NCBI GenBank assembly: GCA_017860615.1
Contig: JAGDMU010000005.1
Span: 1 to 64,000 of the forward strand
DNA from: Pseudomonadota bacterium
GTDB lineage: Bacteria > Campylobacterota > Campylobacteria > Campylobacterales > Sulfurospirillaceae
Direction of reading: 5' to 3'
Length of the DNA: 64,000 bases
Positions within the stretch are counted from its first letter, which is position 1. The number at the start of each line of letters is the position of its first letter. A program made the translations under genes and the position numbers. The notes beneath the pieces were generated by a model, which saw nothing but the letters and a program-made list of their open reading frames with translations, was not told the origin of the DNA and did no database searches. This document shows positions 1-64,000 of the stretch, piece after piece.

Positions 1-936
1 GGTTTGAGGCACATACGCGGCTTCACCTTCATCCACATCTGCCACACTGAGAATTCCTCCTGTGCTAAGAACGTCATTGGTCTCACTCAGGGTTTCGGTG
101 GCACTGCTTAAGATCGCAGGGTCGTTAATCGGATTGACATTAATAAAAACAGTATAGGTATTTTCCCCGCCATTTCCATCGGTAATCGTATAGGTAAAAC
201 TATCTGGTCCATTATAATTTTCATTGGGGATATAGGTATAAGAACCATCGGGATTTACCACAACACTACCATTGGTTGTACCATCGCCAAGAGCATAGGT
301 AATCGCATCACCATTGGCATCTGTCGCTAAAGGAAGTGCGCTTGTAATACTTTGATCTTCATTTGTGCTGACTTCCAAGTCGCTGCCTAAAGGGGCATCA
401 TTAACAGCAACTACGGTTGGAGCAATAACGCCTGTTGGAGGAGTATAGGTAACATCGCCAGCGCCTGATCCCCCAAGCGTACGAAAATCTGCTGTGACAT
501 TGCTTTCATTACCACCTGTAAGATACCGCGCCATAGCATTGGTTGACATCTCACCACCGATAGGAGAGCCACCTTCACCCGCAGCAGTTTCTTGAAGCTC
601 ATTAATATCTTTACCTGCTAATAAAGCAGCTTGTAGTTCTTCAACACTTTTGCCTGAGACCACATTATCCATTGTTTTAGCTGCTACAACGGCTTCTTCT
701 CCAAAACCTTCTGCAACGTAGACACTTTTATCTAAAAAGATATCGTCGTTGCCAGCCAAAGAGATTTCTTGTCCATCAGCCAATGCTAAAATGGCATGAG
801 AACCTGCACCAATCGTTCGGATGGTATCTTCAAAGTGGACAACATCACCCACTTTTAAAACACGCTCATCTCCTTGTGCATTTCGTGCTATCACAAGTCC
901 ACTTATTTGTTTAATTGTTCCTATAGAGAGTGCCAT
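1..936 (-). CDS. LapA-like giant adhesin, N-terminal part (truncated by window edge)
   Basis: The frame opens at an ATG (936) behind a GGAGG ribosome site and stays open to the window edge, giving 312 residues of a larger protein. Residues 1-100 resemble the retention module of LapA-type adhesins. A TAAG tetrapeptide at residues 117-120 (bases 577-588) matches the dialanine site cut by LapG proteases, followed by a Gly-rich linker. From about residue 150 VCBS/cadherin-like repeats begin, with DxNGD and PDGSYTY motifs. The gene lies directly downstream of the lap exporter and protease genes. Known for the family: the module plugs in the outer membrane pore and anchors the adhesin until LapG cuts it. 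Total length and C-terminal RTX signal cannot be seen here. Confidence 0.85.
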   Translation of the reverse strand, partial: MALSIGTIKQISGLVIARNAQGDERVLKVGDVVHFEDTIRTIGAGSHAILALADGQEISLAGNDDIFLDKSVYVAEGFGEEAVVAAKTMDNVVSGKSVEELQAALLAGKDINELQETAAGEGGSPIGGEMSTNAMARYLTGGNESNVTADFRTLGGSGAGDVTYTPPTGVIAPTVVAVNDAPLGSDLEVSTNEDQSITSALPLATDANGDAITYALGDGTTNGSVVVNPDGSYTYIPNENYNGPDSFTYTITDGNGGENTYTVFINVNPINDPAILSSATETLSETNDVLSTGGILSVADVDEGEAAYVPQT

Positions 937-1047
937 AATTGCCTCCTTGATTGTTATAGTAAACATACTAACACAAAAGAAAAACGCCGTCTATTGTACC
1001 AATGGGTAATAAAATCTTATGAAAATCTAAACTTATAATATTAATTA
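937..1047 (-). promoter_or_regulatory. Probable lapA promoter/leader region
   Basis: This 111-bp gap separates the regulator gene from the adhesin on the same strand. It is AT-rich and ends in a strong AAGGAGG site before the adhesin ATG. A TATAAC-like -10 candidate lies about 20 bases upstream of that site on the minus strand. No clear terminator hairpin is visible, so the adhesin could be read from its own promoter, by read-through, or both. Confidence 0.35.
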
Positions 1048-1662
1048 TTAGAGAAGCAATGCAAGCGCTAAACGATCTTTAACCCCTATTTTTTCATAAA
1101 TAGAGCTAAGGTGTGCCTTGACGGTGCGCTCAGTAGTACCTTCTCGTGCTGCGATCTCTTTATTGCTTAACCCTTCTTTAATCAAAAGAGCCACTTCGCG
1201 CTCTTTATGAGAGAGCCTTTCAAGTAAATCATGCCTAACATGTAACGATGTTTTTTGGGATGAGAGCGTTTGAATCATCGTTTGAATAAAGTCTGGATAG
1301 AGCCAAATGTCACCATTCTTTACAACCTGCAAGGCTTCTTTGAGATGAATAGGCGCCATATGGGTATTGCCATACGCTTTAATGCCCAATTTTAAAAAAA
1401 GTGAGCCTTGAGTAAAGTTTGGTTTTTGGCTAAAAATCATCGTTTTAACATTGGGATATTCTGTTTGCAAAAGATCTAAAAAACCTTCAATGCCATCATC
1501 ATCATAATGCCGCTCCTCAAGAAGTAAAACAACCTCTGTATGCACTGTATCTAAAAGAGACAAGAGTGCTTTTTCATGATGACAAATATGAATCTCCTCA
1601 GATTTAAAAGCACTTTGCCATGATTGGATCACTTCTGCATGGGAAGAGTAAAGGATGATCAT
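1048..1662 (-). CDS. LuxR-type regulator with degenerate receiver domain
   Basis: 204 residues. The C-terminal 60 residues form a clear LuxR/FixJ helix-turn-helix (LSHKEREVALLIKEGLSNKEI, then RTVKAHLSSIYEKIGV). The N-terminal 120 residues have the size of a receiver domain, but the acidic pair near the N-terminus is missing (ILYSSHAE), the phosphoacceptor position reads LLLEERH, and the conserved Lys is not seen. It is therefore probably a pseudoreceiver regulator working without phosphorylation. It starts 2 bp after lapC ends and precedes the adhesin gene, which makes control of adhesin expression likely; that role is inferred. Confidence 0.8.
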   Translation of the reverse strand: MIILYSSHAEVIQSWQSAFKSEEIHICHHEKALLSLLDTVHTEVVLLLEERHYDDDGIEGFLDLLQTEYPNVKTMIFSQKPNFTQGSLFLKLGIKAYGNTHMAPIHLKEALQVVKNGDIWLYPDFIQTMIQTLSSQKTSLHVRHDLLERLSHKEREVALLIKEGLSNKEIAAREGTTERTVKAHLSSIYEKIGVKDRLALALLL

Positions 1663-1663
1663 C

Positions 1664-2989
1664 TTAACGCTCCCTCAATGCATTCTGTTTTGCTTTTAAA
1701 ATTGGTTTGAGTAAATAATCTAAAACTGTTTTTTTACCTGTCAAAATATCAACCGTTGTCGTCATACCTACCATCAAAGAAAGTGGTTTTTCGGGTGTGC
1801 CAAGATGATTTTTATCCGTTTTAATGTGTACTAAATAGTAACTTTCGCCTTTATCGTTGGTAATTGTGTCCGCACTGATAAAGACCAATTTACCATTGAG
1901 TCCACCGTAAATTGAAAAATCATAGGCGGTAAACTTAACCATTGCATCTAATCCCAGCCTTAAAAAAGCGACATCAGAAGGTTTTATCTTTGCTTCTACA
2001 AGTAAAGTGTCTTCGGTAGGAACGATCTCTAAGATGTCCATACCAGGGCGAACAACCCCTGAGACGGTATTGACCAGTAGTTGCTTGATCGTACCATCCA
2101 CAGGGGCACGCACCAATGTTCTTTGAACACGATCTTCCAAACTGGTATGAGCTTCATGTAAACGGGACATCTCAGCAACCGTTTCATTGAGCTCTTTTTT
2201 AGCTCTATTTTTAAAATTCAACTCAGCTTCACCACGTTTGCTTTTTACCTCTAAAATAGCTGACTGAACCCTAGGAATCGCAAGTTTTGTTGTTTGGAGT
2301 TCACCTTGAATATTATTGGTTTGACGTTTCAACTGCAAAAATTCAATCTCAGAAACAAGTCCTTTTTTAACCAACGGTTCCATAATCTCAACTTCTTTTC
2401 TTACTAAATTATAGCTGTTTTGCAGTTGTGATACTTTGGACTCAAGCTCAGTGAGTTCACTCTCTTTTTGCTTAATTTGCTCGTTAAGAATCTGAAATGT
2501 TTTGGAAAGTTGCTCTTGGTTTGAGTCATATAAACTCTTTTCATACACAATTTGCTTTTGCATCTCTTCGTTTATTTCTGAAGAAATTTCAAAAGGCTGT
2601 GCATTGGCTTCGGCTTCAAGCCTCATCGATTTTGCTTTGAGCTCAACATACCTAAGCCTACTCTCACCGTACGAGCTTGCAAAATTTTTGTCATCAATGC
2701 GAAGAAGAACTTGCCCTTTTTGAACATGATCACCCTCTTTGACTAAAATCTCTGAGACAATGCCTCCCTCTAAATTCTGAATAACTTGAAGTTGTTGCGT
2801 TGGGATAACCTTACCTTCGCCTCTTGTTAACTCATCAATCTCTGCAATACTTGCCCATAATATAATCCAAAATATCGCAATCGTAATAACCCAAAGAATT
2901 TTACGAGAAGAGCTTGGAGCCTTTTGCAATACAGCCTCGCTGAGGCTTGACATAAACTCTAAATCTTGGTCATCATAATACTTTTTCAT
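1664..2989 (-). CDS. lapC: Type I secretion membrane fusion protein (LapC/HlyD family)
   Basis: 441 residues with a short cytoplasmic N-terminus, one membrane helix at about 30-50 (ILWVITIAIFWIILWASIAE), the lipoyl-like motif VIQNLEGGIVSEILVKEGD, a long coiled coil at about 120-290, and the HlyD C-terminal beta domain ending VDILTGKKTVLDYLLKPI. This is the periplasmic adaptor joining the ABC exporter LapB to a TolC-type channel. Its ATG overlaps the lapB stop by 4 nt, so the two are translationally coupled. The assignment to the Lap system rests on the neighbouring lapB, lapD, lapG and adhesin genes. Confidence 0.88.
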   Translation of the reverse strand: MKKYYDDQDLEFMSSLSEAVLQKAPSSSRKILWVITIAIFWIILWASIAEIDELTRGEGKVIPTQQLQVIQNLEGGIVSEILVKEGDHVQKGQVLLRIDDKNFASSYGESRLRYVELKAKSMRLEAEANAQPFEISSEINEEMQKQIVYEKSLYDSNQEQLSKTFQILNEQIKQKESELTELESKVSQLQNSYNLVRKEVEIMEPLVKKGLVSEIEFLQLKRQTNNIQGELQTTKLAIPRVQSAILEVKSKRGEAELNFKNRAKKELNETVAEMSRLHEAHTSLEDRVQRTLVRAPVDGTIKQLLVNTVSGVVRPGMDILEIVPTEDTLLVEAKIKPSDVAFLRLGLDAMVKFTAYDFSIYGGLNGKLVFISADTITNDKGESYYLVHIKTDKNHLGTPEKPLSLMVGMTTTVDILTGKKTVLDYLLKPILKAKQNALRER

Positions 2990-5154
2990 GGATGTTTTGC
3001 TCCATTCAATTTGGCTAAAACATCCTCTTTTTTACCATCTAAGAGAACTTGTCCATTATCGACAACGATCAAACGATCCACCAAATCTAGAAGTGACATC
3101 TTATGTGTGACTAAAATAGCCGTTTTATCTTTGATTGCTTCATGTAAGAGATGTTTAATACGGCTCTCGGAAGTGTTATCCAAGGAGTTGGTCGGTTCAT
3201 CCAAAAGCATAATCGGAGCATCCACCAAAAAAGCTCTTGCAATAGCAATACTTTGTCTCTGTCCTCCTGAAACACCATCACCTCTCTCAAGCACTGGCAT
3301 ATCAAAGCCTAAGGGGTGACCATCGACAAACTCATCAACGCCACCAATCTTCGCAGCTTTTAATATCGTCTCATCATCCACATAAGGCGCTTTATAGACG
3401 ATGTTTTCACGCACCGTTCCATGAAACAGCACCACATCTTGTGGCACATAACCGATATTTTTACGCAAATCAACAGGGTCGATTTGATTAATATCAATAC
3501 CATCAACAAGTACAGAACCACTATCGGGCGCATAAAGCCCTAAAATAAGCTTTTCTACCGTTGTTTTACCCGAACCATTACGCCCTAAAATACCCACTTT
3601 TTCACCTGCATTAATTTTAAAAGAGACATTCTCTAAAGCATGTTTTGTACTCTCAGGATACGCAAATGAGACATTTTTAAACTCAATTCGTCCTGCAAAA
3701 CGTTCACGTCTAACAAATTTTTTGCCCTCAGGTCGCTCAACAGGAAGTTTCATAATATCATCCAGCGCTTTATAGGCTGTGCGTGTCTGCTCAAAGTTAG
3801 CAATGAGTGCGGCAACCTGTCCCATAGGAGCAATCGCTCGTGAAGATAAAATAACAGCGGCAATAAGCCCACCCATCGTTAATTCAACCTCTTTAATCAT
3901 ATAAACACCAATTAAAATGACAATGACGGTATCGAGCTGAACCAAAAAGGAGGTAATGGTCGTAATAGAGTTTGATAAAATTTTAGATTTTAAACCACGA
4001 TTGGCGATCTCACCACTTGCCTCTTCCCATTTCCATTGCGCATGTCCCCCTGCGGAGAGTGTTTTAATCGTTTCAATCGCATTAAGACTCTCAATCAAAA
4101 TACCATTTTTAATTGCCGAAGCCATATAGGTACTTTGAATACTTTGTTGCAATGGGTTTTTAACGATGAAGGTATAGACCAAAATCAAAAACATCAGTGT
4201 CAAAGGCACAAAGACTAAAATCCCTGCAATAAAATGAACCATAACTAAAAAGATAATCGCAAAAGGAAGATCAATAATGGCGCTGAGTGTTGAAGAGGTA
4301 AAGAAATTACGAATGGAATCAAAATCACGCAAATTGCTTGCAAAAGCACCCACAGATTTTGGACGAGAAGCCATTTTAAGATCCATGACCTTTTCAAACA
4401 AAATGGATGACATAATTACATCACTCTTTTTACCTGCAATTTCAAGGAAATAAGAGCGTACAAACTTTAAGACAATGTCCAAAACATAAACAACAAAAAG
4501 ACCTAAAGAGAGTACCCACAATGTTTCTATCGCATTATTGGGGATAACTCTATCGTACACGTTCATCGTAAACAGTGGACTGGCAAGGACAAAAAGGTTC
4601 ACCACCAAAGAGGCTAAAATAACATCAATGTAGATCTGCTTAGAACGCTTTAACGTTCCCCAAAACCAACTGTTTCCAGCATTATCTAAAACTTTATCTC
4701 TGCTTTCTTGAGATACAAACTCTTTTTTAAGAAGAAAACAGAAGCCCAAATACTCTTGCGCTAATGTCTCTAAGTCAACCCAGCTTTCACCCTCACCCAT
4801 ATCAGGATGAATAATCTTGGCTTTCCTATGGGCCTCATCAAAGCTCTCTAAAATCACCGCTGAACGGTTTTTGAGCATTAAGATACACGGTAAAACAAGC
4901 GGAGAGAGATCCTCAAGATCTTTTTGCACCAATTTAGTGAGGAACCCTGCACGCTTTGCTGCACGTGAAAAAAGTGACTTTGACCCACCTTTAAGAGAAA
5001 AAAGCTCCACAGAACTAAACCCTTTTTCAATGGGCAAACCTGCGATGAGCGCTTCAGCACTGTAAGGTACATTGTGCAATTTTGTAAAAAGCACTAAACA
5101 CGATAATAACGGATCTTGTTTATAGGTATGTTTGACTTCGATTTCAGATTCCAT
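2986..5154 (-). CDS. lapB: Type I secretion ABC exporter with C39-like domain (LapB)
   Basis: 722 residues. Residues 1-140 form a C39-like domain without the catalytic Asp-Cys-Gly motif (DPLLSCLVLF instead), as in exporters that bind but do not cleave their substrate. Six membrane helices follow (about 165-430), then the ATPase with Walker A GRNGSGKTT, signature VSGGQRQSIAIARA, Walker B IMLLDEPTNSLDN and a switch His (VTHKM). This is the inner-membrane engine for exporting the LapA-like adhesin. It starts 2 bp after the lapD stop and overlaps lapC by 4 nt, so lapD-lapB-lapC form one compact operon. Confidence 0.9.
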   Translation of the reverse strand: MESEIEVKHTYKQDPLLSCLVLFTKLHNVPYSAEALIAGLPIEKGFSSVELFSLKGGSKSLFSRAAKRAGFLTKLVQKDLEDLSPLVLPCILMLKNRSAVILESFDEAHRKAKIIHPDMGEGESWVDLETLAQEYLGFCFLLKKEFVSQESRDKVLDNAGNSWFWGTLKRSKQIYIDVILASLVVNLFVLASPLFTMNVYDRVIPNNAIETLWVLSLGLFVVYVLDIVLKFVRSYFLEIAGKKSDVIMSSILFEKVMDLKMASRPKSVGAFASNLRDFDSIRNFFTSSTLSAIIDLPFAIIFLVMVHFIAGILVFVPLTLMFLILVYTFIVKNPLQQSIQSTYMASAIKNGILIESLNAIETIKTLSAGGHAQWKWEEASGEIANRGLKSKILSNSITTITSFLVQLDTVIVILIGVYMIKEVELTMGGLIAAVILSSRAIAPMGQVAALIANFEQTRTAYKALDDIMKLPVERPEGKKFVRRERFAGRIEFKNVSFAYPESTKHALENVSFKINAGEKVGILGRNGSGKTTVEKLILGLYAPDSGSVLVDGIDINQIDPVDLRKNIGYVPQDVVLFHGTVRENIVYKAPYVDDETILKAAKIGGVDEFVDGHPLGFDMPVLERGDGVSGGQRQSIAIARAFLVDAPIMLLDEPTNSLDNTSESRIKHLLHEAIKDKTAILVTHKMSLLDLVDRLIVVDNGQVLLDGKKEDVLAKLNGAKHP

Positions 5155-5156
5155 AA

Positions 5157-7118
5157 CTATCCTATGATCTTAGGTTCAGCAATAAAACTGCCTTGAATAT
5201 ATTTAACACCCATTTTTTCCAGTTTCTCTTTTTGCTCACTGTTTTCAACATTGGTTGCGATGACTTTGATCTCCATACTATCGGTGATAATGCCAAGGCT
5301 TCGATTTGGCGCGTCCAATCCATTTTCACCAAAAAGATCGATCATATAGGAAGCTTGAATTTTAATATAATCAGGATTGATCTGCTGAATCGCATGAAGA
5401 CTCTCACTGTTTATTGCAAAATTATCAATACCAAAGCCATAACCAAAGTTACGTAGATACTTAGAAAATTTGACCAGAATTTCAATGGGCATATCCACAG
5501 AACTTGGCATCTCAAAATGGAGTTCTTCAATTCCAATTTTTTTAAAGCCCTCAACACTGTCTTCCAACCATGCCCAGTCGTTACTTTGCATAAAAATATC
5601 TTTTCCAAGGTTAATACACACCGCTTTAGAGACAAGGAGTTTATCTCTTAAAACTTCAATGGTGCGAGCAATCACATAATGATCCAGTAACGCACCAAGC
5701 TTTAACTCCATAACCATCGGCATAAAGTAGCCCGCATTGTGGAGATGTCCATTGTAATCTTGAAGCCTTAAGAAGAGTTCACTGTGGAAAACTTCAGACA
5801 CACTATGAATGGCAACCACATTTTGATACGCGAGTTTAAAGCGTTTTTGATCCATTGCATTTTTAAGTTCTTGCGTCCATGCCTCTTTACCAAGCACAAG
5901 CTGATTATCGCCTGCTTGTTCCACAAAGCTGTTGATACTAAAGGCGCCTTTAGCTTTAGAAGATGTCAACGCAAAGTCTGCTTTAGAGAAAAGCTCTTTG
6001 GAGTCTGATTTCGCATAATATTTGGCGTAACCTATGTTAATAAAATGCTCTTTCTCGTTCAATTCATAATTTTTAGTCAGGTTTTTGGCCATCGCATTGA
6101 TCTCTTCGCACAGAAGATCAAACGATCCTTGTGAAGAGGCAGGTGCGAGAATTGCAAAATCCGTGTCGTTGAGTTTGGCACTTACATACTCTTTTTGGTT
6201 GTCAATCGCAGTCGTAATACACGATGCCATCTCTTTAATAAACGCTTCACTTTTTTGATAACCAAGCTTTCCTTTGAGTCTTTCAAAATCATTCAAAGAG
6301 ACTAAAATAAGCGCCCCTTGAGCATTCTTGGCTTCACTGGAAAGATACTCTTGAAGCTTGATGTTAAAGTAGCGACGATTGTACATTTTGGTGACAGTAT
6401 CTTGATATAAAAGCTCATGGTAACGACGTACGGCATCCGCCTCTTTTTCAAAAATTTCTTTGACTTTTTTAACCATACTGTTCATCGCAAACACAACGTT
6501 TTTGAGCTCTTTAGTGAAAGGGATGTCATGTTGAATAATAAAATCGCTCTCTAAAATTGCTTCGGCTTGCTCTTTCACACGTTTGAGTGGCTTTAAAACA
6601 ATAGTCAAAATGAGTTGTAAACAGAAAAAACCAATGACAGAAGCAACGATAAAGACGGCTAAAACCTCCTTAAAAATCGTCCACAATTGACGATACGCAT
6701 GACCACTGTTGAGTTGCACAGAGATGACACCATAAGGTGTCCATCCAAGCATGATTTGAGACGTTGCTATCGGCGTTTCTACTTTGATATGTTTCACAAA
6801 CCAATCAGGCACATCAGCAACAATAACCTCTTGGACTTTTTCAACCAGAACCTCTTTTTTCATATCTTCTAAAAGAATTTTTTCATAATAACCACTGTCA
6901 AACACAGAGCTAATCATTGTTTCAGCCATGGAGGTGTCTTCTTCTGAAGCCACAGAACTAATGGACAATCCAAGAGAATTGGCTGTATGCAAGGCATCCG
7001 TGTAAGCTTGCTCTTTAACATATTCGTTAGAACTGTTAAAATTGAACCACATAACAGCACCAAAGATCAATGTCTGAAAAATGGATAAAACAATAATTAT
7101 CTGCTTAAAAAGTGTCAT
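5157..7118 (-). CDS. lapD: LapD-type c-di-GMP receptor (HAMP, degenerate GGDEF and EAL)
   Basis: 653 residues: membrane helix about 5-25, periplasmic output domain about 26-148, second helix about 150-175, HAMP to about 225, then GGDEF and EAL domains. The GGDEF site reads LNDTDF (about 316-321), the EAL site reads SELFLRL (about 446) and the DDFG motif reads IDNFA, so neither enzyme should be active. That matches LapD, which binds c-di-GMP with its EAL fold and then holds LapG. Trp126 in the periplasmic domain (LGWTPYG) fits the Trp that LapD uses to bind LapG. The gene overlaps lapG by 4 nt. Confidence 0.9.
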   Translation of the reverse strand: MTLFKQIIIVLSIFQTLIFGAVMWFNFNSSNEYVKEQAYTDALHTANSLGLSISSVASEEDTSMAETMISSVFDSGYYEKILLEDMKKEVLVEKVQEVIVADVPDWFVKHIKVETPIATSQIMLGWTPYGVISVQLNSGHAYRQLWTIFKEVLAVFIVASVIGFFCLQLILTIVLKPLKRVKEQAEAILESDFIIQHDIPFTKELKNVVFAMNSMVKKVKEIFEKEADAVRRYHELLYQDTVTKMYNRRYFNIKLQEYLSSEAKNAQGALILVSLNDFERLKGKLGYQKSEAFIKEMASCITTAIDNQKEYVSAKLNDTDFAILAPASSQGSFDLLCEEINAMAKNLTKNYELNEKEHFINIGYAKYYAKSDSKELFSKADFALTSSKAKGAFSINSFVEQAGDNQLVLGKEAWTQELKNAMDQKRFKLAYQNVVAIHSVSEVFHSELFLRLQDYNGHLHNAGYFMPMVMELKLGALLDHYVIARTIEVLRDKLLVSKAVCINLGKDIFMQSNDWAWLEDSVEGFKKIGIEELHFEMPSSVDMPIEILVKFSKYLRNFGYGFGIDNFAINSESLHAIQQINPDYIKIQASYMIDLFGENGLDAPNRSLGIITDSMEIKVIATNVENSEQKEKLEKMGVKYIQGSFIAEPKIIG

Positions 7119-7756
7119 AACTCTTCTCTCCTAATCTTATCTACCAACTCAAACCATTTTTTATTTTTTTGCATACCTGAAGGTACGACTTGTCCTAATC
7201 CTTGCTGTTTTGCAAGGTACAATGCATCACCGTTAAAACTGTATACAGGGATCAGATCACCCCTTTGTGTCGCAGGTAAAATTTTAAAATTGATATTGTC
7301 TAAAACAAGAGGAACAGAAGTTGGTGTCTCAAAATAGGTCAACACCATATGGGCTTGTTGAAATTTAACGGCTTTGACATATGTAAAGAAAAGCTTGTCT
7401 GTGGAAATGCCCAGTTGCTTTAATGTAAAGTACTTAGCAATCACAAAATCTTCACAATCCCCTGCACCTTTGCCGATAAATTCCATACGTGTTGCCCAAT
7501 AATCCTTTTGTTTCCAAAGCGCCTCATCGGATACAAACTGCATCTGGTTGAAAAAGGCATTTACCTTTTCAATTTTTTCAGATTCGTTGGAGGTTTGAAG
7601 CGATAGCATCAGCCCATTTAGCGCTTCTACTCGTCGCTTCGCCTGCCCTCCATACTTTGTTTCAACTTTTTTAAGTACTTCTTGCGCAAAGAAATCTTGT
7701 CCAGCATAGAGCGTTAAAACGACTAACGCTATGAGTAAAAAGAGTTTCCTACACAT
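7115..7756 (-). CDS. lapG: LapG-type periplasmic cysteine protease
   Basis: 213 residues with an N-terminal signal segment (MCRKLFLLIALVVLTLYA). The bacterial transglutaminase-like protease triad is visible: Cys101 in GAGDCEDF, His136 in QQAHMVL and Asp153 in LVLDNIN, with spacing like that of LapG. The DCED acidic residues also fit the calcium site described for the family. It should cut the TAAG site of the LapA-like adhesin when LapD releases it at low c-di-GMP. It lies between the TolC-like gene (42 bp gap) and lapD (4 nt overlap). Confidence 0.92.
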   Translation of the reverse strand: MCRKLFLLIALVVLTLYAGQDFFAQEVLKKVETKYGGQAKRRVEALNGLMLSLQTSNESEKIEKVNAFFNQMQFVSDEALWKQKDYWATRMEFIGKGAGDCEDFVIAKYFTLKQLGISTDKLFFTYVKAVKFQQAHMVLTYFETPTSVPLVLDNINFKILPATQRGDLIPVYSFNGDALYLAKQQGLGQVVPSGMQKNKKWFELVDKIRREEL

Positions 7757-7798
7757 CTATTTTAAAATGGCTTTAGCCACATTCCTAAAATATGCTCA

Positions 7799-9121
7799 TT
7801 AGAATGAGACACTTCTATGAGAGCATGACTGCACATCATACGTTTGCGCAAAAGAAGGCTCAAAGTAGTCTGTCAAGACACCCATGTTATCTAAAAGTCT
7901 GTATCTTGCATACATTAAGGTTGCTTCAGCTTCAGCTAAAGCTTGTCGTGCTGAATAGTACTCACCCTCCGCATCCAAAAGATTGATAAGATCGCGCTTA
8001 CCAATCGCAAACTCTTGTTGATAGGCATTTAAAGTCTCTCTACTAAAATCTTTGTGCTCTTTGAGGAACTCTATACGCTTTTGAGTGGATTCGTAGCTCT
8101 CCCATGAGAACTTCACACTCTCTTTAAGATCGCGCTCAAGCGTACCTAAAGTCTCTTTTTCTTTAATCATTAAAATGGCATATTTCTCTTTGTTGAGCAT
8201 GTCAGCACCTTTATTATAAAGGTTATATCGAAGCTTTAAAAGAGCAGATGTACTTTCTGTTCGGCCATCAACACCATCAACATCATGCCCTACCGTTCCT
8301 GCGAGCTCAAAATCTACTTTAGGATAAAAAGCCGCTTTAGAACCTTCATATAAAGCGTTAGCAAGCTTTACATTGGCTTCTTGCACTTTAATGGAAGGAT
8401 TACACGTAAAGCTTTTTGCATTTATTTTTTCAAAGTTAGCAGGAATGGCTGTTGCAAAGTCTGGTTTGACCAATTCCTCTGCATCCACTTTTTGACCATA
8501 AAGCTTTTCAAATGTTGACACAGCATCTTTATAGTTGTTCTCTTGCGCAATGAGGTTAGAGCGCGCCAGTGTAAATCTACTACCCGCTTGCTGTGTCTCA
8601 GAAAGTCGCCCAAAACCTGAGTCCGAACGCTCTTTAATCTGTTTGTAAATCGCCTCATGTGTTTTGACGTTTTCGTTCGCTAAAGCAAGCAATTCTTTAT
8701 GTTTTAAAAGCATAATGTACGCATTGGTAAAAGATAAAAGCGTTCTATCTGCTTTTTCAGTTACTCCAAACGATGCTGCTTCAAGCCTACTTTTTTGTTG
8801 TTTAATAGTATTTTCTGTTGCAAAACCATTAAAAAGATTTTGATTTAAAACCAATGAAGTCTCATCTGTCATGCTAGAAACTTTATTAGAGCCAGGATTT
8901 TCAATTGTTTCATGACCATAGGAACTTACCAAGTCCAGCGTAGGAAGGTATCCATTTTCAGCAATGTTATACTCCTTTTTCACACCATTAAAATTCTCCA
9001 CACTCTCTTTCACTTTAGGGCTTGAGGCGAGAATTGTTTTTGCGCCTTCTTCTAAGGTTAAGGAAAAAGCGACTACTGGAAGGCTAATGACCACCAAAGA
9101 TAATACTTTTGTGAGATTCAT
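7799..9121 (-). CDS. lapE: TolC-family outer membrane channel (LapE)
   Basis: 440 residues with a signal peptide (MNLTKVLSLVVISLPVVAFS) and the two long helical repeats of TolC proteins, ending NLLDAEGEYYSARQALAEAEATLMYARYRLL in two pieces around the second repeat. The ATG at 9121 is preferred over one at 9136 because the AAGGAGGAG ribosome site lies between them, leaving normal spacing only for 9121. It is the first gene of the lap operon and should form the outer-membrane exit duct that also retains the adhesin. The short hydrophilic C-terminus (SCSHRSVSF) is not conserved in TolC. Confidence 0.88.
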   Translation of the reverse strand: MNLTKVLSLVVISLPVVAFSLTLEEGAKTILASSPKVKESVENFNGVKKEYNIAENGYLPTLDLVSSYGHETIENPGSNKVSSMTDETSLVLNQNLFNGFATENTIKQQKSRLEAASFGVTEKADRTLLSFTNAYIMLLKHKELLALANENVKTHEAIYKQIKERSDSGFGRLSETQQAGSRFTLARSNLIAQENNYKDAVSTFEKLYGQKVDAEELVKPDFATAIPANFEKINAKSFTCNPSIKVQEANVKLANALYEGSKAAFYPKVDFELAGTVGHDVDGVDGRTESTSALLKLRYNLYNKGADMLNKEKYAILMIKEKETLGTLERDLKESVKFSWESYESTQKRIEFLKEHKDFSRETLNAYQQEFAIGKRDLINLLDAEGEYYSARQALAEAEATLMYARYRLLDNMGVLTDYFEPSFAQTYDVQSCSHRSVSF

Positions 9122-9320
9122 GATCTCCTCCTTCATTGGATCTTAAAGTGATACTCGAATATATCTACTCTTTGAACTCATTGTATCATATTCTTTTTTC
9201 AACTACAAGAAAAGATGAGGATTATAAGTCTTAAAACCTTATCCTCCTTTTCTACAAAAGATTTATTCCCATTTTAGCTCTATTTTAAGCCTTTAGTGAA
9301 AAAATCAACCTCTTAAATTG

Positions 9321-9360
9321 CCTATTCAATAGGTACAAAAAATTGTTCTATTAAATAGGT
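9321..9360. promoter_or_regulatory. Pair of CTATT-N-AATAG palindromes upstream of lapE
   Basis: CCTATTCAATAGGT (9321-9334) and TCTATTAAATAGGT (9347-9360) share the palindrome CTATTnAATAG followed by GT. They are 26 bp apart start to start, about 200-240 bp upstream of the lapE start. Two spaced copies of one palindrome suggest an operator for a dimeric regulator; the regulator is unknown. Confidence 0.35.
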
Positions 9361-9589
9361 TTTATGCTCATCTGTATGTCTGCTAAATTAAAAAACACAG
9401 CAAAACAAGCTACCTTCATTTTTTAACATAGTGTGCTTGAATTTTAACGCAAAGGTGTCACAGTTTGCGTCACAAAAAAAATTTTGAACATTTCCTTTGA
9501 TATTCTGATGAAAAGAGTACTGATAGATGAGCATTTTATGAGGTAAAAGCAAATGTCATGAAGATATTACAGGATGTGTTACTACAAAA

Positions 9590-9610
9590 GATGCCCTAAA
9601 TAAGGGCATC
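9590..9610 (-). terminator. Hairpin downstream of the regulator gene
   Basis: GATGCCCT (9590-9597) pairs with AGGGCATC (9603-9610) around a 5-nt loop. On the minus strand the stem is followed by CTTTTGT, a weak T tract. It lies 58 bp past the stop of the regulator at 9669 and is probably its terminator. Confidence 0.5.
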
Positions 9611-9668
9611 TCTAAACGTGGACTTACACTCTATATTGTTTTTGCTATGTACCACTAAATGGTATCAA

Positions 9669-10424
9669 TTACAAAAGCAAAAGGCAGCAATCAGCCATAG
9701 ACAACCAAGGTAAGCAAAATTTCATAATGGTACCACTGGAAGTATGGGTCGTTTCTTCTATCTTGGAATTGGCGATTTTATAGCCTTCGCCTTTAACCGT
9801 TTCGATGAAATGAAAAGGCAGTAGTTTAGCCCTTAGCTGTCGCACTAATGACCGAATCCGCTCTTCACTGACTGCTTCATCTTGGTAGACATAGTATTCA
9901 ATTTCATGAGAAGAGACAATATGATGTGATTTCATAAAGAGTAATTTAAGCAATAATGCCTCTTTTCTCCCTAAAACAACCTCTTCTTCATGATTCATAA
10001 ATTTAGCATGTTTAAAATCAAAATAGATGTCTTTTGTAACAAAGAAGGTATCATCATTCCAAATATCGCATAATTTGTAAATTCTAAATGCAATCTCTTG
10101 TGGAGAAAAATTTTTCACAATGATGTCTTCATAGGAGAGATAATAAAGCGTTTTAAAATTTTTAGGATCAAAATTTGATTCGATAATAAGTAAGATGGGA
10201 ACATCCACACCATTTTCTCTTAGGTAATGCATAATAGAAGGGTCTATGGGATTTTTAAGATTGAGAATAAAAAGAGCATAAGAAGATAATGACGAAACAT
10301 CTTCTTCAAAAATGGCTTCTTCTTTTTGTACCTTTTTGATTTTCATTTTTAAGCGTAACTGGTTTAAATACGTATCAATACTATCGGCTAACTCTTCATC
10401 TGGTTCAAGAAGAAAAACTTTCAC
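9669..10424 (-). CDS. OmpR-like DNA-binding protein with non-phosphorylatable receiver, copy 2
   Basis: 251 residues: receiver-like domain (1-120) and winged helix (about 130-220, EERIRSLVRQLRAKL and ETVKGEGYKI). The phosphoacceptor Asp is Asn (FILNLKNP, residue 55), while a Lys near residue 104 is kept (IIVKNFS). It is a paralogue of the regulator at 12275, sharing the FILNLKNP and KLC-IWND segments and the winged helix. Each lies downstream of genes for the flavoprotein system, suggesting dedicated control. Oddly, it carries about 30 extra C-terminal residues ending in a hydrophobic, Cys-rich tail (PWLSMADCCLLLL) not seen in the paralogue. Confidence 0.8.
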   Translation of the reverse strand: MKVFLLEPDEELADSIDTYLNQLRLKMKIKKVQKEEAIFEEDVSSLSSYALFILNLKNPIDPSIMHYLRENGVDVPILLIIESNFDPKNFKTLYYLSYEDIIVKNFSPQEIAFRIYKLCDIWNDDTFFVTKDIYFDFKHAKFMNHEEEVVLGRKEALLLKLLFMKSHHIVSSHEIEYYVYQDEAVSEERIRSLVRQLRAKLLPFHFIETVKGEGYKIANSKIEETTHTSSGTIMKFCLPWLSMADCCLLLL

Positions 10425-10494
10425 TTTACTCCTTTTTCGTGATTTGTTCGTCAGTTTATCATCTTGAAACTGAAACTCCTATAATAATGTAAGT

Positions 10495-10527
10495 ACAGGG
10501 CTTTAAAAGATACTTGTAAAGCCCTGT
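10495..10527 (-). terminator. Terminator hairpin after flavoprotein copy 2
   Basis: ACAGGGCTTTA (10495-10505) pairs with TAAAGCCCTGT (10517-10527), an 11-bp stem with an 11-nt loop, 13 bp past the flavoprotein stop. On the minus strand the sequence after it is only moderately T-rich (ACTTACATTATTA). Confidence 0.65.
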
Positions 10528-10539
10528 TTATATTTAAAA

Positions 10540-12105
10540 TTAGATCGTTTCGCCTGCGATCATACCAAATGTTAAACAATCGGTTACTGCAACCGTTCCT
10601 AAACGGCTTGCACCGTGCGTTCCACCTGTGACTTCACCCGCAGCAAAAAGACCCGGAATTGGTTTGCCTGTATTTGCGGAGATAACTTGTGCTTTTGTAT
10701 TGATATGTAAACCACCCATGGTATGGTGAGGTTTTGGCACCAAGCGAATCGCGTAAAATGGTCCTTTCATCTCAATCGCTTCTTTACCTTTTACATCTTT
10801 AAGCGTTTGTTTTTTGAACTGATCTTCAACCCCATTTTTAGCATCTTCGTTGTACTTTTTGATGGTCTCTTTTAGTGCATCTAGCGGAATTTTGTAGTTG
10901 GCTGCAAGCGCGTCAAGTGTGTCGAATTTTTTCATAACGCCACCTTGAAGACCTTTTTCAATTTGAGGGTAAATTTGCGTATCAAACGTATTGTATGTGC
11001 CAATGGCTACGGGGTAAGCTTTTGGAGCTTCTCTTAAGATGACATACTCAGCGTCCGCTCTTGTTTTACGATCTGCCATTTCGTTCATAAATCGCTTACC
11101 ATTTCTAACATCAACGGCGACACCAAATTTAAACAAGCCTTGTTGTGTTAAAAGTGGTGCTACACCAAAACCCCTCTCATCTGGACTTGCCCATGGTCCT
11201 TGTTGAATCCAGTCAATATGCACGGGAAGTGCACCGATTTGGAATGCTTTTAAAAGTGCTCCTGCGGTTGCGCCATCATGGTTGGTCGCATCCATATCTT
11301 CTACAAGGCGTGGATCTTGTATTTTTCTAAAGATTTTATCCATAGAAAAACCACCACTGGCTAAGATAACACCTTTTTTAGCACGGTAAACTTTTTTCTC
11401 ACCTGTTTTGTTTTCCACATCATCGCTCAGAAGTTTGACATCAAAACGGTAGTTGATACGAGCTGTGACACCTAAAACACTCAGACCATCATTGCTCATC
11501 ACAAAATCATCCATTTTGGTACGTGTCATAATTTTACAACCAGGAAGTTTTTCGACAAATTCATGCATCGGTTTAATAACGCCTGATCCACTCATATTGT
11601 CCGTAACAAGTGTTCTTGGAGCGGAGTGACCACCAAACCATGCAGGTTTAACATCTTGCCATTTTGCACCACATTTGATAGAAAAATCAAGTGCATCTTG
11701 TGATCGTTTAACAATCGTCTCAAGTAATTCAACATGGTTGATACCAAGACCTGCTTTTAAACAATCTTTGATAAATTGCTCACCAGAATCTTCAATACCA
11801 TATTTTTTTTGCCATGAACTGTTTGGAATAGCCATACCACCACCGTTGATAACAGAGTTACCGCCAATTCGTCCCATTTTCTCTAAGATAAGCACTTTAT
11901 AGCCTCTCTCTGCCGCTTTTGCCGCAGCTGCAAGCCCCGCAAATCCTGTACCAATAACGATAACATCGTACTCTTCATCAAACTTAACATCTTTTTCGGT
12001 TGGTGCGGCTGCCATTGCATTGCTTGCACTAAGCATTGCTAAACCTGCTGTACCAAGAGCGCCTAACTTCAGAGCGTCACGTCTCGACATTGACTCTTTA
12101 TTCAT
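10540..12105 (-). CDS. Tat-exported FAD reductase of the fumarate reductase/flavocytochrome c family, copy 2
   Basis: 521 residues with a Tat signal (MSRRDALKLG, cleavage after AMAA), an FAD-binding motif (VIVIGTGFAGLAAAAKAAERG) and the family active-site regions: GKRFMNEMADRKTRAD with the likely proton-donor Arg, PHHTMGG, and GGTHGASRLG. The segment where fumarate reductases carry a substrate-binding His reads IQQGPWASP, so fumarate may not be the substrate; urocanate-, methacrylate- or acrylate-type substrates are candidates. There is no haem domain, so electrons must come from separate cytochromes such as those at 14574-15640. It is a near copy of the protein at 15643, with the same length. 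Confidence 0.85.
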   Translation of the reverse strand: MNKESMSRRDALKLGALGTAGLAMLSASNAMAAAPTEKDVKFDEEYDVIVIGTGFAGLAAAAKAAERGYKVLILEKMGRIGGNSVINGGGMAIPNSSWQKKYGIEDSGEQFIKDCLKAGLGINHVELLETIVKRSQDALDFSIKCGAKWQDVKPAWFGGHSAPRTLVTDNMSGSGVIKPMHEFVEKLPGCKIMTRTKMDDFVMSNDGLSVLGVTARINYRFDVKLLSDDVENKTGEKKVYRAKKGVILASGGFSMDKIFRKIQDPRLVEDMDATNHDGATAGALLKAFQIGALPVHIDWIQQGPWASPDERGFGVAPLLTQQGLFKFGVAVDVRNGKRFMNEMADRKTRADAEYVILREAPKAYPVAIGTYNTFDTQIYPQIEKGLQGGVMKKFDTLDALAANYKIPLDALKETIKKYNEDAKNGVEDQFKKQTLKDVKGKEAIEMKGPFYAIRLVPKPHHTMGGLHINTKAQVISANTGKPIPGLFAAGEVTGGTHGASRLGTVAVTDCLTFGMIAGETI

Positions 12106-12150
12106 TGTATAACTCCTTAAAATAAGATGATATTATTTACTTCAACTTAA

Positions 12151-12180
12151 ATTATATCAACCAGCTGTGATATTTATTGT
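12151..12180 (-). promoter_or_regulatory. Promoter of flavoprotein copy 2 with shared box
   Basis: On the minus strand the box ACAnTAAATATCACAG (12180-12165) is followed after 8 nt by TATAAT (12156-12151), about 45 bp upstream of the ATG. The same box and spacing occur before the other flavoprotein gene at 17250-17279. The box occupies the -35 position, so it is probably an activator site. Confidence 0.6.
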
Positions 12181-12274
12181 TAGTTTTTTATTTAAGAATT
12201 ATTTAAGAAATTTACTTTTTTGTGAGGTGTGAAGCGAATGAGAGATGACTCTTTTTGAATGTTTTAGCACTTTG

Positions 12275-12940
12275 TTATTTCACCAAATCATTTACAATTT
12301 GATACCCTTTTCCATGGAATGTTCTAATCAAATCGTAAGGAAGCTTATCTCTAAGTTGTTTTACAAGTGCTCGAATTCTTTCTTGACTGACCACCTCATT
12401 TTGATACACAAAAGAGATTATTTCAGTACACGTCGTGACACCATGAAATTTTAAAAACAGACATTTAAGAAGTAATGCTTCTTTTTTACCAAGAAGTATA
12501 TGTTTGTCATTAAAGATAAACATCCTTTTTCGAAAATCAAAACATATTCCTTTGCCCAAATAAAAAATATTATCATTCCAAATGTGACATAATTTATAAA
12601 TTCTATAAACGATCTCTTCGACTGAAAAATTTTTAATAATAATATCGTTATAGGAGAAAGAAGAGAGTGTTTGAAATATTTGTGGGGATAGTGTAGGTTC
12701 TAATATCAATAGAACAGGTGCTAGTTTTCCATTTGTTCTGATAAAGTCTAATATTTTGGTATCTGCTGGATTTTTAAGGTTAAGAATAAAAAGAGAATAC
12801 TCTTCCAAGAAGAGTTCTTCATCAAAAATATCATGTTCATTTTGTGTTTTTTTGACATCTATTTTTAAGCGACACTGATTAAGACAGATATCGATCTCAT
12901 TTTGTAAATTTAGATCAGGATCAAGAAAAAAAATCTTCAT
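12275..12940 (-). CDS. OmpR-like DNA-binding protein with non-phosphorylatable receiver, copy 1
   Basis: 221 residues with a receiver-like N-terminal half and a winged-helix C-terminal half (VSQERIRALVKQLRDKL, TFHGKGYQIV). Asn54 replaces the phosphoacceptor Asp (FILNLKNP); a Lys near residue 103 is kept (IIIKNFS). It is paralogous to the regulator at 9669 and sits between the porin and flavoprotein copy 2. No histidine kinase gene is adjacent, fitting a regulator that senses something other than phosphate. Its target could be the shared box before both flavoprotein genes; that is inference. Confidence 0.8.
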   Translation of the reverse strand: MKIFFLDPDLNLQNEIDICLNQCRLKIDVKKTQNEHDIFDEELFLEEYSLFILNLKNPADTKILDFIRTNGKLAPVLLILEPTLSPQIFQTLSSFSYNDIIIKNFSVEEIVYRIYKLCHIWNDNIFYLGKGICFDFRKRMFIFNDKHILLGKKEALLLKCLFLKFHGVTTCTEIISFVYQNEVVSQERIRALVKQLRDKLPYDLIRTFHGKGYQIVNDLVK

Positions 12941-13032
12941 TTTAACTCTTTTTTATTCTGCTTTGGATTACCCCGTCTTATCGTCGTCTTTTCACAGAAA
13001 CTTCGTTTTGAGCTTTACTTTCAAGGCGTATT

Positions 13033-13051
13033 CAGAGTTCTGCAAGAACTC
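13033..13051. repeat. Small inverted repeat between porin and regulator genes
   Basis: AGAGTTC (13033-13039) and GAACTCT (13045-13051) form a 7-bp stem with a 5-nt loop in the gap after the porin gene. No T tract follows on either strand, so it may be a weak terminator or an operator. Confidence 0.3.
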
Positions 13052-13108
13052 TATTAAAAGAGACTTCACACACACTAACGCTGCAAAGCCTCTTTCGTTT
13101 TCTAGCAA

Positions 13109-14458
13109 TTAGAATTTATAGTGAAGATAGAAACGTCCATAAAGGAAGTCATCATCATTACTTGTATTAGCCGCATTTGTTGTAGGATTATCATAAGTAC
13201 CATAACCTGCCCATAGACGTGTATGGAAGCCTTTTAACGCTCCAGTAAAGGCGTATTTGAGGTCGATGTTGATTTCATCCGCACCATCAAGGTTCATTCT
13301 TGTTGCAGCACTTGATCCACTGTTTAAGATACCTTCATCACTTTGGTCATAATGTGCGTATTTAAGACCTGCACTAAAGCCAGGAATGCCAAAGCCATAA
13401 ATCGCTTCAATAGAATAAGCATCTACACCTGCGAAGATAGCATTGTTAGTGAGCATATCGGTATACGCGATAGTATCAGGAACATGACCTAAAGTACCAG
13501 GGAAGTTTGCTTCATCATCCATTGTGGTATATGCGGCATTAAGTTTGACACCTGAAATTTCGGTTGCAACTTTAAAGCCATACAAACGTGCTTCATCACC
13601 ACCTGCTTCACTGCCAGGAGCAGGAGTCGCAAAAACTCTACTATCATAATCTGCCCCAGCATAGGTCATTGCTAAAGAGAGAGGATGACTGATCGGAAGT
13701 TTATACTCTGCTTGAAGGTAATATTGGTCATACCCACCAGTACCTACAAAAACGGGAGCATCATAAAATCGCTTATCTTCATTGGTTGTCATGTATTGAC
13801 CATCAAGGGTTAAGCCTGTAATGCTTGTATTTTTAAAGAAAACAGAATAGATACCTTTTTCTAAATGCATATCTTGTTGTGTTGCTGTATTTCTTGCATC
13901 ATCACCATAACGCATTTGCCAATCTTGAATATACATTAACTTAATCATCGTTTGAGGGATTTCATTGAAGGTTAAAATAGCCGCATCAAAAGAGTCTTCA
14001 AGGGCAAATGCTGAACTTGTCATAATAAGAGGTGTTTTAATTTTTTGGCGACCGATTGCAATATTTGATTTTAAGAAATTGTATTGAATATACGCTTCTG
14101 AAAGTAAGGTGGTACTGACAGAGTTACGCTCATCATCTTCAGTATTAGGTTGATATGCTCCAGCAGCATTATCACTTTTATGCCAGTCTAAGTCATGTGC
14201 AGCTTGGAAACCAAAGCCAAGTTTAAATCCTTGAAAACTATCGGTTACATAGCGCAATTCTGCTGCGATAGAGCCAACATTAACATTGTTTACAGGTGCT
14301 GTTTGGGTATCTGCGCTTGAGTGAGAACCAGCAGTATAAACAAATCTCAAGTCGCCGCTTACTTTACCGTTTTTAAACGCTTCTTCCAAAGTATCCGCTG
14401 CATAGGCAACGCTACTGAGTGTCATTAAGGCTACTAAGGATAATTTAACGAGTTTCAT
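13109..14458 (-). CDS. OprD/MOMP-like outer membrane porin
   Basis: 449 residues with a signal peptide (MKLVKLSLVALMTLSSVAYA) followed by DTLEEAFKNGKVSGDLRF, the usual start of campylobacterial OprD-type porins, and a C-terminal aromatic residue (RFYLHYKF) typical of beta-barrels. Alternating hydrophobic residues run through the protein. It probably admits substrates for the periplasmic reductases encoded on both sides. It follows the NapC-type gene by 115 bp, with a possible terminator between them, so it may have its own promoter. Substrate specificity cannot be read from the sequence. Confidence 0.82.
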   Translation of the reverse strand: MKLVKLSLVALMTLSSVAYAADTLEEAFKNGKVSGDLRFVYTAGSHSSADTQTAPVNNVNVGSIAAELRYVTDSFQGFKLGFGFQAAHDLDWHKSDNAAGAYQPNTEDDERNSVSTTLLSEAYIQYNFLKSNIAIGRQKIKTPLIMTSSAFALEDSFDAAILTFNEIPQTMIKLMYIQDWQMRYGDDARNTATQQDMHLEKGIYSVFFKNTSITGLTLDGQYMTTNEDKRFYDAPVFVGTGGYDQYYLQAEYKLPISHPLSLAMTYAGADYDSRVFATPAPGSEAGGDEARLYGFKVATEISGVKLNAAYTTMDDEANFPGTLGHVPDTIAYTDMLTNNAIFAGVDAYSIEAIYGFGIPGFSAGLKYAHYDQSDEGILNSGSSAATRMNLDGADEINIDLKYAFTGALKGFHTRLWAGYGTYDNPTTNAANTSNDDDFLYGRFYLHYKF

Positions 14459-14524
14459 CTTTCTTCCTTATCGTTATTTTAGAATCCATCTTGCGCATTA
14501 AATGCAAAAAAGATTTAAGTGTTT

Positions 14525-14560
14525 CTCCCGTTTGAAACATCCGCACGCTTAAAACGGGAG
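14525..14560 (-). terminator. Hairpin between NapC-type and porin genes
   Basis: CTCCCGTTT (14525-14533) pairs with AAACGGGAG (14552-14560) around an 18-nt loop, 13 bp beyond the NapC-type stop. The downstream minus-strand sequence (AAACACTTAAAT) is a poor T tract, so it may be a partial terminator or a processing site. Confidence 0.45.
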
Positions 14561-14573
14561 CTTTAATTTGCCC

Positions 14574-15209
14574 TTACTTTTTCAACTCTTCAGCTAATTT
14601 TTTCTCAGCCTCTTCTTTTTTCTTATCTAACTTACCTTTGTAATACTCATACTCAGGTTTGTAGTAATTGAGCATACTTCTAAGCCCTTTATGCCCTACT
14701 TCTACGTGACAGGAAGCACAGCTAATTTCTTTGGCTGTGTCTTTCAAGCTATCGTAATGCGCGTGCATTTTACGACCTTGCTCACTGATCGCTTCATTGG
14801 TTTTGTAGTTGGTATGACATCCCACACACGCTTCATCTTTGACAAAGTGTGCTCTGTTGGCACGATTTGCTTGCCAATCAATGGCATCAACATTACCAAA
14901 GAAGTGAATCGCTCCTTCTACAGCACCGTTTCTAGCTTTTGTTGCAATATACGCAAAAACATTATCATGAGGTAAGTGACAGGTTACACAGGTAACTTTA
15001 ATGCCTATTTTACCTGCCCCTCCATGAACGTCATTGTGATACGCTGCAACCATTGGTTTCATCTCATGACACACAACACAAAACTTATCATCGCTTGTTC
15101 GATGAAGACCTTCATAAAGAATCCATGAACTGAGTAACCCTACCAAAACACCTACTAAAACCGTAAGTAGCATGTTGTTTTTTATGATGAGAAATATTTT
15201 TTTGATCAT
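14574..15209 (-). CDS. NapC/NirT-family tetrahaem quinol dehydrogenase
   Basis: 211 residues: one N-terminal membrane helix (about 12-33) and four CxxCH haem sites (CVVCH, CVTCH, CVGCH, CASCH). The C-terminus is Lys/Glu-rich. The protein should oxidise menaquinol and pass electrons to the periplasmic tetrahaem cytochrome encoded just upstream. The ATG at 15209 overlaps the stop of that gene (ATGA), which favours it over an upstream start. Together with the genes at 15206 and 15643 it forms a three-gene unit like the Wolinella fccABC methacrylate reductase system, recalled from the literature. Confidence 0.88.
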   Translation of the reverse strand: MIKKIFLIIKNNMLLTVLVGVLVGLLSSWILYEGLHRTSDDKFCVVCHEMKPMVAAYHNDVHGGAGKIGIKVTCVTCHLPHDNVFAYIATKARNGAVEGAIHFFGNVDAIDWQANRANRAHFVKDEACVGCHTNYKTNEAISEQGRKMHAHYDSLKDTAKEISCASCHVEVGHKGLRSMLNYYKPEYEYYKGKLDKKKEEAEKKLAEELKK

Positions 15210-15640
15210 GGTGTCGGCCTCATCCAAAGTTTCACATCATTGCTGTGGCAACTTAAACACATATTATCCGACTTCTTATGTTCAAAGTGACACTCATCAC
15301 AATAAAGTTTAGGACCATCGTGAATAGAGTTGTGTGGATTTGTATGTAAGTTATCCATAAATTTCAGTCTATCTGCCAAATACTGTTTTGTTTTATGACA
15401 CGATAAACACCCTTTATCGTCGATCGCTTTAAAATTTTCTGGGTCATCCCCTTGTCCTTCATGGCAGTCAACACATTTAAATGACAACTTTTCATGATGA
15501 GGCTTAAGAGTAAATTTTTCTTTAAGCTCAGGCGTAATCTTTAGCTGAGGAGAAGAAGCGTTCACTTCACTCCCCACCAAAGACATCACTCCAAGAATGA
15601 GAAAAAACCCTAATGCTAAAAGAGTTTTTTTGCTACGCAT
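15206..15640 (-). CDS. Periplasmic tetrahaem cytochrome c (flavocytochrome c haem subunit)
   Basis: 144 residues with a signal peptide (MRSKKTLLALGFFLILGVMS) and four CxxCH sites (CVDCH, CLSCH, CDECH, CLSCH) spaced as in the haem domain of Shewanella fumarate reductase. It most likely shuttles electrons from the NapC-type protein to the flavoprotein encoded immediately upstream. The ATG at 15640 lies 2 bp after the flavoprotein stop, so translation is coupled; an in-frame start at 15673 would overlap the flavoprotein and lacks a signal peptide start. Confidence 0.88.
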   Translation of the reverse strand: MRSKKTLLALGFFLILGVMSLVGSEVNASSPQLKITPELKEKFTLKPHHEKLSFKCVDCHEGQGDDPENFKAIDDKGCLSCHKTKQYLADRLKFMDNLHTNPHNSIHDGPKLYCDECHFEHKKSDNMCLSCHSNDVKLWMRPTP

Positions 15641-15642
15641 GA

Positions 15643-17208
15643 TTAGATGTTTTCTCCTGCAACAAAGCCACATACTAAACAGTCAGCAATCGCACAACTA
15701 CCTAAACGGCTTGCACCGTGTGTTCCACCTGTGACTTCACCCGCGGCAAATAAACCTGCGATTGGTTTGTTGGTATTTGCTGAGATAACTTGCGCTTTTG
15801 TGTTAATTTTTACACCACCCATAGTATGGTGAGGTTTTGGTACTGTACGAATTGCATAGAAAGGTCCTTTCATTTCAATACATTCTTTACCTTTCATATC
15901 TTTCAGCGTCTGTTTTTTGAACTGATCTTCAACACCGTTTTTAGCATCTTCATTGTATTTTGCAATGGTTTCTTTTAATGCCGCTGCTGGGATTTTGTAG
16001 TTTGCAGCAAGTGCGTCAAGGGTATCGAATTTTTTCATTACGCCACCTTGAAGACCTTTTTCAATCGCTGCATAGATTTGCTCATCAAACGTATTGTAAG
16101 TACCAATTGCAACTGGGTATGCTTTTGGATCTTCTCTTAAGATAACATACTGTGCGTCTGCTCTTGTTTTTCTGTCTGCCATTTCATTCATGAAACGTTT
16201 ACCGTTTCTAATATCAACACAAACACCTTTTACAAATAAACCTTGTTGTGTAAGAAGTGGCGCTACACCAAAGCCTCTCTCATCTGGGCTTGCCCATGGA
16301 CCTTCTTGAATCCAGCTAATGTGTACAGGAAGTGCTCCAATTTGGAAAGCTTTTAAAAGTGCTCCCGCTGTTGCACCATCATGATTTGTTGCATCCATAT
16401 CTGGAGCCATACGTGGGTCTTGAATTTTTCTGTACTCTTTATCCATTGCAAAACCACCGCTGGCTAAGATAACACCTTTTTTCGCACGGTAAACTTTTTT
16501 CTCGCCTGATTTGTTTTCAATGTCATCACTGTAAAGTTTGTTGTCAAAACGGTAGTTGATACGCGCAGTTACACCAATAACAGTTGTACCATCGTTGCTC
16601 ATAACAAAGTCATCCATTTTCGCACGGGTTACAAGTTTACAACCTGGGAGTTTCTCTACAAATGCTGCCATTGGTTGAATAATCGCAGAACCGCTCATAT
16701 TTTCTGTAACAATTGTTCTAGCTACTGAGTGGCCACCAAAATGGGTTGGTTTTTTACCTGTTTGGTATTTTGCGCCACATTTTACGGTAAAGTCAAATAC
16801 TTCTTGTGCACGATCAGCGATGAGTTCAAGCATCTCAACGTGGTTAATACCAAGTCCCGCTTTTAAAGCATCTTTAATGAAAAGTGCTTTAGAGTCTTCG
16901 ATACCAAATGCTTTTTGGTCTTTATTCATAGGAACGGCAAATGCACCACCGTTGATAACAGAGTTACCACCCACACGACCCATTTTCTCTAAGATAAGAA
17001 CTTTATAGCCTCTCTCTGCTGCTTTAGCTGCTGCTGCCAAACCTGCAAAACCTGAACCAATAACGATAACATCGTACTCTTCATCAAACTTAACATCTTT
17101 TTCAGTTGGTGCTGCTGCCATTGCTTGGCTTGCACTTAACATTGCGGCACCTGCTCCAACAAAACCTAACTTCAGAGCGTCCCTTCTGGACATTTTCTCT
17201 TGACTCAT
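15643..17208 (-). CDS. Tat-exported FAD reductase of the fumarate reductase/flavocytochrome c family, copy 1
   Basis: 521 residues with a Tat signal (MSRRDALKLG), an FAD fold (VIVIGSGFAGLAAAAKAAERG), the active-site Arg region (KRFMNEMADRKTRAD), PHHTMGG and GGTHGASRLG. It is the first gene of the unit with the tetrahaem and NapC-type cytochromes, so it is the catalytic subunit of a periplasmic reductase that ends a menaquinol-fed chain. The region IQEGPWASP lacks the substrate His of fumarate reductase; an alternative unsaturated acid is likelier. It differs from the copy at 10540 mainly in about 25 residues near position 90-140. Confidence 0.87.
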   Translation of the reverse strand: MSQEKMSRRDALKLGFVGAGAAMLSASQAMAAAPTEKDVKFDEEYDVIVIGSGFAGLAAAAKAAERGYKVLILEKMGRVGGNSVINGGAFAVPMNKDQKAFGIEDSKALFIKDALKAGLGINHVEMLELIADRAQEVFDFTVKCGAKYQTGKKPTHFGGHSVARTIVTENMSGSAIIQPMAAFVEKLPGCKLVTRAKMDDFVMSNDGTTVIGVTARINYRFDNKLYSDDIENKSGEKKVYRAKKGVILASGGFAMDKEYRKIQDPRMAPDMDATNHDGATAGALLKAFQIGALPVHISWIQEGPWASPDERGFGVAPLLTQQGLFVKGVCVDIRNGKRFMNEMADRKTRADAQYVILREDPKAYPVAIGTYNTFDEQIYAAIEKGLQGGVMKKFDTLDALAANYKIPAAALKETIAKYNEDAKNGVEDQFKKQTLKDMKGKECIEMKGPFYAIRTVPKPHHTMGGVKINTKAQVISANTNKPIAGLFAAGEVTGGTHGASRLGSCAIADCLVCGFVAGENI

Positions 17209-17249
17209 TGTATAACTCCTTTTTGAAATGGTTTTTTATTTCTGCCTTA

Positions 17250-17279
17250 ATTCTAATAACTAACTGTGATATTTAATGT
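17250..17279 (-). promoter_or_regulatory. Promoter of flavoprotein copy 1 with shared box
   Basis: On the minus strand ACAnTAAATATCACAG (17279-17264) is followed after 8 nt by TAGAAT (17255-17250), about 42 bp before the ATG. Sequence and geometry match the promoter at 12151-12180, while the surrounding bases differ, so the box has been kept selectively. Confidence 0.6.
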
Positions 17280-17536
17280 GAGATATGTATAAAAAATTTA
17301 CTTTAAAGTTAAAAATGTCACTTCTTACTCAAAGTATTTATAAGAACTCTGAATTAATCGTTGTTTATCGAATGAAGAAAAAATATCTCATCGTTATTTC
17401 TATAGGAAATTTCGCAGAAAAGTAAACATTATTATTAAGCAAAAAACGAATTAAAATGGAGTAGACCTCTAAAATCACTGGTGAAATCAAAGCTAAGCCT
17501 TACTATTTCTTAATTATTTGAAGAGGAGAGAACTAG
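17280..17536. other. AT-rich intergenic region without a recognised gene
   Basis: No open frame of gene quality is visible. The right end may hold decayed upstream sequence of the peptide deformylase remnant, but in-frame stops prevent assignment. Confidence 0.5.
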
Positions 17537-17728
17537 GATGTTTTTTATATGGATACAAATGCATATCCACAGATTGTAAAATTCAATGACTTTGTAGCAA
17601 GAATTTTTCAACATGAATAGGATCATCTCTTAGGGAAAGTTTTTATAGATAGAGTTGAATCCACCCACGATATTGTGATGGAAAAGGAGTGTCCACGTAT
17701 TTTGAAAGAGCTGTTAGTCAATCAATAA
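17537..17728 (+). pseudogene. def: Peptide deformylase C-terminal remnant
   Basis: The plus-strand frame from 17537 reads DVFYMDTNAYPQIVKF, then NDFVARIFQHE, a TAG stop at 17618-17620, then DHLLGKVFIDRVESTHDIV and a TAA at 17726. This is the third peptide deformylase motif, HExxDH, with the residue after HE replaced by a stop, plus the family V-x-Y-x-D segment before it. The first two motifs (GxGLAAxQ and EGCLS) are absent and another TAG lies at 17534. It is a truncated, dead copy on the strand opposite to its neighbours; a functional def gene must lie elsewhere. Confidence 0.7.
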
Positions 17729-17774
17729 TCACCGCTTTTGAAAAGCCTCAGACGAAGTACTAAATACGATATTC

Positions 17775-18263
17775 TTATTTTTCAAAGAGTGCATTCGTAA
17801 TTTGTACGGTTGAAATTGCATTTTTTGGTGAACCATCAATGAGCTTATCTGAATACGTTAAATAAATGAGAGTATTACGTTTTGCATCGTAAAAGCGGAC
17901 AACTTGAATATGTTTGAATAAGAAAGAAGTTGATTCTTTAAAAACACGTTCACCATCATTTTTTTTAGATTGAATATCTTGAGGTAACGTGATAAGTCCT
18001 GTTTGCCTACACGCAATAGATGCATCAGCGGTATCTTCAGCAATACCAAAAGAACCTTTGACTCCTCCCGTCTTTGCCCGAGATAAATGGCAAGACACCC
18101 CAGATACTTTAGGATCTTCAAATGCTTCAATAACAATTTTATGATTCGCTCCTAGAAAAACAAAAGCTGTATCGACCGAGCCAATTTCTTCTGCGAAAAC
18201 TGATGAAACAAAACACATGGAAGCAAGCGCTAAACGATACATTTTTTTCTTATTTTCAATCAT
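17775..18263 (-). CDS. creA: CreA family periplasmic protein
   Basis: 162 residues with a signal peptide (LALASMCFVSSVFA) and the strongly conserved CreA core: IGSVDTAFVFLGANHKI, DPKVSGVSCHLSRAKTGG and EDTADASIACRQ. CreA proteins are small and exported, and their function is unknown. Two Cys residues in the core could form a disulfide. The ATG at 18263 follows an AAGGAA ribosome site. It lies 19 bp downstream of the SRPBCC gene and is probably co-transcribed with it. Confidence 0.9.
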   Translation of the reverse strand: MIENKKKMYRLALASMCFVSSVFAEEIGSVDTAFVFLGANHKIVIEAFEDPKVSGVSCHLSRAKTGGVKGSFGIAEDTADASIACRQTGLITLPQDIQSKKNDGERVFKESTSFLFKHIQVVRFYDAKRNTLIYLTYSDKLIDGSPKNAISTVQITNALFEK

Positions 18264-18282
18264 TTTTAATTCCTTAGTTTGA

Positions 18283-18741
18283 TTATACTACAAGCCCTTT
18301 AACAATCATTTTTTTTCCCTCAAGCATGACACGTCTGTGGCTGTACGCTATAAGACTCCTTCCGTAGGGAAGGGAGGAGACAAACCTAAGAAGAAAATGG
18401 TGTGTACTTAGATGCAGGTAAAGTGTTGATAAAATTTCCTTCTCATGCTCACGCAGTATCCATCTACCCTGTCCTGAAAAGTCACCTCCTATAGTAAAAG
18501 AGGCATAGAATGGTTTTTGTAATCGTAAGATCTGAATGTCAAAACGCAGGTGCAAGAGATAAAAAAGCCTAAAATAACACTCGATCTTAGAATCTGAACT
18601 AATCTCTCCTTGCGTATGCACGTGCACCTTGCTGACATGCTTCCATAACTGAGGCCACGCTGTCACATTTAAGACGGTATCCCAAATCTTTGAACGTGAA
18701 TATATAAAGGTATCTTTGTCAACAAATGTGAAATATTTCAT
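18283..18741 (-). CDS. SRPBCC/START-like ligand-binding fold protein
   Basis: 152 residues. The pattern SRSKIWDTVLNVTAWPQLWKHVSKV near the N-terminus (split as SRSKIWDTV and TAWPQLWKHV) and the alternating strands that follow resemble polyketide cyclase/SRPBCC proteins. There is no signal peptide or membrane helix. No catalytic residues are recognisable, and the ligand is unknown. It is probably in one transcript with creA. It is the last ordinary gene before the integrase island on its right. Confidence 0.6.
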   Translation of the reverse strand: MKYFTFVDKDTFIYSRSKIWDTVLNVTAWPQLWKHVSKVHVHTQGEISSDSKIECYFRLFYLLHLRFDIQILRLQKPFYASFTIGGDFSGQGRWILREHEKEILSTLYLHLSTHHFLLRFVSSLPYGRSLIAYSHRRVMLEGKKMIVKGLVV

Positions 18742-18972
18742 GCCGTATTGTACACTGATATTCTGCGTTTTAGGGGTTAAAAACTACTAGTATGAAACGA
18801 AGTGCATATTCAGTTATATTCAATTCTCTTAAGCACCTAAAATAGAACTTCATACTTTTAAGAATGCTTGCTTAATTTTACTGTTCACGTGAGACCACTA
18901 TGACTTCTCGATGGGTTATTTTAATCAAACTTGGCTCGAATATACCTCAAATACGTGCCATATTTAGCTGGA

Positions 18973-18990
18973 AGAAGTTAAAAGTTTAGC
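18973..18990 (+). repeat. 18-bp direct repeat left of integrase (candidate att site)
   Basis: AGAAGTTAAAAGTTTAGC occurs here and again at 20232-20249. The two copies bracket the integrase gene, and the similarity continues imperfectly for about 14 bp (GCCAACCCATATT versus TTCGCCCCCCTATT). This is the arrangement expected for attachment-site halves or an integrase cassette. Confidence 0.55.
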
Positions 18991-19024
18991 GCCAACCCAT
19001 ATTTTTATTAATGAGCATGAAGAC

Positions 19025-20140
19025 TTGTTAAAAAGTGTTAGAGTGTATAGCAAAGGTGGCAAGGTGTGCTTAGATTATCGACTTTTAGATGAATACCGAA
19101 AAGATGGCAAGGAGCGTATTCGTTTTAGTCTAAAGCTTGATGATACACCCTTAAACATGCAACGAACAGAGAGAGAAAAATATGCACTAGCACTGGAGCA
19201 TTTTCTCTCAAACAATGAAGTGAATGATGGTAACTACTCGATTGATGATATTGCCTTAAAAGCATTAAATGAAGATAGACACAATCGTGCAGAAGATACG
19301 CATAATGACTACATCCAAATCTACACCAAGTACATTAAACCCTACTTTGGGAATAAGCACTTGGCAGAGATCAAGGTAACTGACTTAAAGGCTTGGAAGA
19401 ACAACTTGATTGAATCTCACCAACTCAGCAAATCACGCTTCAATAAATACTATCGCACGTTTAACTTCATTTGGAACTATGCCCTTGTGAATGAAATGAT
19501 TGATAAAAATCCATTAGCACTTGTGGATAAAAAATCGAAACAGTTCAGCAAAAGCAAAAGTGATTCTTCCCAGAAGTATTACAGTAAAGATGAAGTGCAA
19601 CGTATCCTTGAACATGCCACAGGATGGTTTAAAGCGTTCCTCACATTATCATTCAATACAGGACTTAGAACGGGTGAGGCTCTAGCGTTACAATGGGGTG
19701 ATGTTGATTTCGAGAATAACACAATCACGATACAACGTAGCCAAAGGCATGGCAAATTGAAAGAGACAAAGACGAACATTGTCAATACTGTTTACATGCC
19801 CTCTCCTGTTAAAGAAGCCCTACAACTTCACAAGCAAACTGCAAAGAGTAACTTGTGGGTCTTTCCTAACGAGCAAACCTTACAACCATACTTCGAGTCT
19901 CGTCCTATCGTTAAAACGTATTTAAAGCCCCTTTTAGAGCGTTTAAACATACCTTACAAAACGCTATATGCAACACGTCACAGCTTTGCAAGTTCAGTTG
20001 TTGAGAATAATATGCCAATTACTCTTGCTCAAAAGTATTTAGGACATCAAAAGCTCTCTACTACGATGGACTTCTACGTTAAGAATGGCTTGATGGATGT
20101 TGCAAATATTGACAAGGGGATTGATCGATTGTTTGCGTAG
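19025..20140 (+). CDS. Tyrosine recombinase/phage-type integrase
   Basis: 371 residues: an arm-binding N-terminal domain, a SAM-like core-binding domain (about 95-170, RAEDTHNDYIQIYTKYIKPY) and a catalytic domain. Visible catalytic residues are Arg in NTGLRTGEALALQWGD, Lys in KLKETKT, Arg in YATRHSFASS, His in LGHQKLSTT and Tyr in TMDFYVK. The first His of the HxxR box is replaced by Tyr. The start appears to be TTG at 19025, because no ATG exists upstream before an in-frame TAG. It lies between the 18-bp repeats and likely moved the island; base composition is more AT-rich than the flanks. Confidence 0.9.
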   Translation: MLKSVRVYSKGGKVCLDYRLLDEYRKDGKERIRFSLKLDDTPLNMQRTEREKYALALEHFLSNNEVNDGNYSIDDIALKALNEDRHNRAEDTHNDYIQIYTKYIKPYFGNKHLAEIKVTDLKAWKNNLIESHQLSKSRFNKYYRTFNFIWNYALVNEMIDKNPLALVDKKSKQFSKSKSDSSQKYYSKDEVQRILEHATGWFKAFLTLSFNTGLRTGEALALQWGDVDFENNTITIQRSQRHGKLKETKTNIVNTVYMPSPVKEALQLHKQTAKSNLWVFPNEQTLQPYFESRPIVKTYLKPLLERLNIPYKTLYATRHSFASSVVENNMPITLAQKYLGHQKLSTTMDFYVKNGLMDVANIDKGIDRLFA

Positions 20141-20170
20141 GTAAGGTAGGGATTTTTTATTGGAAATGTT

Positions 20171-20208
20171 AACCCGTTGACCCGTTGGATGTAGAGTTCT
20201 GACGGGTT
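20171..20208. repeat. Inverted repeat downstream of integrase
   Basis: AACCCGT (20171-20177) and ACGGGTT (20202-20208) are complementary, and ACCCGTTG is repeated in tandem at 20172 and 20180. No T tract follows. It could be a weak terminator or a recombinase arm site. Confidence 0.35.
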
Positions 20209-20231
20209 GTGATGAAGCAAAGTGTAAATTT

Positions 20232-20249
20232 AGAAGTTAAAAGTTTAGC
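20232..20249 (+). repeat. 18-bp direct repeat right of integrase (candidate att site)
   Basis: This is the second exact copy of AGAAGTTAAAAGTTTAGC, 92 bp after the integrase stop. The unit from repeat to repeat is about 1.26 kb and contains only the integrase. Confidence 0.55.
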
Positions 20250-20297
20250 TTCGCCCCCCTATTATATAAAAATTTCAATACCGAATATAAACTGTGT

Positions 20298-20303
20298 TAT
20301 AAT
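20298..20303 (+). promoter_or_regulatory. -10 element for the reverse transcriptase unit
   Basis: A consensus TATAAT at 20298-20303 predicts a start near 20309-20311, at the first base of the complementary GAGCCGA arm. A -35 hexamer is not clear, which is common in Campylobacterota. Confidence 0.5.
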
Positions 20304-20309
20304 AGCTAA

Positions 20310-20388
20310 GAGCCGAGTGAAATAATTTGCAAGTGTGAGTCACATTTGGTACAGAGTAAATTAGTTGTTATTCCTATTTCTTCGGCTT
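20310..20388 (+). ncRNA. Candidate retron-type structured leader (msr-like)
   Basis: GAGCCGA (20310-20316) pairs with TCGGCTT (20382-20388), including one G-T pair, like the a1/a2 arms that close retron RNAs. Inside is a 7-bp hairpin, AAGTGTG (20331-20337), loop AGT, CACATTT (20341-20347), enclosed by possible AATTT/AAATT pairing. It directly follows a TATAAT and ends 24 nt before the reverse transcriptase ATG. At about 80 nt it is short for an msr-msd and shows no long msd hairpin, so the assignment is tentative. Confidence 0.35.
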
Positions 20389-20412
20389 AACATACTCCTG
20401 AAAAAGTTTAAA

Positions 20413-22080
20413 ATGAATCAAGTTGTAGATTTTAGTGGACTTTCAAACCTGCGTTCTATTGCTAGTACATTTAATACAAAGTTAGAATTTTTAGAATCTA
20501 TCCTCAAATCACCCACAAGAAGTGAATTTTATCAAAAAATGTTTATCCTTAAAAAAAATGGTAAAGGATATCGACTTGTATATAAGGCAATAAATAAGTC
20601 ATTAAGCTTATTTCATAAAAATTTATCAACTTCTCTCCAAAAATTAGAAAAAGAATTTGTACATGATTGTGCTTATGGTTTTGTCAAAGGAAAAAGTACA
20701 TTTGATAATGCGAAAATACATCTTAATCGACAAATTTTAGTTCAATTTGACATTGAAAACTTCTTTAAATCAATTAATTATGAAAATATCAAAAAAATAT
20801 TTTTTCAGCTTTGCAAGAATGACGATATAGCGTCCATTTTAACATCTTTAACGACAGTCAATACTTCTTTGGTTGAGGGTCTACATACAAGTCCTGTGTT
20901 AGCTAATCTATTTTTTTACGATTTGGATATACAGCTTTTCGAACTAGCACAAAAACATGATTGTCTTTATACCCGATATGCCGATGATATAACATTCTCG
21001 ACTAATTTCAAAGATATAAACGTAAAAAAACTAGAGAAAGAAGTGTCAGCGATATTAAAAGAATCTAACTTATCTCTAAATAATGAAAAAACTCGTATAT
21101 CAAAAAAAGGGCAACCACAATATGTTACTGGGCTAAGTGTATCCAATCCAGAGTTTCCAAGAATTCCAAGATTAATGAAGAAAAAAATCCGTCAAGAACT
21201 ATATTACATCAAAAAATATGGCGCTGAAGATCATTTTATGAACAAAAAAGAGAAATTGTATGATGGAATGCAACGCCTAAATGGCTGGATAATATATTGT
21301 CATGCAATTGAAAAGGAATTAGCAAAGAAGTTTCAAGATCAAATTCTCATGACAGATGCTTATACTGATATTCATGAATACAACAAAAGACTAAGAAAGA
21401 AAGAAAAAAGAAAAGAAGAACTTCATCTATACTTTGATGAGACGCTATATGAAAATTATTTTGGCATGTCTTGTGTTCTCATTCAAGATGAAAACCACCA
21501 AGATATTTCAAATGATTTAAATACTTTTTATGATCAACTGAGTGGAGACCAGTTGATCCCTAAGAAAGGAAGAATTTTTCATTACTGCGAAGACAGCCAT
21601 GATGTCAGAGGACAAATTGTTGATAGGCTTAGAAAATGTGATTTTCAGGCTTATATAGTTTTCTCAAAACTCGAAACCAATTCTTATACCAAAGATGATT
21701 ATTTAAAAATATTTTATAAAGTTTTATTTGACCGAATTCATAAAAATTACGATTGTACTGTGCATATATATTATGAAGAAAATAATAAAATCAAGACAGC
21801 TGATATTGATGATCTAGTCGAGGATATAAAAGACAAATTGAATAATCAAACAAGTATGGTTATTTCAATAAATATTCAAAAAATAACAAAACAAAATCAC
21901 TTATCAGTTATCCCTGACTATGTTCTTGGCTTATTCAAAGATGCTTATCTTAAAAAAGAGCGAAAAGATTTTGAAATCAGATATTGTCAGAAACTATCAA
22001 ATAAAATTAGACTAGTGATTGATCTAGATACAAATAAGTATTATTCTAGACATCAAACGCTATCTTTGTCGAACGAATAA
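20413..22080 (+). CDS. Retron-type reverse transcriptase fused to a DUF3800-like domain
   Basis: 555 residues from the ATG at 20413; a TTG at 20365 would run through the structured leader. Residues about 50-310 are a reverse transcriptase: FDIENFFKSI (motif A), GLHTSPVLANLFF, and RYADDITFS with the catalytic YADD. Two retron hallmarks are present: NAKIH (NAxxH) and VTG in PQYVTGLSV. After a charged linker (KRLRKKEKRKEE), residues about 335-555 resemble DUF3800 (LHLYFDETLYENYFGMSCV near its start, IPDYVLGLFKDAYLKK near its end), an RNase H-fold domain known in type VII retrons. It is probably an anti-phage defence protein. The AT content is higher than in the flanks. Confidence 0.8.
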   Translation: MNQVVDFSGLSNLRSIASTFNTKLEFLESILKSPTRSEFYQKMFILKKNGKGYRLVYKAINKSLSLFHKNLSTSLQKLEKEFVHDCAYGFVKGKSTFDNAKIHLNRQILVQFDIENFFKSINYENIKKIFFQLCKNDDIASILTSLTTVNTSLVEGLHTSPVLANLFFYDLDIQLFELAQKHDCLYTRYADDITFSTNFKDINVKKLEKEVSAILKESNLSLNNEKTRISKKGQPQYVTGLSVSNPEFPRIPRLMKKKIRQELYYIKKYGAEDHFMNKKEKLYDGMQRLNGWIIYCHAIEKELAKKFQDQILMTDAYTDIHEYNKRLRKKEKRKEELHLYFDETLYENYFGMSCVLIQDENHQDISNDLNTFYDQLSGDQLIPKKGRIFHYCEDSHDVRGQIVDRLRKCDFQAYIVFSKLETNSYTKDDYLKIFYKVLFDRIHKNYDCTVHIYYEENNKIKTADIDDLVEDIKDKLNNQTSMVISINIQKITKQNHLSVIPDYVLGLFKDAYLKKERKDFEIRYCQKLSNKIRLVIDLDTNKYYSRHQTLSLSNE

Positions 22081-22119
22081 TATATTTAAACTTTTATTGA
22101 ATAAGACTATTACTTATTC

Positions 22120-22161
22120 TGAGCCAAAAGTGAGCCAAATTGTGCCAAAAATGGGTCAAAA
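22120..22161 (+). repeat. Four phased 10-11 bp direct repeats next to tRNA-Met
   Basis: TGAGCCAAAAG, TGAGCCAAAT, TGTGCCAAAA and TGGGTCAAAA start at 22120, 22131, 22141 and 22152, one per helical turn. They lie about 90 bp from the 3' end of the tRNA gene. The spacing suggests cooperative protein binding, for example integrase arm sites. The same bases can also be read as the tail of a degenerate open frame. Confidence 0.45.
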
Positions 22162-22250
22162 TTTAAGACCTCCGACTCCAGAGACAATAATTAAAAGTTA
22201 TGATTGAGTTGTTTGGAAGTTCGTTGTAGTAATAGTTTGTGAAGTTTGAG

Positions 22251-22327
22251 TGGTGTCAAGAGAGGGACTCGAACCCTCGACCTCCGGCTTATGAGACCAG
22301 CGCTCTAACCAGCTGAGCTACCTTGAC
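22251..22327 (-). tRNA. tRNA-Met (anticodon CAU), CCA encoded
   Basis: The minus strand folds as a cloverleaf: acceptor GTCAAGG (22327-22321) with TCTTGAC, D-arm TAGCTCAGCTGGTTAGAGC, anticodon loop CTCATAA with CAT at 22293-22291, and T-arm GAGGG-TTCGAGT-CCCTC. Discriminator A and CCA are encoded (22254-22251). It could in principle be a CAU tRNA-Ile that needs lysidine, but the arm sequences suit elongator Met. It marks the right edge of the integrase/retron island. Confidence 0.92.
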
Positions 22328-22457
22328 ATGGTTAAAAGAGGTTGGCATTATATAGTCATAAAACTTAGATTTTGGTTAATTATACCTCATTTCCTAAAAC
22401 TTGAAAAAAAACTAAAAAACATTGAGTACAATAGACTAAACTTTTACCACTTTTTTC

Positions 22458-22486
22458 TTGACTTTTGAGTCGTATTTGTGTAAAAT
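22458..22486 (+). promoter_or_regulatory. Sigma-70-like promoter of groESL
   Basis: TTGACT (22458-22463), a 17-bp spacer and TAAAAT (22481-22486) predict a start near 22493, inside the CIRCE element. Confidence 0.75.
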
Positions 22487-22487
22487 T

Positions 22488-22514
22488 TTGTCACTCGAAA
22501 TAAGCGAGTGCTAA
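22488..22514 (+). promoter_or_regulatory. CIRCE operator (HrcA site)
   Basis: The right half GAGTGCTAA (22506-22514) is a perfect CIRCE half-site. After the correct 9-nt spacer the left half TTGTCACTC (22488-22496) has two mismatches to TTAGCACTC. It overlaps the predicted transcription start of groESL, the usual place for HrcA repression; hrcA is not in this window. Confidence 0.82.
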
Positions 22515-22540
22515 AAAATTTTAGTCAAAAGGACATACAA

Positions 22541-22807
22541 ATGACTTTCAAACCATTAGGAAAAAGAGTACTTCTTGAGAGAATCGAAGAAGCGACTACC
22601 ACTGCTTCAGGTATTATCATCCCTGACAATGCTAAGGAAAAACCTCTTAGCGGTGTTGTTAGAGCAGTAAGTCCAAAAGTTGCAGAAAAAGGTCTTGTTT
22701 CAATTGGAGACAAAGTTATGTTTGCAAAATATGCAGGTACAGAGCTCACTTTAGAGGGTAAACCTTACCTTGTAATGAACGTTGACGACCTCTTAGGCGT
22801 TTTATAA
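22541..22807 (+). CDS. groES: Co-chaperonin GroES
   Basis: 88 residues starting [17 protein letters not shown], with the mobile loop [12 protein letters not shown] and the conserved VGDKVMF and [12 protein letters not shown]. The ATG at 22541 follows AAAAGGAC; an upstream in-frame start at 22508 lies in the CIRCE element and is not used. It caps GroEL during protein folding. It is the first gene of the groESL operon, 29 bp before groEL, controlled by the CIRCE element. Confidence 0.97.
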
Positions 22808-22821
22808 TCAATCAATAATAG

Positions 22822-24477
<1,656 letters not shown>

Positions 24478-24496
24478 TTCATTCCCTCTGCTATCT

Positions 24497-24520
24497 GTAA
24501 AGCCATTTCGGTGGCTTTAC
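24497..24520 (+). terminator. Terminator hairpin after groEL
   Basis: GTAAAGCCA (24497-24505) pairs with TGGCTTTAC (24512-24520) around a 6-nt loop, 20 bp after the groEL stop. The following GCTTTC is only weakly T-rich. Confidence 0.65.
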
Positions 24521-24535
24521 GCTTTCATAATCACC

Positions 24536-25318
24536 ATGAAAAAACTTACCTTTAGCCTCATCTTTCTCTCTCAAACACTTTTTGCAGTAGATTCACTTAT
24601 TGACGCCCTACTTGATGGCAATCTAACCCATAAAATCAATGCAAACTACAATGAAGGGACGGAAGAAGAGACACCCTTTTCCAGTACAAAAACTCAAAAA
24701 ATTCTTTTTCACTATAAAACAGCCCCAATGGAAGGCATAAGACTCGAAGTTGCCACACAATCGTTTGCTACCGAAACACGTCAAAGTAGCACAGACAATA
24801 CGCTCTATTACACGGAAGCCCTTTACGATGGCAAAGCGGATATGTTGGGCTACAGACTCAGTGCTAACTACTATGCCGATACCTATCGTCAGAGCTTAGC
24901 ACAAAGTGAACTCAGCACCACCAATGCCGTTGGACTCAAAGCACAGATGCATTATGATAATTTTGGAAGTTATGTTGCCTATTCAAAAGTACTCAATGGA
25001 AGCCACAGTGCTTACAGCGATTTGGAAGGGAAAGATCAGCTTTTGCCGACATCTTCAGTGCTGAGCTCAAATAACTACGCACCCAACACAGAAGCGTATG
25101 CGCTGGATCTCAACTACGCCCCACGCAAAGATGTGCTTCTAGGTTCTCGCTATGTCATTGCCAATGATATGCAAAGCACATTCTCTTACACAGGAGTTTA
25201 TAGCACATTTGCACTTGATGAGATCGCGAAAGGGCTTAATTTTGGTATTTCGTATGACAAAACAGGGATTGATAAACAAAACGATCAGTTTATCTTCAAC
25301 CTCAAAAGCAAATTTTAG
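24536..25318 (+). CDS. Small OprD-like outer membrane protein
   Basis: 260 residues with a signal peptide (MKKLTFSLIFLSQTLFA) then DSLIDALLDGNLTHKINANY, which mirrors the DTLEEAFKNGK start of campylobacterial porins. The C-terminus ends IFNLKSKF with a terminal Phe, as in beta-barrel proteins. It is much shorter than the 400-450 residues of the porins at 13109 and 42938, so it may be a reduced barrel or a derived gene lacking an internal block. It overlaps the convergent yitT-like gene by 4 nt. Function is unknown. Confidence 0.65.
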   Translation: MKKLTFSLIFLSQTLFAVDSLIDALLDGNLTHKINANYNEGTEEETPFSSTKTQKILFHYKTAPMEGIRLEVATQSFATETRQSSTDNTLYYTEALYDGKADMLGYRLSANYYADTYRQSLAQSELSTTNAVGLKAQMHYDNFGSYVAYSKVLNGSHSAYSDLEGKDQLLPTSSVLSSNNYAPNTEAYALDLNYAPRKDVLLGSRYVIANDMQSTFSYTGVYSTFALDEIAKGLNFGISYDKTGIDKQNDQFIFNLKSKF

Positions 25319-26148
25319 TGTCCACGCCCCAACAACTCTGAGGCTTCCATAACTACCATAAACGCTTCATCATCCACTTTTTGAATCAACTCTTTTAAAC
25401 GAGGAACTTTGCCATTTTCCACAACTAAAAAGATCATACGTTTACTCTCTTGCTCAAAAATGCCATTGCCTTGTACAATCGTGCCATTTTTGCCCAAATG
25501 AAGTACGATTTGAGCGCAAAGCTCTTCGATTTTTGTAGAAACAATGTGTACTACTTTTTTAGAAGGTCCACGGGTTAAAAACATATCAATACTCTTCGCA
25601 CTGATATAAATGCTTACCAAACTCCACAGCGCTAAATCAATATTTTTAGAGATGAACGCAATTGAGATAATAATCAGCATATCAATAACGAGCATCACTG
25701 AAGAAGCTTTTATGCTTGTTTTAGATGCAATAATTTTCGCGATAATGGTAGACCCGCCCGCAGAAGCGTGTCCGCTTAAGATAAATCCTAGCCCTATTCC
25801 AACAGCAATACCACCAAAGATAGCCGCTAAAATAACATCATGACTGAGTGCGCCTACATGTAAAAATTCAATCATCGCATCAATACACAAAGAGGTAAAA
25901 CCAATGGCGATAATGCTGCGAATGGTAAAATGCTTACCAAAATATTTTGTACCCAAAAGTAAAAGCGGTGCGTTAATTAGCACCATGAGCATTCCAACGG
26001 GAAGTTTAAAAATATAATGCCCTAAGATCGCCATCCCCGATGTTCCACCTGTTACAAGAGCATTGGGGATAAATAAAGAGACGACACCGTACGACAAGAA
26101 GAGTGAGCCTATAAAAATATAACTGTAGTTTTTGAGTTCTGATTTCAA
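25315..26148 (-). CDS. YitT family membrane protein with DUF2179 domain
   Basis: 277 residues: about five membrane helices (10-30, 50-75, 80-100, 110-130, 150-175) with the signature ALVTGGTSGMAILGHYI and GSTIIAKIIASKTS, then a cytoplasmic C-terminal DUF2179 domain (LTRGPSKKVVHIVST, and IFEQESKRMIFLVV). YitT proteins are integral membrane proteins without a settled function; transport has been proposed. The gene is followed on the other side by the convergent small porin. No operon partner is adjacent. Confidence 0.88.
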   Translation of the reverse strand: MKSELKNYSYIFIGSLFLSYGVVSLFIPNALVTGGTSGMAILGHYIFKLPVGMLMVLINAPLLLLGTKYFGKHFTIRSIIAIGFTSLCIDAMIEFLHVGALSHDVILAAIFGGIAVGIGLGFILSGHASAGGSTIIAKIIASKTSIKASSVMLVIDMLIIISIAFISKNIDLALWSLVSIYISAKSIDMFLTRGPSKKVVHIVSTKIEELCAQIVLHLGKNGTIVQGNGIFEQESKRMIFLVVENGKVPRLKELIQKVDDEAFMVVMEASELLGRGH

Positions 26149-26181
26149 GAAAGTACCTTACCTGTAAAAATTGGCGCTATT

Positions 26182-26559
26182 TTAGCGTTCACAGGCTTCA
26201 AGAACAATTGTGTCGATTTCGGGAAGAGTTAAGAAAAAGTCATTTAAAGGTGTGCATCTGCCATCAAAACAGAGTTCATACTCTTGGGTAAAAGATGAAT
26301 GCGAAAGCCTGAGTGTTTGAAGGGGTGGAACATGCGGTGAATAATGCCAAGCACCCTCTTTAAAGATAGCATCAGGTGGTGGCTCCATCCCTGCTCCACT
26401 TCCTCGCACACTGGCATGGGTTAGCTGTAAAACGTTACCCTCGATTTTCCACTGTTCTTCCCAGCGAATTTTTTCCACCGAATGCATCCAAGCAAGGGTA
26501 AAAGAGTGCAAGAAGAGTGTCACAGACACTGTTCCCGCACTTAGACATAAAGACATCAT
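26182..26559 (-). CDS. DUF1850 domain protein of a TAXI-TRAP locus
   Basis: 125 residues with an N-terminal hydrophobic segment, then the DUF1850 pattern: FTLAWMHSVEKIRWEEQW and RGSGAGMEPPPDA. DUF1850 genes commonly accompany fused TAXI-TRAP permeases, and here the ATG overlaps the permease stop by 4 nt. It is probably exported or membrane-anchored and supports the transporter in an unknown way. Two Cys residues near the C-terminus (ELCFDGRCTPL) may form a disulfide. Confidence 0.82.
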   Translation of the reverse strand: MMSLCLSAGTVSVTLFLHSFTLAWMHSVEKIRWEEQWKIEGNVLQLTHASVRGSGAGMEPPPDAIFKEGAWHYSPHVPPLQTLRLSHSSFTQEYELCFDGRCTPLNDFFLTLPEIDTIVLEACER

Positions 26560-28622
26560 GGTTTACGGGTTTTCCACCAATTCCATGCAATAAAAAAAGC
26601 GCCTAAAACGAAACCCGCTTGATCTGTCAAAGGAATCGCTGCAACCAAAAGTGCTGCCACTGAAGCTGCAATAACACGTTCAAACATATGGAGCGGTGAC
26701 CACAGATAGCCAATCGCTGCACAGCCCCATAAAAAGATTGCAAGAAGTGCTTTTACGACAATGTAAACAACTGCCGTCCATGTCGGATCACCTTGAAGCA
26801 TCAATGCGGGGTCATATACCGCCATAAAAGGTACGACAAACCCTGCAATAGCGATTTGTGTCGCTTTAAAACCTATTTTCATAGCTGAAGCTTTAGCAAT
26901 AGAAGCTGCTGCAAAGGCTGCAAGAGCCACAGGAGGTGTAAGGTCTGCCATAATGCCAAAGTAGAAAACAAACATGTGGCTCACAATAAGGGGAACACCA
27001 AGTTTTAAAAGGGCAGGTGCTGCAATAGAGCTGGTAATGATGTAGTTAGGAATAGTCGGAATGCCCATACCTAAAATCAAACACGCTACCATCGTAAGAA
27101 GCAGTGAAAGAAAGAGACTCTTCTCCCCTACTTCAAGGATAAACCCTGCAAAATTAGATGCCGCTCCTGTGAGCGTTAAAACACCGATGATAACGCCTAC
27201 AATCGCACATGCTATTCCCACACCAAGAGCTTGTTTTGCCCCATCAATGAGCGCAGTTTTCATTGTTCTAAGTGTATCACGACCACCTTGTATCACAAAG
27301 TTAACCACCACTAAAAGAGCAATAACACCCAAAACAGGAACAATGCCCCACTCGATGAACGAGGCAGCGCTTAGACCAAGGGCAAACCAAAAGACATAAC
27401 GCAACGCTGTTTGTGAAATGCGCGCTGCAATCGCTGCACCTAAAATAAGCACTGACGTTAGCGTTAAGCCCATCATACCCGCAAACATAGGGGTGAATCC
27501 GTGAAAAAGCATATACACTAAAGCAGCCAAAGGAAGTGCTAAATACCAGCTTGCTTTGAGCTCTTTCCAAGGATTCGGACATTGGTCGGCGGGAATACCT
27601 AACAGTTTAAGCCTACCTGCTTCAAGATGCACCATCCAAAAAGCAGTAAAATAATACAAAAGTGCTGGAATAATTGCGGCCATAACAATGTCCGAATAAG
27701 GCACATTTAGCGTCTCCGCCATAATAAATGCAACTGCACCCATAACAGGAGGCATGATTTGTCCACCCATCGAAGCTGTCGCTTCAACCGCACCTGCAAA
27801 AATAGAGGTATAGCCAAAGCGTTTCATCAAGGGAATCGTAAACTGCCCAACGGTAAGAACATTGGCAACACCTGAGCCTGAAATCGTACCCATAAGCCCT
27901 GAAGAGATAACGGCAACCTTAGCAGGTCCTCCTTGCGCACGCCCTACCAATCCAAGCGCTAGCGCATTAAAAAGACGAATCATGCCTGCATGTTCTAAAA
28001 ATGTTCCAAAAAGAATGAACAAAAAGATATACGTAGCCGAAACAAGCGTTGGAGTACCTAAAATACCATCACTTCCAAGGTAAAGTTGCCCTACAATTTG
28101 ATCAAACCCAAAACCACGATGTGCGATGGAAAGAGGTAAATACTGCCCCAAAAAGCCATAGGCTAAAAAAGCTCCACAGACAAGTGTGAGCGCCCAACCC
28201 ACCACACGGCGTGCCGCTTCAAAAACAAGTATACTCGCAGCCGTTGCTACAAAAAGGTCCATCGTTGTAGGATCACCTGAACGCTCGATGAGATCGGCTT
28301 CAAAAATGAGATGATAAAAACCAAGCGCAAAACCAAACAAGGAAAGCAACAGATCATACCAAGGGATACTTTGTTGTGTACGTCCTTTTGACGTTGCAGG
28401 GTAAAGCATAAAAATCAAAAACATCAAAAAGCTTACATGTAACGCTCTGATAATCAAGCTTGAAAACGGATGAAACGCCGCAACAGAAATCTGATACGCA
28501 GAAAATGCGAGCGCACCAAACATCACCAAACGTGATGCCCAGCCTAAAAGCTGGCGCTGGTGCCCGTGCTCTTCAAAATCGGAAGCCTCTTCATGGACTT
28601 CTTCGTTTACTAAAGCAGACAT
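26556..28622 (-). CDS. TRAP transporter fused permease (TAXI type)
   Basis: 688 residues with some 16-18 membrane helices. The N-terminal part corresponds to the small DctQ-like subunit and the rest to the DctM-like permease, with GTFLEHAGMIRLFNALA, GLMGTISGSGVANV, ASMGGQIMPPVMGA and ILGMGIPTIPNYI. The start at 28622 is chosen because GAAGGA lies 6 nt upstream; ATG at 28628 and a TTG at 28658 are less well placed. It works with the solute-binding protein at 28683 to take up an unknown, probably organic acid, solute using an ion gradient. Confidence 0.9.
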   Translation of the reverse strand: MSALVNEEVHEEASDFEEHGHQRQLLGWASRLVMFGALAFSAYQISVAAFHPFSSLIIRALHVSFLMFLIFMLYPATSKGRTQQSIPWYDLLLSLFGFALGFYHLIFEADLIERSGDPTTMDLFVATAASILVFEAARRVVGWALTLVCGAFLAYGFLGQYLPLSIAHRGFGFDQIVGQLYLGSDGILGTPTLVSATYIFLFILFGTFLEHAGMIRLFNALALGLVGRAQGGPAKVAVISSGLMGTISGSGVANVLTVGQFTIPLMKRFGYTSIFAGAVEATASMGGQIMPPVMGAVAFIMAETLNVPYSDIVMAAIIPALLYYFTAFWMVHLEAGRLKLLGIPADQCPNPWKELKASWYLALPLAALVYMLFHGFTPMFAGMMGLTLTSVLILGAAIAARISQTALRYVFWFALGLSAASFIEWGIVPVLGVIALLVVVNFVIQGGRDTLRTMKTALIDGAKQALGVGIACAIVGVIIGVLTLTGAASNFAGFILEVGEKSLFLSLLLTMVACLILGMGIPTIPNYIITSSIAAPALLKLGVPLIVSHMFVFYFGIMADLTPPVALAAFAAASIAKASAMKIGFKATQIAIAGFVVPFMAVYDPALMLQGDPTWTAVVYIVVKALLAIFLWGCAAIGYLWSPLHMFERVIAASVAALLVAAIPLTDQAGFVLGAFFIAWNWWKTRKP

Positions 28623-28655
28623 ACTCATTCCTTCAACATTTTTATCTAACACATT

Positions 28656-28675
28656 CAAAAATCCCTAAAATAGGG
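28656..28675 (-). terminator. Hairpin between TAXI binding protein and permease genes
   Basis: On the minus strand CCCTA (28675-28671), a 3-nt loop and TAGGG (28667-28663) precede ATTTTTG. It sits in the 60-bp gap between the binding protein and the permease and may reduce read-through, giving more binding protein than permease. Confidence 0.5.
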
Positions 28676-28682
28676 CTTTAAA

Positions 28683-29624
28683 TTACTTAATAACGCCTAC
28701 TTCTTTGTAGTATCGCTCAGCGCCAGGGTGCAATGGTGCAGGAGGATTTTTCGCCGCATTCTCTAAACTAATGCCCTTTGCTGCGGCGTGTGCTGCGACC
28801 ATCTGGTCTAAGTTTTCAAACATTGTTTTGGTCATCGTATAAACGGTTTTCTCAGACACCCCAGAGTGTGTAACCAAGAAGTTTTGAACAGAGACGGTTT
28901 GAACATCAGCCGTTTGCCCCTCATAAGTGTTCGCAGGAATGATGCCAACTTGGTACGCTGGATCATCGATCTTTTTCACAATATCAGCAGGAATGGTCAA
29001 GAAAACCACTTTTTGGGAAGTCGCAAGATCTCGAAGTGCTGCAACGCCTGCACCAGATGAAAGCAGTGTGACATCAAGCTGTCTATTTTTCATAAGCTCC
29101 ACAGACTCAGCGTAAGAGAGGTACTCAACTTTGGAGAAATCTTTATAACTAATACCCGCTGCTTCTAAAATCTTTTTAGAGTTCAATGCCGTACCTGATT
29201 TTGGAGCGCCTACAGAGATGCGTTTGCCTTTGATATCTGCAAATGACTTGATACCAGAATCCGCAGCTGCAACAAAGTGAATGTAGTTTGGATAAAGTGC
29301 TGAAATGGTGCGAAGCTTATCCAATGGGGCTTTAAAGCCAGCATCCGCATCGCCTTTATACGCATCGGAGAAAGAGTCACCCAAAGAGATGGCAGCTTCA
29401 CCACGTCCTGCTTGAAGTAAGTTGAGGTTTTCAACACTCGCTTTGGTCGCTTGCACCGCCGTTTTAGAATCGGGAATGGCTTTGGCATACATCTGCGAAA
29501 GCGCAACACCTAGAGGATAATAAATACCGCTGGTTCCGCCTGTCAGAACATTGATAAACTCTGCTGCGTATACGGAAACGCTCAAGCATACTGCTGCTGC
29601 ACCTACTAAAAATGATTTTCTCAT
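28683..29624 (-). CDS. TAXI-family TRAP solute-binding protein
   Basis: 313 residues with a signal peptide (MRKSFLVGAAAVCLSVSVYA) and the TAXI signature FINVLTGGTSGIYYPLGVALSQ, plus GKRISVGAPKSGT and the C-terminal LHPGAERYYKEVG. It captures the ligand in the periplasm and hands it to the fused permease encoded downstream. TAXI ligands known elsewhere include glutamate-like acids and sugars; the ligand here cannot be inferred. The ATG has an AAGGAG site 8 nt upstream. Confidence 0.92.
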   Translation of the reverse strand: MRKSFLVGAAAVCLSVSVYAAEFINVLTGGTSGIYYPLGVALSQMYAKAIPDSKTAVQATKASVENLNLLQAGRGEAAISLGDSFSDAYKGDADAGFKAPLDKLRTISALYPNYIHFVAAADSGIKSFADIKGKRISVGAPKSGTALNSKKILEAAGISYKDFSKVEYLSYAESVELMKNRQLDVTLLSSGAGVAALRDLATSQKVVFLTIPADIVKKIDDPAYQVGIIPANTYEGQTADVQTVSVQNFLVTHSGVSEKTVYTMTKTMFENLDQMVAAHAAAKGISLENAAKNPPAPLHPGAERYYKEVGVIK

Positions 29625-29660
29625 CGATTGCTCCTTGTGAAATTTTGATATTACAGTAAA

Positions 29661-29694
29661 GGCTTATTAAGCCCCGTTAGTCTTAATTCTAACG
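29661..29694. promoter_or_regulatory. Inverted repeats upstream of the TAXI operon
   Basis: GGCTTATTAAGCC (29661-29673) and CGTTAG-N8-CTAACG (29675-29694) are adjacent palindromes 37-70 bp before the binding protein start. They are placed as an operator would be; no regulator gene is nearby. Confidence 0.35.
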
Positions 29695-29807
29695 ATCGAC
29701 ACTCAATAAGCTTCTTATAATTTTACTTTAATGCAAATTTCCTTGGAGAATCTAAAAAAGTCACACCTTTAATCGTTTACAGGCAAAATGCTTCGTAGAG
29801 AAACATT

Positions 29808-30407
29808 TTAATAGCCAAGCGCTTCATCCACAAGAATAATCGTCGTACGCCCTTCTTCATCACCGTTGATGTAGGCAAATTTTTTACCAATATTACTCAT
29901 GTTATGACGTGGCTCTTTGCCCATACTAATGGCAATGTTATTCATACGCTCAATGTTCTTAGGACTCGCAACGTCACGGATACGATTAAAGCCCTCTTCC
30001 ACGTTTTCAACCAGTTTGTTAATGCCAGCGATAATGAGCACTTTTTTAGGTCCAAAAATCTGTGCAGCAACTCTGTTTCCACTACCATCAGCATTGACCA
30101 ATTCACCGTTTTTAGTAAGCGCATTGGTGCCACAAATGTAAAGATCAGAGATCAAACCTTTACGTCTCCTCTCAACATTTTCCTCCATGCTAATGCCTGC
30201 TTCATACTGATTAAAAAGTGTGATATCTTTACGTGAAGTAACATAATCATACAGTCCAATTTGCTTTACCGTCGTAGAGCCACCAAAGCCAATACTCATA
30301 TGTGGTTTGATGAAACTCATTGCAACACTCAGTGCCTCTTCTTGACTAGGGACACAAATCAGCTCAAAACCATGCTTTTTATATATTTTTTTCAGTGCTT
30401 CCATCAT
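29808..30407 (-). CDS. LUD domain protein (LutC/LutB-like, DUF162)
   Basis: 199 residues covering one LUD domain: [19 protein letters not shown] near residue 37, the [18 protein letters not shown] core, and [15 protein letters not shown]. Proteins of this type are linked to lactate utilisation (LutC) or occur as stand-alone domains of unknown reaction. No lutA or lutB genes are adjacent, so a lactate role is not supported by context. It starts behind GGAGATAAG and is divergent from yebC. Confidence 0.82.
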
Positions 30408-30502
30408 CTTATCTCCTTCAATTTTTTGTCAAAATAATACTCTTATTTTCAACAAGGTATAATAAGATAAATTTTATAACACACAAGAAGGAATATACCC
30501 CT

Positions 30503-31213
30503 ATGGGAAGAGCGTTTGAATACCGAAAAGCAGCAAAAATGAAACGATGGGGAAATATGTCACGCGTATTTCCAAGACTTGGCCGTACGATCATGATGGC
30601 AGCCAAAGAAGGCGGTGGAGACCCTGAGAGTAATGCAAAACTCAGAACAGCGATCCTCAACGCTAAAGCGGAAAACATGCCTAAAGACAACATCGATGCC
30701 GCAATTAAAAGAGCGCTTGGCAAAGATGCACAAACCCTTAGTGAAGTCACCTTTGAAGGTAAAGGTCCTCATGGTTCACTCTTTTTTGTAGAGTGCGCTA
30801 CCGATAACAACACCCGTACGGTTGCAAACATCAAGAGTGCCTTTAAAAAAGCAGGTGGAGAGATGCTGAACAACGGCTCTTTGGAGTTTATGTTCTCACG
30901 CAAAGCGGTTTTTGAATTTGCCAAAACAGCAGAGATGGACATCGAAGAGCTAGAACTTGAACTCATCGACGCGGGACTTGAAGAGATCGAGGAAGAAGAA
31001 GGCGTGGTACTCGTTTATGCCGACTACACAAACTTTGGAACACTCAACGCAGCCTTTGATCGCCTTGGCATCACCCTAACCAAAGCAAACCTAGAGCGCA
31101 TCGCAAACACTCCTGTAACTTTTAGCGAAGAACAACTGGTGGATGTTGAAAAAATCATCGAAAAAATCGAAGATGATGACGACGTTCAAGCCGTTTACAC
31201 CAATATCGGATAA
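30503..31213 (+). CDS. yebC: YebC/PmpR family protein (TACO1-like)
   Basis: 236 residues beginning [20 protein letters not shown], the usual campylobacterial form of the YebC start, with [29 protein letters not shown] and [18 protein letters not shown]. The ATG at 30503 follows AAGAAGGA; an in-frame upstream start lacks conservation. Family members act as transcription regulators or as ribosome-associated factors that help translate difficult sequences such as polyproline. It is a stand-alone core gene ended by a strong hairpin. Confidence 0.93.
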
Positions 31214-31221
31214 CCTTTTTT

Positions 31222-31243
31222 AGGGCTTTACACGTAAAGCCCT
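31222..31243. terminator. Bidirectional terminator between yebC and lysE-like genes
   Basis: AGGGCTTTA (31222-31230), loop CACG, TAAAGCCCT (31235-31243). It is preceded by CCTTTTTT's complement on one side and followed by CTTCTCTT on the other, so it can serve both convergent genes. Confidence 0.8.
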
Positions 31244-31249
31244 CTTCTC

Positions 31250-31864
31250 TTACTTCTGTGTTACAGCCAACTGCACGCCAAGCCCCGCAAAGGTCAATGC
31301 AAAACCTTTTTGTAACCACATTTGTACACGACGCGATTCCATAACGCTGTGACGAAAGCCATGCGCTAAAAGACCATAAATTACAAAAACAACAAACGTC
31401 ATCAGCATAAACACAGCGCTTAAAATTAACATATCTCCCAATGGTGATGTCGTTTCTGGCTTTACAAATTGCGGCAAAAACGCCAAAAAGAAAATGGTCA
31501 GTTTTGGATTGAGGATGTTCAGTAAAAACGCTTTGGTCGATAAGGAAAGTGCGCTTGAGCGTGTTGGTAAAGATTGCGCTTCAAAACCACTTTTATCTTT
31601 CCATGTCATCACCGCAAGATAGAACAAGTATAAAACACCTGCAAACTTTAACACTTCAAACGCAAGCGCACTCGTGTGCATAATGGCTGCTAGTCCAAAA
31701 ATCGTCGCTAAAAGGTGAGGAACAATCCCTGCTGTACACCCTAGTGCGGCATAAACACTGGCTTTTCGCCCTTGCACCAAACCCGTTGATATGGTAAAAA
31801 GAACGCCAGTGCCAGGAATAAGCACAACAATCAATGAGGTAATAAGAAATTCAAAGCTAATCAT
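31250..31864 (-). CDS. LysE/RhtB family amino acid exporter
   Basis: 204 residues with about six membrane helices and the family start FLITSLIVVLIPGTGVLFTISTGLVQGRK (spread over residues 5-33), then LGCTAGIVPHLLATIFGLAA and LNPKLTIFFLAFLPQFV. Such proteins export amino acids such as homoserine, threonine or lysine. The gene stands alone with its own gap upstream. The substrate cannot be predicted. Confidence 0.88.
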   Translation of the reverse strand: MISFEFLITSLIVVLIPGTGVLFTISTGLVQGRKASVYAALGCTAGIVPHLLATIFGLAAIMHTSALAFEVLKFAGVLYLFYLAVMTWKDKSGFEAQSLPTRSSALSLSTKAFLLNILNPKLTIFFLAFLPQFVKPETTSPLGDMLILSAVFMLMTFVVFVIYGLLAHGFRHSVMESRRVQMWLQKGFALTFAGLGVQLAVTQK

Positions 31865-31921
31865 GCAAAAGCTCCAACATAAAAGGATAAAGCAATTTTA
31901 TCACAGATTATCACATTAGGC

Positions 31922-32611
31922 TTATTCTGCTTTCATGTACCCAAGGTCACTCTCATTTTTGAGCCGCTTTACAATACTCTCTTGATAAGAGCTAGCAAGA
32001 GAAGGAATGTCTAAAATCGTTTCAAGAATGCTCTGATACTTCTCAGGCTCACGAAAGGCTTCATTGGCTTTTAAAATGGATATTTGAGGTGTCTTTTGCT
32101 GTATCACTTTGATTTCATCATCCGAACCTATCAGACCCTCTTGCAACACTTTATAATACCATCCTGTAAGCCCGCTGGTAAAAATCTCATTGGTAAAGGC
32201 TTTATGATTCCATCTTCGTGAGATTTTCCAGCATGGTTTGCGTGGCTGTGAGACTTGCAGTATGGCTGTGCCTATCTGATGCACTTCACCTAACATCACG
32301 CTTTGTTCATGCAAACCCGTGATGGTTAAATTCTCAGCCAATGCCCCAAAAGGCAGGCTTTTTTGTTCTAAAAAAGAAGCCCAATGGGCATAATTTTCAT
32401 AGCTGTTGGCAAAGATGGCTTTATCAACGCCACCATGATGAATTGTATCGGCGACCTCATCACCAGAAAAACCCGTAAAATTGGCAAAAAGAGGTGTATG
32501 GCTTACCTCTTTAAACGAAGCACTCTGCCACTCTTTTTCTAAAAAATCTTTCGACTGTGCATCGCCATACGTTTTTGCACGCCCAACTTGTACTGAGAGT
32601 ATTTTTACCAT
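31922..32611 (-). CDS. MOSC domain protein (YiiM-like)
   Basis: 229 residues with GDEVADTIHHGGVDKAIFAN, FGALAENLTI and the MOSC Cys motif QPRKPCWKISRR, the Cys that could carry a sulfur. MOSC proteins bind molybdenum cofactor or sulfur and may act in reductive detoxification of N-hydroxylated compounds. The ATG at 32611 is preferred to a GTG at 32620 because GGAG lies 8 nt upstream. It is a single gene without molybdenum genes next to it. Confidence 0.88.
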   Translation of the reverse strand: MVKILSVQVGRAKTYGDAQSKDFLEKEWQSASFKEVSHTPLFANFTGFSGDEVADTIHHGGVDKAIFANSYENYAHWASFLEQKSLPFGALAENLTITGLHEQSVMLGEVHQIGTAILQVSQPRKPCWKISRRWNHKAFTNEIFTSGLTGWYYKVLQEGLIGSDDEIKVIQQKTPQISILKANEAFREPEKYQSILETILDIPSLASSYQESIVKRLKNESDLGYMKAE

Positions 32612-32702
32612 GATGCTCACTCCTTGATCTTCTTCGCATATTCTAGTACAACATGCTCCATTTTGTTTTGATATGTATCAAAACTCTTTACATATAAAAA
32701 TT

Positions 32703-33467
32703 TTACTTGCTCAATTCCACTTGAAGACGCATCATCGCAACATGCACTTTTCCTTCATCATCCAGCGGACAAATCGTGCAGTATGCCCTAATCCATGCCT
32801 CCATAAACGCTGTTCTTTTATCACTTGGCACACACTCAATAAAAGGAAACCATGTTGTCTCAAGCCATCCTTGAAACGCTTTCACACCTTCATGCACCAT
32901 ATCTTTAAACACTAAGCTTGCATGATGGGTCTTAAACCCCATATCGCGGAGTATTGCCTCATAGGTTTTATCCGAATGAAACGTATAAGGCGACGTAAAC
33001 CCTTCAAAGTAATCCGCATACTGAGGCTTAACCTGCTCAAATGCTTCAAAAACTTTTTGAGCATTGCCCTCGCCTCCCATCTGTAAAATCGCTCTACCAT
33101 TGGGCTTAAGGGCTTTATAGATGCCCAAAAGTACAGCTTTATGGTCTTTTACCCAATGTAAGGCGGCATTGGAAAAGACCACATCAAAGCGTTCATGAAA
33201 ACTCAATGCTTGTGCGTCCATCTGCATAAACGTTGGCTTAGAAAAAGCAGCTTTTGCATACGCAACCATATCGCTGCTAAAGTCGATGCCTACTACTTCA
33301 CCGTTTGTAAGCTGACTCAAGGCATCCGTGATTTTTCCATCGCCACAACCTATATCTAAAATGGATTCATCACCCTTAAGCTCCATCTTTTCAATCAATT
33401 CTTGTGCCCAAACAGCTTGCCCTTTTGAGTTGGACGCATAGTCACTTGCTTTCCATTTTTTACTCAT
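32703..33467 (-). CDS. Class I SAM-dependent methyltransferase (trans-aconitate methyltransferase-like)
   Basis: 254 residues with motif I ILDIGCGDGKITDAL, post-I VVGIDFSSDMV, and FDVVFSNAALHWVKDHKAVL, the pattern of trans-aconitate 2-methyltransferase and related small-molecule methyltransferases. The C-terminal half (WLETTWFPFIECVP) resembles the same group. It starts 15 bp after leuA ends and is likely co-transcribed. Substrate is uncertain; a link to leucine synthesis intermediates is only suggested by position. Confidence 0.8.
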   Translation of the reverse strand: MSKKWKASDYASNSKGQAVWAQELIEKMELKGDESILDIGCGDGKITDALSQLTNGEVVGIDFSSDMVAYAKAAFSKPTFMQMDAQALSFHERFDVVFSNAALHWVKDHKAVLLGIYKALKPNGRAILQMGGEGNAQKVFEAFEQVKPQYADYFEGFTSPYTFHSDKTYEAILRDMGFKTHHASLVFKDMVHEGVKAFQGWLETTWFPFIECVPSDKRTAFMEAWIRAYCTICPLDDEGKVHVAMMRLQVELSK

Positions 33468-33482
33468 TGTTTTTCCTTCAAT

Positions 33483-34799
33483 TTAAAGCTTACACATTTG
33501 TCTAAAGACTTTGAAAATCTCTTCAGCATTCACTTCTATGCCCTTTTCATCGCACAATTTTTGCACTTCTGTGGCGATTTCGATCTGCATCGCTTTGGTC
33601 GTCTCAATACCATAAAACTCTTTAAGCACATACGCCACGCCACTTTTACCCGACTGCGAGTTGATACGCACCACATCGCGGTAATCCCGCTTTATGTCCT
33701 TTGGGTCAATGATAAGATACGGCACGTGCCAATAGCCATCTAACACCACCTTTTGATACTCCATACCCTTCTTTATTGCGTCTTGATGCGTGCCCGAAAA
33801 AGCCGTGTAAATCATAGAACCTACATAAGGGTGACGGGGAGGAATGGTACTGTGTGTCAATGTGATGATCTCCTGCAAAATCGTATCGATGTTATAAATG
33901 TCCAACATCGGGTCAATCCCTTGCGAATAAAGATTAAACGCCATCGTGATTAAGTCAACATTGCCTGCTCTCTCGCCATTGCCCATCAAGGTGCCCTCAA
34001 CTCTTTGCGCCCCTGCCAAGATCGCCATCTCCGCACTTGCAACCGCTGTGCCTCTGTCATTGTGTGGGTGAACACTTAAGATAACCGCATCGCGCTCCAA
34101 CATCTGTTTGCTCATCCACTCGATTCTATCGGCATAGATGTTGGGCGTACACGCCTCTAAGGTGTTCGGCAAGTTAATAACCATCGGTGCATTTTTGGTT
34201 GGCATCCACTCGCTAATAACCGCATTCACAACGTCACGTGCAAATTCCAACTCTGTTTGTGAAAAGCTCTCAGGAGAGTACTGAAACATCACATCGCCTT
34301 TAAATTTTGTCGCCTCTTCTTTGATGATGCGTGTCCCTTCTAACGCTAAAGTGATGATCTCTTCTTTGCTTTTGTTGAAGACAATTTTGCGTTGATTGTC
34401 CGCGGTTGGATTGTAAAGATGGATCGTTACTCTTTTCGCACCTTTGATAGCTTGAAACGTTTTTTTGATGTGTTTTTCAATCGAAGGTGTTAAAACGCTG
34501 ATGCGTACATCTTCAGGTATCAATTTTTGATCGATCAACATTCTACAAAAATCAAAGTCGGTTTGTGAAGCACTCGGATAGGCGATCTCAATCTCTTTAA
34601 ATCCCATCTCAACCAATTTTTGAAAATACGCCAATTTTTTGGTCGCATTCATAGGCTCTACTAAAGCTTGATTGCCATCACGTAAGTCCGTGCTAACCCA
34701 AATGGGTGCTCCTGTGATAATGTTACTCGCCCACTCTCTGTGAGATAAAGGCACCAATGGGTACGGTTTGTATTTTTTAAATGTTTGTGTATTTTGCAT
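33483..34799 (-). CDS. leuA: 2-isopropylmalate synthase, long-type without regulatory domain
   Basis: 438 residues matching the catalytic part of the actinobacterial-type LeuA: YKPYPLVPLSHREWASN, STDLRDGNQALVEPM with the metal Asp, SVHPHNDRGTAVA with the metal His pair, and EGTLMGNGERAGNVD. It condenses acetyl-CoA with 2-ketoisovalerate in the first step of leucine synthesis. The usual C-terminal leucine-binding domain of about 120 residues is missing; the protein stops after FKVFRQMCKL and the next gene starts 15 bp on. A Val/Leu leader peptide and hairpin precede it, so control is probably transcriptional. No leuBCD genes are adjacent. Confidence 0.92.
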   Translation of the reverse strand: MQNTQTFKKYKPYPLVPLSHREWASNIITGAPIWVSTDLRDGNQALVEPMNATKKLAYFQKLVEMGFKEIEIAYPSASQTDFDFCRMLIDQKLIPEDVRISVLTPSIEKHIKKTFQAIKGAKRVTIHLYNPTADNQRKIVFNKSKEEIITLALEGTRIIKEEATKFKGDVMFQYSPESFSQTELEFARDVVNAVISEWMPTKNAPMVINLPNTLEACTPNIYADRIEWMSKQMLERDAVILSVHPHNDRGTAVASAEMAILAGAQRVEGTLMGNGERAGNVDLITMAFNLYSQGIDPMLDIYNIDTILQEIITLTHSTIPPRHPYVGSMIYTAFSGTHQDAIKKGMEYQKVVLDGYWHVPYLIIDPKDIKRDYRDVVRINSQSGKSGVAYVLKEFYGIETTKAMQIEIATEVQKLCDEKGIEVNAEEIFKVFRQMCKL

Positions 34800-34856
34800 A
34801 GTATTATCCTAGTTATTATAATGAGCCAAAATGCTCAAATGTGCCTAAAATCAGGC

Positions 34857-34880
34857 AGAAAAATCTTGCGCCATTGCAAG
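34857..34880 (-). terminator. Candidate leu attenuator terminator
   Basis: On the minus strand CTTGC, loop AATGGC and GCAAG (34880-34865) are followed by ATTTTTCT (34864-34857). It lies about 115 bp after the leader peptide stop and 58 bp before the leuA ATG. Further short hairpins (TGCCT/AGGCA and TGAGC/GCTCA) lie between it and leuA. Confidence 0.55.
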
Positions 34881-34994
34881 AAAACAACAATGAAAAATGT
34901 ATGAAATTGTGCTGATTAGGTAGAGGTATCCTCTGGGCTAAAAAGCCAATTTAAACAATGAACAGTGAAAAATAAATGGGGTGAGTGTGAAGTA

Positions 34995-35096
34995 TTAACG
35001 GAGCTTCAGGAGGAGGACGACGAGGACAGATGCGTTAGAAAATTGCGCTATTGTCTGAGGTTGGTATATGGTTTGATGGGATATAAAAGTTGCCAT
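34995..35096 (-). CDS. leuL: leu leader peptide (LeuL-like), 33 residues
   Basis: The ATG at 35096 follows AAAGGAGA at ideal spacing and the frame ends with TAA at 34995. The 33-residue peptide starts MATFISHQTIY and ends SVLVVLLLKLR: five Leu and three Val codons within its last ten, just before the stop. This is the design of branched-chain amino acid attenuation peptides, in which ribosome stalling at Leu/Val codons prevents a downstream terminator from forming. It lies 196 bp upstream of leuA on the same strand, and its ribosome site abuts the stop of the dehydrogenase gene at 35107. Confidence 0.75.
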   Translation of the reverse strand: MATFISHQTIYQPQTIAQFSNASVLVVLLLKLR

Positions 35097-35106
35097 CGGG
35101 TCTCCT

Positions 35107-35967
35107 TTAAGAAAATTTGTAACGGAAAAGCTGATAGATAGAACTAAAGTCCTCATCGCCCTTGCCCATCATTTTCATTTTGGAAAAAAGCTCTTTGGTG
35201 ACACTTGCGGTGTAAAGCGGACGGTTCAGACTGTATGCCAAGTCTTGCAGACAATGCAAATCTTTGGTAATGGCTGAAGTGCTAAAATGCGGACTAAAGT
35301 CCTCATCGATCAGTTTTTGTGTTTTAGCCGCAAGTACGAGTGACTTTCCGCCACCCGCACCCAATATCTCTAAAAGCTCTTTTTTATCAATGCCACATGC
35401 CTCTCCAAGAGCTGTACACTCAGCAATGGTCGCCATAAAAGAACCCAAACAAAGATTATTGATAAGCTTCATCTTCGCCGCAAATCCAGCTTCTTTGAGA
35501 TGAAAAATAGTCGAAGCAAATTTTTCTAAAAGAGGTTTACATGTAAGAAAGACACTCTCACGACCTGCACAAACAGCGGTCAATTCGCCTTTGCTCGCAG
35601 GTACTACACTGCCTAAAACAGGTGACTCAAGGTAATTGCCGCCTTGTTTTTCCACCATCGCATGAAATTCAATAACATCGTTGAAATGGTTGGTACTAAG
35701 ATCGATGATGGTTTTGCCTTTTAAAGCACCGCTTAAAAGTCCATTTTCCATCGTTAAGACATTTCGTACACCATCAGAGTCAAACAGACACATAAGCACT
35801 ATGTCGCACTTCTCCAAAAGCGCTTTAGGTGAACTTTCACAGACAAAGCCTTTTGCTTCTGCTTTTGACTTTGTACGATTCCAAACGATAACCTCTTCGC
35901 CCATGCTTCCTAAACGTTTTGCGATGGCTGAGCCTAAATTTCCTAGACCTATAAAACCGATTGCCAT
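35107..35967 (-). CDS. NAD(P)-dependent 3-hydroxyisobutyrate dehydrogenase family protein
   Basis: 286 residues: Rossmann start IGFIGLGNLGSAIAKRL, the family segment CLFDSDGVRNVL, ESPVLGSVVPASKGELTAV and the catalytic Lys in AAKMKLINNLCLG. The closest functional groups are 3-hydroxyisobutyrate, tartronate semialdehyde and succinic semialdehyde (GLYR-type) reductases; the substrate is not certain. The leu leader peptide begins 11 bp after its stop, so it may be co-transcribed with leuA. It is divergent from the YheO-like regulator, which may control it. Confidence 0.85.
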   Translation of the reverse strand: MAIGFIGLGNLGSAIAKRLGSMGEEVIVWNRTKSKAEAKGFVCESSPKALLEKCDIVLMCLFDSDGVRNVLTMENGLLSGALKGKTIIDLSTNHFNDVIEFHAMVEKQGGNYLESPVLGSVVPASKGELTAVCAGRESVFLTCKPLLEKFASTIFHLKEAGFAAKMKLINNLCLGSFMATIAECTALGEACGIDKKELLEILGAGGGKSLVLAAKTQKLIDEDFSPHFSTSAITKDLHCLQDLAYSLNRPLYTASVTKELFSKMKMMGKGDEDFSSIYQLFRYKFS

Positions 35968-36057
35968 GTTTATTCCTTGTGGTAATTTTTAGAATTATAG
36001 TCTAATTTAGACACTTTATCAATATAATTTTTCAAAAAGTTGTGTTATGATTTCCCT

Positions 36058-36669
36058 ATGAAAAAAGAACTCAAACCATACGTCGCACTATGCGATGCCG
36101 TTGCTAAACTATTTTACCCCAATGTTGAAGTTGTGATGCACGACTTGGAAGCCAAAAAACTGGTGCACATCGTCAATGCTTTCTCTAAGCGTCGCGTGGG
36201 TGATGCGATGATTAGCGAACTCAAAGATTTAAACAGCATCAAAGAGAACTGGGTTGGACCGTACGATAAAACCAGCAGTGAAGGCAAACGCCTCAAAGCG
36301 GTGAGTATCATCGTGCGAGACGTCGATGAAAAACCCATTGGGATGATCTGCATCAACTACAATACTGAGCCTATTGCATCGCTGTTTGAATCGCTTAAAG
36401 GCTTTTTACATGTAAACGACTCTGAGCCAAAAACACCGGTGCTTTTTTCACAAAGTTGGAGAGAACATACGGATGAGACGATAGAGAAGTATTTGAGCAG
36501 TAAAAACATCGCTCTTTCGGGCCTTTCAAGCGACGATAAAAAAGAGTTGGTGATTTTTTTAGAAAGCGAAGGCATCTTCGCCATTCGCAATGTTGTGGGG
36601 TATATCTGCTCGGTGTTAAATGTCTCAAAGGCTACGATTTATAATTGGTTGAAAGCGGTGAGGAGTTAA
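36058..36669 (+). CDS. YheO/DauR-like transcription regulator (PAS-like and HTH)
   Basis: 203 residues. The N-terminal half is a YheO-like PAS domain (YVALCDAVAKLFYPNVEVVMHDL, split over residues 8-30, and KPIGMICINYN), and the C-terminal half is a DauR-type HTH ending NVSKATIYNWLKAV. ATG 36058 is preferred to TTG 36040. No ribosome site is visible; a TATGAT at 36046-36051 lies 6 nt before the ATG, so the message may be leaderless. It is divergent from the dehydrogenase at 35107, a likely target. Confidence 0.82.
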   Translation: MKKELKPYVALCDAVAKLFYPNVEVVMHDLEAKKLVHIVNAFSKRRVGDAMISELKDLNSIKENWVGPYDKTSSEGKRLKAVSIIVRDVDEKPIGMICINYNTEPIASLFESLKGFLHVNDSEPKTPVLFSQSWREHTDETIEKYLSSKNIALSGLSSDDKKELVIFLESEGIFAIRNVVGYICSVLNVSKATIYNWLKAVRS

Positions 36670-36681
36670 CTCACCGCTTTC
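36651..36681. terminator. Terminator between yheO-like and dbpA genes
   Basis: GAAAGCGGTGAG (36651-36662), a 7-nt loop, CTCACCGCTTTC (36670-36681): a perfect 12-bp stem that includes the end of the regulator gene. It separates convergent genes. Confidence 0.75.
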
Positions 36682-36692
36682 AATATAAAAAC

Positions 36693-38063
36693 TTACCCCA
36701 ACTTCCATATCTTAAACCGTCTATTTTTAATGGTCGTAGCACACAGTCCTTCAAACGCTTTATCGGCATAGTCTCTTGCTATGGCGACGTAAGAGAATTT
36801 CTCTAAAATGTCAATTTTGCCGATGACGCTCGCTTCGAGTCCTAAATCTTTGGTAAGGGTTCCTAGTATATCGCCAGCGCGCATTTTGTGTTTTTTACCT
36901 GCGTCGATGCAGAGCGTGATGTAGAGGGCTTTTTTAGGCTTTGAAAGGGTTGGATTTAAGTCGCTAATGCTTTTACATGTAAAGTTGAAATTGGCTTCTT
37001 TGAGCTCTTCAAAAAAGCCCTCTTCTCGTGGCGTTACGAAGCTTACTGCCAACCCCTCTTTTTCCATGCGTCCTGTTCGACCAATTCTATGAGTATAGAT
37101 TTCCATTGTTTGAGGGAGTTCGTAGTTGATGACCATCTCGACATCTTTGACGTCCAGTCCGCGTGAGGCAAGGTCAGTCGCTACGAGGATTTGGGCACTG
37201 CCATTGGCAAAGAGAAGCAGGTGCTCGTCACGGTCGATTTGCTCTAAATCACCATGCAATGAAAGCGCGTCAAAGCCCTCATCTAAGAGATAGCCTTGAA
37301 GTTCGGCAACGCCCACTTTGGTTTTGCAAAAGATGATGACTGACTTAGCGTCACTTTCGAGTAAAACACCTTTGAGCGCTGCTTCTTTTTCGCGTGGCTC
37401 TACGGTGTAGCACACTTGCGTGATGTTCGGGGAGGTGTGTGCTTCTTCTTCGATGCTGATGCGAATGGCATCCGTTTGCACTTCATTGCACATGCGCTCG
37501 ATCTCTTTAGGGAAGGTTGCAGAGAAAAGCAAGGTTTGACGCTTGCTTGGCATTTTGGCGATGATCTTCTCAATGTCTTCGTAAAAGCCCATATCAAGCA
37601 TTCGGTCGGCTTCATCGAGTACCAGCGTTTTGATATGTTCAAAGTTGATGGTTTTCTCTTGTAAATGCTGCAGTATACGCCCAGGCGTTCCCACGACGAT
37701 GTGCGCGCCATGCTCTAGGTTGATGCACTGAGGCACAAAACGTGCACCACCACAGAGTGTAACGATCTTGATATTATGAGCAAATCTGGCAAGCCGTCTC
37801 AGCTCGGCACTCACTTGTTCGGCAAGCTCACGTGTAGGACACAGTACGACCGACTGGATGCGCATGGAGTTCACCTGCAAGTTCAAAAGAAGAGGCAAGC
37901 CAAACGCGGCGGTCTTACCGCTGCCTGTTTTGGCTTTAGCGACAAGGTCTTTTCCCTCAATAGCGAGAGGAAGGCACGCTTTTTGAATCGGTGTCATAGT
38001 GACATAACCTAAATCGTTGAGGTTTTGGAGCATTTTTGGCTCAGTGATAAACGCGTTAAACAT
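36693..38063 (-). CDS. dbpA: DEAD-box RNA helicase DbpA
   Basis: 456 residues with the Q motif (YVTMTPIQKACLP), AKTGSGKTAAFGLP, PTRELAEQV, VLDEADRMLDMGF, LFSATFP, LVATDLASRGLDV and YTHRIGRTGR. The C-terminal 75 residues form a DbpA RNA-binding domain (MRAGDILGTLTKDLGL, then IGKIDILEKFSYVAI), which targets the helicase to 23S rRNA during 50S assembly. ATG 38063 follows AAAGG and gives the conserved MFNAF start; an upstream frame start at 38099 would overlap the preceding gene. Confidence 0.92.
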   Translation of the reverse strand: MFNAFITEPKMLQNLNDLGYVTMTPIQKACLPLAIEGKDLVAKAKTGSGKTAAFGLPLLLNLQVNSMRIQSVVLCPTRELAEQVSAELRRLARFAHNIKIVTLCGGARFVPQCINLEHGAHIVVGTPGRILQHLQEKTINFEHIKTLVLDEADRMLDMGFYEDIEKIIAKMPSKRQTLLFSATFPKEIERMCNEVQTDAIRISIEEEAHTSPNITQVCYTVEPREKEAALKGVLLESDAKSVIIFCKTKVGVAELQGYLLDEGFDALSLHGDLEQIDRDEHLLLFANGSAQILVATDLASRGLDVKDVEMVINYELPQTMEIYTHRIGRTGRMEKEGLAVSFVTPREEGFFEELKEANFNFTCKSISDLNPTLSKPKKALYITLCIDAGKKHKMRAGDILGTLTKDLGLEASVIGKIDILEKFSYVAIARDYADKAFEGLCATTIKNRRFKIWKLG

Positions 38064-38074
38064 AAATACCTTTG

Positions 38075-39937
38075 TTAAAAATTTGCTTTTTGATCCCAAA
38101 GTTCAGTGGTAAAACGCACACATCGGTTGCGTCCACTCTCTTTGGCTTTATACAGTGCTACATCGGCGAATTTAATCGCTTGCCAGAAACCATCGGTATC
38201 GTGAGGAAAGTCACTGATACCCATACTAATGGTCTTTTTGAGAATGCCATCGGTTGCTTTAAAATTAAATTCTTCGACGGCTAGGCGAATCTTTTCAGCA
38301 ACTTTTACGCCATAATTGACCTCAGTGTCGATGAGCAAAATTAAGAACTCTTCGCCACCAAAACGAATGACAATGTCTGACTCTCTCACGCATTTTTTAA
38401 GAATGTGTGATGTCTCTTTTAAAACACTGTCTCCAACATCATGTCCATATTTATCATTAACTTGCTTAAAGTAGTCCATGTCGCACATCAAAAGGCTGAT
38501 CTGTTTTTTACGTCGGAGTGTACTTGCGATGATTTGGTTGCTGTGGTCTTGCAAGAAACGGCGGTTGTAAAGCCCTGTCAGCCCGTCGACCAGTGAGGAT
38601 TCACGCAGCGTATTCATCAAACGTTTTGTCTCGATCACAGAGAGTGAATGCTTGATGTAACTCTCCGCTTTAAATATCTTTTCGTTAATGTGTTCGGCAT
38701 CTTCTTTGTTAAACACAAACTGCACAACAGCGCCCGCATGACCTGAAGCGATAAGCGGAATACACACATGTCGTTTGTTTCCATCGTGAATAAACTCTCG
38801 ACACACACCTTCGTACTCAAACGATGAGACTTTATGCCCTGTTTTTTGGGCACGACAAAGAGTGCAGTTATGCTGGATCTCTTCGTTGCAGACCAAAAAC
38901 TCTTTTTCATCCGTAATATGCGGATAAACCACACTCATCGTTTGTTTGGCTGGATTCACATCGAAAATACGGTAGTTATGGATACCCGCTTCTTTCTCAA
39001 AAACTTCACCAAGTCTTGTGTACACCACTTCAAGCGAGCTGTCTTCTTCAATGACTTTTTTGAAAACAGTAACACCATAGACCGTATCGACCAGTTTGTT
39101 AAACTCTTGGGAAAGTGTACCTATCTCATCTTTGGACTTTATTTTGAGTTTTTTACTCAGATCAACTTCACCTGTCCCAATAGAGTGAATCTGATGGATC
39201 ATCGACTCAATCGGCTTTGAAAAGGCTTCTCTTAGCCATCGCGTAAAGAGCATCAAAAGCACAATGGCGACTAAAATAACCACGGCTGTTGTGTTAATCG
39301 ATAAACGAATCGCATCTGCGACTTGTTGGCTATAGCCTTGGTAAAGCCCATTGATACGGTTCGAGAGCTCTTGGGTCATCTCTTGCGTTGTCTCCACATG
39401 TAACGTTAAAAACTCTTTCATTTTATCCGTATCAGCAGTCGTTACATTACCTCGCTTTTTTTGCAAAGAAAGAATGGTCTCTTCCATAGCGTTGATTTCA
39501 TTGGAAATGGCTTGCAATGCGCGGATGCTTTCAGTGTCATCTTTGGAAAGAGAATGGATAATCATCTCAAAGATATTGCCATTGTTGTTACTTTTTTGAC
39601 TGCTCATTAAAGACTCAGCGAGTCTGTTTTTCATCTGAGTAATAGGCCCTTTTAGCAGCAAAAAATTGCTATCGACCTCTTTGTTCGCAAGCATTCTCTC
39701 TAAAGACGAGAGTTCAGGTTGAATGGTAAAAACAACTTTCATATAGGGGAGTGTTGTTTGGGTAATTTGTGAATACCGATAGTGTATGAAGCTAAGTGAA
39801 GCAACGGCTACACTGCCAATAAGCATAAACCAAAAGAAAGTTCCTAGCTCAAAGAGAAGAAATTTCTGTCGAATCGGAAGATTCACAAATGTAATAAATT
39901 GCACAAAACGCTGCCAAAAACCTGTCACTTTTTCCAT
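38075..39937 (-). CDS. Membrane diguanylate cyclase (HAMP, GAF-like, GGDEF)
   Basis: 620 residues: membrane helices near 27-50 and 205-228, a periplasmic helical sensor domain between them, HAMP to about 285, a Cys-rich GAF-like sensor (about 290-430, with CNEEIQHNCTLCRAQ), and a GGDEF domain with the active motif FGGEEFLILL. It should make c-di-GMP, opposing the EAL protein encoded divergently at 40913 and feeding the LapD receptor. The CxxC in the GAF-like region may bind metal or sense redox. dbpA follows 11 bp downstream. Confidence 0.88.
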   Translation of the reverse strand: MEKVTGFWQRFVQFITFVNLPIRQKFLLFELGTFFWFMLIGSVAVASLSFIHYRYSQITQTTLPYMKVVFTIQPELSSLERMLANKEVDSNFLLLKGPITQMKNRLAESLMSSQKSNNNGNIFEMIIHSLSKDDTESIRALQAISNEINAMEETILSLQKKRGNVTTADTDKMKEFLTLHVETTQEMTQELSNRINGLYQGYSQQVADAIRLSINTTAVVILVAIVLLMLFTRWLREAFSKPIESMIHQIHSIGTGEVDLSKKLKIKSKDEIGTLSQEFNKLVDTVYGVTVFKKVIEEDSSLEVVYTRLGEVFEKEAGIHNYRIFDVNPAKQTMSVVYPHITDEKEFLVCNEEIQHNCTLCRAQKTGHKVSSFEYEGVCREFIHDGNKRHVCIPLIASGHAGAVVQFVFNKEDAEHINEKIFKAESYIKHSLSVIETKRLMNTLRESSLVDGLTGLYNRRFLQDHSNQIIASTLRRKKQISLLMCDMDYFKQVNDKYGHDVGDSVLKETSHILKKCVRESDIVIRFGGEEFLILLIDTEVNYGVKVAEKIRLAVEEFNFKATDGILKKTISMGISDFPHDTDGFWQAIKFADVALYKAKESGRNRCVRFTTELWDQKANF

Positions 39938-40086
39938 CGCTGCTTTGTCCTTTTTTTAAAAAAGTATTAAGAATAAAAGATAAAATCCTAGCATAATTTT
40001 AACGTGGTTGCTCTTTGAACACCAAAAAAGTTATTTCATTTGGTATAATCTATTCTTTACAAAATCTCATCCTATAAAAGAGTCCT

Positions 40087-40977
40087 ATGCAACGCTACCC
40101 TAACTTTAAAAGTTCTATTGCGTCACGTCTTTTTGGTGTTTTTGCATCCAAAGAGTTCCCAAGCCCAATACAACGCACCATCAACCAAACCTACACCACA
40201 ATGATGAAAGTTGATTTGATGGAATTTGAAGAAGCTGCCTCCTACAAGAGCTTGAATAAGCTTTTTACTAGACGTTTCAAAACACGTCGTCTTTTTAATA
40301 TTTGCGAAAAAACACTCATCTCGCCATGCGACAGTCTTGTAAGTGCATATGGAAAGATTGAAAACAACCTTGCGTTACAGATTAAGGGTTTTAGTTACAA
40401 TGTGAGAAACTTACTGGGTGATTACATCACTAAAAATACAAAAGATCGTTTAGAAGGTGGGAAGTTTGTCAACTTTTACCTCTCTCCACGTGATTATCAC
40501 CGTTACCATGCACCCATTGATATGCGCATCGCTAAAGCGGTACATATACCTGGAAAACTCTACCCTGTTAACTTTACATGGCTTCGAAAAATAGAAGGAC
40601 TTTTTGTTGAAAATGAACGAGTTGTGCTTGAATGTTACACCAAAGAAAACAGACTTTTTTACATGGTCTTTGTTGGCGCTTTAAATGTTGGTAAAATGGC
40701 ATTTACATTTGATAAAAAAATCCAGACAAATGCCAAAGCAAGCCTTCAGCAGTGTTACCTTTATGACGATCTTTTTGTCTCAAAAGGAGAAGAACTGGGT
40801 CACTTTGAGATGGGTTCAACCATCGTTATGCTTTTTGAAAAAGATTCCATCAATCTCGATCTTGAAGGAATCTCTCATGTCAAGTTTGGACAACCAATAG
40901 GGGGAATAAAGGATGGAGCGCACGCAGATAGCATCACTGAAACAGATGAGCAAGGGGATGACGCTTCTTTACATTGA
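40087..40977 (+). CDS. psd: Phosphatidylserine decarboxylase proenzyme
   Basis: 296 residues with SYKSLNKLFTRRFK, ISPCDSLVSAYGKI (catalytic Asp), FYLSPRDYHRYHAP (catalytic His) and the self-cleavage motif HFEMGSTIVMLFE, where the GST Ser becomes the pyruvoyl group. It makes phosphatidylethanolamine at the membrane. The C-terminal tail of about 20 residues after KFGQPIG is not conserved and overlaps the next gene by 65 nt in another frame, a long overlap that suggests coupling or a drifted stop codon. Confidence 0.93.
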   Translation: MQRYPNFKSSIASRLFGVFASKEFPSPIQRTINQTYTTMMKVDLMEFEEAASYKSLNKLFTRRFKTRRLFNICEKTLISPCDSLVSAYGKIENNLALQIKGFSYNVRNLLGDYITKNTKDRLEGGKFVNFYLSPRDYHRYHAPIDMRIAKAVHIPGKLYPVNFTWLRKIEGLFVENERVVLECYTKENRLFYMVFVGALNVGKMAFTFDKKIQTNAKASLQQCYLYDDLFVSKGEELGHFEMGSTIVMLFEKDSINLDLEGISHVKFGQPIGGIKDGAHADSITETDEQGDDASLH

Positions 40978-42901
40978 AGATGATCCTCAAGCACGAGAAG
41001 CTGCAAACAGCCTCTTTTCAGAGTTTTTTGACGATGTCATCGTAGGATTTGATGGTGAGGATGGTGCACGCTTGTATGCATCTCACCATAACAAAATCGA
41101 TCTCGTTATTACAGACATTACGATGCCACGAATGAACGGCATCGAGATGATCCAAAATATTCGACAGATCAATCCTGAAGTTGCCATCATCGTACTTTCT
41201 GCACACAATGAGATAAGCTTTCTGACACAGACCATCGAAGCTGGTGTCGATGGTTACTTGCTCAAACCACTCAATGTCACGCAGCTGATTCGAACGATTG
41301 GGAAAGTGGTTGAAAAACTGCATTTACGCTATGAAAACACCAAAAATTCGCTTCTGCTGAAGCAGTACGAGAACATTACCAATACCAGCTCTATCATCTC
41401 TAAAACCGATGCGAAAGGGGTCATCACCTTTGTCAATGACAAGTTTTGTCAAATCTCTGGTTTTAGTAAAGAGGAGCTTTTAGGTAAGTCGCACAACATC
41501 ATCCGTCATCCTGATATGCCAAAGACTGCTTTTAGAGATCTTTGGAAAACCATCAAAGATGAGAAAAAAACATGGCAAGGCATCGTAAAAAACCGTGCTA
41601 AAAATGGTGATACCTACTATGTCAAAACGACCGTTCAGCCCATCTTAAATCCTGATGGGGATGTGGAAGAGTATATCTCGTTGCGCCACGATATCACGGC
41701 CATCATGAGCGATAAAAAACAGCTCTTTGACTTCCTAGAAGCCAATCGTCTCTCTGTGCTTATTTTGGTGCAGATAGAAGACTATAACATCTTGGAAAAA
41801 TTCTACGATAAAGCCAGCGTTGAAAAAATCGAAGATGCTTTTGGTAAAAATATGCTCTACCTTATGCCTAATCGTTGGGGTTTCCAGAGAGTGTATCACC
41901 TTGGAAATGGGTTGTATGCTTTTGCCATTGATAGACGAAACTGTAAAGCGAGTAAAGAAGAGATTCACGCAGTGCTAGAGCAATTTCTCACCAATGTGAA
42001 AGAGTATGTCGTTAAAATAGACTCTATCGAGTATGACATCTCCGCAATTTGTAGCTTTACCTATGGTATTTTTAAAATCTTTGAAGATGCCAAAATTGGC
42101 ATTGAAAATGCGATCCAAACGAAACAGCCTATCGTCTATGCCGATGGACTCTCTGGCATAGAGTATGACAACGCACTGAAAAATATCGAAACAATCCACA
42201 TCATCAAAACAGCCATTGACAATCGAAAAATCATCTCCTACTTTCAGCCTATCGTCAACAATCAAACTCAAAAAATCGAAAAATACGAATCTTTAGTGCG
42301 TCTTGTAACCGAAGATGGACAACTTCTGACACCTTTTTATTTTTTAGAAACAGCCAAAAAAGGTCGCTATTACTCAAAAATCACGAGAATTGTTTTAGAA
42401 AACTCCTTTGCAGCACTCTATAAAATTCCAGAAGCCTCAATTTCCATCAACCTCTCGGTGCATGATATTGAGCGTGACGAGATCACTACCTACATTGAAA
42501 AACTGCTTCTACAACACGAAAGTGAGGCACACCGCATTATTTTTGAACTCTTGGAGAGTGAAGATATCAAAGACTTTGCTCTGGTCAAAAAGTTCATTCA
42601 AAACGTGAAGACTAAAGGCGTTAGAATCGCTATAGATGACTTTGGAACAGGATATTCTAACTTTGAGAGACTCCTCTCTTACGAGCCTGATATTCTTAAA
42701 ATCGATGGTAGTTTGATTAAAAATATTCACAACAATCAAATTAACCAGCATATCGTTGAGACGATGATACTCTTTGCCAAAAAACAACACCTTAGCACAG
42801 TAGCTGAATTTGTTGAGAATGAAGCTATCTATGAGATTGTCCGAGATATGGGTATTGATTATTCACAAGGGTACTACTTCGGGCGACCTGAGATGTTTTA
42901 G
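40913..42901 (+). CDS. Response regulator with PAS and EAL domains (c-di-GMP phosphodiesterase)
   Basis: 662 residues: receiver about 15-135 (LLYIEDDPQ, phosphoacceptor VITDITMPRMNG, Lys in YLLKPL), PAS about 150-265 (ITFVNDKFCQISGFSKEELLG, HNIIRHPDMPKTAFRDLW), a degenerate GGDEF-like region about 280-410, and EAL about 425-660. The EAL motif is ESL, with the catalytic Glu kept, and DDFGTGYSNF, KIDGSLI and AEFVE are intact, so it is probably an active phosphodiesterase. The ATG follows GGGGGAATAAAGG inside psd. The PAS domain is like the one encoded at 63389. Confidence 0.88.
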   Translation: MERTQIASLKQMSKGMTLLYIEDDPQAREAANSLFSEFFDDVIVGFDGEDGARLYASHHNKIDLVITDITMPRMNGIEMIQNIRQINPEVAIIVLSAHNEISFLTQTIEAGVDGYLLKPLNVTQLIRTIGKVVEKLHLRYENTKNSLLLKQYENITNTSSIISKTDAKGVITFVNDKFCQISGFSKEELLGKSHNIIRHPDMPKTAFRDLWKTIKDEKKTWQGIVKNRAKNGDTYYVKTTVQPILNPDGDVEEYISLRHDITAIMSDKKQLFDFLEANRLSVLILVQIEDYNILEKFYDKASVEKIEDAFGKNMLYLMPNRWGFQRVYHLGNGLYAFAIDRRNCKASKEEIHAVLEQFLTNVKEYVVKIDSIEYDISAICSFTYGIFKIFEDAKIGIENAIQTKQPIVYADGLSGIEYDNALKNIETIHIIKTAIDNRKIISYFQPIVNNQTQKIEKYESLVRLVTEDGQLLTPFYFLETAKKGRYYSKITRIVLENSFAALYKIPEASISINLSVHDIERDEITTYIEKLLLQHESEAHRIIFELLESEDIKDFALVKKFIQNVKTKGVRIAIDDFGTGYSNFERLLSYEPDILKIDGSLIKNIHNNQINQHIVETMILFAKKQHLSTVAEFVENEAIYEIVRDMGIDYSQGYYFGRPEMF

Positions 42902-42930
42902 GACTCTTTGGCTTGATAGGCCAAAGAGTC
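42902..42930. terminator. Bidirectional terminator between EAL protein and porin
   Basis: GACTCTTTGGC (42902-42912), a 7-nt loop, GCCAAAGAGTC (42920-42930): a perfect 11-bp stem between convergent genes. Confidence 0.78.
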
Positions 42931-42937
42931 AAATGCT

Positions 42938-44137
42938 TTAGAACTTATAACTTGCGCTAAAACGAAACTCGTCTTTATCTTTAGCCCCAGCTAAATCGCG
43001 ATTTTCTTTATCGTACATTACTAGGAAATTAAGCCCTTTAAGTGCCCCAGAAAAGGCATAGTTGCCTGTAAGAGACACATAAGAAGCCTTACCATAAGAG
43101 AGGTCGTCATCATCTGTTACCGTGTACGCAGCATTGATCGTTGTGGTTGGGCTAAACGCATAGCCTAAGCCAATGGCATAAGCATCGGTGTTGGCAGGGT
43201 AACTGCTAGAGAGAATGATGGTTCCTGTATACGCAAGGTCTGCACCCCAACCGATACCTGGAGTAACCGTTGCATCTTTACTCACAGTGCTGTAAGCAAC
43301 ATAGCCACTAAGCGCACCATAACCCACGCTGGCTTTTAAACCCAAAAGATCAGAGCTTTTGCTTCCTGTAATGTCTTTATCGTTGTAATAATATTGTGCA
43401 GCAAGACCGTAATTTAGGGCATTGACGCTAAAGGCATACGCCGCTTCGGCATACGCCATAGCCCCTTTGGTGTTGATATCTTCTGCATAAGCAGCTGTTA
43501 ACGTCAATCCTGTAATGGATTTATTGACTGCAACTAAGGTATAAGCGCCATCTTCTAAGAGTGGTGAAGTACCATAGGGATTACTGTAGGTTGTGAACTC
43601 TCCAATGCCTCCATTTCCATTCGTTTGCGCTTGGAATTTTTGCACATAAGCAGCGGTCAACGTGGTGTTTGGTAGGTCTGTATTGACAATGCTTGCACCC
43701 TCAAACGACTCTTTGACGATACGATTGCCTAAAGAGGCAATGAGTGGAGTGTTCAGGAACATACGTCCGACTTGAACGGTTGTTTTACCTGCACTGTACG
43801 CCAAATAAGCTTCGGAGAGTTGTGCGCCTGAACCGTACTCATCCCAACCAAACTGTGTTTTAGCGTTGGAACTTGCAAAAGGGGCATGGTTGGTTTGACC
43901 TGTGAGTCCTAAACTCAATCCATTGAGTGAACCTGTTACATAGTTCAGTGTAACACCCGTATTAAAAATAGAAGCACTTGGAATGGCTGGATTTCGATCG
44001 CGATCCCAATAAAACGCTTTTAATTCACCGCTGATTTTTCCTTCTTTAAACGCATCCGCTAAAGTATCTGCGCCAAAAGAACAGGTACTAAGGCCTGCAA
44101 CACAAAGGGCTGCCAAGCTAAGATTTGCCAATTTCAT
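42938..44137 (-). CDS. OprD/MOMP-like outer membrane porin
   Basis: 399 residues with a signal peptide (MKLANLSLAALCVAGLSTCS), then ADTLADAFKEGKISGELKAFYW, the same mature start as the porin at 13109, and a terminal beta-signal (EFRFSASYKF). It forms a trimeric diffusion channel by family analogy. It is transcribed alone, after a 268-bp gap that contains two adjacent hairpins (44203-44252). The gene is not linked to a particular pathway. Confidence 0.85.
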   Translation of the reverse strand: MKLANLSLAALCVAGLSTCSFGADTLADAFKEGKISGELKAFYWDRDRNPAIPSASIFNTGVTLNYVTGSLNGLSLGLTGQTNHAPFASSNAKTQFGWDEYGSGAQLSEAYLAYSAGKTTVQVGRMFLNTPLIASLGNRIVKESFEGASIVNTDLPNTTLTAAYVQKFQAQTNGNGGIGEFTTYSNPYGTSPLLEDGAYTLVAVNKSITGLTLTAAYAEDINTKGAMAYAEAAYAFSVNALNYGLAAQYYYNDKDITGSKSSDLLGLKASVGYGALSGYVAYSTVSKDATVTPGIGWGADLAYTGTIILSSSYPANTDAYAIGLGYAFSPTTTINAAYTVTDDDDLSYGKASYVSLTGNYAFSGALKGLNFLVMYDKENRDLAGAKDKDEFRFSASYKF

Positions 44138-44202
44138 ACGTTTCTCCTTCGTAGTAAAACACTTTATATGTAAAGTATTTATGACGTTAATTTATGCCAA
44201 TA

Positions 44203-44252
44203 ATGATACGTTAACTCGTATCATGGGCAGATCCATAAACCAATCTGCCCAT
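44203..44252 (-). repeat. Two adjacent hairpins in the porin upstream region
   Basis: ATGATACG-TTAACT-CGTATCAT (44203-44224) and ATGGGCAGAT-N10-ATCTGCCCAT (44223-44252) share two bases, so they cannot form fully at the same time. They lie 66-115 bp upstream of the porin ATG. Neither is followed by a good T tract. They may be an operator pair, part of a structured 5' leader, or the end of the pet transcript. Confidence 0.5.
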
Positions 44253-44405
44253 ACCTTTGATATGCCCGTTATATTAAGAATTAATTTGAAGCTTCAAGAA
44301 AATTTTAAATAAAAAAAAGAGCAAAATAATCGCAGAACAAAAGAGTTTTTTGACGAAAAAAATGGGAGAAACAGAGAAGATAAATGAAAGAAATAAAGAG
44401 GCGGC

Positions 44406-45260
44406 TTACGCCACCTCTTTCCAAATTCGAACTTTCCACGCATACGCTATTAGGGTAAAAATAGCCATAAATCCAATGAGCTTAAGACCTAAATCTTCAC
44501 GCTCTGCTTTTTTGCGATCACCCACGTTTTCCATGTACGCAATCACTTGCTCTTGAGATGCCGCAGTTAGCCCTACGCGAGGCATTGCAATGCCTTCAAC
44601 CATCTTTAGCGGTTCATTAATGAATGGTGTGAGATATTCCGCTTTTTTGGAGCGAATCATCATTGATAGATCAGGTGCTTCAGCGCCCAGATAGTTTTTC
44701 ATAAATGTGCTTGATGTCTGTGCTTTAAAACTATCGTATTTCATACTATGACATCTTCCACACGCCTCTTCAAACACCATTTTATCGGTAGGTTTTGTTG
44801 CGACAACATTTTTAAGATACGCCACAATATCGGCAATCTCTTGGTCACTTAAAAAACTGTAACTTGGCATCGCATAAGGTTTTGTATCACCAAATTTATG
44901 TGAAAGCTTGGTTGCATTGACAGGGTCTTTTAAAAAACCTGCAAGGTAGTTTTTATCGTAAATGACACCTGCATGACTTAAATCGGGTGGAACAACGCCG
45001 TACGCACTTGCCGCATCGTCATTGCTCATTGGCGCTTCGAGCCCTAAGCTTTTGATGCTATGACACGCAATGCAATTCGCTTCGACCAGTGTTTTACCAT
45101 TTTCATTGTTTCCATTAAGCGCCAAGGGTTGTATATCTTTAAAATTAAAATCCGCTGGTGCAACATGCGGGTGCATTTGCGAATGCGCATAAGGTTCAAC
45201 TCCCCAATACGTCACAGCGGTAAAGAAAATCACAATAGCTAAAATTTTAAGCTCTCTCAT
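44406..45260 (-). CDS. petC: Diheme cytochrome c subunit of the bc1-type complex (PetC)
   Basis: 284 residues with an N-terminal hydrophobic helix (LKILAIVIFFTAVTYWGV), two CxxCH haem sites (CIACH near 60, CGRCH near 170) and a C-terminal membrane anchor (LGLKLIGFMAIFTLIAYAW). Campylobacterota use such a diheme protein in place of cytochrome c1. ATG 45260 overlaps the petB stop (ATGA); an earlier in-frame start at 45425 lies inside petB. It passes electrons from the Rieske protein to small cytochromes. Confidence 0.9.
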   Translation of the reverse strand: MRELKILAIVIFFTAVTYWGVEPYAHSQMHPHVAPADFNFKDIQPLALNGNNENGKTLVEANCIACHSIKSLGLEAPMSNDDAASAYGVVPPDLSHAGVIYDKNYLAGFLKDPVNATKLSHKFGDTKPYAMPSYSFLSDQEIADIVAYLKNVVATKPTDKMVFEEACGRCHSMKYDSFKAQTSSTFMKNYLGAEAPDLSMMIRSKKAEYLTPFINEPLKMVEGIAMPRVGLTAASQEQVIAYMENVGDRKKAEREDLGLKLIGFMAIFTLIAYAWKVRIWKEVA

Positions 45261-46507
45261 TGTACATCTCCTTTCGCTTCGTGTTTGGTGATAAACGGTA
45301 AGGCGATAAAAAGCCCTAAAAAGATAATGGCTGCAAAGAACCCTACCCACGCATTCACCCCTGTTGGCGGTAGTTTGCCATAGACCGTAAGGACGATCAT
45401 GTCGACAACCAATATCCAGAACCAATACTTAAACAAAGGGCGTTTGTGAGCAGGTGCTGTGTTCATAGGGTTGCGATCCAAGAATGGTAAGACCATGAAA
45501 ACAATGTTAGCAATCACAAATGCGATCAAGCCAATATCCATCGCAGCAATGCCTGCAATGTCAAAAAAGAAACCACGAAGCACTTCATAATTCCACAAGA
45601 AATACCATTCAGGGTAGATATGTGCTGGTGTTTTCATCGAGTTTGCAGGTTCAAAGTTAATAGGATCCATCGCAAAGTCAAAGTGATAACAGCAAAGGAG
45701 AAAGAAAAATGTCATAAAAGCACCTACAACAAAGAAATCTTTGGAGAGGAACACAGGCCAAAAAGGCACTACTTTAGACTCTTTTTTACGTCCATCTAAA
45801 AACTTTTTCGCTTCCACATCAAAGTTAAGCTCTTCGGAGTCTTGGTTGTTGACATGCGGAAAACGAAGGGAATAAAAATGTACCGCAATCACTACAATAA
45901 TAACTAAGGGCAAAAGCACCACGTGAAGCATGAAGAAACGTGTTAAGGTAGCATCCGCAACCACATAATCACCACGTATCCAAATCACCACATCATCCCC
46001 AATAACAGGAATACCACTAAAGAGATTGGTAATGACCTGTGCTGCCCAGTAACTCATCTGTCCCCAAGGGAGCATATAACCACTGAACGCCTCTGCGGAG
46101 AAGGCGATGAAAAGCACCATACCCGTTATCCAGATCATCTCACGCCCTTTTTTATACGAGCCATAGTAAATACCTGTAAAAAGGTGAATGTAGATAATCA
46201 AAAACGTAGCAGACGCAGCAACACCGTGCATATGACGCCACAACCAGCCATACTCTACTTCTTGCATGATGGTGTAATTGACACTGTCAAACGCTAAGTT
46301 AATATCAGGTTTATAGTACATTAATAACAAAAGTCCTGTGACCAATAACACACCAAAAAGCACTACTAAAACAACGCCCATTGCCCAAAGGAAATTGATG
46401 TTTTTAGGGATCCAGTATTCCGTCATCATCACACGCATAAACGCTTTCACCGCTAGACGTTGGTCAAGCCAGTCTATCAAGCCTTCGCTTTTTCTAATTT
46501 CAGCCAT
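45257..46507 (-). CDS. petB: Cytochrome b subunit of the bc1-type complex
   Basis: 416 residues with eight or more membrane helices. Haem-ligand His pairs are seen in WRHMHGVAASATFLIIYIHL (split by residue 95-115) and FFMLHVVLLPLVIIVVIAVHF, and the quinol-site PEWY motif appears as YPEWYFLWNYEVLRG. It oxidises menaquinol in the inner membrane. It lies 9 bp after the Rieske gene and overlaps petC by 4 nt. The C-terminal helices end in a charged tail (TKHEAKGDVQ). Confidence 0.94.
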   Translation of the reverse strand: MAEIRKSEGLIDWLDQRLAVKAFMRVMMTEYWIPKNINFLWAMGVVLVVLFGVLLVTGLLLLMYYKPDINLAFDSVNYTIMQEVEYGWLWRHMHGVAASATFLIIYIHLFTGIYYGSYKKGREMIWITGMVLFIAFSAEAFSGYMLPWGQMSYWAAQVITNLFSGIPVIGDDVVIWIRGDYVVADATLTRFFMLHVVLLPLVIIVVIAVHFYSLRFPHVNNQDSEELNFDVEAKKFLDGRKKESKVVPFWPVFLSKDFFVVGAFMTFFFLLCCYHFDFAMDPINFEPANSMKTPAHIYPEWYFLWNYEVLRGFFFDIAGIAAMDIGLIAFVIANIVFMVLPFLDRNPMNTAPAHKRPLFKYWFWILVVDMIVLTVYGKLPPTGVNAWVGFFAAIIFLGLFIALPFITKHEAKGDVQ

Positions 46508-46516
46508 GCCTTACTC

Positions 46517-47017
46517 CTACGCTTTTTTCGCGGTTAATTTTTTGTACTCTTCGCCTTCTTCACCGAGGACTAAAGACTCGCCTGCAATTTTAAAGGGAGG
46601 AATATCAAGAGGTCTGGGTGGTGGACCAAAGGTGTTGATACCGCTTGCATCAAACACACCGCCATGACAGGCGCAGATAAAGCTTTTTTGCTTCGCATCA
46701 TACGATGGAATGCACCCAAGGTGTGTACACAATCCGATGACAAGTGTAAAGACTTTTTCGCCAATGACCACATCGCGTTTCGCATTTTTGGGAGTATCGG
46801 CACTCTTACGTAACACAAAAATAGGTTTTCCACGCCATTGAAAACTACGCGCTTCGCCTTCTTGGATGGTGGAAACATCCACCGTTACAAAGCCAGCCGA
46901 TTGGACACTTGGGAGAGGATCCCAACTCTTTTTCATTGCACCAAGCGTACAGACACCACCCACTGCGGTGATGCCTCCTAGTGCCATTCCTATAAAATCT
47001 CGTCTAGTTTGAGCCAT
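46517..47017 (-). CDS. petA: Rieske iron-sulfur subunit of the bc1-type complex
   Basis: 166 residues with a Tat-like N-terminus (MAQTRRDFIGMALGGITAVGG) and the two cluster motifs CTHLGC and CACHGG, whose Cys and His hold the 2Fe-2S cluster. The cluster-binding segments are followed by GPPPRPLDIPPFKI. It is the first of the three pet genes and lies 12 bp after the monohaem cytochrome gene at 47030. Confidence 0.95.
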   Translation of the reverse strand: MAQTRRDFIGMALGGITAVGGVCTLGAMKKSWDPLPSVQSAGFVTVDVSTIQEGEARSFQWRGKPIFVLRKSADTPKNAKRDVVIGEKVFTLVIGLCTHLGCIPSYDAKQKSFICACHGGVFDASGINTFGPPPRPLDIPPFKIAGESLVLGEEGEEYKKLTAKKA

Positions 47018-47029
47018 TTTTATACCTGA

Positions 47030-47320
47030 TTATTTTTTTACGATAAAAGAGGCAATCTCTTCAATTTGCGCATCGCTAAGAGTTGTTACTTGCGCTTTCA
47101 TAAGGGCTTTTTGATCTTTTCCGTATGAGCCATCTTTATAGCCTTTCATTGCGCTTACGAAGTCTGCTTTGCTCATATCTTTGATGATCAAACTTTTGTT
47201 TAACGCGGCTTTTTCACCTGATGTTCCATGACAAGCAACACACTTGGTATAAAGTGGTGTTGCTTGTGCGCCAATCGCCAATGTGGTAGCAATAATAAGT
47301 GATTTTGTGATGATTTTCAT
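47030..47320 (-). CDS. Periplasmic monohaem class I cytochrome c
   Basis: 96 residues with a signal peptide (MKIITKSLIIATTLAIGAQA), a CVACHG haem site, and a C-terminal class I helix (LSDAQIEEIASFIVKK) with a Met ligand candidate in KALMKAQVTTL. It resembles cytochrome c553. Being the first gene of the pet operon, it probably receives electrons from PetC and carries them to periplasmic oxidases or peroxidases. Confidence 0.9.
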   Translation of the reverse strand: MKIITKSLIIATTLAIGAQATPLYTKCVACHGTSGEKAALNKSLIIKDMSKADFVSAMKGYKDGSYGKDQKALMKAQVTTLSDAQIEEIASFIVKK

Positions 47321-47414
47321 CTACTCTCCTTTTTAATTTTAGGAAATAGTAGTGAAATAAAGTGGCAAAAAAATGTGCTGAGATGAAAAAGAGAAGTTAA
47401 TTCTTCTTTTTAAG

Positions 47415-49079
47415 TTAATGATGCCTTATCTTGATTGTAAAGAGCGCCCCTTCTTCGGTATTTTTAACAGTGACAATACCATTCATGTTGTTTTCAATGA
47501 TCATCTTCGTCATATAAAGTCCAATCCCTGTGCCTTGTTTAGCGTGTTTTGTTGTAAAGTAAGGCTCAAAGATACGCTCTATATACTCTTCCGAAATACC
47601 ACCACCATTGTCTTCAATCTTGATGAGTGTGTATTTCTCACCATTTTTGACACTCATGCGAATAAAAGGGTTTTCAATGTTGCGATCTGTTAAAACATCT
47701 TTAGCATTAGAGAGAATGTTCAGAAGCGCTTGAGCAAACTCATTGGGGTAGCCAAGCACTTTGATCTCATCGGCGGCATTAAACGAAAAGTCAATGGAGT
47801 GGTAGCGAAGCGAGGCTTGAATGATGGAGCTTGCCCGCTCACACGCATTGTTGATCTCAAAAATCTCTTTATCTTTGGAAGGTTTGAAAAAGTTTTGAAA
47901 GTCGCTGATGGTGTTAGACATATACGCGGTGATGCGGTTACACTCTTCAATCTTTTCCGTTAAAAACGCTTCATTAAAGTCATCAAAGTGTTGCCTCACT
48001 TGAATGATCATCAAAAGGGCATTGATTTCGCCTAAAGGCTGTCTCCATTGATGGGCGATATTGCCGATCATATTGCCCATAGCTGCCAGTTTACTCTGTT
48101 GGATGAGAAGCTGTTCTTGACGTGTTCGCTCATCGATCTCTTGCTGAATGCGAAGTTCTAGGTTATCGAGCATTTCATTCATGACTGCTTTGAGAAGATT
48201 GAGCTGATCAGAGTTTCCAGAAGCCACAAGCCTTCGATCAAGATTGCCAAGTTTTAGGTCTTCAACCACATTGGTCGCATCTTCGATGAGTTTACTGTCT
48301 TGCTCTAAATTGGCTTGAATGATCTCAATGTTTTGATTGATTTGTCGTGCCATATCGCCCAGTTCATCTTTATTGGCAAGGGGGATATGAATGCGTGTAG
48401 CCTCTTCCGTTGAAGGAGACTTCAAGTAATCAAAAAACTCTCTAAGCCCACGTCTTACATGTAAAATAGAATCCACAATATTTTTCGCAATAAAAAAGCC
48501 CACCAAAAACGTTAAAAGAACAATAATAATCAACCAAACTGCAATAAAATAGCGGGAATTAATGGCTTCTTTATTGGCTTTTGCAAATGTTTCAGACGAA
48601 TGGGTCAGTTCATTTTGCTGTAACACTTCAAGCGAATCCATGAGTGCGTAAAACTGGTCACGCTCCGCAGTATTGGCATTGATAAACGCCCCCTCTTCGA
48701 AGTCATCTTTAAGATAGGCTTGATTGGCTAAGATCAGTGCCACATAATTTTTCCATTGGTAATAAACGGTTGCTGGAAGCTTGCTAAAAGGCTCTTCCAT
48801 TTGAGCGTGCATTTCATTGATTTTGTTAAGAATGTCCTTACGCAAGTCTTCATTCGGCGCCATGATAAGCGAAAGTGACTGTTCTCGAAGCTTAAAGAGT
48901 GGCAAAATGTAGGTCTGCTGAATGGTTTGTACCCGCTTGGAGCCTTCAAAAACGTTGTTGACATTCACCACACCTTTGTTGGTAATGTCAAACGCTAAAA
49001 AAGAGAGCGTGACAATCGCACAAATACCCAATGACGCCATCAGAAAAAATTTATACCGCATGGAAAGATACTTAATCAT
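47415..49079 (-). CDS. Membrane sensor histidine kinase
   Basis: 554 residues: helix about 7-28, periplasmic helical sensor about 29-180, helix about 182-205, HAMP about 205-280, coiled coil, H-box GNIAHQWRQPLGEINALL (catalytic His), N-box LLNILSNAKDVL, and G-boxes EDNGGGI and GTGIGLYMTK. ATG 49079 overlaps the end of the solute-binding protein gene by 8 nt. With the regulator at 50729 it forms a two-component system that includes a periplasmic binding protein between its genes. Confidence 0.88.
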   Translation of the reverse strand: MIKYLSMRYKFFLMASLGICAIVTLSFLAFDITNKGVVNVNNVFEGSKRVQTIQQTYILPLFKLREQSLSLIMAPNEDLRKDILNKINEMHAQMEEPFSKLPATVYYQWKNYVALILANQAYLKDDFEEGAFINANTAERDQFYALMDSLEVLQQNELTHSSETFAKANKEAINSRYFIAVWLIIIVLLTFLVGFFIAKNIVDSILHVRRGLREFFDYLKSPSTEEATRIHIPLANKDELGDMARQINQNIEIIQANLEQDSKLIEDATNVVEDLKLGNLDRRLVASGNSDQLNLLKAVMNEMLDNLELRIQQEIDERTRQEQLLIQQSKLAAMGNMIGNIAHQWRQPLGEINALLMIIQVRQHFDDFNEAFLTEKIEECNRITAYMSNTISDFQNFFKPSKDKEIFEINNACERASSIIQASLRYHSIDFSFNAADEIKVLGYPNEFAQALLNILSNAKDVLTDRNIENPFIRMSVKNGEKYTLIKIEDNGGGISEEYIERIFEPYFTTKHAKQGTGIGLYMTKMIIENNMNGIVTVKNTEEGALFTIKIRHH

Positions 49080-50742
49080 AATCAAACCTTAATGGAAGCA
49101 TCGGTGCTTCACGCTCTTTAGGATACTGTGTATTGTTTCGAATCGACCAATGATATTTAGTCAGCTTTGCCTTCCATAAAGGCATCATCAAAACCGATGA
49201 AGGCTCATAACGCACCTCTTTATTAACCGCTAAAACGATGTTCGGAGATGGTACAAACAACATATACGCCTTTTCATACGCCCTTTTCACGATTTTTGAA
49301 ACCACCTCATCAAACGCTTCACTTTGAAATTCAAGGTCAAAAAAACGCTCGATGTATTCTTGCATCACATCGTCTTTATCAATTGCCGACCACTTATCAG
49401 AGATGCGATACGCAAAAAAGGCTGTCCAAGGGTTATTGCTACTCCAGTCATCATTGCCCCATGTTAAGATATCCCATGTTTTAGGCGATGCTCTATTGGT
49501 TAAAAGTTGCTCGTAAATCTCTTTTTCATTGGGTGTGGTCGTATAGCGAAGCGTTACGCCGTATTGTTTAAGCTGATGCTCAATGCCTCGCCACAAAAAC
49601 ATAAAGCGGTCCATCGTAATGACATCCAGTTCCAAGCCATTCAAAATCTTTTTAAGCTCTTTCTCTTCTTCAGGATTTTGACGAGCGCGCTCACCCCATG
49701 TTTGAAGATGCTCAGTCGCTCGTTTAACAGAGCGGTAGTTCACCGAAGCTTCTGTGGGTGCGAGTTCACCTTCTTTTTTATAGACAAAGTTGAGTAAGTT
49801 AGCTTGGTTGAGTGCTTTGTTCAGCGCTATACGAATGTTTTGATCTTTGAGTTTACTGTTAGGCTTAAGAAGGTTAAAGTAGATCGAAATACTGTGCGTT
49901 GAAGGCTTAGTATAGAGCCTTGCGTATTTGGAAAGTACGGTTTCAACTTTTTTATTGAACGGAATGGGCGTTATATCTAAACGCTCCTCTTCCAATGCCA
50001 TACTGACCGATTGTTTTGAGGTAAGCTCTGTATAGATGGTAATGTTTTCAATGTACGGCAAGCCTACTTCATAATAGTTGGGATTGGCTTTCAGCTCTAA
50101 AATAGGCGTTTGAAACCGCCCTGTTGCATACCCTTGTTTAAGGATGTAAGGTCCTAGCCCATAAGGACCTGGAGCTTGCATACTGTTACACGTAGAGCCC
50201 TCTTTCGTACTCCAACCATAACGTTTGAGGTAAGCAGATGTATAAAGATTGATAGAGGTAAGATCGCTAAAAAGAAGCCCGTAGGGCTTATGCAGATGAA
50301 TGCGAATGGTATGCTCATCCACTTTGCTTACACCACGAAGCCGTTTATGAATGTCTGAATACACCACAGGATCTTGCATAAAATAGGCAAAATTCTCCAC
50401 CACTGAGTCCGCATTAAAGGGCGTTCCATCTTGGAAAAGGACTCCTTTACGCAAGGAAAATTCATAGGTAAGTTCATCTATCTTCGTATACGATGTTGCC
50501 ATCATATACTCCCACCCTTCACGATTGCCACTGGAACGCACCAGTGTGCCATTGACGAGTTTTGAGACGTACAGATAAGGCATAGTGGGTAAAAAAACTT
50601 TGATGTGAGAGCCAGAAACGCGTTCATTCATGAGCATAGATGCGGTATCATCACTGCGGTAATAAAAAGGATTTTTCCACTCCTCTGTATAACCAAAACT
50701 TATAAAAACCAGCAGTAAAAACAGGACTCTAGCACATCTCAA
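49072..50742 (-). CDS. Extracellular solute-binding protein family 5
   Basis: About 556 residues. The first 25 residues (LRCARVLFLLLVFISFGYTEE) form a signal peptide. Family 5 features follow: YEFSLRKGVLFQDGTPFNADSVVENF (in residues 95-125) and IRIHLHKPYGLLFSDL. The most plausible start is TTG 50742, overlapping the end of the regulator gene by 14 nt, because no ATG exists between there and the signal peptide. No ABC permease or ATPase gene is adjacent, so the protein may serve as a ligand sensor for the neighbouring histidine kinase rather than for uptake. Confidence 0.78.
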   Translation of the reverse strand: MRCARVLFLLLVFISFGYTEEWKNPFYYRSDDTASMLMNERVSGSHIKVFLPTMPYLYVSKLVNGTLVRSSGNREGWEYMMATSYTKIDELTYEFSLRKGVLFQDGTPFNADSVVENFAYFMQDPVVYSDIHKRLRGVSKVDEHTIRIHLHKPYGLLFSDLTSINLYTSAYLKRYGWSTKEGSTCNSMQAPGPYGLGPYILKQGYATGRFQTPILELKANPNYYEVGLPYIENITIYTELTSKQSVSMALEEERLDITPIPFNKKVETVLSKYARLYTKPSTHSISIYFNLLKPNSKLKDQNIRIALNKALNQANLLNFVYKKEGELAPTEASVNYRSVKRATEHLQTWGERARQNPEEEKELKKILNGLELDVITMDRFMFLWRGIEHQLKQYGVTLRYTTTPNEKEIYEQLLTNRASPKTWDILTWGNDDWSSNNPWTAFFAYRISDKWSAIDKDDVMQEYIERFFDLEFQSEAFDEVVSKIVKRAYEKAYMLFVPSPNIVLAVNKEVRYEPSSVLMMPLWKAKLTKYHWSIRNNTQYPKEREAPMLPLRFDYD

Positions 50743-51421
50743 ATCGATACCCCACTCCCGATAAATTGGTAATAAAATCTTTCGGTAACTTCTTGCGTAA
50801 ATTGCGCACCAATGAACGAAGCGCACTGTCGGTCATGACGTCATCTTGCCATACATTGGCTTGGAGTTCATCATAGGTGACGATGCGTTGTTTGTTATGA
50901 AGCAGTAACTCTAAAAATCCCGACTCTTTTTTATTGAGATGAATGGTCTCACCCTCATAGGTCAAATGCTTATGGTCAACATCGTACATGTAACCGCAGG
51001 GAAGTTCATAGACAATGGTATGCGTTTGAGAAATGCGCTTTAAACAGCGAGAAAGGGCTTCTAACAAACCATTGAGTGTCACAGGCTTGATGATGTACTG
51101 CTCTAAATGCAGATCAACCACTTTGAGCAGATACTCTCTATCGGTATGTGCAGAGATAATCACCAGTGGCGTCATTTCATCGGTTTTACGAATCTCTCGT
51201 ACAAGATCCACACCGTTCATGACAGGCATTAAAATATCGGTAATCACAATGTCAGGATGTTCAGTTTTGTAAAGTTCTAGGGCAATTTTACCATTCTCCG
51301 CTTCGATGACCTCTTTGGTGTAGTAACGAAGCGATGCCGCAATGTTTTTTCGTATACCCTCTTCATCTTCGGCATAAAGAATTTTGAGCGTTTTCAATCG
51401 TTCCAAAAAAAGTTTATCCAC
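50729..51421 (-). CDS. OmpR/PhoB-family response regulator
   Basis: 230 residues: receiver 10-125 with acidic pair YAEDEEG, phosphoacceptor Asp in VITDILMPVMNG and Lys in YIIKPV, then a winged helix with SALRSLVRNLRKKLP and NLSGVGYRFEM. All phosphorylation residues are intact, unlike the regulators at 9669 and 12275. It is the first gene of the regulator-binding protein-kinase operon and should act on DNA after phosphorylation by the kinase at 47415. Confidence 0.92.
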   Translation of the reverse strand: MDKLFLERLKTLKILYAEDEEGIRKNIAASLRYYTKEVIEAENGKIALELYKTEHPDIVITDILMPVMNGVDLVREIRKTDEMTPLVIISAHTDREYLLKVVDLHLEQYIIKPVTLNGLLEALSRCLKRISQTHTIVYELPCGYMYDVDHKHLTYEGETIHLNKKESGFLELLLHNKQRIVTYDELQANVWQDDVMTDSALRSLVRNLRKKLPKDFITNLSGVGYRFEMC

Positions 51422-51540
51422 GTTTGATGCTCCCTATTTAAAGCAGAGTTCTTTAGAACTCTTTTATCACGGTTTTTAGGCAAAGCCCAAAACAAAGTTT
51501 CCTTGAAAAACCTACGCTAAGCCGCTGTGGCGCTAAAGCT

Positions 51541-51556
51541 TGCCTCAAATGAGGCA
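51541..51556. terminator. Short hairpin in gap before the regulator operon
   Basis: TGCCTC, loop AAAT, GAGGCA (51541-51556). It lies about 80 bp past the stop of the minus-strand gene at 51636; no T tract follows, so it is only a possible terminator. Confidence 0.35.
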
Positions 51557-51635
51557 GAAAATCTAGTTATTATTTTGACTTTCTTGCGGTAAAACGAATC
51601 TTTGTATTTGCAAGACTTGCAACCAAAATACCGCC

Positions 51636-51998
51636 TCAGCTTCCCTTATACATCAGGTTCACGCGAACCGACAGCTCATAAACGCCCTCATCTAAAAGCT
51701 TAATGCTCGTTTTAGGGTACCAGCCTTGCACTTCAGGCTCACCTTTAGGTGATTTTAGGGTATCCACAAAAACACTTACCATATAGCCAGAGGGAAGTTC
51801 AGCCTTTTCGAGCTGTATTATAACGAAGTTTTCTTCGCCTACCACGTAGTTTTTAGGCTCTATCAGCGTAACATTTTGATGCGACAATGCCTCAAAATGA
51901 GGGTCTCCAAAACTACAGGTACTCGGGGGAGGATTCCCCCAAGCGTAAGAAAACACAACACTGTAAGCGAACACTAAAATAAGCAGTGTTGCTCTCAT
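51636..51998 (-). CDS. Small exported protein of the molybdoenzyme operon
   Basis: 120 residues with a signal peptide (MRATLLILVFAYSVVFSYA) followed by about 100 residues predicted to be mostly beta strands (FVIIQLEKAELPSGYMVSVF, KTSIKLLDEGVYELSVRV). No family is recognised. ATG 51998 follows AAAAGGAT. It overlaps nothing but starts 4 bp after the iron-sulfur gene stop, so it belongs to the molybdoenzyme operon and may be a periplasmic accessory or substrate-binding subunit with an immunoglobulin-like fold; the role is a guess. Confidence 0.7.
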   Translation of the reverse strand: MRATLLILVFAYSVVFSYAWGNPPPSTCSFGDPHFEALSHQNVTLIEPKNYVVGEENFVIIQLEKAELPSGYMVSVFVDTLKSPKGEPEVQGWYPKTSIKLLDEGVYELSVRVNLMYKGS

Positions 51999-52002
51999 GG
52001 GG

Positions 52003-52644
52003 TTATCCTTTTGGAAGTCTATAGACCTCTTTTGGCATCGTTGGATGAATAAAGCGCGTACTTGGCTTTGTCTCCGCATTGATCGCGTAGTCTATACCAA
52101 TAGGCGCAGCATTGGCATACTCTTTGTATTTTGGATCATGCAAGTCAATAATGGCAATAGCTCCAACTGGGCAAGACTGTACACACGCTGTTGTTTTACC
52201 ATCGGCTTGTCTCTCCCAACACATACTGCATTTTTCGGCTTGATTCATCTTTTCATTGAACTTTGAAGCACCAAATGGACATGCTTTTACACAACCACCA
52301 CACCCAATACAAATGGTTTGGTCATGTTTACAAATGCCCGTTTCAGGGTCTTTCGTATGTGCTCCAACAGGGCAAACTGCCACACATGCTGGATTTTCGC
52401 AGTGATTACATGCCAATGAAAAATAGAAACGTTCCATAGGCATTTGCGCTTTGGGTGCTTTTTGGTACGAGACTAAGGTTGGCAGAATATTATTATTATC
52501 GTTATGATACTCCTCCGCGCCTATTTCACGCACCTTGCGCCACAAAATTCCTTTATCTTGATGGTACTGATTTTTACAGGCCATTGCACACGTATTACAT
52601 CCTAGGCAAAGACTGCCATCGACTAAAAAAGCTTTTTGCATCAC
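52003..52644 (-). CDS. Four-cluster ferredoxin subunit of a molybdoenzyme (DmsB/PsrB type)
   Basis: 213 residues with four Cys motifs: CLGCNTCAMAC, CNHCENPACVAVCP, CIGCGGCVKACP and CSMCWER...CVQSCP, giving four 4Fe-4S clusters. It moves electrons to the catalytic subunit encoded 9 bp upstream. It has no signal peptide and would be exported together with the Tat substrate. No NrfD- or DmsC-type membrane subunit gene is next to it. Confidence 0.92.
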   Translation of the reverse strand: MMQKAFLVDGSLCLGCNTCAMACKNQYHQDKGILWRKVREIGAEEYHNDNNNILPTLVSYQKAPKAQMPMERFYFSLACNHCENPACVAVCPVGAHTKDPETGICKHDQTICIGCGGCVKACPFGASKFNEKMNQAEKCSMCWERQADGKTTACVQSCPVGAIAIIDLHDPKYKEYANAAPIGIDYAINAETKPSTRFIHPTMPKEVYRLPKG

Positions 52645-52653
52645 AATCTCCTG

Positions 52654-54930
52654 TTATAGTTTTCTAAAATTGACAAAGGTATCGTGCAAGGCAACACCAG
52701 GAGCACCTGTTTTAAATGCACCCATGTCTGAGCTCGTGTCATCGACCAGTTCATTGACATTGTAAATGTTGTTGTTATACCATTGCTCGTACATCAAGAG
52801 TGTACCTGCTTGTACATTGTCCGTAAGCTTTGCTTTGAGTCTTAAAAGTCCTTGTTTGTTAAAGACTGCTACGGTATCGCCCTCTTTGACCATCTTCGCC
52901 TCAGCATCGTCTGGGTTGATGTAAACGTATGGTTCAGGATGTACATCTTCCATCCATTCTAAGTTTTGGAACTGAGAGTGGAGGCTCCATCTGCTGTGAG
53001 GTGAAGTCATACGGAATTTATCGTATGGCTTGCGCACTTCAAGATACGCTGGTAAAGCACTACCAAAAAGCTCCAAGGCTTTATCGGAGTAAAACTCAAA
53101 CTTACCGCTTGGTGTTTTAAACTTGCCATCGGCATACGGGATCACCGCTTTGGCTTTAACAGGTCCATTTTTGAGCTCTTCCCATGATTTGATGCCAAAT
53201 TGCTCGTAAATGCCAGGGTTAAACTCTTTAGCCATCATCGCTTTGGTATCAACACTTTGAGGGAAGGTACATGAACCAGATTGAAGTTGATTCATACGTT
53301 TTGAAAGCATTGCTGCAATTTCAAGGTCTGATTTGACTTCAAACAGAGGTTTGATCGCTTGCTCATTGAGTGTTAGCCAATAGTGCCAGTAAGAGACGTT
53401 GACATCGTACTCTTCAAACTGCGTCGCAACAGGGAGAACGATGTCTGCCCATTTGGCGGTTTCATTGAAGAACTGGTCTGCAACCACAACAAGATCAAGT
53501 TGCTGGAAAGCACGGATAAGTTGATTGCGGTCAAAATCTTGCGCAAAAACGTTTTTACATGCCACCCAAAGAAGTCTTACTTTTGGCTCTTTTGCATTTA
53601 AAAGTTCGCGCGCGGTTTTGTTGATGTTCAAGAAACGGTCGGTATAGTTTGATTTTGCATCTTTACCTTGCGCAACATCCCCTTTTGCGCCCTCAGGTCC
53701 AGTGTATCCGACACTGCCTTCTGGTTTTGGCATGGAAAGCGCAGCATAGTTAAAGCCCCACGTACTCAGGTGTCCATAACGTGCTCCACCTGCGTATTTG
53801 CCGATGTTTCCAGACACAGCAACAAAGGCGTCAATCGCTCTGATCATCGAACCGCCATTGGTGTGACGTTGCATACCATACCCCATCCAAATGGTCGCAG
53901 GTTTTGCTTTGGCGAACGATAAAGCCAACTCTTTAATCATCGCTAAAGGAATGCCTGTGATTTTGGAAACGTTCTCTAATTTGATCTCTTTATCAAGATA
54001 CGCTTTGTACTCTTTGTACCCTTTGGAGTTCGCATCCAACCATTTTTGGTCATGGAGTCCTGCTTCAATGATGATCTTCGCCATACCAAGTGCAAGAAGA
54101 CCATCGGTGCCTGCTTTGATCTGAATGTATTGACTCGCTTTGGAAGCGGCTTCCGTAAAAACAGGATCGATGACAACGACTTTTGCCCCTTTTTTCTTCG
54201 CTTCATAGATGTATTTCATCGAGTGAATAGAGTTTGCAGCAGGATTAACACCCCAAAGGATGATAAATTTACTGTCTTTCATCTCTTCAGGGTCATTACA
54301 CCACATATCGCCCATGTCAAGGTTTTGCGCATCAATTCCCGCTGGCCAACAAGGAGTCCCCGCAAGTCTGGTGGTATAACCAATAGAATTAAACATACCC
54401 TCAATGCCATAATGTGTGATACCAAAATTACCCGAGTATTTTGTAAGGGCTGCACCTAAAAGTGTGCCATCCTCTTTTTTCATCTCGAGTAGCTTTTTAG
54501 CGATAATATCGATCGCATTATCCCAAGAGATGCGTTTCCAGTTGCCTGAGCCTTTACCGCCCACTTGCATCATTGGGTATTTTAAACGACGTGCGGAGTA
54601 AACTCTCTTGACGTACGAATTACCCTTAACACAGCATCCGCCTCTAGTATAGGTTGATTCTTGTGCACCTTCGATAAACTGCATAACACCATCTTTGACG
54701 TAGGTTTTAATACTACAGGTGTCATAACAGTTCCTAGGACAGGCATTGCGGAATGTTTGATAGCTCTTCTCACCTAAATACGGTATTTTAGTATTGAGGT
54801 CTTCATTGGCTTGGAGGATACCTCCTGGAAATGATGACAACACACCACTGGCTGCAAGCCCTTTTAAAAAACTTCTTCGGCTGATCCCATTGTTCACAAT
54901 GGATTCAACGTTTTCCTTTGAGTAACTCAT
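52654..54930 (-). CDS. Tat-exported molybdopterin oxidoreductase catalytic subunit
   Basis: 758 residues of the DMSO reductase superfamily: Tat signal SRRSFLKGLAASGVLSSFPGG, a 4Fe-4S motif CPRNCYDTC...GGCCVKGN, cofactor-binding ILWGVNPAANSIHSMKYI, and VADQFFNETAKWADIVLPVA. A Cys in GTPCWPAG is a candidate molybdenum ligand, which suggests the Cys class (polysulfide, thiosulfate, tetrathionate or related reductases), but the substrate cannot be fixed. Its ATG overlaps the TorD-like gene stop by 4 nt. Without an adjacent anchor subunit, the electron donor must be encoded elsewhere. Confidence 0.88.
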   Translation of the reverse strand: MSYSKENVESIVNNGISRRSFLKGLAASGVLSSFPGGILQANEDLNTKIPYLGEKSYQTFRNACPRNCYDTCSIKTYVKDGVMQFIEGAQESTYTRGGCCVKGNSYVKRVYSARRLKYPMMQVGGKGSGNWKRISWDNAIDIIAKKLLEMKKEDGTLLGAALTKYSGNFGITHYGIEGMFNSIGYTTRLAGTPCWPAGIDAQNLDMGDMWCNDPEEMKDSKFIILWGVNPAANSIHSMKYIYEAKKKGAKVVVIDPVFTEAASKASQYIQIKAGTDGLLALGMAKIIIEAGLHDQKWLDANSKGYKEYKAYLDKEIKLENVSKITGIPLAMIKELALSFAKAKPATIWMGYGMQRHTNGGSMIRAIDAFVAVSGNIGKYAGGARYGHLSTWGFNYAALSMPKPEGSVGYTGPEGAKGDVAQGKDAKSNYTDRFLNINKTARELLNAKEPKVRLLWVACKNVFAQDFDRNQLIRAFQQLDLVVVADQFFNETAKWADIVLPVATQFEEYDVNVSYWHYWLTLNEQAIKPLFEVKSDLEIAAMLSKRMNQLQSGSCTFPQSVDTKAMMAKEFNPGIYEQFGIKSWEELKNGPVKAKAVIPYADGKFKTPSGKFEFYSDKALELFGSALPAYLEVRKPYDKFRMTSPHSRWSLHSQFQNLEWMEDVHPEPYVYINPDDAEAKMVKEGDTVAVFNKQGLLRLKAKLTDNVQAGTLLMYEQWYNNNIYNVNELVDDTSSDMGAFKTGAPGVALHDTFVNFRKL

Positions 54931-55472
54931 GCGGTAACTCCTTGTGTAGTTGTTTCTCTTATCAATAACGATTTGAGCTGTAATAAAATAAAGGTAATGG
55001 CTTTAGAGTCATGTTCACTCTCTCTTAAGGCTTTCTCGATAAAACGAGGTACCCACAGATGGATGTGTTCATGTAAAAAATAGTGACGAAGTTCACTTAA
55101 ATAGGTTATCTCTTTTGCCTCTTCAAGATAAAGCAGTTGGTAATACGCATCGAGTTCAACGCCCAGATGATCTTCTGGTATGACGTTTTTTAAAGGATAG
55201 GTAAAGCCCATGGTTTCGTAGAGTTCTCTTACCTGCAAGGTACTTTGAGACATCACGACATCAGGATTGTCCAAATAAACCGAAGCAAATGGGTCTGCGA
55301 CAGGCTCCATCGGACCTACAAAATAACGATTGAATTGCACTTCCAAATCCTCTTCCGAAATTTCTATGGAAGAATTCAGTGCATCAAACGCAACTTTAAG
55401 TGCTTTAGAGTTTTGAGCATTGAAAATATCACGAAGGTGTTTAACGTCGTTTAGTCTTGAAGTCGTTTGCAT
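54927..55472 (-). CDS. TorD/DmsD-type molybdoenzyme chaperone
   Basis: 181 residues, all-helical, with FNRYFVGPMEPVADPFASVYLD and the family segments YETMGFTYPLKNVIPEDHLGVELD and LRHYFLHEHIHLWVPRFIEKAL read in pieces. TorD-family proteins hold the Tat signal of a molybdoenzyme until the cofactor is inserted. It is the first gene of the operon, overlapping the catalytic subunit gene, which is therefore its probable client. Confidence 0.85.
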   Translation of the reverse strand: MQTTSRLNDVKHLRDIFNAQNSKALKVAFDALNSSIEISEEDLEVQFNRYFVGPMEPVADPFASVYLDNPDVVMSQSTLQVRELYETMGFTYPLKNVIPEDHLGVELDAYYQLLYLEEAKEITYLSELRHYFLHEHIHLWVPRFIEKALRESEHDSKAITFILLQLKSLLIRETTTQGVTA

Positions 55473-55667
55473 CTTAAACTCTTTTTTTAATTTATTTTTT
55501 TAACAAACTGAAGAAATGGTAAAGCAAAAAAAGAGCAAAAAAATCGCAAAAAGGATTTGAGTATGTACAATTTTGACATTTTAGAAAAATTTGCAGGTAA
55601 ACATTTCTTTTAATTTTCTTCCAATACAAATTCTCTATAATGGTAAAAATAAAAAAAAGGAATATAT

Positions 55668-56411
55668 TTGATAACTAAAATAGATATGAACTCACCAGAA
55701 TTTTTAGCAGAATTTGAAAAAACGGAAGCCTTTACTGACAAGGTCTGCGAACAATTTGGCTTTGCTTACACCCCGCTCACGGAAGTGAAAGAGTCCATAC
55801 AACAAGGGTTAACGCGCAATAAACTCATCTATGGAAAGCGCTACTGCCCCTGTTTTATGGTCATAGGAAGCACACCCGAAGAGCAAGCCAAAGCAGGTAA
55901 TCGCTTGTGTCCTTGCACACCCGCACTCAGCGTTGAAATTCCAGAGCATGGCAAATGCCACTGTACAATTTTCTGCACCCCTGAACATGCACGTGAACTC
56001 GCACAAGAAGAGAGTGCAGAAGAAGCCGTACATACGCACACCAGAGGTTTAAGCCAAGAAGAGTGTGAGGTGTTGATGAAAAAAGAGCAACTCGATGGCA
56101 GTGAACTTGAAGCGCTCCTAGAAGCCAGAGAACAAGGCTGTGTGAAGTTCAACCTTGTCGATACACGCGAATGGATGGAATGGATAGGCAACCGCATCAA
56201 AGGCACAGACTTCTTGATCCCGACAACCAGCTTTCACAATGCCATGGAACAGTTAAACGGCAAAGAAAACACACCTGTCATTTTATACTGTTACAGCGGA
56301 AGCCGAAGTGCGTATTGTCAACGTATTTTAAAACATATGGGATTTAAAACCGTCCTCAATCTTGAATATGGGATTATGGCGTATGATGGGGAAACGGAGA
56401 GTGGAGAATAA
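55668..56411 (+). CDS. Ferredoxin:thioredoxin reductase catalytic domain fused to rhodanese
   Basis: 247 residues. Residues about 20-115 carry the thioredoxin reductase beta pattern: YCPCF, LCPCTPAL and GKCHCTIFC, the Cys set that holds a 4Fe-4S cluster beside a redox disulfide. Residues about 155-240 are a rhodanese domain with the active-site loop LYCYSGSRSA and its persulfide Cys. The start is a TTG at 55668, or ATG 55686 (MNSPEF), after AAAAAGGAA. The fusion suggests disulfide or persulfide chemistry linked to sulfur metabolism. It is divergent from the molybdoenzyme operon. Confidence 0.85.
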   Translation: MITKIDMNSPEFLAEFEKTEAFTDKVCEQFGFAYTPLTEVKESIQQGLTRNKLIYGKRYCPCFMVIGSTPEEQAKAGNRLCPCTPALSVEIPEHGKCHCTIFCTPEHARELAQEESAEEAVHTHTRGLSQEECEVLMKKEQLDGSELEALLEAREQGCVKFNLVDTREWMEWIGNRIKGTDFLIPTTSFHNAMEQLNGKENTPVILYCYSGSRSAYCQRILKHMGFKTVLNLEYGIMAYDGETESGE

Positions 56412-56420
56412 AAAGAAGAT

Positions 56421-56450
56421 CTCTTTTACAGGCTCTTGCCTGTAAAAGAG
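56421..56450. terminator. Strong bidirectional terminator
   Basis: CTCTTTTACAGG (56421-56432), a 6-nt loop, CCTGTAAAAGAG (56439-56450): a perfect 12-bp stem between the convergent rhodanese fusion gene and ychF. Confidence 0.85.
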
Positions 56451-56459
56451 TGTATTGTT

Positions 56460-57560
56460 TTATACGTTAAATCTAAAGTGCATCACATCGCCATCTTGAA
56501 CGATGTACTCTTTACCCTCTAGGCGCATTTTACCAGCCTCTTTTGAGCCAGCCTCACCCTTATAGGCGATAAAATCATTGTAACCAATGACTTCCGCACG
56601 AATGAAACCTTTTTCAAAATCGTTGTGAATGACGGCTGCCGCTTTTGGAGCTTTCCAGCCTTTTTCAATGGTCCACGCACGCACTTCTTTGACACCAGCG
56701 GTGAAGTATGAAGCGAGTCCTAGTTTGTCAAACGCTAGACGGATGATCTGTTTAAGACCTGATTCTTCGATGCCAAGCTCTTTTAAGAACTCTTCGGCCT
56801 CTTCCTCTTCAAGGGCGATCATCTCTTCTTCAACTTTGGCACAAAGTACTACGACATCCGCGCCAACTTCTTTTGCGTGTGCTTTAACGGCTTTTACATG
56901 CTCGTTCTCTTCAAGTAAGCCTGCTTCATCGACGTTTGCACCATAAATAATGGTTTTGTTAGAAAGAAATCGTAGCTCTTTATCAAGTGCTTGGAAGTTT
57001 TCATCATCTTTGCGTGCAAAGGTGCTGACAGGTTTGATGTCATCGAGGTGTGCGCGAAGTTCTGTAGCAATTTCTGCTAATGCTTGCGCACCCTTTTCAA
57101 GTTTGGCTTGGCGTTTAAGACGGTCAAGTTTTTTATCTAACTGTTGTACGTCCGCAAAAATAAGCTCGCTCTCGATGATCTCGATATCACGAAGGGGATT
57201 GATGCTGTTTTCAACGTGCGTGATGTTCTCATCTTCAAAACAACGCACCATGTGTAAAATGACTTCTACTTCACGAATGTTGGACAAGAATTGATTGCCA
57301 AGACCTTCACCCGCACTCGCACCTTTAACCAAACCAGCGATGTCCACAAAGTCCACCGTTGAGTGCTGAATGCGCTCAGGATTGACGATCTTTGCAAGCT
57401 CTTCAAGACGAGGATCGGGAACGGGGACAACGGCTTTATTTGGCTCTATTGTACAAAAAGGATAGTTTGCAGATTCTGCATTTTGCGCTTTAGTCAGCGC
57501 ATTAAACGTGGTTGATTTTCCGACATTGGGGAGTCCTACGATACCGACACCTAAACCCAT
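56460..57560 (-). CDS. ychF: Ribosome-binding ATPase/GTPase YchF (OBG family)
   Basis: 366 residues: G1 GLPNVGKSTTFNALT, G3 DIAGLVKGASAGEGLGNQFL, a helical insert rich in charged residues (about 135-200), and a C-terminal TGS domain (ARAEVIGYNDFIAYKGEAG, VQDGDVMHFRFNV). It hydrolyses ATP and binds ribosomes, with roles in translation and stress. It is a core gene read alone toward the strong hairpin at 56421. Confidence 0.96.
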   Translation of the reverse strand: MGLGVGIVGLPNVGKSTTFNALTKAQNAESANYPFCTIEPNKAVVPVPDPRLEELAKIVNPERIQHSTVDFVDIAGLVKGASAGEGLGNQFLSNIREVEVILHMVRCFEDENITHVENSINPLRDIEIIESELIFADVQQLDKKLDRLKRQAKLEKGAQALAEIATELRAHLDDIKPVSTFARKDDENFQALDKELRFLSNKTIIYGANVDEAGLLEENEHVKAVKAHAKEVGADVVVLCAKVEEEMIALEEEEAEEFLKELGIEESGLKQIIRLAFDKLGLASYFTAGVKEVRAWTIEKGWKAPKAAAVIHNDFEKGFIRAEVIGYNDFIAYKGEAGSKEAGKMRLEGKEYIVQDGDVMHFRFNV

Positions 57561-57660
57561 AGATTGACCTTTATAATTAACTTTGAATGTTCAAGTTTAC
57601 CTTAAAACGTCTTAAAAACTGACACACACGCAATAAAAGGCTTTTCTATGGGATAGGGTT

Positions 57661-57680
57661 AGTCTTTACAGGTAAAGACT
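57661..57680. terminator. Hairpin at the end of the cyd operon
   Basis: AGTCTTTA (57661-57668), loop CAGG, TAAAGACT (57673-57680). It overlaps the stop of the last small cyd gene. The minus-strand sequence beyond is not T-rich, so termination there would be weak. Confidence 0.4.
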
Positions 57681-57804
57681 ATTTCCCTTTTAAATACTCT
57701 TCAAAATGGTCTATATTGAGCACAATGAAGCGATACGAGACGTAAATCGTGATGGGCCATACACAAAGCCACAAAAAACCTGAGGTGTAATTGATTACTT
57801 CCAT
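57679..57804 (-). CDS. Small single-helix membrane protein of the cyd operon (CydX-like)
   Basis: 41 residues starting MEVINYTSGFLWLCVWPITI and ending FEEYLKGK, with one membrane helix (about 8-30). ATG 57804 follows TAGGAAG at good spacing, directly after the end of the split cydB frame. CydX-type subunits of cytochrome bd have the same size, single helix and acidic tail and are encoded after cydB. Sequence identity to CydX is not evident, so the assignment rests on size and position. Confidence 0.6.
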   Translation of the reverse strand: MEVINYTSGFLWLCVWPITIYVSYRFIVLNIDHFEEYLKGK

Positions 57805-57812
57805 GATGCTTC

Positions 57813-57977
57813 CTAGTAATGATGTGAATCAGCTTCGATTTCAGCCGATGTAATTTTTGTTTTATCCATAGCACGCCACACAAGATAGATGTAACCCAAG
57901 ACAAACGGAACGCCCAAAGAGACATAACTCATTGCGGTAAGCGTGTAGTGTGAAGAAGAGCTGTTTTCAATGCTCAA
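57813..57977 (-). pseudogene. cydB: Detached C-terminal piece of CydB in a shifted frame
   Basis: This frame, read from a TTG at 57977 or as a continuation of cydB, gives 54 residues: SIENSSSSHYTLTAMSY, then VSLGVPFVLGYIYLVWRAMDK and ITSAEIEADSHHY. These match the last membrane helix and tail of CydB proteins (the Escherichia coli tail reads ITKEDIERNTHSLY). The main cydB frame ends at 57967 just before this helix. No good ribosome site precedes the TTG. The region is best explained by a small deletion and frameshift in cydB, or by a sequencing error. Confidence 0.7.
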
Positions 57978-58881
57978 GGAGCTTGAAACTCGTCACGACT
58001 AAAATCACTCCAAATCCACTAAACCAAATGCCTCTTCGGCTTGCTTTAAAGAGCGTGATAAAGATGGCGTAAAGCACAAGGAGTGTTCCTGCTAAGAAGG
58101 CTACTGCAAGCAGTGGTGTGGCTAAAAAATTGTTTAAAAATTTATGAGATTCTTGAACAACAATTCCCCCATGGTAGGAAAAGCCATGCATCACTAAGAG
58201 CATCACTACAAGTAAAACAAAAAATCCGATAAACAAAATCGCATCTTTGAAGAGTTGTTTTTTGGCATTGGCGTAAATCAGAGCTTCATCAATATTGTTG
58301 ATAAAATAAAGCGCTGCTTGCACGCGCGCCAAGAAAAACAGTGTCAATCCAAACGCTACATTAAAAGGGTGCATGACCGCTTCTAGCCCATATGTAGGCA
58401 GTGTCCATGCCGAAAAATTCATGCTGTTGCGTACGAAATTTCCGCCTGTGAAAAGCGTACCAAGCGCTATCCCGATTAAGATAATTCCCACACTGCCGTT
58501 GATATACAAGAAAAGCTCGTAGGTGCGTTTTCCTAAAAAGTTATTGGGTTTCACACGGTATTCGTACGAGACAGCTTGAACGATAAAGCAGAATAAAATC
58601 GCCATCCAAACATAATACGCTCCTCCAAAACTCACCGCATAAAAAAGAGGAAATGCCGCAAAAAGAGCGCCGCCAAAGAGTACGAGCGCGGTAAAGGAAA
58701 GCTCCCACTTACGACCTAAAGAGCCGACTAAAACATTGCGCTGTTTTTCATCTTTGGCGATGCTATACAGCAGTGTCTGTCCCCCTTGAACAAAGGTGAT
58801 AAACACAAAAAGAGCTCCAATAAGGCTCACCAAAAACCACCAGTACTGTTGAAGCGTTAATAGCGATAAATTTCCAAACAT
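57967..58881 (-). CDS. cydB: Cytochrome bd oxidase subunit II, frameshifted near the C-terminus
   Basis: 304 residues beginning MFGNLSLLTLQQYWWFLVSL, with ITFVQGGQTLLYSIAKDEKQR and eight membrane helices. It stops after LVVTSFKLLEH, short of the 360-380 residues usual for CydB; the missing last helix is encoded in another frame at 57813-57977. ATG 58881 follows GAGGAGG and is preferred over an upstream start at 58902 inside cydA. Subunit II stabilises the haem-carrying CydA. Whether a working protein is made depends on frameshifting or on two-piece assembly. Confidence 0.85.
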   Translation of the reverse strand: MFGNLSLLTLQQYWWFLVSLIGALFVFITFVQGGQTLLYSIAKDEKQRNVLVGSLGRKWELSFTALVLFGGALFAAFPLFYAVSFGGAYYVWMAILFCFIVQAVSYEYRVKPNNFLGKRTYELFLYINGSVGIILIGIALGTLFTGGNFVRNSMNFSAWTLPTYGLEAVMHPFNVAFGLTLFFLARVQAALYFINNIDEALIYANAKKQLFKDAILFIGFFVLLVVMLLVMHGFSYHGGIVVQESHKFLNNFLATPLLAVAFLAGTLLVLYAIFITLFKASRRGIWFSGFGVILVVTSFKLLEH

Positions 58882-58882
58882 C

Positions 58883-60409
58883 TTATGCCTCCTCAGGTCC
58901 AATGGTAATTTGTTTAAGCATGATTTTCACCTCGGCAATGAGCAATGCGGTAAAAATAATGGCAAAAAGCCCTAATGTAATCATGACAGAGACTGCATCA
59001 ATATGCGAGCTTGCCATACCCACAGGAAGCATACCTTGAATTGCCCAAGGTTGCCTGCCCACTTCCGCTACGATCCACCCTGCTTCGCCTGCAATGTAGC
59101 CCAAAGGAATGGAGAAAAGCCCCGCATACAAGAGTAGTTTTTTCGTCTCAATTTTACCGATCATACTAAAGTAGAGCACGAAGAAAAAGAGCGCTAAAAA
59201 CCAACTCCCTAAACCCACCATAATGTGAAAACTGTAAAAGGTCAGCGCAATGGGTGGGATGATTTTTTCAGGTTTGTCTAAATAGCCATACCCAAAATAG
59301 GCCTCATGAGAGCGAAAAAGCGCTAAAGCTTCCTCTTTGCGTGGGATGTCTCCAATGTGTTGCGCTTCTTTATAATCACGCAAAGCATCCAGTGCAATTT
59401 TGCCTTTATCCAGTTTACTTTGAGCAGATTCAATGGAGAGTTTTTCATTTCCAAGGACAAGGTCGTCAATGCCAGGTACAAATGCGTCAATATTGCGAAA
59501 GCCTAAGAAAGAGAGTGCATAAGGAATCTCGATCGACCAGATAAATTCATCTTGAGTGTCGCCAATCTTTTTGAGAGAATTCAACTGCCCAATTGCCACA
59601 ATGCCCGCACGCCTTTTTCCATCGTATAAGCCTTCCATCGCTGCGAGTTTCGTTGGCTGACTTTGTGCGATTCGATGTGCAGACTCATCGCCTGTTGCTA
59701 GTAAAAAAAGTGAGGCTAAAAGCCCAAAAGAGGCGCCCACGATAATGCTGCGTTTGGCAAAGAGTCTATGTCTATTTTTCAGTAAAAACCAACTGCTTAC
59801 ACCCACTACAAAGAGGGAACCCATCACATAGCCACTACCGATTGTATGTAAAAATTTTGAAATCGCATTGGGATTGAACAGAACATCTGCGAAACTTTTC
59901 ATCTCAAACCGTGCACTTTCAAGGTTAAACTCCATTCCGACGGGGTGTTGCATCCAACCATTCGCTACGAGGATCCAAAGCGCTGAGAGGTTCGAGCCAA
60001 TCGCGACAAGCCATGTGGAGAGCAAATGCACTTTGGGCGATACTTTTTCCCAGCCAAAAAACATCACGGCAAAAAAGGTCGATTCTAAGAAAAACGCCAT
60101 AATGCCTTCAATCGCCAAAGGGGCGCCAAAAAGATCACCCACGATCCATGAATAATTTGACCAATTCGTTCCAAATTCAAACTCTAAGATAATGCCTGTG
60201 GCAAGACCTATCGCAAAATTGATCGCAAAGAGTGTCATCCAAAATTTCGTCAGCTTTTTCCACTCAGGATTTTTGGTTCTAACGTAGATGCTCTCCATAA
60301 TAGCAAGTAGAAAAGAGAGTCCCAGCGTCAAAGGAACAAAAAGCCAGTGATACAAAGCCGTAAGCGCAAATTGCGCACGTGATAACTCAACAAGAAGTGT
60401 GTGATCCAT
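58883..60409 (-). CDS. cydA: Cytochrome bd oxidase subunit I
   Basis: 508 residues with nine membrane helices. Haem-ligand His residues sit in LTALYHWLFVPLTLGLSFLL (read in part) and SKFLHTIGSGYVMG; the quinol-site and haem-d region GRQPWAIQGMLP is present. This high-affinity oxidase reduces oxygen with menaquinol and protects oxygen-sensitive metabolism. It follows the DUF4492 gene by 11 bp and ends 1 bp before the cydB ATG, in the order DUF4492-cydA-cydB-small protein. Confidence 0.95.
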   Translation of the reverse strand: MDHTLLVELSRAQFALTALYHWLFVPLTLGLSFLLAIMESIYVRTKNPEWKKLTKFWMTLFAINFAIGLATGIILEFEFGTNWSNYSWIVGDLFGAPLAIEGIMAFFLESTFFAVMFFGWEKVSPKVHLLSTWLVAIGSNLSALWILVANGWMQHPVGMEFNLESARFEMKSFADVLFNPNAISKFLHTIGSGYVMGSLFVVGVSSWFLLKNRHRLFAKRSIIVGASFGLLASLFLLATGDESAHRIAQSQPTKLAAMEGLYDGKRRAGIVAIGQLNSLKKIGDTQDEFIWSIEIPYALSFLGFRNIDAFVPGIDDLVLGNEKLSIESAQSKLDKGKIALDALRDYKEAQHIGDIPRKEEALALFRSHEAYFGYGYLDKPEKIIPPIALTFYSFHIMVGLGSWFLALFFFVLYFSMIGKIETKKLLLYAGLFSIPLGYIAGEAGWIVAEVGRQPWAIQGMLPVGMASSHIDAVSVMITLGLFAIIFTALLIAEVKIMLKQITIGPEEA

Positions 60410-60420
60410 GAGAATGCCTT

Positions 60421-60630
60421 TTAGTGTTTCATCAAATGTTCAAGCACAAAGTCTGCTCTTTGTGTGTCATTTGAAAAGTGTGTTTGGAGAATGTTGGGGA
60501 AGAAAAAGAGCTTTAAAACGACAAAAAAAAGGAAAAACTTAATAGCGATAATTACCCAGAGCTGTTTTCCAACGCGCATCTGTTTAAATCCATCTCTGTA
60601 GAAAAAAATGATCTGTTTAAGCCAGCCCAT
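60421..60630 (-). CDS. DUF4492 protein of the cytochrome bd operon
   Basis: 69 residues with one membrane helix (LWVIIAIKFFLFFVVLKLFFF) preceded by the DUF4492 pattern IIFFYRDGFKQMRVGKQLW. DUF4492 proteins occur upstream of cydAB in Bacteroidetes and Campylobacterota; the function is unknown, possibly in assembly. It is the first gene of the operon here. Confidence 0.85.
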   Translation of the reverse strand: MGWLKQIIFFYRDGFKQMRVGKQLWVIIAIKFFLFFVVLKLFFFPNILQTHFSNDTQRADFVLEHLMKH

Positions 60631-60687
60631 TTTTATAACCTTTTTTTCTTATTATAATAAGAAATAGCTAATATTGATTAAACGAAA

Positions 60688-60711
60688 CGCCTCAATATCA
60701 TGATTGAGGCG
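60688..60711 (-). terminator. Terminator after the NifX-like gene
   Basis: CGCCTCAAT (60688-60696), a 6-nt loop, ATTGAGGCG (60703-60711), followed on the minus strand by TTTCGTTTAAT. It lies 23 bp past the NifX-like stop. Confidence 0.75.
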
Positions 60712-60733
60712 AAATAAAAGGGAAATTTTATCC

Positions 60734-61099
60734 TTAATGATGGGAACAGGTATGATTTGGGTCAATCTTAACCGTTTTTCCTGCGAGAAAATCGCTTAAT
60801 GCCTCTTCAACTATGTCATTTTTGTCATCAAAATAGACAGCAACATTAACAGCCAAAAACTTTTTCAAAGGTTCACCACCAATGCCTGAAACTACCAGTG
60901 TATCTGCCCCAAGGGCTTGTATATTTGCCACCGCGTTAGCGCACCCTCCTGTTACATGACCAGGGTTTTTATGTACTTTTACCTCTTTAACCACACCATT
61001 TTCAACAGTCACTGCTGTGTAAAACGTTGCTTTACCAAAGTGTGCGCCTCTTTTTGCCCCAAGACCTTCGTCTTTCATGGTTGGAAATACAATCGTCAT
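60734..61099 (-). CDS. NifB/NifX-family iron-molybdenum cofactor-binding-like protein
   Basis: 121 residues with the NifX fold: GKATFYTAVTVENGVVKEVKV, NPGHVTGGCANAVANIQALGADTLVVSGIGG (in pieces) and a His-rich tail (PNHTCSHH). Proteins of this group bind metal clusters or act in metal-cofactor handling outside nitrogen fixation. It is divergent from a DUF134 regulator that also carries a NifX-like half; twin operator-like sites lie between them. Confidence 0.85.
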   Translation of the reverse strand: MTIVFPTMKDEGLGAKRGAHFGKATFYTAVTVENGVVKEVKVHKNPGHVTGGCANAVANIQALGADTLVVSGIGGEPLKKFLAVNVAVYFDDKNDIVEEALSDFLAGKTVKIDPNHTCSHH

Positions 61100-61131
61100 T
61101 TTCGATCCTTTTCATTCAATAGACTATTTAT

Positions 61132-61175
61132 ATGAACATATGTCCAAAATAATACTCTTATAATGAACATATGTC
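61132..61175. promoter_or_regulatory. Twin ATGAACATATGTC operator-like repeats
   Basis: ATGAACATATGTC occurs at 61132-61144 and 61163-61175, 31 bp apart, about three helical turns. Each contains the palindrome ACATATGT. A TATAAT overlaps the second copy. The pair sits in the divergent promoter region of the NifX-like and DUF134 genes, so the DUF134 protein is the likely binder. Confidence 0.65.
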
Positions 61176-61226
61176 AAGTATTTTTAAATCATGTTATAAT
61201 GCACACATTACATGTAAAGGGGATTT

Positions 61227-61817
61227 ATGCCACGGCAAAAATGCAAACGATTTACGTCATTCAGACCACCGTGTTGTCAATTTAACCCTCATAATTTGAA
61301 GCCGCATCAAGAGTCTATCACGCTTTTAGCTGAAGAGGTCGAAGCACTTTATTTGATGGATTTGTTGGAGTTGTATCAAGAAGAAGCCGCATCAAAGATG
61401 GAAGTTTCTCGCCCTACCTTTGCGCGCATCATAAAATCAGCGCGACACAAAGTCGCTTTAGCCATTCTTGGAGGACAAACATTACATCTTGAAAGCACAA
61501 AAGAGCGTTATGTCGTTGCCGTATGCAGTGAAAATGAAACCTCACCTTACGCTGGATTAAGCCCTAAAAGCAAGTACATTCATTTTTTCACACTGGAAAA
61601 CCATCAGATCAGCGAACACCAGATGATTCCAAATCCCCTGACTTCCAATCAGATGAAACCCTCTTTAGTCTTAACAGAGCTTTTTGTCAATCATCGGGTG
61701 AATGTCTTTATAACAGGCACCATAGGACAAGGATTTAAAACCAATCTTTCCTCAAAAGGCATTCCCGTCCTTTTGAAAGAAGAGATAAGCGATAACGCGA
61801 TAACAGCCCTTTGGTAG
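61227..61817 (+). CDS. DUF134 DNA-binding protein with NifX-like C-terminal domain
   Basis: 196 residues. The first 90 carry the DUF134 start MPRQKCKRF, a long helix and a helix-turn-helix (YQEEAASKMEVSRPTFARII). Residues about 95-196 look like a NifX-type domain (ERYVVAVCSENE, VNVFITGTIGQGF). The fusion suggests a transcription factor that senses a metal cluster or its precursor. ATG 61227 follows AAAGGGG. It probably controls itself and the divergent NifX-like gene through the twin repeats. Confidence 0.85.
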   Translation: MPRQKCKRFTSFRPPCCQFNPHNLKPHQESITLLAEEVEALYLMDLLELYQEEAASKMEVSRPTFARIIKSARHKVALAILGGQTLHLESTKERYVVAVCSENETSPYAGLSPKSKYIHFFTLENHQISEHQMIPNPLTSNQMKPSLVLTELFVNHRVNVFITGTIGQGFKTNLSSKGIPVLLKEEISDNAITALW

Positions 61818-61818
61818 A

Positions 61819-62205
61819 TTAATCTACCAAAGACTTTGCCCAAGTTTCCATCACTGCGTGCAGCTCCTCTTTGGGTGCTTCCATAAATTCAATTACAAAA
61901 CGATCTTCAAACTCACAGATGCCTATACTTCGTGGACGGACTGCAACCATTTTAGTACTCGGAATGGCACTTCCAAAACAAAAAACAATGTTTTTTACAT
62001 CTTTTAACCCGTCTAATATCTCCCCATCAAGTGCTTTTGTATGCGCATAGTGGTCAAAGATAGCGATAAAGTGCGCTACGGGATGGGTGGTGATTTTCTC
62101 TTTAAAGTACTCAACCAGTTGCGCCATGCCCTTATAGCGAAGTTTCTCTTTCTGTAATGTCAACGAATGAATAGGATATTTGTCCATAAACACTGTTTTT
62201 TCCAT
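61819..62205 (-). CDS. Conserved protein of unknown function
   Basis: 128 residues, soluble, with no signal peptide. Notable segments are VAHFIAIFDHYAHTKALDG, KNIVFCFGSAIPSTKMVAVR and GICEFEDRFVIEFME. The family is not recognised with certainty. It follows the TDT transporter gene by 29 bp on the same strand and converges with the DUF134 gene, 1 bp from its stop, so it is probably an operon partner of the transporter. Confidence 0.6.
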   Translation of the reverse strand: MEKTVFMDKYPIHSLTLQKEKLRYKGMAQLVEYFKEKITTHPVAHFIAIFDHYAHTKALDGEILDGLKDVKNIVFCFGSAIPSTKMVAVRPRSIGICEFEDRFVIEFMEAPKEELHAVMETWAKSLVD

Positions 62206-62234
62206 ATCTGTTTCCTTTTAAATACTATATAAAC

Positions 62235-63203
62235 TTACTCTTGCACGCAAATTTCGCCTTTGCGCATATGGGTAACCGTTTGATAAATAACAATCGCAAT
62301 CACCACCGTTGTCACCGTTACCATCACGTACGAAAGCGCTAAAAGCGTAGCATCTTTGGTTTCATGGTACATCAGCATCGAACTTATAGCCATAGCTGCA
62401 AGGGGAAAAACAAATGCCCACCATGAGATAAAAAATTTGATTTTTACAAAATTTTTATACATAAACGCAACCAAAAGTGTAAAAAAGAGTGCGAGATTAA
62501 AGAGCATGGTTGCAAAAAAATCAATCACCCCAAACATTTTATAGTAGGCAATAAACCCAACCGCAGGCGGGGCGATCAGAATAAACATTGTTGGCATAAA
62601 CTTCACGGCTAATTGATGATGAAAGATAATGCGATTGAGCAAAATGGCAAAGAGGATCACCCAAAAGAAGATACCACAGCTAAAAAAGTACATGAGCACG
62701 CCTTGGCTCGCAAACCCTATTCCACCCACAGGGACAAGGACATTGCCCACCACGGGAATAAACCATGCAGGATTGGAGTGGTCTAACTCTTGATTGTTAT
62801 TGATCCAAAAAGAGATGGTGTGCATGGTGAGATAAAAATGAAGGATAGCACCACCATACCAAAAGAGTGCTGCAACACTTACATTGACCTCTTTATAAAT
62901 AATCGCTAACATCAACATCGAAATGGAAATCGCCGCAAAAAAATTAAGCCTGATAGGGTGCGAAAACTCTTTTTTAACAACGGAAGTGTATTTGATGTAT
63001 TTTCCAAAATAGATCAAAGAGATTACCATAAAAAGTGCGGTTGATAGTACCATCAAAACCATTCCAATGCTCTCACTAAATGCTAGCCAAAGTGCTGCTT
63101 TTTGGTACATAATCGTCAAACCACTCATGCCCATAACCATCGCGTACATCATGATGGGAAAAAATTTTACTCGGTTGTTTTCACATGCAAGAATTTCATC
63201 CAT
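62235..63203 (-). CDS. TDT/SLAC1-family membrane transporter (TehA-like)
   Basis: 322 residues with ten membrane helices and the family start NNRVKFFPIMMYAMVMGMSG and WFIPVVGNVLVPVGG. Members transport tellurite-type anions, C4-dicarboxylates, sulfite or chloride. Substrate is not predictable here. It is the first gene of a two-gene unit with the protein at 61819. Confidence 0.85.
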   Translation of the reverse strand: MDEILACENNRVKFFPIMMYAMVMGMSGLTIMYQKAALWLAFSESIGMVLMVLSTALFMVISLIYFGKYIKYTSVVKKEFSHPIRLNFFAAISISMLMLAIIYKEVNVSVAALFWYGGAILHFYLTMHTISFWINNNQELDHSNPAWFIPVVGNVLVPVGGIGFASQGVLMYFFSCGIFFWVILFAILLNRIIFHHQLAVKFMPTMFILIAPPAVGFIAYYKMFGVIDFFATMLFNLALFFTLLVAFMYKNFVKIKFFISWWAFVFPLAAMAISSMLMYHETKDATLLALSYVMVTVTTVVIAIVIYQTVTHMRKGEICVQE

Positions 63204-63348
63204 TTTTATTCCTAATTATAATTTATACTAAATATAATTATAAGAATATACTTTTATTAATTAGAAAAGTATAAATAAATAGGGCTAGTTTGTGGTATTT
63301 AAAAATATCTTTAGAAAAAATGATCGTGAGAAAATAGATTAAAAGAGG

Positions 63349-63378
63349 AGGATTGAAATGCTTTCACATTTCAATCCT
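63349..63378 (-). terminator. Terminator after the PAS-domain gene
   Basis: AGGATTGAAATG (63349-63360), a 6-nt loop, CATTTCAATCCT (63367-63378): a perfect 12-bp stem, followed on the minus strand by CCTCTTTTAAT. Confidence 0.8.
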
Positions 63379-63388
63379 AAAGGGAAAG

Positions 63389-63925
63389 TTAGAAGAGTGT
63401 ATCGTTTAAAATCTCATTGATAATGTCATCAGGTGAGCGTTTCTTTTCATGCGCTAATTTTTCGATTTTTTCAACCACATCACTTTGCATGTAAATGACT
63501 GCTCGACTGATATTTTCTTCTTTATTTTTAAGCTCATCGTAGATGCGTTGCATTTTTGCCTTCATTTCATCGTCCATAGGGGCACGAAGGGATTTGTACT
63601 CAACCAAAACACCCTCTTTATAAACACCCGAAACTTCGGCATACACCCAGTAGTAACCATCATCTTTGCGCAAGTTTTTGACATACCCCTTCCACATTTC
63701 ACCTCGTTCCAGCGTTTCCCAAAGTGTTTTAAAAACGGAGTGAGGCATATCGGGATGGCGAACGATGTTATGGGGTTTACCGATGAGTTCGTCGATTTCA
63801 TAGCCCGAAATCTGCGCAAATGTTTCGTTGGCATAGGTTATTTTACCATTTAAATCGGTACGTGAGACGATAAGCTCATCGCTAGGAACAATGGTTTCAG
63901 TAAACATCTGATACGTTGTTTGCAT
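63389..63925 (-). CDS. PAS-domain energy/redox sensor (Aer-like soluble protein)
   Basis: 178 residues. PAS domain about 15-120: ITYANETFAQISGYEIDELIG, HNIVRHPDMPHSVFKTLW and GYYWVYAEVSGVY, the pattern of Aer-type FAD-binding PAS domains. The C-terminal 50 residues are helical and charged, without an HAMP or signalling domain, so it may pair with a chemoreceptor encoded elsewhere. The frame ends at a strong terminator. A partial gene lies 9 bp upstream. Confidence 0.85.
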   Translation of the reverse strand: MQTTYQMFTETIVPSDELIVSRTDLNGKITYANETFAQISGYEIDELIGKPHNIVRHPDMPHSVFKTLWETLERGEMWKGYVKNLRKDDGYYWVYAEVSGVYKEGVLVEYKSLRAPMDDEMKAKMQRIYDELKNKEENISRAVIYMQSDVVEKIEKLAHEKKRSPDDIINEILNDTLF

Positions 63926-63934
63926 GTTTTAACC

Positions 63935-64000
63935 TTAGTGTATTTTCTTTTTCAAATCACCCTTGTAGACAATGTCTTTAAGCGCAACGGTTTCATCATT
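63935..64000 (-). CDS. C-terminal end of an unidentified gene (cut by window edge)
   Basis: The minus-strand frame gives 21 residues (NDETVALKDIVYKGDLKKKI, then His) and a TAA at 63935. It lies 9 bp upstream of the PAS-domain gene. A chemoreceptor partner is possible from context, but the fragment is too short to identify. Confidence 0.45.
   Translation of the reverse strand, partial: NDETVALKDIVYKGDLKKKIH

Follow-up and report, generated by a model that had tools for sequence, protein, structure and literature searches.

By its sequence, the gene at 20413–22080 of the window (the whole 64,000-nucleotide stretch of DNA analysed) is a type VII-A1 retron, a retron reverse transcriptase (RT) fused to an effector. 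Directly upstream of it lies a conserved RNA of ~80 bases, small by the standard of retrons, that is very likely the RNA partner of the RT. We lean, if by little, towards an account in which this type VII-A1 retron is the cargo of a small tRNA-Met integrase island, copies a short DNA, and holds a fused nuclease that is then released. RT-DUF3800 fusions are already known and classified, and the one in the window is a divergent member; in the literature searched, we found no experimental data on type VII retrons.

The reverse transcriptase and its relatives

The open reading frame runs uninterrupted on the + strand from an ATG at 20413 to a stop at 22080 and encodes 555 residues. A TTG at 20365 is an alternative upstream start of the listed RT frame; because this codon falls within the RNA element and homologues begin at the position of the ATG, we take 20413 to be the start of the RT. 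Residues 1–315 (20413–21357, + strand) form the RT domain, as assigned from Pfam RVT_1 (8.6e-22), the AF2 model, the retron RT structures that are its best matches, and an RT tree. Retron RTs are defined by NAxxH in region X and VTG in region Y (PMC6868368), and the product carries both: NAKIH at residues 99–103 (20707–20721, + strand) and VTG, at the start of region Y, at residues 238–240 (21124–21132, + strand). The polymerase active site YADD is at residues 189–192 (20977–20988, + strand). In the alignment of six fused homologues, N99, A100, H103, D191, D192, V238, T239 and G240 are invariant, and the A of YADD is replaced by S in one of the six. A sequence-only reading of this DNA had placed the enzyme in the retron lineage on the strength of these three motifs, and the retron profiles agree.

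At the level of sequence, the whole protein matches the PADLOC model RT-DUF3800_VII-A1 (PDLC02958) far above chance (324.6 bits, E=3e-97, residues 39–550 of 555), and other retron RT models come next, the best retron models scoring 160–325 bits. Could the enzyme nevertheless be a group II intron RT or a DRT/Abi RT, the placement that the sequence-only reading had named as fatal to its proposal? Weak profile matches to both a group II RT and Drt2 exist, but at 58.2 bits (cut-off 300) and 36.9 bits (cut-off 390) they are far under cut-off and well short of the retron models. Profiles and solved structures alike group the RT with retrons; retron RTs, led by Eco2/Ec67, are its closest solved relatives in both sequence and fold, and NAxxH and VTG are present. 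We find the non-retron reading scarcely credible.

Within the retrons, the assignment to type VII made from the letters alone holds, both by the PADLOC match and by phylogeny. In a tree of 18 RTs, a small sample of retrons only that shows the type VII clade rather than its outer placement, the seven type VII RTs form one clade (support 99/97) apart from types I-C, XII, XI-like, I-A and III-A. The protein has the fusion of an RT to a type VII DUF3800 that marks type VII-A1, with matches to both PDLC02958 and PDLC02917, and it resembles other members of that type (PADLOC PDLC02957/PDLC02958) in domain order, RT clade and the plan of its upstream RNA. Its divergence is nonetheless considerable; it is 28–31% identical to the alphaproteobacterial type VII-A1 proteins, and it scores 324 bits where they score 530–807. 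Type VII-A2 (PDLC02953, PDLC02917) is also similar, the RT model giving 226.6 bits, but there the RT and DUF3800 are separate genes, whereas the window locus is fused. Retron Eco2 (Ec67), of type I-C, likewise joins an RT and a C-terminal effector in one protein and is the best solved structural match; its effector, however, is Toprim rather than DUF3800.

How widely is this retron distributed? The family is rare: a scan of 397 genomes of the phylum returned the window's genome, with one type VII copy, and one other, G395, whose locus is the nearest relative, and no more; other retron-like loci of the phylum include types I-C, XII and XI-like RTs. In G395 the RT and effector are two adjacent open reading frames in different frames, the RT stopping at TAA with the TTG of the effector beside it, an arrangement like that of type VII-A2 and either a real split or a frameshift. 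Since this split locus groups with the fused window locus in the RT tree (support 100/98), the fusion state has changed within the lineage. Five fused homologues were found in Alphaproteobacteria, and among 385 alphaproteobacterial genomes sampled, only the two already known scored. Scans of IMG/VR gave no relatives, and in phages there were RT-only matches, DUF3800_VII being absent. On an Aminobacter plasmid (L013, 965–2554), a different, second RT-domain gene lies directly upstream of the type VII-A1 gene, with no counterpart in the window. The description of the phylum as little sampled was overstated: Campylobacterota is a phylum that the PADLOC survey picks out for its defence systems (PMC9252829). 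Gene content suggests that the host is a campylobacterote resembling Sulfurospirillum.

A compact RNA ahead of the gene

Folding of the gap between integrase and RT revealed an element that the sequence-only reading had overlooked, a compact candidate msr-msd RNA of ~80 nt at 20308–20388 (+ strand), directly upstream of the RT. Its fold has a minimum free energy of −23.9 kcal/mol and a z-score of −4.22, with none of 200 dinucleotide shuffles doing better. The fold is closed by a stem of 14 bp with one bulged U, whose a1-like 5′ arm is at 20310–20324 and whose a2-like 3′ arm is at 20375–20388, both with compensatory changes across homologues. Inside it, a hairpin resembling those of msr, with an 8-bp stem and a 3-nt AGU loop, occupies 20330–20348, and between a1 and this hairpin an unpaired guanosine at 20329, within UUUGC, is a candidate priming residue by analogy with retron architecture (PMC6868368). 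The 26 nt that run from the hairpin to a2 (20349–20374) are the only possible template in the fold; they hold no long msd hairpin and pair among themselves through a weak 6 bp at most. All of these parts are on the + strand. An extended −10 promoter-like element, TGT-TATAAT, is found at 20298–20303 on the same strand, 6 nt before the RNA stem; the assignment is a consensus match, with TATAAT agreeing at six of six positions.

All seven type VII genes identified, which belong to two distant groups of bacteria, are preceded by the same plan, ~80 nt long. The seven elements are 77–87 nt long and lie 15–25 nt upstream of the RT start; each has a z-score between −3.05 and −4.95 with 0 of 200 dinucleotide shuffles better, values that are somewhat optimistic because the stretches were picked for folding. 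The core hairpin is kept at every locus, with an AGU loop (AGUU in G395), and the hairpin-to-a2 segment measures ~26–32 nt, according to where the limits of stem and hairpin are set. At all seven loci a −10-like hexamer with 4–6 of 6 matches ends 5–9 nt ahead of the stem; the two loci from the window's phylum both have TATAAT. This points to a transcript that begins with the stem, at ~20310 in the window. A longer upstream RNA that would include a hairpin at ~20174–20208 was considered and rejected, since that part is common to sister integrase copies with other cargo and precedes the promoter-like site.

Stem sequences differ among the loci while pairing is kept. Standard pairs fill 97.2% of cells in the six loci other than the window; adding the window gives 124 paired cells of 126. 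These counts lean towards structure, because N was inserted by hand in the alignment (A7) to bring the stems into register. Changes on both sides are seen at 12 of 18 pairs in those six loci, the covariation score was reached by 0 of 500 shuffles, and 11–12 of the 12 chosen closing-stem pairs form in each of them. A search with a covariance model, R1, built from the six loci with the window left out, is free of the padding bias, as the window is absent from the model. Across the 64-kb window R1 gave a single match up to E=10, at 20310–20388 on the correct strand (19.8 bits, E=0.029), and it gave none in retron loci of other types or in sister islands. Over a whole genome, a score of 19.8 bits falls short of significance and does not single out the site, so the claim for the RNA rests on position together with score. 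Rfam returned tRNA and no RNA-element match, either across the whole window or, at a relaxed threshold, in 20100–20500. Judged against Rfam, the compact RNA is provisionally undescribed.

How does the element compare with known retron RNAs? Retron msr regions carry 1–3 hairpins of ~7–10 bp with loops of 3–10 nt, the core bound by RT-Eco1 being a hairpin of 8 bp with a three-base loop, and the closing stem a1/a2 spans 8–30 nt (PMC6868368). The window's closing stem falls within that range, and its hairpin at 20330–20348 falls within the msr limits and resembles the RT-binding hairpin of Retron-Eco1. The priming G of retrons stands at the inner end of a1, mostly in TAGC and also in CAGA, CAGC, GAGC or ACGC (PMC6868368); here the UUUGC offers an unpaired G, and an exact TAGC-type motif is absent. 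Validated retrons also have an msd hairpin of ~10–50 bp (PMC6868368), whereas none of the seven type VII elements has one. If the usual rules hold, the absence of this hairpin would limit the copied DNA to ~30 nt at most. In Retron Eco2 the ncRNA is larger and includes an msd hairpin.

Might the element instead be a leader that controls RT expression, or an RNA that is bound and left uncopied, the template lying elsewhere or synthesis being untemplated, as in some DRT systems? It does lie within the 5′ leader of the RT mRNA, and a copyable segment this short, bare of an msd hairpin, would fit such a role. However, msr-msd RNAs have just such a closing stem, RT-type hairpin and position; with a promoter-like site where the stem begins, there is no space for a longer upstream RNA, and only a short stretch of the DNA between integrase and RT is non-homologous. 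We regard the leader as rather unlikely, and prefer the RNA as the partner of the RT.

The C-terminal domain

Residues 334–555 (21412–22077, + strand) form the DUF3800_VII effector domain, as assigned by PADLOC; the order of strands and helices and Foldseek weakly favour an RNase H-like fold. The sequence-only reading had called these C-terminal ~220 residues DUF3800-like and a putative RNase H-fold nuclease, and it had proposed a Pfam profile search and a structure prediction as checks. The likeness stands for the type VII family, in that the domain alone matches PADLOC DUF3800_VII (PDLC02917) over nearly its full length (63.6 bits, E=4.2e-18), but not for the Pfam family: Pfam DUF3800 (PF12686) does not match the window protein at E≤1 or any of the seven type VII domains at E≤10, and an NCBIfam search of the C-terminal domain returned no DUF3800 either. 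Aligned by hhalign with 11 bona fide DUF3800 proteins of the same phylum, the seven type VII domains reach a probability of 4%, and the PDY/QLxD region is the sole piece that aligns. The two families do share a DE near the first strand, an acidic residue in strand 4 and a D in the last motif. Given the unmatched profile and the hhalign result, 'DUF3800' here means the type VII effector family.

What, then, of the fold? A search of PDB sequences with the domain profile gave no match. The AlphaFold models, full-length and domain-only, were both made from four-row alignments; in the full-length model the RT part is good and the C-terminus poor, and the domain-only model has a mean pLDDT of 40.5, which is low confidence. 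As modelled, the elements run as strands 335–346 and 349–357, helices, strand 410–418, helix 427–444, strand 448–455, helix 462–479, strand 485–491 and helix 502–511, an order that is suggestive of the RNase H fold. Invariant acidic residues among the type VII domains supply a candidate catalytic set: D342-E343 in strand 1 (21436–21441; invariant in all seven), E455 at the end of strand 4 (21775–21777), and D502, in PDYVLG, at the start of the next-to-last helix after strand 5 (21916–21918), all on the + strand. Foldseek, given the domain-only model, places RNase HII best (E 3.4e-3, prob 0.98), followed by RuvC, IscB/IsrB, retroviral RT/RNase H, Argonaute and RNase H1 chains, mixed with unrelated folds. 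An RNase H-like nuclease fold is thus weakly indicated by the element order, the invariant DE/E/D set and the high ranking of RNase H-superfamily structures in a search with a poor model. For DUF3800, an AlphaFold study has described an RNase H fold that shows a catalytic rearrangement (PMC10910872).

These matches also raise the idea that the domain acts in cis as an RNase H, clearing template RNA from the RT's own RNA:DNA hybrid in place of host RNase H1, and so would be a processing enzyme rather than, or besides, a toxin. In its favour, the domain model matches RNase HII best by fold, with RuvC, RNase H1 and retroviral RNase H also matching, and the RNase HII active site likewise begins with an adjacent Asp-Glu pair. 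Yet PADLOC treats the domain as an effector, the domain is a separate open reading frame in G395, and the window has no other effector gene beside the RT. We consider the cis RNase H quite unlikely, and take the domain to be more probably the effector.

The island and a working model

A tyrosine integrase gene (19025–20140, + strand; Pfam Phage_integrase 7.6e-24) precedes the retron, and a tRNA-Met gene (22251–22327, − strand) follows it, recognisable as an integration hotspot from tRNA fragments and from islands at the same site across the genus. Sister genomes carry integrase DNA that is 85–88% identical beside the same tRNA-Met, with other cargo: a HamB-like (Hachiman-like) helicase, Septu PtuAB, type I and type II restriction-modification (R-M) genes and a Fic protein. 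Their homology to the window ends at 20208–20274 and resumes at 22114–22131, a break that brackets the retron and its RNA. The tRNA-Met site is a defence hotspot with exchangeable cargo, and the integrase island that had been proposed from the sequence is supported.

Several further features of the region deserve mention. A perfect 18-bp direct repeat, AGAAGTTAAAAGTTTAGC, at 18973–18990 and 20232–20249, flanks the integrase gene, and a similar copy follows the integrase in the sister genome G228 (L049, 19182–19198); these repeats are possibly integrase arm sites. In G228 (L049, L050) a series of islands is lined up at the tRNA-Met. It contains this integrase three times, complete or as fragments, along with pieces of tRNA and genes that include Hachiman-like, Septu, type I R-M and Fic. 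In another genome, G271 (L048, 992–2182), the same slot holds a candidate cargo gene for a 396-aa protein with HExxH (HEIAH) and no PADLOC match, beside an integrase fragment. Elsewhere in the window, 9669–17208 contains two similar modules that pair a 521-aa FAD protein bearing a Tat signal with an OmpR-like regulator; cytochrome-like genes accompany one of them. The stretch looks like a duplicated flavocytochrome reductase system.

Is the retron still functional, or an inactive remnant of the island kept by chance? G228 has a tRNA fragment on the left, but a search of the window for such a second tRNA/att copy found none; the island may therefore have lost the ability to excise. The genome has one copy of the retron. 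The motifs of both RT and effector are intact, however, the frame has no stop codons, and the RNA structure is preserved, which makes a remnant very improbable.

We therefore return to the working retron. From its own promoter, an RNA of ~80 nt would be made and closed by the long stem that resembles a1/a2; the RT domain would bind the 8-bp hairpin with its 3-nt loop, prime from the adjacent guanosine, and copy the segment of ~30 nt or less before a2 into a very short DNA. The complex of RT and RNA, perhaps with the DNA, would hold the fused DUF3800_VII domain (D342/E343, E455, D502) inactive until phage interference with the RNA, the DNA or the RT freed the nuclease, which might then cut RNA or DNA, so that the infected cell stops growing. 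This scheme is drawn from other retrons, in which a toxic effector is kept sequestered by RT, RNA and RT-DNA until a phage infects the cell (PMC12548924). The separate effector frame of G395, like that of other tripartite retrons, counts in favour of the scheme; counted against it are the want of a 10–50-bp msd hairpin and of an exact TAGC-type motif, and the low confidence of the C-terminal models.

A bolder version of these ideas is that type VII is a minimal branch of the retrons, in which an ~80-nt RNA lacking an msd hairpin templates ~30 nt of DNA at most, the enzyme's own RNase H-fold domain acts on the RNA:DNA product, and copying, template removal and control of the toxin are united in one polypeptide. 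We think this unlikely. Other retrons depend on host RNase H1 (PMC8989520), and a retron RT with a predicted RNase H-fold domain bears on why they do.

With the exact ~80-nt sequence in hand from seven species, production of msDNA and activity of the effector are directly testable. Should the RNA truly be copied, its size would be far below that of classical retron RNAs, for instance the 241-nt transcript of Mx162 (PMC6868368). That would bear both on the minimum RNA that a retron requires and on compact systems for producing short DNAs inside cells.

Follow-up and report, generated by a model that had tools for sequence, protein, structure and literature searches.

The stretch of DNA analysed here (64,000 nucleotides, hereafter the window) comes from a Sulfurospirillum genome and carries on its minus strand a 2-isopropylmalate synthase gene that is preceded by a short leader frame and two hairpins. 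Given in the direction of transcription, the features of the locus are as follows.

35107-35967, minus strand: dehydrogenase gene of the 3-hydroxyisobutyrate/6-phosphogluconate family, which runs directly into the leader (reading frame and comparison across a deletion)
35102-35107, minus strand: Shine-Dalgarno sequence AAGGAG of the leader, overlapping the TAA of the dehydrogenase frame and complementary to CTCCT in the control codons
34995-35096, minus strand: leader peptide frame leuL2, MATFISHQTIYQPQTIAQFSNASVLVVLLLKLR plus stop codon (conserved in 17 leuA2-bearing genomes; pN/pS)
35028-35063, minus strand: codons 12-23, another stretch able to pair with the 5' arm of hairpin T1 (CCTCAG with CTGAGG, CAATTT with AAATTG; pairing energy)
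35007-35027, minus strand: control codons 24-30, GTC CTC GTC GTC CTC CTC CTG (V L V V L L L; codon usage)
34998-35018, minus strand: codons 27-33, which can pair with the T1 5' arm and are the proposed antiterminator (inferred from pairing energy)
34904-34952, minus strand: T1, a long hairpin with a U-rich tail, the probable attenuator terminator or its regulatory hairpin (present in 15 of 15 distinct sequences)
34859-34881, minus strand: T2, a TCTTGC-AATGGC-GCAAGA hairpin (stem-loop 34881-34864) followed by T5, a putative tandem terminator (folding, compensatory pair)
33483-34799, minus strand: leuA2, accessory 2-isopropylmalate synthase of 438 aa with HMGL-like and IPMS_D2 domains (domain search, alignment)

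The original prediction had described a 33-codon frame with a good ribosome site ending in VLVVLLLKLR, and we confirmed exactly this at 35096-34995 on the minus strand: the ATG lies at 35096, 33 codons are followed by a TAA ending at 34995, and an AAAGGAG ribosome site stands 5 nt 5' of the ATG. After codon 30 the frame continues with AAG CTC CGT to codon 33, adding a further Leu codon (CTC at 35003-35001), so that codons 24-32 hold five Leu and three Val codons. The run is built largely from rare codons: in 50 genes of the window, CTC accounts for 14% of the Leu codons and GTC for 19% of those for Val. From local codon usage, the probability that seven codons in succession at a particular site would by chance all specify Val or Leu is about 3e-6. 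With its ribosome site and its run of codons for pathway end products, leuL2 has the sequence features of a leader-peptide attenuator frame and is presumably translated. It also fits the definition of LeuL in Campylobacterota, namely 20-35 aa with several C-terminal Leu residues directly before leuA. An Rfam search of the locus with E-values up to 10 returned only noise, with no match to Leu_leader or any other leader family.

Since a full-length, bacterial-type leuA is found on another contig of the same genome, the gene at 34799-33483 is a second copy, which we call leuA2. Its product is closest to the yeast/Mycobacterium type of 2-isopropylmalate synthase, and the LeuA_dimer allosteric domain was not found in it. 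Aligned homologues outside Sulfurospirillum are 530-568 aa long (one frame was unreadable), and all three tested ones contain LeuA_dimer; other Campylobacterota families, too, have shortened copies, of about 440 aa. The motifs DLRDGNQ, HPHND, FSG.HQDA and VPYL, in which catalytic residues of the M. tuberculosis enzyme lie, are intact in the leuA2 product according to the alignment. Among second leuA copies, those of genomes G301, G278, G205 and G395 have a shortened isopropylmalate synthase inside long open frames of 689-714 aa, suggesting fusion with another domain.

A separate conserved leucine leader, MNSVDIGIMKSIKILPKIEIKNALLQNLLSL, lies ~50 nt upstream of the full-length leuA (L002, G000:C14, ~121-124 kb); it is different from and unrelated to leuL2. 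Between this leader and the full-length gene, no hairpin is visible. The end of the leader is C-rich and G-poor, and it is possibly Rho-dependent. With leuA2 under a probable attenuator and its product lacking the feedback domain, and with the other leuA preceded by a leader of another kind, Sulfurospirillum may offer a natural pair for comparing feedback at the RNA level with feedback at the protein level.

We found leuA2 in 17 of 24 Sulfurospirillum genomes, and the leader in all 17 of these. A profile of the leuL2 peptide gave full-length matches (E ~1e-24) in the 14 leuA2-bearing Sulfurospirillum genomes sampled and no match in the four sampled genomes of the genus without leuA2; the three other leuA2-bearing genomes, outside the profile sample, also have the leader. 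Elsewhere among 299 genomes of the order the profile produced weak matches alone, with E-values of at least 0.002, and those inspected were rejected as leaders, being chance frames with no leuA downstream. Conservation of the Val/Leu run in relatives, proposed as a check in the original prediction, is thus borne out within the genus, where both the peptide and T1 are kept. No insertions or deletions fall inside the leader frame in the aligned sequences, and several fall in the spacer after it. Overall pN/pS for leuL2 is 0.35, dropping to 0.14 for codons 12-23, which shows purifying selection on the peptide. Synonymous sites have diverged less in the leader (0.19; 0.11 in codons 24-33) than in leuA2 (0.51). 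Together, the low pN/pS and the low synonymous divergence indicate that leuL2 is constrained both as a peptide and as RNA.

Constraint on the peptide raises the question of nascent-peptide arrest, in which the conserved QPQxIAQFSNAS...KLR would stall the ribosome in response to a metabolite in the manner of TnaC. Such an arrest would be in keeping with the low pN/pS of codons 12-23 and with the 22 of 33 residues that are invariant over 11 distinct peptides, including residues other than Val and Leu and the C-terminal KLR. However, low synonymous divergence and the complementarity of the codons to T1 explain the conservation at the RNA level, and leaders of related leuA genes share Leu runs only, with no such motif, which makes peptide arrest very improbable.

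Between the leader frame and leuA2, T1 and T2 both resemble intrinsic terminators by their sequence features. The CTTGC/GCAAG hairpin with a T tract that had been noted before leuA is indeed present, at 34881-34859, but it is T2, the less conserved of the two, and the longer T1 had been missed. T1 has a folding energy of -14.7 kcal/mol (z -4.3), with none of 200 shuffled sequences equally stable. It was found in all 15 distinct aligned sequences and is nearly invariant, with 97.6% of cells paired and no covariation among the 15; its mean identity is 0.925, compared with 0.786 for the spacer. T2 is weaker (-7.3 kcal/mol, z -2.9, two of 200 shuffles equally stable) and is missing from three of 16 relatives (L008, L012 and L018), and one of its pairs changes in a compensatory manner, from C-G to U-A, in four of 10 distinct sequences.

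We considered whether termination might depend on Rho instead. Rho would then load on the C-rich, G-poor RNA that follows the stop codon of the leader (TACTTCACACTCACCCC...), a site exposed once translation of the leader is complete but covered or left unused if the ribosome stalls; T1 and T2 would only pause the polymerase or shape the 3' end. The first 30 nt of this spacer are nearly free of G in all relatives, and the leader of the full-length leuA in the same genus, having no visible hairpin, must work by some means other than an intrinsic terminator. Rho alone, however, would require neither the better conservation of T1 relative to the spacer nor a T2 with a compensatory pair, and we judge this explanation unlikely for leuA2.

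The distance from T1 to leuA2 ranges from 63 to 320 nt owing to insertions, a variability that fits control of transcription better than masking of the leuA2 start or ribosome site. In L006, L011, L012, L013, L014 and L017 the insertions are repeat-like, of about 50-150 nt, and carry inverted repeats (e.g. GTTCTTGCAAAATAGCAAGAAC; AAGCGCAAAGTGCGCGTGGG); the insertions separating the attenuator from leuA2 are possibly small mobile elements. Their five-fold effect on spacing bears on translational control, in which the Leu codons would mask the leuA2 ribosome site until ribosome stalling releases it, a mechanism put forward for the actinobacterial LEU element (PMC1262725). The necessary pairing can be drawn at leuA2 (AAGGAT with GTCCT), but it comprises only 5-6 bp. 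Very strong pairing of this kind does occur in other Campylobacterota leaders, with -19.4 kcal/mol in L157 and -17.7 kcal/mol in L155. Across clades, though, a leader's own pairings were not superior to swapped ones (p 0.115). A general mechanism in which Leu codons pair with the ribosome site of leuA thus has no cross-clade support, and we regard translational control of leuA2 as decidedly improbable. As a separate observation, the pairing between control codons and leuA ribosome site upstream of leuA in L157 and L155 resembles that of the actinobacterial element.

A ribosome-mediated switch would need a segment of the leader frame that competes with T1, and codons 27-33 are a candidate. In the window they pair with the 5' arm of T1 at -13.5 kcal/mol, compared with -6.9 +/- 2.7 kcal/mol for synonymous recodings (p 0.018), and each of the 15 sequences pairs better with its native codons than when recoded synonymously (p 0.004-0.026, modest values obtained from related sequences). 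The second complementary segment, codons 12-23, gave p ~0.02 in most relatives, 0.066 in the window and 0.29 in L018. Equilibrium folding with the ribosome represented as a mask did not release T1 in most sequences; since the same calculation fails on the known E. coli leuL, which served as a control, this result carries no weight either way.

The best explanation of these features, and one that we consider likely, is a ribosome-mediated transcription attenuator of leuA2 that senses Leu-tRNA and Val-tRNA. The leader would probably be a real, conserved leader-peptide attenuator of well-known principle, and leuA2 would probably be switched on by amino acid shortage; with Val codons in the run, what is sensed is probably valine as well as leucine. 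The switch itself, the amino acids sensed and the direction of regulation are what we infer from sequence. In the order of events that we propose, RNA polymerase would make the leader RNA with a ribosome following behind on the 33-codon frame. As long as charged Leu- and Val-tRNA are plentiful, this ribosome would reach the stop codon and cover the codons from ~27 or 28 to 33, T1 would form (with T2 as a backup where present) and transcription would end. If either Leu-tRNA or Val-tRNA became scarce, the ribosome would stall in the GTC/CTC run; a stall at codons 24-25 would keep the end of the segment of codons 27-33 accessible, and codons ~29-33 (CUGAAGCU) could then pair with the 5' arm of T1 (GGCUUUUUAG), pre-empting T1 so that leuA2 is transcribed. 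If the leader were not translated at all, its ribosome site could pair with the control codons (AGGAG with CUCCU), occupying the antiterminator arm and giving termination by default, although in leuL2 this pairing is 5 bp only and no better than in synonymous recodings. The predicted alternatives would thus follow the classical order, in which the ribosome site pairs with the control codons, the control codons pair with the T1 5' arm, and T1 pairs with itself. Leucine attenuation of leuA, as originally predicted, holds in so far as conservation supports a leader of branched-chain amino acid codons followed by hairpins, but the run includes Val and the gene is an accessory, shortened paralogue.

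Compared with known systems, leuL2 shares with E. coli leuL (the gammaproteobacterial leu attenuator, Leu_leader in Rfam) a run of Leu codons and, as proposed here, RNA structures that compete with one another and a terminator ahead of leuA; it differs from it in having no Rfam match, mixed Val and Leu codons at the very end of the peptide, and two tandem hairpins. A Val and Leu codon run is also found in the E. coli ilvBN leader peptide, which controls acetolactate synthase, whereas the gene behind leuL2 encodes isopropylmalate synthase. The actinobacterial LEU element likewise has a Leu-codon leader before leuA, with Leu codons pairing with a Shine-Dalgarno sequence; in that case the partner is the leuA site and the structure a pseudoknot without a terminator (PMC1262725), whereas the main structures at leuL2 involve hairpins of terminator type and the ribosome site of the leader itself.

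Closer to the window, Porcelli et al. (PMC3847290) predicted LeuL leaders across Epsilonproteobacteria in 2013, and leuL2 has these features in common with such leaders, including that of C. jejuni: 20-35 aa, a C-terminal run of branched-chain amino acid codons, a good ribosome site, a position directly before leuA and proposed attenuation. Translation of the C. jejuni LeuL was detected by Ribo-seq (PMC11955535). The statement that such attenuation is seldom documented in Campylobacterota can therefore be kept for the leuL2 subfamily only. The C. jejuni leuL precedes leuABCD, and its control run consists of Leu codons alone, whereas Val and Leu alternate in leuL2, whose peptide family was found only in Sulfurospirillum and whose gene is a second, shortened leuA. 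The interest of the leuA2 attenuator lies in the accessory gene without a feedback domain, the Val/Leu mix and the tandem hairpins more than in its existence; it would be a well-conserved example in a non-model phylum, on an enzyme copy without the usual leucine feedback domain.

Leaders with Leu runs also precede leuA homologues in several other Campylobacterota families (e.g. MIQNQTVQNSTTRTKSFLLLSLLLLSF, MNSIKQYNHIQKNNLLLNLLLTK), and among the leaders listed the Val run is confined to the Sulfurospirillum leuA2 family. In leaders L046, L048-L050, L067, L087, L088 and L149-L195, the ribosome site of the leader is complementary to its first Leu codons, and the two appear to change together, as in AGGAGAAG/CUUCUCCU, AGGAGCAG/CUGCUCCU and AGGAGAGA/UCUCUCCU. 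Taking one leader per clade (n = 19), own pairs of ribosome site and Leu codons averaged -11.3 kcal/mol versus -10.0 kcal/mol for swapped pairs, with a permutation p of 0.00035 for clades that were chosen by hand and whose relatedness is not fully removed. Individual leaders often do not exceed synonymous recoding in this pairing, and the subfamily of the window retains only a 5-bp core. We tentatively raise the possibility, which we think more doubtful than probable, that leucine leaders across Campylobacterota are built on a common, undescribed plan whose first switch arm is the Shine-Dalgarno sequence of the leader itself, pairing with the leading Leu codons as in the three pairs above; codon choice would set both starvation sensing and re-initiation on the leader, and the leuA2 attenuator would be a Val/Leu-sensing branch standing in for the lost allosteric domain of the enzyme. 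If real, a co-varying helix of ribosome site and Leu codons would explain codon choice and suggest control of leader re-initiation.

Upstream of the leader, the window strain has a deletion of ~78 nt at 35125/35124 relative to L004, L005, L010 and L012. It removes the usual end and hairpin of the dehydrogenase gene together with the leader promoter; relatives with the same upstream gene have a TGTGCTATACT promoter ~30-40 nt before the leader, and a hairpin of the GGGCGTTT...AAACGCCC type ends their upstream gene. In the window the dehydrogenase frame now terminates inside the leader ribosome site and is fused to the leader, and leuA2 in this strain probably depends on read-through from the dehydrogenase promoter. 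The missing leader promoter counts against the attenuator reading, as does the lack of covariation in T1. The deletion may also be an assembly error. On the other side of leuA2, and 15 nt after it, lies a gene for a SAM-dependent methyltransferase (32703-33467, minus strand; weakly trans-aconitate methyltransferase-like), which we left out of the mechanism as an operon partner because no more than about half of the genomes with leuA2 have it next to that gene. Further downstream, many leuA2-bearing genomes have a LysE-family exporter gene.
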